Assembly: GCA_013335425.1 (NCBI GenBank)
Contig: JAAXVQ010000044.1
Coordinates: forward strand, 1 to 10,114
From: Candidatus Firestoneibacteriota bacterium
Lineage (GTDB): Bacteria > Oederibacteriota > JAAXVQ01
Length of the DNA: 10,114 bases
Direction: 5' to 3'
Below the pieces are notes generated by a model that did not search any database, was not told where the DNA came from, and saw only the letters and a list, made by a program, of their open reading frames with translations. The first letter of the stretch is position 1; each line of letters starts with the position of its first letter. Positions 1 through 10,114 of this stretch are shown here, piece after piece. The position numbers and the translations under genes are program-made.

Positions 1-91
1 TCAGATCCATAGCAGAATTTTCAGCCCAAGTATGGGAAACGATGCTGGAAATTAAAACAAGACCCGGAATGATTTTGTTGAAATGAAACAT
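1..91 (-). CDS. Secreted protein, N-terminal fragment (cut by window edge)
   Basis: This is the first 30 codons of a gene that runs off the left edge. The ATG at 89-91 is preceded by a purine-rich ribosome binding site (AAGGAAAG at 94-101), correctly spaced. The translation starts MFHFNKIIPGLVLISSIVSH and continues TWAENSAMDL. It has a short positively charged start, a hydrophobic core at residues 7-19 and a likely signal peptidase I site after TWA (residue 23), so the mature product should be exported. Nothing of the mature domain is visible, so no function can be given. The gene begins 75 bp after the nitroreductase stop on the same strand with no obvious terminator between, so the two may share a transcript. 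Signal peptide plus ribosome binding site make this a likely real gene despite its short visible length. Confidence 0.68.
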   Translation of the reverse strand, partial: MFHFNKIIPGLVLISSIVSHTWAENSAMDL

Positions 92-166
92 AACTTTCCT
101 TTCAAAATTGAAGTGGCACAATTGCTATACTGTTCAAGGGGATGTAAAGATTCCGAAGCAATGCGT

Positions 167-772
167 TTAAGCAAGTTTTTTTACAATGATTTCCAAGGGG
201 CGTTTCACGGGCCCCTTGTGCATTCTCGCCGGATAACCGATCGGCACCACGGCCATGAATTCTCCCCGGGGTTCCCCCAAAAGCTGGAGCACTTCGTCTT
301 TCAACAAGAAAAGGATGCCCAACCATACTGCGGCCAATCCCAAGGAGGTTGCCGCCAGCAATAAATTTTCAACGGCCGCGGCCGAACTTTGGATTTCCAT
401 GGTCCGAAAAAAATCATGTGACAGGTCGCTTTCCAAGCCAAAAAGCGTTTTACCGTGTTCGATCAGCTCGCCGGTGTTGGCCACGGCAATCACCGTGGGT
501 GCGCCGGCAATGGAGCGTGAAGCCATACGCAGGAGGATGGAAGCGGAACGCGGAAAATCATTTGCACGGGCATTGATCAGCTCGGCCATTTCCCGTTTTT
601 TTTCGCCCTCCACCACGATAAATCGCCACGACTGCTGATTATGCGCCGAAGGGGCGACATTGGCGGCTTTTAGCACCGCCGTAACCGCCTCGGCAGGCAC
701 GGGCATTTCCAAAAAAGTACGAATACTGTGCCGGTCATGGATGACACGCAATGTCTCATTATCAAGATTCAC
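167..772 (-). CDS. Nitroreductase-family FMN oxidoreductase
   Basis: This 201-residue protein has the normal length for the NAD(P)H-dependent nitroreductase family, cytoplasmic FMN enzymes usually working as dimers. Visible landmarks are the N-terminal FMN phosphate-binding RHSIRTF (residues 14-20), APSAHNQQSWRF (40-51), the dimer-interface and FMN helix EIQSSAAAVENLLLAATSLGL (about 126-146) with AVWLG after it, and VPIGYPA (176-182) near the C-terminus. The start codon is GTG at 770-772. It is chosen because GGAGGG at 779-784 lies six bases upstream and the reading frame begins the family's usual N-terminus there. The true substrate (nitroaromatic, quinone, flavin or other) cannot be read from sequence; members with this motif set are functionally diverse. 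It is divergent from the TPR gene, and the two share a compact promoter region. Confidence 0.93.
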   Translation of the reverse strand: MNLDNETLRVIHDRHSIRTFLEMPVPAEAVTAVLKAANVAPSAHNQQSWRFIVVEGEKKREMAELINARANDFPRSASILLRMASRSIAGAPTVIAVANTGELIEHGKTLFGLESDLSHDFFRTMEIQSSAAAVENLLLAATSLGLAAVWLGILFLLKDEVLQLLGEPRGEFMAVVPIGYPARMHKGPVKRPLEIIVKKLA

Positions 773-774
773 GA

Positions 775-803
775 TTTACCCTCCGCGACGGTAATGTTAT
801 AAT
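775..803 (+). promoter_or_regulatory. Sigma-70-type promoter of the TPR gene
   Basis: The -35 box is TTTACC at 775-780 (4 of 6 consensus bases), the spacer is exactly 17 bp, and the -10 box is a perfect TATAAT at 798-803. Transcription would begin near 810. This places the upstream in-frame ATG at 751 outside the transcript and excludes it as the TPR protein start. Confidence 0.7.
779..784 (-). promoter_or_regulatory. Ribosome binding site deciding the GTG start of the nitroreductase
   Basis: The minus strand reads GGAGGG, a near-perfect Shine-Dalgarno sequence, six bases before the GTG at 770-772. It supports the non-ATG start. It overlaps the -35 box of the divergent TPR gene by two bases. 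Confidence 0.75.
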
Positions 804-830
804 AGTATATGAATTTCTATTTTACTTCAA
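804..830 (-). promoter_or_regulatory. Candidate divergent promoter of the nitroreductase gene
   Basis: On the minus strand a TATACT -10 box (804-809) follows a TTGAAG -35 box (825-830) with a short 15-bp spacer. Transcription would begin near 798, giving a leader of about 25 bases. The -10 box abuts the opposing TATAAT at 798-803, so the two promoters would compete for RNA polymerase. The short spacer keeps confidence moderate. Confidence 0.4.
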
Positions 831-885
831 CGTACTTACGCAGATTATGCTTACCAAAAAAGCCTTTTCAGTCGATAATGCCGGT

Positions 886-2070
886 ATGAATATCCGAAAA
901 GCCTCATTCTTAACGGTTTTGCTTGTGTGTGCCGCTTATGGCGGCACGGTCGGCAATGCCTGGGCCTCACCCAACGCAGAGCATGACTCCGAAAATCCCG
1001 CTTTGAAAATGGCGAACAAAAATCAAGCTATCCAGCATTTTCAGTTGGGGAAAAATTTACAACAACGAAAGTTATACCAAGGCGCCATTTTGGAATTTGG
1101 AAAAGCTTTGGCATTAGACCCCGGCTGGGAAGAAGCCAGGTTGGCCCTTTCCTGGGCAAAACAGGATCTTGCCCGAAACCAACAACTGGAAACCAAACAA
1201 GCGGCTTCCCTGCCGGATTTGATTAAAAAAGCGCAGAGTTTTTATGACCGGGGACGTCGTTTGGAAGCCGAGGAAAACCTTATCGATGCCGCCTTGGCTT
1301 ACAAAGAGGCGCTCGCAACTTTGGCAGGGTTTCCCGAGGCCAAACTTGCCCTTAAACGCATTCAAGCCAAAGCCGGCACCTCCCTGGAACGGCCGCCGGT
1401 TGAAAACACGCCCCGGGAGCCGCTTCAAAATACAGTCAACGCATCTTCCTCTTCCACGGAACAGGCTTTAAACATTCTTGGCAATCAACCGAAAACCTCC
1501 AAGTTGGCCACTGATATCGTTCTGTCTCATCCCGTAAAAACGGGCAGAGTCCAACCGGCTGCTACGGCGGCAGACACCAAAGTCAGTCAAGCGGTGCAAA
1601 TGCATTACCTCAACGGCACGCAATCTTATGACAGCGGGGATTACGCCGCCGCGATCGCGGAGTTCCAACTGATTTTAGAATTTGTCCCGCACCATAAAGG
1701 CGCGCTTTACAAGTTGGAGCAAGCGCGAAAAAAACGCGCTGAAGAGATCGCTGTCGCCGAACGAAAAATCGAAGAAGCGGCGGCGGCCGGAGACACGGTT
1801 GGAAAACTTAAAGCCATGCACGATATGACCGTCATGGACCCGGACAACCGGAAAATCTCCGAAGCGTGGGATTTGGCCCGCAACCAGAATCAGGATCTGG
1901 TGGAAAAACTCTACCGCCAGGGGGTGGATTTATATGCACGGGAAAATTATACGGATGCCTTGAAAAAATGGGAAATGGCTCTGAATTTAAACCCCTACCA
2001 TAAGAAGTCCACAGAATCCATCAAACAGGTCAGGGAAAAGCTATTGCGCATATCCGATCAAAAACAATAG
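886..2070 (+). CDS. Exported TPR-repeat protein
   Basis: This 394-residue protein has a Sec signal peptide: charged start MNIRK, hydrophobic core at about residues 8-16, and a type I cleavage site after AWA (residue 27). The mature part holds TPR-type helical hairpins at about residues 47-100 (ending in ALALDPG), 107-160, 237-280 (SGDYAAAIAEFQLILEF), 290-335 and 337-385 (ENYTDALKKWEMALNLNPY). A Pro/Ser/Thr-rich, probably disordered linker (about 163-233) separates the first two from the last three. TPR arrays bind protein partners, so an envelope scaffold or assembly role is plausible, but no partner is shown. The ATG at 886 is chosen because it gives a standard signal peptide; an in-frame ATG at 847 would add 13 residues. 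Neither has a clear Shine-Dalgarno sequence. The frame is open back to 751, but that part lies upstream of the promoter. Confidence 0.85.
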   Translation: MNIRKASFLTVLLVCAAYGGTVGNAWASPNAEHDSENPALKMANKNQAIQHFQLGKNLQQRKLYQGAILEFGKALALDPGWEEARLALSWAKQDLARNQQLETKQAASLPDLIKKAQSFYDRGRRLEAEENLIDAALAYKEALATLAGFPEAKLALKRIQAKAGTSLERPPVENTPREPLQNTVNASSSSTEQALNILGNQPKTSKLATDIVLSHPVKTGRVQPAATAADTKVSQAVQMHYLNGTQSYDSGDYAAAIAEFQLILEFVPHHKGALYKLEQARKKRAEEIAVAERKIEEAAAAGDTVGKLKAMHDMTVMDPDNRKISEAWDLARNQNQDLVEKLYRQGVDLYARENYTDALKKWEMALNLNPYHKKSTESIKQVREKLLRISDQKQ

Positions 2071-2111
2071 CTTGACTTGCATCGCTCCAGCCTTCACACC
2101 ATCCTCGAAAC

Positions 2112-2636
2112 TCAGGCCAGAAACCCCATTACCATATAGAACAGCCCCAATGCTCCAAACCCGATTCCCACCAGCCACATGAATTGCTTTTTAATGAACA
2201 CACCGACGGAGTTCAGCATGATTGCAATTTGCAGAAGCATTACCGCCAAACCAAATTGACCGGAATGTTTTTTAAAGGCATCAGTATCCTTGCCGAGCTG
2301 TTCCGCGGTCGCCTTAATTTCGTTTTTCTCCTGATTGTACCGCTGAATGTCCGATTGAAATTTCCCCAAAACCGCTGTAATCAATTTTCGTTCCGCCGGG
2401 CTTTTCGCCATGGACAATTGCAGTTCCAGCAGGTCCCTTTGAGTTTCGGAAATATGCTGTTTGGTGCTTTTGGACTGGAAGTAAGACCAGGCGTTGGTCT
2501 GTTGGGTGGTTAAGAGTTGAACTTTGGTGGAATAGCCGCCGCCCTTAAGCGAGGAAATCGCCGCGGAAACGGCCAAAATGGTGGTTACAATGGCCGCCCA
2601 TTGCGTCCAGCGTTCTTTAAGCAATTCAATGACCAT
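2112..2636 (-). CDS. DUF4337-like small membrane protein
   Basis: This 174-residue protein has an N-terminal hydrophobic helix at about residues 13-30 (AAIVTTILAVSAAISSLK), a hydrophilic helical middle (about 35-125) and two C-terminal membrane helices (about 128-147 and 153-173). The signature GGGYSTK, then NAWSYFQSKSTKQH (48-61), matches what I know of the DUF4337 family, where a short stretch with a W-x-Y/F-x-x-KS-x-KQ core follows the first membrane helix. The family has no established function; an inner-membrane location with a central helical domain is all that can be inferred. The ATG is supported by AAGGAAG at 2644-2650, seven bases upstream. The gene converges on the TPR gene with only 41 bp between stop codons, and I see no strong hairpin terminator there. 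Confidence 0.88.
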   Translation of the reverse strand: MVIELLKERWTQWAAIVTTILAVSAAISSLKGGGYSTKVQLLTTQQTNAWSYFQSKSTKQHISETQRDLLELQLSMAKSPAERKLITAVLGKFQSDIQRYNQEKNEIKATAEQLGKDTDAFKKHSGQFGLAVMLLQIAIMLNSVGVFIKKQFMWLVGIGFGALGLFYMVMGFLA

Positions 2637-2680
2637 GGTTCAGCTTCCTTTTCTATGAATTAATGCGACCAAGCGGAGGT

Positions 2681-2709
2681 ATTTTGCAGGAAAAAAGTTT
2701 GCTTGTCAA
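2681..2709 (-). promoter_or_regulatory. Sigma-70-type promoter of the DUF4337-like gene
   Basis: On the minus strand a perfect TTGACA (2704-2709) is followed by a 17-bp spacer and CAAAAT (2681-2686, 4 of 6 matches). Transcription would start near 2674, giving a leader of about 38 bases that ends in the AAGGAAG ribosome binding site. The promoter lies about 50 bp from the MITE-like element and is not part of it. Confidence 0.6.
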
Positions 2710-2789
2710 TCGGCTGTCCGGGAGGAACAAAAAAAATTGAAATTCCGATTTCAGCGTACTAGGAGCCTGTCGGACTTTCTCCTCAGAGA

Positions 2790-2798
2790 TGGTATAAT
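2790..2798 (+). promoter_or_regulatory. Perfect extended -10 promoter motif inside the MITE-like element
   Basis: The sequence TGGTATAAT at 2790-2798 fits the extended -10 consensus TGnTATAAT exactly. No good -35 box is present (2770-2775 is TCGGAC), which extended -10 promoters can tolerate. Transcription would start at about 2805, at the foot of the central hairpin, and run towards the 3' end of the DUF2378-like gene in antisense. Confidence 0.45.
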
Positions 2799-2804
2799 AG
2801 CGCC

Positions 2805-2832
2805 GTTATCCCCTTTTGCAAAAAGGGATAAC
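2805..2832. repeat. Central hairpin of the MITE-like element
   Basis: GTTATCCC (2805-2812) pairs perfectly with GGGATAAC (2825-2832). One C/A mismatch and a TTTT/AAAA inner stem around a central GC complete a 28-base near-palindrome. There is no T-run directly after it on either strand, so it is not a typical intrinsic terminator. Confidence 0.75.
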
Positions 2833-2996
2833 ACACAGGCACCTTTATTCGCGAGCCATTCGGAGCGGTATTTGGATCTTTCGAAGATTTAAGTCCGACA
2901 GGTTCCTAGGTTGGAAAATCAGCTCGATCTTTTTCCGGAAATTTTAAATGCCTGCTAATGGACCAAGCTGAGAGCGTTGCTTTCAACACCTTAATA

Positions 2997-3560
2997 TTAA
3001 GCGTCCCAATAGTAGTCAAAACGGCAGAATTTGTCACCGCGGGCCATGCAATTCGGATGTATAGTCCTGACATTTTTCGCGCCGACCAAGCGCAGGACTT
3101 CGGCCATATACCCAAAATTGGCAAACTCATGATGCACGGGAATATCGGGCATGTCGACGACTCTCAATTCACAATGCGAACCCGCGATGGATTCCATGCT
3201 TAATTTGCCGCTGTCGTAATAGCGTGCCCAGAGTTGTGCGGCTTTGCCGAAGATCGCTTTGGGGGTCAACACCAGGAAAAAAATGCGGTAAATTCCTTTC
3301 GTGTCCATCCTGGCAATTTCGCTGTTATAATCGAGAATCATCTGTTTGTCACCTTTGCCGAAGAGCTTATCCGCCAAGAGCATGTACCGCGTATAAGCGC
3401 CGTAATCCACCCAACCAATGGGCAAAATGGGTTTGCCAAACAGCAATTTTTGATCATCCGCGCTTAATTGGGACTTGATTTTTTCATCCGCGGCCGCCCC
3501 GATTTTTTTTATCACAAGCGATTGAAAAGCCAGGAACGCCGTACCTTTGGCATTGGCCAT
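2997..3560 (-). CDS. DUF2378/V4R-like sensor-domain protein (paralogue A)
   Basis: This 187-residue protein has no signal peptide or membrane helix. It opens with KGTAFLAFQ (5-13), has GIYRIFFLVLTPKAIFGKAA (89-108) and LWARYYDSGKLSME (110-123), and ends with an NVRTIHPNC-MARGDKF-C-RF segment in which Cys171 and Cys179 are seven residues apart. This fits the DUF2378 (TIGR02265, myxobacterial paralogue) type, which resembles V4R and haem-NO-binding folds that hold small ligands. The ligand and output are unknown; no catalytic motif is seen. The ATG at 3558-3560 is supported by AAAGGAAG (3570-3577). The next gene upstream on the same strand is a diverged paralogue, with 159 bp between. The assignment rests on motif resemblance. 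Confidence 0.8.
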   Translation of the reverse strand: MANAKGTAFLAFQSLVIKKIGAAADEKIKSQLSADDQKLLFGKPILPIGWVDYGAYTRYMLLADKLFGKGDKQMILDYNSEIARMDTKGIYRIFFLVLTPKAIFGKAAQLWARYYDSGKLSMESIAGSHCELRVVDMPDIPVHHEFANFGYMAEVLRLVGAKNVRTIHPNCMARGDKFCRFDYYWDA

Positions 3561-3610
3561 GAAAGAACACTTCCTTTCATTAGAGTTGATTAAATTATTC
3601 GCCGGCTTAC

Positions 3611-3633
3611 ATGCCTTTGAAAATCAAAGACAT
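3611..3633. other. Intergenic 10-bp hairpin upstream of paralogue A
   Basis: ATGCCTTTGA (3611-3620) pairs with TCAAAGACAT (3624-3633) around a three-base loop. All ten positions pair in the minus-strand RNA, counting one G-U. No T-run follows on either strand, so it is not a clear terminator. If the two DUF2378-like genes are co-transcribed, this hairpin would lie in the spacer, about 50 bases before the start of paralogue A, where it could act in mRNA processing or as an operator. Confidence 0.4.
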
Positions 3634-3719
3634 CCTAAATTAGGCCTGTTTAAAATTATCGGAAATTAAGGTCGATCCTTTAGTATTTGAAGTATAAATA
3701 ATCTCACCTTATTCTCCGC

Positions 3720-4289
3720 TTATTTCCAGGTGAAGTGAAATTCACAATTGGAATCATGATTGGCACGGCATTTTACTTCCTGCCCTTGACAATTTTTCCC
3801 CCCGGTAGCTTCCAAGGCTTGGAGTATCCCCCCAAGCTCGGTTTTACAGTAAATTTTAGGTGGATTAATCGGTGAATGAATGGTGCATTGCATCTGACCG
3901 TCGGAGACTTGGACAATGCTCAAGGTTTCATGGTCGAAATACATCTTCCACAAGGCCGGAGCCTTGGAAAGAACCCAAGAGGTATTGAGTATGCCCATCA
4001 TCATGCGGTATATGCTGTTGAGTCCGTCGCCGATGATTTTTTTACCGATCTCGACACCCAACATGGGATGCGCTGGCCCCATTTGCTTTTCAATTTCCTG
4101 CAGCAGGACAAAGTATGCTTCCAGCGGATACCACTTGGAAGAAAGCACCAAGCCGGAAAACAAGGAGTGCATTTGCGGAGGCAAACCGGCTATAACGCGT
4201 TGCCAAACTTCTTCCCCGCCGCGCTCCTTCACGAAATCGGACACGGATTTAACACAACTTCCTTTGATGTTGGATTGATCGCCGGGCAT
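3720..4289 (-). CDS. DUF2378/V4R-like sensor-domain protein (paralogue B)
   Basis: This 189-residue soluble protein has the same layout as its neighbour: KGSCVKSVSDFV (9-20), SSKWYPLEAYFVLLQEIEK (50-68, close to the SSWYPL.YV.LL style of DUF2378 proteins), SIYRMMMGIL (92-101), ALWKMYFDHETLSI (112-125) and a C-terminal Cys174-x7-Cys182 pair followed by EFHFTW. Overall identity to paralogue A looks low, but the motifs and the Cys spacing match, which points to an old duplication. Its ligand and role are unknown. The ATG at 4287-4289 is supported by GAGGGGTG (4297-4304). A candidate promoter (4339-4367) lies just upstream, after the end of the giant GH65 gene. Confidence 0.8.
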   Translation of the reverse strand: MPGDQSNIKGSCVKSVSDFVKERGGEEVWQRVIAGLPPQMHSLFSGLVLSSKWYPLEAYFVLLQEIEKQMGPAHPMLGVEIGKKIIGDGLNSIYRMMMGILNTSWVLSKAPALWKMYFDHETLSIVQVSDGQMQCTIHSPINPPKIYCKTELGGILQALEATGGKNCQGQEVKCRANHDSNCEFHFTWK

Positions 4290-4338
4290 GGAATATCACC
4301 CCTCTTGGAAATGTCGACGGAAGTATCTTGGTACATTT

Positions 4339-4367
4339 AGAATAGCCTACTTTTACTCCAAAAGCAA
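4339..4367 (-). promoter_or_regulatory. Candidate promoter of paralogue B
   Basis: On the minus strand TTGCTT (4362-4367) is followed by a 17-bp spacer and TATTCT (4339-4344). The boxes match consensus at 3 and 4 of 6 positions. Transcription would start near 4333 with a leader of about 45 bases. The -35 box sits in the T-rich tail of the candidate terminator of the upstream gene. Confidence 0.35.
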
Positions 4368-4391
4368 AAGAAAAATCCCCGACAAGTGGGA
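4361..4391 (-). terminator. Candidate weak intrinsic terminator of the GH65 giant gene
   Basis: About 45 bases after the stop at 4437, the minus-strand RNA has TCCC (4388-4391) pairing with GGGA (4376-4379) around an 8-base loop, followed by a long T-rich tract TTTTTCTTTTGCTTT. The stem is only four base pairs, so the call rests mainly on the T-tract and position. Confidence 0.35.
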
Positions 4392-4436
4392 GGCGATAAT
4401 CTAATCATGGGTTACAAGCAATAATAGATAAGTCAG

Positions 4437-7400
4437 CTAAACAGAGTTGGCAAACCCCAAAAAGCGGCGAAATTTTCCGGGTTGTTGTTCTATGGTTTTC
4501 AAACCTAACGTCGTTGCCATGGTTCCCAATGCTCGTTGAATCCAGGTTGGTGCCATCGACCAAATACGGTGCAATGCTGGGAAAGGTTTCAGCATTTTTT
4601 CAATAGCCTTCACTCCGGAGTGTGGTCGAGTATTTTGTGGAGTCTGTATTCGTCCATTTTTCTTTACAGGTTCCTGGCTGTCATAGGTCTCACCGGGTTT
4701 TAAAATCACTTCTTTACCTTCGATAATAAGTGTGATCGCACGTCCCCAGCGTCCTTGACGATGAACGATGATCCGGCCGGTATCTGAACATAACGTGTAA
4801 TCGATTCGTTGTCCCTGATAGGTAAAGGGTATGGTTAGCGTTTTTTGTGCAAAAGGCGGAAAAACCGGGTTTAGCGACAAGTATTCTTTGCCATTTAGTT
4901 GGATGGGTTCAATCCCCCCAAACCCTTTATGGAAAACTTGCAAAACACCGCCCTGAGTGGCGGCGTGCAGGCCCTCGGCCGTGTTTTGTTGAATATTTTT
5001 TAAATCTAAATTTAATGTCATGCTGATTTCCTCAGCAATGATTCTTCCACTGGCATGCTCATCGGTAAAGGCCATGACCAACGTTTTAAGATACTCGATA
5101 TCCTCGATCGATTTATCCATATCTTTAAAAATGGTCAGATTTAATTCCTTGAGTTTGTTTCTTAAGGCGGCGTTTTTTTCATTGTTCAAGAGCTTTTCAT
5201 TATTAAGAATTTTTTCAAGGGGCTCAATACCCAATTCTTTCAGGAGGGCGGCTTTTTGATGAACGTCGATCTGTTTTAACAAACTATGAATTTTGAGCAG
5301 ATTGAGGTTATGGATGGGACGGGTCAAGGACGATCCTCCGCTGCAACGGAATGTATAGTAAACATAATTAGATATCAAAGTTTTTATATAGAGCAGGTGA
5401 AGTTCTTCAGCCGTAATGTTTTTAAATCGTTCGTTTTTTCCAATCCAACCGACTACCGTGGCTTCAGGCATCAAATACAACAGTAAGTTGACATCAGGCT
5501 GCTTAATGACGTCTTGGGTACCTGATTCAAGTCCTACTTTTCTGAGCTCTGCATCAATGCCGGTTTTGCCCGGGTTTAGGGAACGAAAATCATAATGGTC
5601 AAGATTATTGAATCCCCGAAACTGTTTGAACAGAAAGCTTTCGGGATCAAACGTCACAGGGATATTGTCCGCTACTTCCTTATAAGTGTTTACGAAATCA
5701 GCAGGCAGGGACAGTTTTTTCATAAGCCTTTTTTGATGATACGGCGTTAACGACGAAAATATTTCCAGGGCCATCTTAATGTTTTGCTGGGCCATGCCGT
5801 TGGTGAAGGCGTTGTCGTCGATGCCGGCTTCACCAGGAGCGTCAAGCGGGTAGCGCTTTTCACCATGATATTCATCGGGCCCGATTACTTGGTTAATGTG
5901 ATATAGATTATCCGAACCTTTTTGCACTTTATTAACCCAGAATTGCGAGGTGGCCAGGAGCATTTCAGCTCCCATCCATTCCATGAAAGTTTGGTTGCCG
6001 CTGGCTAGGGCATACTTGACTGTGGCATAGGCTACATCTGCGCTGATATGCAGCTCATGCGTCCCCGGACGAATCATCACCAGTTCGCCCTTTTCATTGA
6101 TGGCAAAACTGGGGCATTGTTCCCCGCCGTCGGCAGCCTCCCAAGGATAGGCACCCCAAGTAGCTTTGCGCAGGAGCTGGAGACCTTTGACCAAAGTGGT
6201 CGGTAAAGACCGATGACGATACTCGAGCAACTCCAAAGCATATTCCGGCAACGCCAACGCGAAATACAGCAGACTGTAAATTTCGCCGTCCCAAAAACGA
6301 TGCCCGGAGTAGGCAGAAACATGTGCAAGTCCTTTGGGAGCCAACGTCGCTTGGCCGTGCAAAGGACGTACCATTTGCGCTTGATGGAACTGATTGAACC
6401 ACAGCGCACGCTGCATTTCAGCCACCTGTTTTGGATCTTCCTCCTGATTTCCCTCAAGCTGTATGGCAGAACGTTCCCAGATTTCCCGCCACGCTTGGAT
6501 ATGAGTGTCCAAAATCACCGAGTAGTTGTTGTGCTTATCACGAATATCTTGCTTGCAGGCGTTGACCGGGTAGTCTTCCGGCTTGCCGAAGCGGGCTGTC
6601 CACCAAGTCTTGGTTTCATAATCTTTTGAAGTATGCACACTTACAATTTTTTCCAGCGTGTTTTCACCTGGCTTAAGCGGCATCTCCGCCACTTGGTATA
6701 ATTTACTATCTCCCTTGCTTTTGTTAGTAGCAATCGCAATGGGTCCATCCGGACTGCTGATACGAGACCCTAAAGCAATAATTGTATGGTTATACTTGGT
6801 GGTAACTTTAACCACGGTTGTACCCTCGGTATCGGAAGACTCGAACTCTGGGACATTAAAATATTCTTGGCCTTGGGTTTTAACATTCGTATCGATCTCG
6901 GAGCTCACGAACGCAGTGGCGCCTGTGTATTCCAATGGTTTGAGTGTGTAACGAAGGGCGGATAAATGCGGCGATGACTGGCTCATGAGACGGGTGACGG
7001 TGATGCGCGTACGATACCCTCCGGGATCCGTCCAAACCAGACTTTCTTCCAAAGTACCGTTCAATTGCAAGGTTTCGTGATATTCACTAAGTTGACCCTT
7101 TCGCGCTGCTTCATCAATGTTAAAGACATAGGCTTTTTCGTCAGCATGTTTGAGTTCAAGGTGCATTCCCCAGAAATTAGGGAGTTTGACCAACTGGGCG
7201 GTGTTTTCTACGGCCACCAGCGAAAGATCAGGTTTGTCTTGCGGTTTGGTCTCGTAAACTCCGGCTGCATAAATGGCGGGTTCATGCCCCGGATTTCCGG
7301 CATGCACACCGTCGCCGCGAGCCCCCAGGTACCCATTTCCCAAAGCTCCCTGGCTTCCAAGCACCAGGACTGAAGACCAATCAGTTGTTCCCTTCTGGTT

Positions 7401-9857
7401 TAGCGGGTATTTATCCGCCAATTCTATTCTCTCATTTAGCGGCGAAGCATGCCCGCCTTCTGTCTCGGCCAAGTGAGTGTTCCCAAACCTATTTGGGAAG
7501 AAATGGCGGATTTGTACGACCAACCAGGTAATTCCGAATGTTAAGCCCAAAACCCCAAAGGACGCTCCCCCGTCAAAAGGGAGCAAGGAAGACACTACCG
7601 GGATTTTGGGTCCAAGCGTGACAAAGCCGACAAACGCAGAAACGCCTAACGCGAAATTTTTGGTCGTCAGTACCAAATTTTCCGGGGAAAAGAAACGTTC
7701 GGCTGCTTGTACGAACTTTTCCCAGATGCTTGGCGAAATATTTTTTAGTTTTTGAATGGCATCGGAAATTGTGGCTTCGTCAAGCAACTTGTACTTTTCC
7801 ACCAGTCCCGCGCCCAAAATGCCCAGCACCTTGGCCGTTGTTTCCAATTGCATAAGATTTTTCTGATTCACCCAAGTGAATATTTGGGCACGGACGGCTT
7901 CTGCGATTTCTTCGGCGTTCTTTTGATCAACGGAAATACCTAGCGCGATTGCAACTTGCGTCAGTTGAGCATGATCATCCACGGCATCCAAAGCGTATGC
8001 TCGCGACTGGTTGAAGTCGGCCGTTGGCACGGAAGCTTCGGGTGTTTTGGCAGAATGTCCCCCGGACCATAGACTTGTTATCCAATCCCAGGCGACTTTA
8101 CCCGTAAGCGGCGAATCGGACAACCAGGAAGCGACTTGTTTATGATAATTCAGACTTCGCTGTTCAACCCATGCATAATGCCATCCATCGCGTTCACTCT
8201 GCGAGATGAAGGTTAACCCGGCAGGATCGATTTTTTGCCCTTGCTGCAGAACTAAAGTAAGCCCATTGTTCAGGGAGATAACCGCGGTTTTTCGGTTTGG
8301 ATTGGCTTGGAGTTTTTTAGGTAAAGCTTCTTTTAATTCATACTTCCCTTCCTGAACGATGCTGAAGAGTTTTTCCAACTCTGTATTGTCCAAACGTCCC
8401 TTTATAGCCGCCTCTAAAGCAGTGTTTTTAATCAATAGTGAGGATAAAAATTTCAGCCACGCTTCTGTGGGCAGTTCAAACTCCGGTTTGGGTGAAAAGG
8501 CGGCGGGATGGTCGGACAGCCATTTTTGCAAGCCGGAACGCTTCCCCATCAATATATTAAAATATTGATTTTCGGTTTCCTGATGCGTAATGCGTGGGTT
8601 AATGCATACATAGGAAATGCCGCGGGCTTTCAAGGCGGCCAGGGTTTTTTCCGTATGAAAGCCGCCGATAATCAGCGCGGAAACTTTCGTGCCCTGCCGC
8701 TGCATGAGGCGGCACGTATTTTCAACAAAAGCTTGGCTGCGCAGATCGGCCAGCCGATAAAAATCGGCGGCCTCGTTCAAAGTCCCGTACAACGCATTGA
8801 TGTCTTGGCCCCAGGTATTGGTTTGATCGGAATCATGCCGAGCGATAAATTCCAGGATTCTGGCGGGTGAAAAATCTTGCCTTCGGCCGGTATATTGCGC
8901 CCACTCATCCGGGGTTACGGAAAGATTGATGATTTTCTCCAGGGTGTCCAGCCGAAATTGCAAATCATCCAGTTCCCGCTGTTCGTCGTTGGTATATAAG
9001 CGTTCGCGTAACGCCCGTTCCACAATTGACAAGTCGCGGTTGAGACCTTCCACGGATTGATAGTTTAAAAGCTCGGAGGTTTTCTTAAGATATTGATCCA
9101 GGCTCGGGTATGCCTGCAAGCTCATGCCTTGTTTTCGAGCTTGAGCCGCCAACCAAACAACAAAATTCGGGAACGAATTGGGTTTTTCCAGGAGCTGAGT
9201 GCGTTTTTTCTCCCAAGCGGTTAGTTCGGCGTTGTAAACCTTGGTTTTGGTTTGGTTCAAACCTTCGCGCAAATCCTGCAAGGTACCTTGGGATTCATCG
9301 GTTAGAATTTTTTTAACATCCGCCAGACTTCGGGCATACAAGCCGGGTGTTTCAATGCCTTCCAAAGCTATGAGTTTTTGGCTCAGAGCTGCATACGCCT
9401 CGGCGCCCGTGAGCCTGCCTTCGTGCATAAGCTCATCCGATGTGGCTTGTTTTACTGTGGTTATAGGGAACGTGGCCAAAGCGCTGACATCCAACGGATG
9501 TGAGGCGCCTTCCAAGGCTACCAGCTTTAAGCCCTTCTGCTCGGTTAGAACACTTAAAATTCGTGCAATATTCGTCTGAACTTCAAAATGACAATGCAGA
9601 TCCCGAATAACAAAAACCAACTGATCATTGCCTTGAAAGGATTGAGCAATGTTCCCCAGCGAGGCAGGCAGGGATAAGACCGGGCTTGCGGCTTGAAATG
9701 GGTTGGGATCAAAGGACCAGGACAGATATGGGAGAAAAAATGATAAGGCTAGCCACAGCGAAACGGCTTTAAACCAATGCCGTTGGCGCCATTTTCCACA
9801 ATATGAAGAAATCAGATACCCACTCAAAGTCACTGCTGTCATCACCCGAGTTCTCAT
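4437..9857 (-). CDS. Giant exported TraB/ChaN/TIKI-like + GH65 multidomain protein
   Basis: This 1806-residue protein has, in order: a signal peptide or anchor (hydrophobic residues 30-47 after a basic stretch, possible cleavage near SWS-FD); a domain at about 75-425 with DLHCH (86-90), ALEGA (114-118) and GGFH (398-401), recalling TraB/ChaN/TIKI-type folds; a helical region; a hydrophobic hairpin (about 733-787); and a full GH65 module (about 815-1700). GH65 landmarks are GNGYLGARG (840-848), AGVYE (865-869), HRFWDGEIY (1186-1194), GAYPWEAADGG (1235-1245), the general-acid motif VIGPDEYH with Glu1329, VIKQPDVNLLLYLMPE (1450-1465), TAEGLHAATQGG (1626-1637) and a C-terminal beta domain near LSLNP (1660-1664). 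GH65 enzymes cleave alpha-glucosides such as trehalose, maltose or kojibiose by phosphorolysis or hydrolysis; the substrate here is unknown. The usual His of the phosphate loop is Gly1507. The ATG at 9855-9857 has no clear Shine-Dalgarno sequence; Met6 is an alternative. Confidence 0.9.
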   Translation of the reverse strand: MRTRVMTAVTLSGYLISSYCGKWRQRHWFKAVSLWLALSFFLPYLSWSFDPNPFQAASPVLSLPASLGNIAQSFQGNDQLVFVIRDLHCHFEVQTNIARILSVLTEQKGLKLVALEGASHPLDVSALATFPITTVKQATSDELMHEGRLTGAEAYAALSQKLIALEGIETPGLYARSLADVKKILTDESQGTLQDLREGLNQTKTKVYNAELTAWEKKRTQLLEKPNSFPNFVVWLAAQARKQGMSLQAYPSLDQYLKKTSELLNYQSVEGLNRDLSIVERALRERLYTNDEQRELDDLQFRLDTLEKIINLSVTPDEWAQYTGRRQDFSPARILEFIARHDSDQTNTWGQDINALYGTLNEAADFYRLADLRSQAFVENTCRLMQRQGTKVSALIIGGFHTEKTLAALKARGISYVCINPRITHQETENQYFNILMGKRSGLQKWLSDHPAAFSPKPEFELPTEAWLKFLSSLLIKNTALEAAIKGRLDNTELEKLFSIVQEGKYELKEALPKKLQANPNRKTAVISLNNGLTLVLQQGQKIDPAGLTFISQSERDGWHYAWVEQRSLNYHKQVASWLSDSPLTGKVAWDWITSLWSGGHSAKTPEASVPTADFNQSRAYALDAVDDHAQLTQVAIALGISVDQKNAEEIAEAVRAQIFTWVNQKNLMQLETTAKVLGILGAGLVEKYKLLDEATISDAIQKLKNISPSIWEKFVQAAERFFSPENLVLTTKNFALGVSAFVGFVTLGPKIPVVSSLLPFDGGASFGVLGLTFGITWLVVQIRHFFPNRFGNTHLAETEGGHASPLNERIELADKYPLNQKGTTDWSSVLVLGSQGALGNGYLGARGDGVHAGNPGHEPAIYAAGVYETKPQDKPDLSLVAVENTAQLVKLPNFWGMHLELKHADEKAYVFNIDEAARKGQLSEYHETLQLNGTLEESLVWTDPGGYRTRITVTRLMSQSSPHLSALRYTLKPLEYTGATAFVSSEIDTNVKTQGQEYFNVPEFESSDTEGTTVVKVTTKYNHTIIALGSRISSPDGPIAIATNKSKGDSKLYQVAEMPLKPGENTLEKIVSVHTSKDYETKTWWTARFGKPEDYPVNACKQDIRDKHNNYSVILDTHIQAWREIWERSAIQLEGNQEEDPKQVAEMQRALWFNQFHQAQMVRPLHGQATLAPKGLAHVSAYSGHRFWDGEIYSLLYFALALPEYALELLEYRHRSLPTTLVKGLQLLRKATWGAYPWEAADGGEQCPSFAINEKGELVMIRPGTHELHISADVAYATVKYALASGNQTFMEWMGAEMLLATSQFWVNKVQKGSDNLYHINQVIGPDEYHGEKRYPLDAPGEAGIDDNAFTNGMAQQNIKMALEIFSSLTPYHQKRLMKKLSLPADFVNTYKEVADNIPVTFDPESFLFKQFRGFNNLDHYDFRSLNPGKTGIDAELRKVGLESGTQDVIKQPDVNLLLYLMPEATVVGWIGKNERFKNITAEELHLLYIKTLISNYVYYTFRCSGGSSLTRPIHNLNLLKIHSLLKQIDVHQKAALLKELGIEPLEKILNNEKLLNNEKNAALRNKLKELNLTIFKDMDKSIEDIEYLKTLVMAFTDEHASGRIIAEEISMTLNLDLKNIQQNTAEGLHAATQGGVLQVFHKGFGGIEPIQLNGKEYLSLNPVFPPFAQKTLTIPFTYQGQRIDYTLCSDTGRIIVHRQGRWGRAITLIIEGKEVILKPGETYDSQEPVKKNGRIQTPQNTRPHSGVKAIEKMLKPFPALHRIWSMAPTWIQRALGTMATTLGLKTIEQQPGKFRRFLGFANSV

Positions 9858-9907
9858 GAACTTAATCTTATGCTGTGTTTAAAAACCAGGAGGTGTTGTC
9901 ACTATTA

Positions 9908-9936
9908 GATATATCACGTGCTTTTGTATTAATCAA
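9908..9936 (-). promoter_or_regulatory. Candidate promoter of the GH65 giant gene
   Basis: On the minus strand TTGATT (9931-9936) is followed by a 17-bp spacer and TATATC (9908-9913), each matching consensus at 4 of 6 positions. Transcription would start near 9901, giving a leader of about 44 bases. The surrounding gap (9858-10038) is very A+T-rich and holds no gene that I can support. A CACGTG palindrome (9915-9920) lies within the spacer. Confidence 0.4.
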
Positions 9937-10038
9937 ATTTAAGTCAAAATTAGTTTCTTTTTAAAACAACGCAAAAAATCCCCTTATAAAACTTGGATGA
10001 TCTCAGAAACAAATTTAAATAGCTTTCTTTTTCAGATT

Positions 10039-10113
10039 TTATTCAGGGAAAATAATATATTCGGATTTAACAAAATAACCATGTTTTTCAAGTTTTCGCC
10101 GTTTTTCTTGCAG
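10039..10113 (-). CDS. C-terminal fragment of an upstream gene (cut by window edge)
   Basis: One minus-strand frame entering at the right edge stays open for 24 codons and stops at TAA (10039-10041). It translates as LQEKRRKLEKHGYFVKSEYI followed by IFPE. The charged helix and the short beta-like end look like a real protein C-terminus, whereas the other two frames give weaker peptides. I do not recognise the family. The gene would lie upstream of the GH65 giant on the same strand with about 180 bp between. With so little visible, chance cannot be excluded. Confidence 0.42.
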   Translation of the reverse strand: MQEKRRKLEKHGYFVKSEYIIFPE

Positions 10114-10114
10114 C

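Follow-up and report, generated by a model that had tools for sequence, protein, structure and literature searches.

A GH65-containing giant protein as a putative member of a multicopy exported family with a constant TIKI/Ere-type header, exchangeable cargo, and a conserved C-terminal tag

INTRODUCTION

Polymorphic secreted proteins combine a constant N-terminal trafficking part with a variable C-terminal effector, and C-terminally sorted surface proteins include the LPXTG, PEP-CTERM, and type IX CTD classes. In the accounts of the TIKI superfamily drawn on here, Tiki is described as metal dependent, and the RRSP and Ere enzymes are described as metal independent. Giant open reading frames (ORFs) are found in the Omnitrophota and other PVC-like lineages, and their roles are called poorly understood in the sections of Seymour 2023 (PMC10066038) used here. 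As described in those sections, the proteins have few annotated domains and have transmembrane helices, and the bacteria are thought to be host or prey associated. Giant ORFs of neighboring lineages are covered in parts of PMC10066038, PMC12057145, and PMC11573180, and a portion of PMC12419801 reports Skillet-clade Lipocone domains in gigantic Omnitrophota proteins.

The stretch of DNA analyzed here (referred to as the window) is an entire contig of 10,114 bases from a 2.59-Mb genome in 525 contigs. One uninterrupted 1,806-aa frame on its reverse strand encodes a protein that has, near its N terminus, a module, termed the header, shared with many other giant proteins. Like the Omnitrophota/PVC giants as described in PMC10066038, the header giants are very long ORFs of uncultured bacteria with few annotated domains and with transmembrane helices; unlike the giants described there, they share a head and a tail, and their order belongs to FCPU426/Goldiibacteriota.

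With polymorphic secreted proteins they have in common a constant N-terminal part, a variable and rapidly replaced C-terminal part, and many paralogs per genome, whereas their recognized cargo consists mostly of metabolic and signaling enzymes and their extreme C terminus is constant too. As in C-terminally sorted proteins, a short conserved signal at the extreme C terminus ends otherwise unrelated exported proteins; here, in contrast, the tag is Arg rich and ends in -AA or similar, and no sortase-type motif was seen by eye in the family C termini printed. Neither a shared TIKI-type head nor a C-terminal tag of this kind appeared among the literature matches listed, preprints being outside the scope of the search.

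RESULTS AND DISCUSSION

A constant header at the N terminus of giant proteins

The features of the window protein are collected in Table 1. An earlier note on this DNA had proposed an exported fusion of a TraB/ChaN/TIKI-like domain with a GH65 enzyme, and the ORF is indeed a single frame with a signal-like start, an N-terminal domain, a hydrophobic hairpin, and a GH65 module. The hairpin is weak in this member (two 19-residue Kyte-Doolittle peaks of 1.62, at residues 737 and 763), and the probable signal peptide was recognized by eye as a family-conserved pattern of K/R, a hydrophobic stretch, and WAF. Pfam models matched the GH65N and GH65m domains only, leaving the first 800 residues without any match. 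GC content is 0.46 to 0.51 across residues 1 to 1400, showing no jump where the header part gives way to GH65, and 0.40 to 0.45 in the last 400 residues.

Table 1. Features of the giant ORF and their positions in the window
Feature	Residues	Position in window	Strand	Basis
Whole ORF (1,806 aa), putative header-family giant protein with GH65 cargo	1-1806	4437..9857	-	ORF and Pfam
Signal-peptide-like N terminus; family pattern like KIISLLLTLTFVFPYLTWAFE, in the window KAVSLWLALSFFLPYLSWSFD	1-48	9714..9857	-	By eye
Constant header module, predicted TIKI/Ere-superfamily fold	22-458	8484..9794	-	Family alignment and models
D86-x-H88, N-terminal portion of the active-site-like set	86-88	9594..9602	-	Invariant in 53/53
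E116, 28 residues after H88 in 53/53	116	9510..9512	-	Alignment
R373, 28 residues before H401 in 53/53	373	8739..8741	-	Alignment
G398-G399-F-H401 motif, located where a predicted strand ends	398-401	8655..8666	-	Alignment and model
Conserved header end, family NPYFxLLxxRxTPLEKLLAQNQ, degenerate in the window	430-458	8484..8570	-	Alignment
Linker, poorly conserved	459-735	7653..8483	-	Family alignment
Weak hydrophobic hairpin	736-785	7503..7652	-	Hydropathy
GH65 N-terminal domain	835-1078	6624..7355	-	PF03636, E = 5.9e-32
GH65 central catalytic domain; general acid E1329 at 5871-5873	1154-1538	5244..6398	-	Pfam and alignment
Insertion directly behind the general acid	1332-1344	5826..5864	-	Alignment
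GH65 C-terminal region, including phosphate-site H1631	1614-1719	4701..5018	-	Alignment to 3wiq
Family extreme C-terminal tag (PGKFRRFLGFANSV)	1793-1806	4440..4481	-	C-terminus counts

A first contig scan with the whole window protein as the query found no relative. A whole-protein query against the relatives gave many matches, nearly all of them to residues of about 22 to 460. Headers were searched for with an alignment of 16 modules (A1) in the own genome and the phylum and with an alignment of 53 modules (A5) in 384 genomes. The own genome holds 18 header matches, of which 13 are near full length and 5 are pieces at contig ends. With the A1 profile, headers were detected in all eight genomes of the order (8 to 34 each; 121 in total, pieces included), and the other 37 genomes of the phylum yielded one weak 56-residue match. 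The A5 profile matched 21 of the 384 genomes, i.e., the 8 genomes of the order, the genome with the weak match, and 12 genomes from other phyla. Header-containing frames reach 9,482 residues in the order, where many are cut by contig ends, and 13,841 residues in the other phyla (best four candidates per genome scored). The named header loci come from candidate division FCPU426, "Candidatus Goldiibacteriota," and "Candidatus Firestonebacteria," and the Omnitrophota origin suggested earlier is for that reason unsupported and was rejected.

The module comprises ~435 residues and is located ~20 residues from the start (median start at residue 20 in 60 ORFs), behind a conserved signal-peptide-like stretch. 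At its other border, identity among the 53 aligned members falls abruptly beyond window residue 458. Because other cargo follows this module elsewhere in the genome and in relatives, the N-terminal domain (residues 22 to 458) is a constant header and not a partner specific to GH65. Three genomes of other phyla encode header-only proteins of 516 to 590 aa (L252, L253, and L254), which have a signal-like start, end soon after the header border, and perhaps represent an ancestral stand-alone enzyme. A previous search for a stand-alone header had found none, its one match coming from the own genome; since header-only ORFs were later found in three genomes, that search was limited by its sensitivity.

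The predicted header fold and its active-site-like residues

Structure prediction of the N-terminal part gave a TIKI/Ere/ChaN-type fold, with superfamily members (EreC, HopBA1, BcR135, and ChaN) as the closest structural neighbors of the model. The DLHCH (residues 86 to 90), LEGA (residues 115 to 118), and GGFH motifs, which had been noticed in the single sequence as conserved looking, are conserved far beyond chance: D86, L87, H88, C89, E116, G398, G399, and H401 are identical in all 53 aligned members. In the same 53 members, the spacings of D-x-H, E, R, and H are those of EreC. The superfamily is characterized by a set of two His and two Glu residues with an H-to-E spacing of ~28; H88, E116, and H401 correspond to this set, and the first acid is D86 instead of Glu. 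On the basis of the model neighbors and the EreC-like residue spacings, the header is assigned, by predicted fold and motif, to the TIKI/Ere-superfamily hydrolases.

The predicted fold and motif layout thus agree with the TraB/ChaN/TIKI-like domain of the earlier note, whereas no Pfam profile of the superfamily detects the header. TraB_PrgY_gumN, Cofac_haem_bdg (ChaN), and Erythro_esteras were absent from the Pfam families matched at an E value of ≤10 by 16 members, and PF05139, PF04187, and PF01963 gave no match across the eight genomes of the order. A sequence search of the PDB with the header profile returned one match (E = 1.2). Comparison by hhalign gave nothing against the TraB alignment or the Ere alignment (the latter of four rows) and only a P of 0.003 against the ChaN alignment. 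In addition to lacking a significant sequence or profile match to the Ere (EreA/EreC)/TIKI superfamily (BcR135, ChaN, TraB/PrgY, HopBA1, and RRSP), the header differs from these proteins in the Asp that replaces the first Glu, in its conserved signal-like N terminus and end motif, and in its use as the constant head of giant proteins.

The GH65 module retains its catalytic and phosphate-site residues

The GH65 module proposed earlier is real. Both Glyco_hydro_65N (PF03636; 111.7 bits; cutoff, 26.6) and Glyco_hydro_65m (PF03632; E = 8.9e-63; 212.9 bits; cutoff, 27) scored above their cutoffs. Glyco_hydro_65C (PF03633) was absent at an E value of ≤1, a label that is also absent from many GH65 relatives, and residues 1614 to 1719 align with residues 658 to 756 of kojibiose phosphorylase 3wiq. 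NCBIfam searches returned GH65 models under their cutoffs, plus chance matches. The general acid, E1329, is part of a GPDEY motif and lines up with the 3wiq Glu, a position occupied by Gln in 4ktr and by Glu in 4ktp.

According to the part of PMC8626586 used here, the phosphate site of GH65 phosphorylases consists of Lys, His, and two Ser residues instead of a general base Glu. Following that description, both the subsite -1 residues (W1189, D1190, K1452, and Q1453) and the phosphate site (K1175, S1509, S1510, and H1631) are present in the window protein. Among eight relatives printed, the K1175 position is Arg in seven and Lys in one. Since the general acid, the subsite -1 residues, and the phosphate-site residues are all in place, a phosphorylase mechanism seems the better guess. 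A GH65 pseudoenzyme was considered and rejected, as the catalytic and phosphate residues are kept.

The nearest GH65 relatives are ~29 to 30% identical to the window module (25 to 34% over the 120 relatives listed), and the module agrees with 97 of the 144 columns conserved in ≥90% of 59 relatives, an alignment from which P0052 and P0053 were left out as fragments. In having GH65N and GH65m domains, the general acid, subsite -1, and a Lys/Ser-Ser/His phosphate site, it resembles 3wiq and 9lb6, the latter a GH65 enzyme named trehalose-6-phosphate hydrolase in the PDB. Unlike GH65 phosphorylases, it is fused behind a header and has an insertion behind the general acid, which is shorter at the same place in 9lb6 and missing from eight relatives printed. 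Compared with 3wiq, it is also ~100 residues longer between the KQ and EGLH regions. Hints of specificity are mixed: W1239-E1240 match the kojibiose enzymes, and 9lb6 shares part of the insertion that follows E1329.

Cargo is diverse and turns over rapidly

Cargo behind the header was scanned in 14 ORFs from the 17 nonwindow header places of the own genome (L122 and L123, both fragments, and the second of the L117 ORFs were excluded) and in 57 of the 69 loci of relatives (shorter ORFs and L108 were excluded). Four of the 14 own-genome paralogs had a Pfam match at an E value of ≤0.01, i.e., TreT with GT1, radical SAM with a kinase, a methyltransferase, and PPDK_N with a GWD-type domain. Pfam matches in the tails of relatives included triosephosphate isomerase (TIM), NTP transferase, SIS, alpha/beta-hydrolase, SecA DEAD, epimerase, AAA, LysM, HD, HATPase, cytidylate kinase, GDE_C (glycogen debranching), DnaJ, GH99, phosphomannose isomerase, and GGDEF domains. 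Among more distant header proteins, P0014 has a nucleotide-sugar (UDP-glucose-type) dehydrogenase above the TIGR03026 cutoff, and P0016 has a GMP-synthase-like amidotransferase match below cutoffs. Another protein, P0001, which is identical to FCPU426 locus L076, has a below-cutoff match to a SidJ-related pseudokinase (residues 1226 to 1410), a possible hint at cell-to-cell effectors. Residues ~2800 to 3300 of the L051 giant contain tandem TIM domains, of which the second has GNWK, GHSE, and YEP and the first lacks its N-terminal part. The recognized cargo is therefore diverse, and catalytic residues are kept in both cases examined (GH65 and the second TIM).

No GH65 was present among the families listed for the 14 own-genome and 57 relatives' cargoes (25 of 26 families in one scan), and the window tail matched none of 96 other header-protein tails at an E value of 1e-6. 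A second header-GH65 joint was not found among the best eight candidates per genome; outside the own genome, GH65 matches were located in frames of 660 to 1,031 aa. In genome G006, GH65-like ORFs without a header adjoin header genes (L071:1565-3916, L084:2457-5471, and L098:4017-4733); they form one cluster, the identity of which was judged by eye from its first sequence.

Cargo varies between copies in seven of the eight genomes of the order (those scanned or compared; G004 was excluded), and it turns over rapidly, including at syntenic loci of sister species. In total, 79 pairs of header proteins have a tail stretch of 150 residues or more in common. Of the 25 pairs listed, 23 have headers that are more alike than their tails (e.g., 93% versus 50% identity for L040/L083), 1 is about equal, and 1 shows the reverse. 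The paralogs L071 and L100 of one genome are 85% identical at the DNA level over residues -6 to 458. Immediately past the header, their cargo no longer matches as DNA, and short matching blocks occur only far downstream; for L067/L100 and L071/L072, the shared DNA block extends to residue 600 to 622. At syntenic loci of sister species (L044/L059 and L054/L056), flanks and header are 86 to 90% identical, with cargo inserted, deleted, or replaced.

A conserved tag at the extreme C terminus

Most complete members of the header family share a conserved C-terminal tag. An ending of AA, SA, SV, AV, or SS occurs in 49 of 56 distinct complete C termini and in 21 of the 264 flanking ORFs that served as controls (Fisher P = 2.7e-33), a contrast that is conservative because the control ORFs include several header giants or pieces of them. 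For this count, 11 of 40 stretches fetched were excluded as frames expected to run off the contig, as were L196 (no stop), L108, and one duplicate. Residues -220 to -21 group into 17 clusters, so the count was repeated with one row per cluster, and 13 of 17 had the tag ending (P = 2e-10). The tag has an Arg-rich stretch at positions -12 to -7; a clear rise in information is confined to the last dozen positions. The window end, FRRFLGFANSV, fits this pattern.

A profile built from the final 90 residues of the 24 members of the largest cluster matched 8 of 32 held-out members at an E value of ≤0.01. At the same threshold it matched 13 of 286 flanking ORFs, all of them ORFs or contig-cut pieces of 358 to 3,253 aa that include some header genes. 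The final 90 residues of the window protein were absent from the 45 matches listed for this profile (E values up to 8.9). Of 17 ends fetched from other phyla, 13 were complete; 8 of these end in A, 2 in I, and 1 each in L, V, and R. A 1,628-aa neighbor at L043:986-5872 has the C-terminal footer and tag and, judged by its first 50 residues, no header.

A proposed exported family and alternative explanations

With moderate confidence, we regard the window ORF as a member of a multicopy family of exported giant proteins with a constant head, swappable cargo, and a constant tail. Judging from the sequence pattern and family statistics, the protein would leave the cytoplasm by the Sec route. The header would then fold outside the cytoplasm and, given its predicted fold and motif, may hydrolyze a peptide, ester, or amide bond. 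Header and tag may serve in the routing or maturation of the whole family; the header might, for example, cut at or beyond the conserved TPLEKLL stretch at its end. The constant C terminus, again on pattern and family statistics, would be read by some partner, and the cargo would carry out the task particular to each member, at the envelope or beyond it. In the window protein, the GH65 cargo would split an alpha-glucoside with phosphate, giving beta-glucose 1-phosphate and a sugar.

Several cargo enzymes need cofactors, which is the chief reason to place their action in a cytosol, that of the own or of another cell. One tentative reading is that several uncultured phyla have an as yet undescribed route by which giant modular proteins are exported or delivered. 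The TIKI-type header and the C-terminal tag (Arg rich and ending in -AA in this order) would then be the handles of a dedicated machine, and the quickly exchanged metabolic and signaling enzymes (GH65, TreT, TIM, DnaJ, and kinases) would be exported, possibly into the cofactor-supplying cytoplasm of a host or prey cell. Alternatively, the proteins might span the membrane, with the header outside as a sensor or hydrolase, one hydrophobic crossing, and the cargo in the cell's own cytoplasm. Cargo dependent on cytosolic cofactors in the own genome (TreT, radical SAM, methyltransferase, and PPDK/GWD) and cytidylate kinase, SecA-like, and NTP transferase cargo in relatives are in keeping with this topology, as is a hydrophobic segment 150 to 400 residues past GGFH in 50 of 65 members, compared with 126 of 387 control blocks. 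However, between 0 and 6 hydrophobic segments follow the header across members, so there is no fixed single crossing; the charge asymmetry has the wrong direction, in an analysis that is ambiguous; and the genome with the tandem-TIM giant has its own separate TIM gene. We therefore consider a membrane-spanning arrangement unlikely. Spread of the header as a cassette in front of weakly selected, mosaic tails with no common function appears less probable still. Tandem TIM copies, one of them truncated at its N terminus, fast tail turnover at syntenic loci, and the 47 of 144 otherwise conserved GH65 columns at which the window differs could all reflect such neutral accretion, but the invariance of the header active-site residues in all 53 members, the retained GH65 catalytic and phosphate residues, the tag conserved beyond long variable tails, and open frames of up to 9,482 residues argue against it.

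The earlier note suggested that the specific pairing might be the point of the protein, i.e., a dedicated bifunctional envelope enzyme in which glycoside processing by GH65 is coupled to the TIKI-like hydrolase. Both modules do carry active-site residues on one chain, but the header precedes other cargo in the own genome and in relatives, and the tail has no counterpart among the 96 others; on these two grounds, a unique TIKI-GH65 pair was rejected as the purpose of the protein. With GH65 otherwise found in much shorter frames, and with headerless GH65-like ORFs next to header genes in G006, a dedicated bifunctional enzyme is very unlikely. The same absence of the joint from any second genome (best eight candidates per genome scored) and the small contig (10 kb) within a 525-contig assembly could instead point to a chimera joining two genes, the assembly artifact that the earlier note itself had raised. 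We judge this to be highly improbable because the frame is open, GC content is smooth at the junction, and the header occurs in all eight genomes of the order, with cargo differing between copies in the seven scanned or compared; moreover, the same frame ends in a family-type C-terminal tag. A chimera was accordingly rejected on the recurrence of the header family across the order and the lack of a composition step at the joint.

Implications and gene neighborhood

The constant head and tag make these odd giants one definable family with two testable handles, found in FCPU426/Goldiibacteriota and, for the head, also in 12 genomes of other phyla. The family provides an entry point to the question of what purpose giant bacterial proteins serve. 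Should the head process or route the chain, the TIKI/Ere fold would have a previously unseen use; should the cargo be delivered, metabolic enzymes would be passed to another cell by a novel means. Caution is advised in annotation, as header proteins named by their cargo may not be housekeeping enzymes; P0016, for example, has the source name GMP synthase-like glutamine amidotransferase.

A neighbor survey at 85 header loci found no recurrent partner or immunity-like gene; the commonest neighbor families, the first of which were giant ORFs, occurred at 7 of the 85 loci. Beside the giant gene, the window encodes a nitroreductase family protein (167-772, reverse strand), a TPR protein (751-2070, forward strand), and a DUF4337 protein (2112-2636, reverse strand). 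Two proteins of ~188 aa (2997-3560 and 3720-4289, both on the reverse strand) lie downstream of the giant gene and have weak, below-cutoff V4R matches (E = 0.003 and 2e-4, respectively), the latter with an additional HNOB/DUF2378-like trace. By these sequence matches, the two V4R-like proteins are possible small-molecule sensors.
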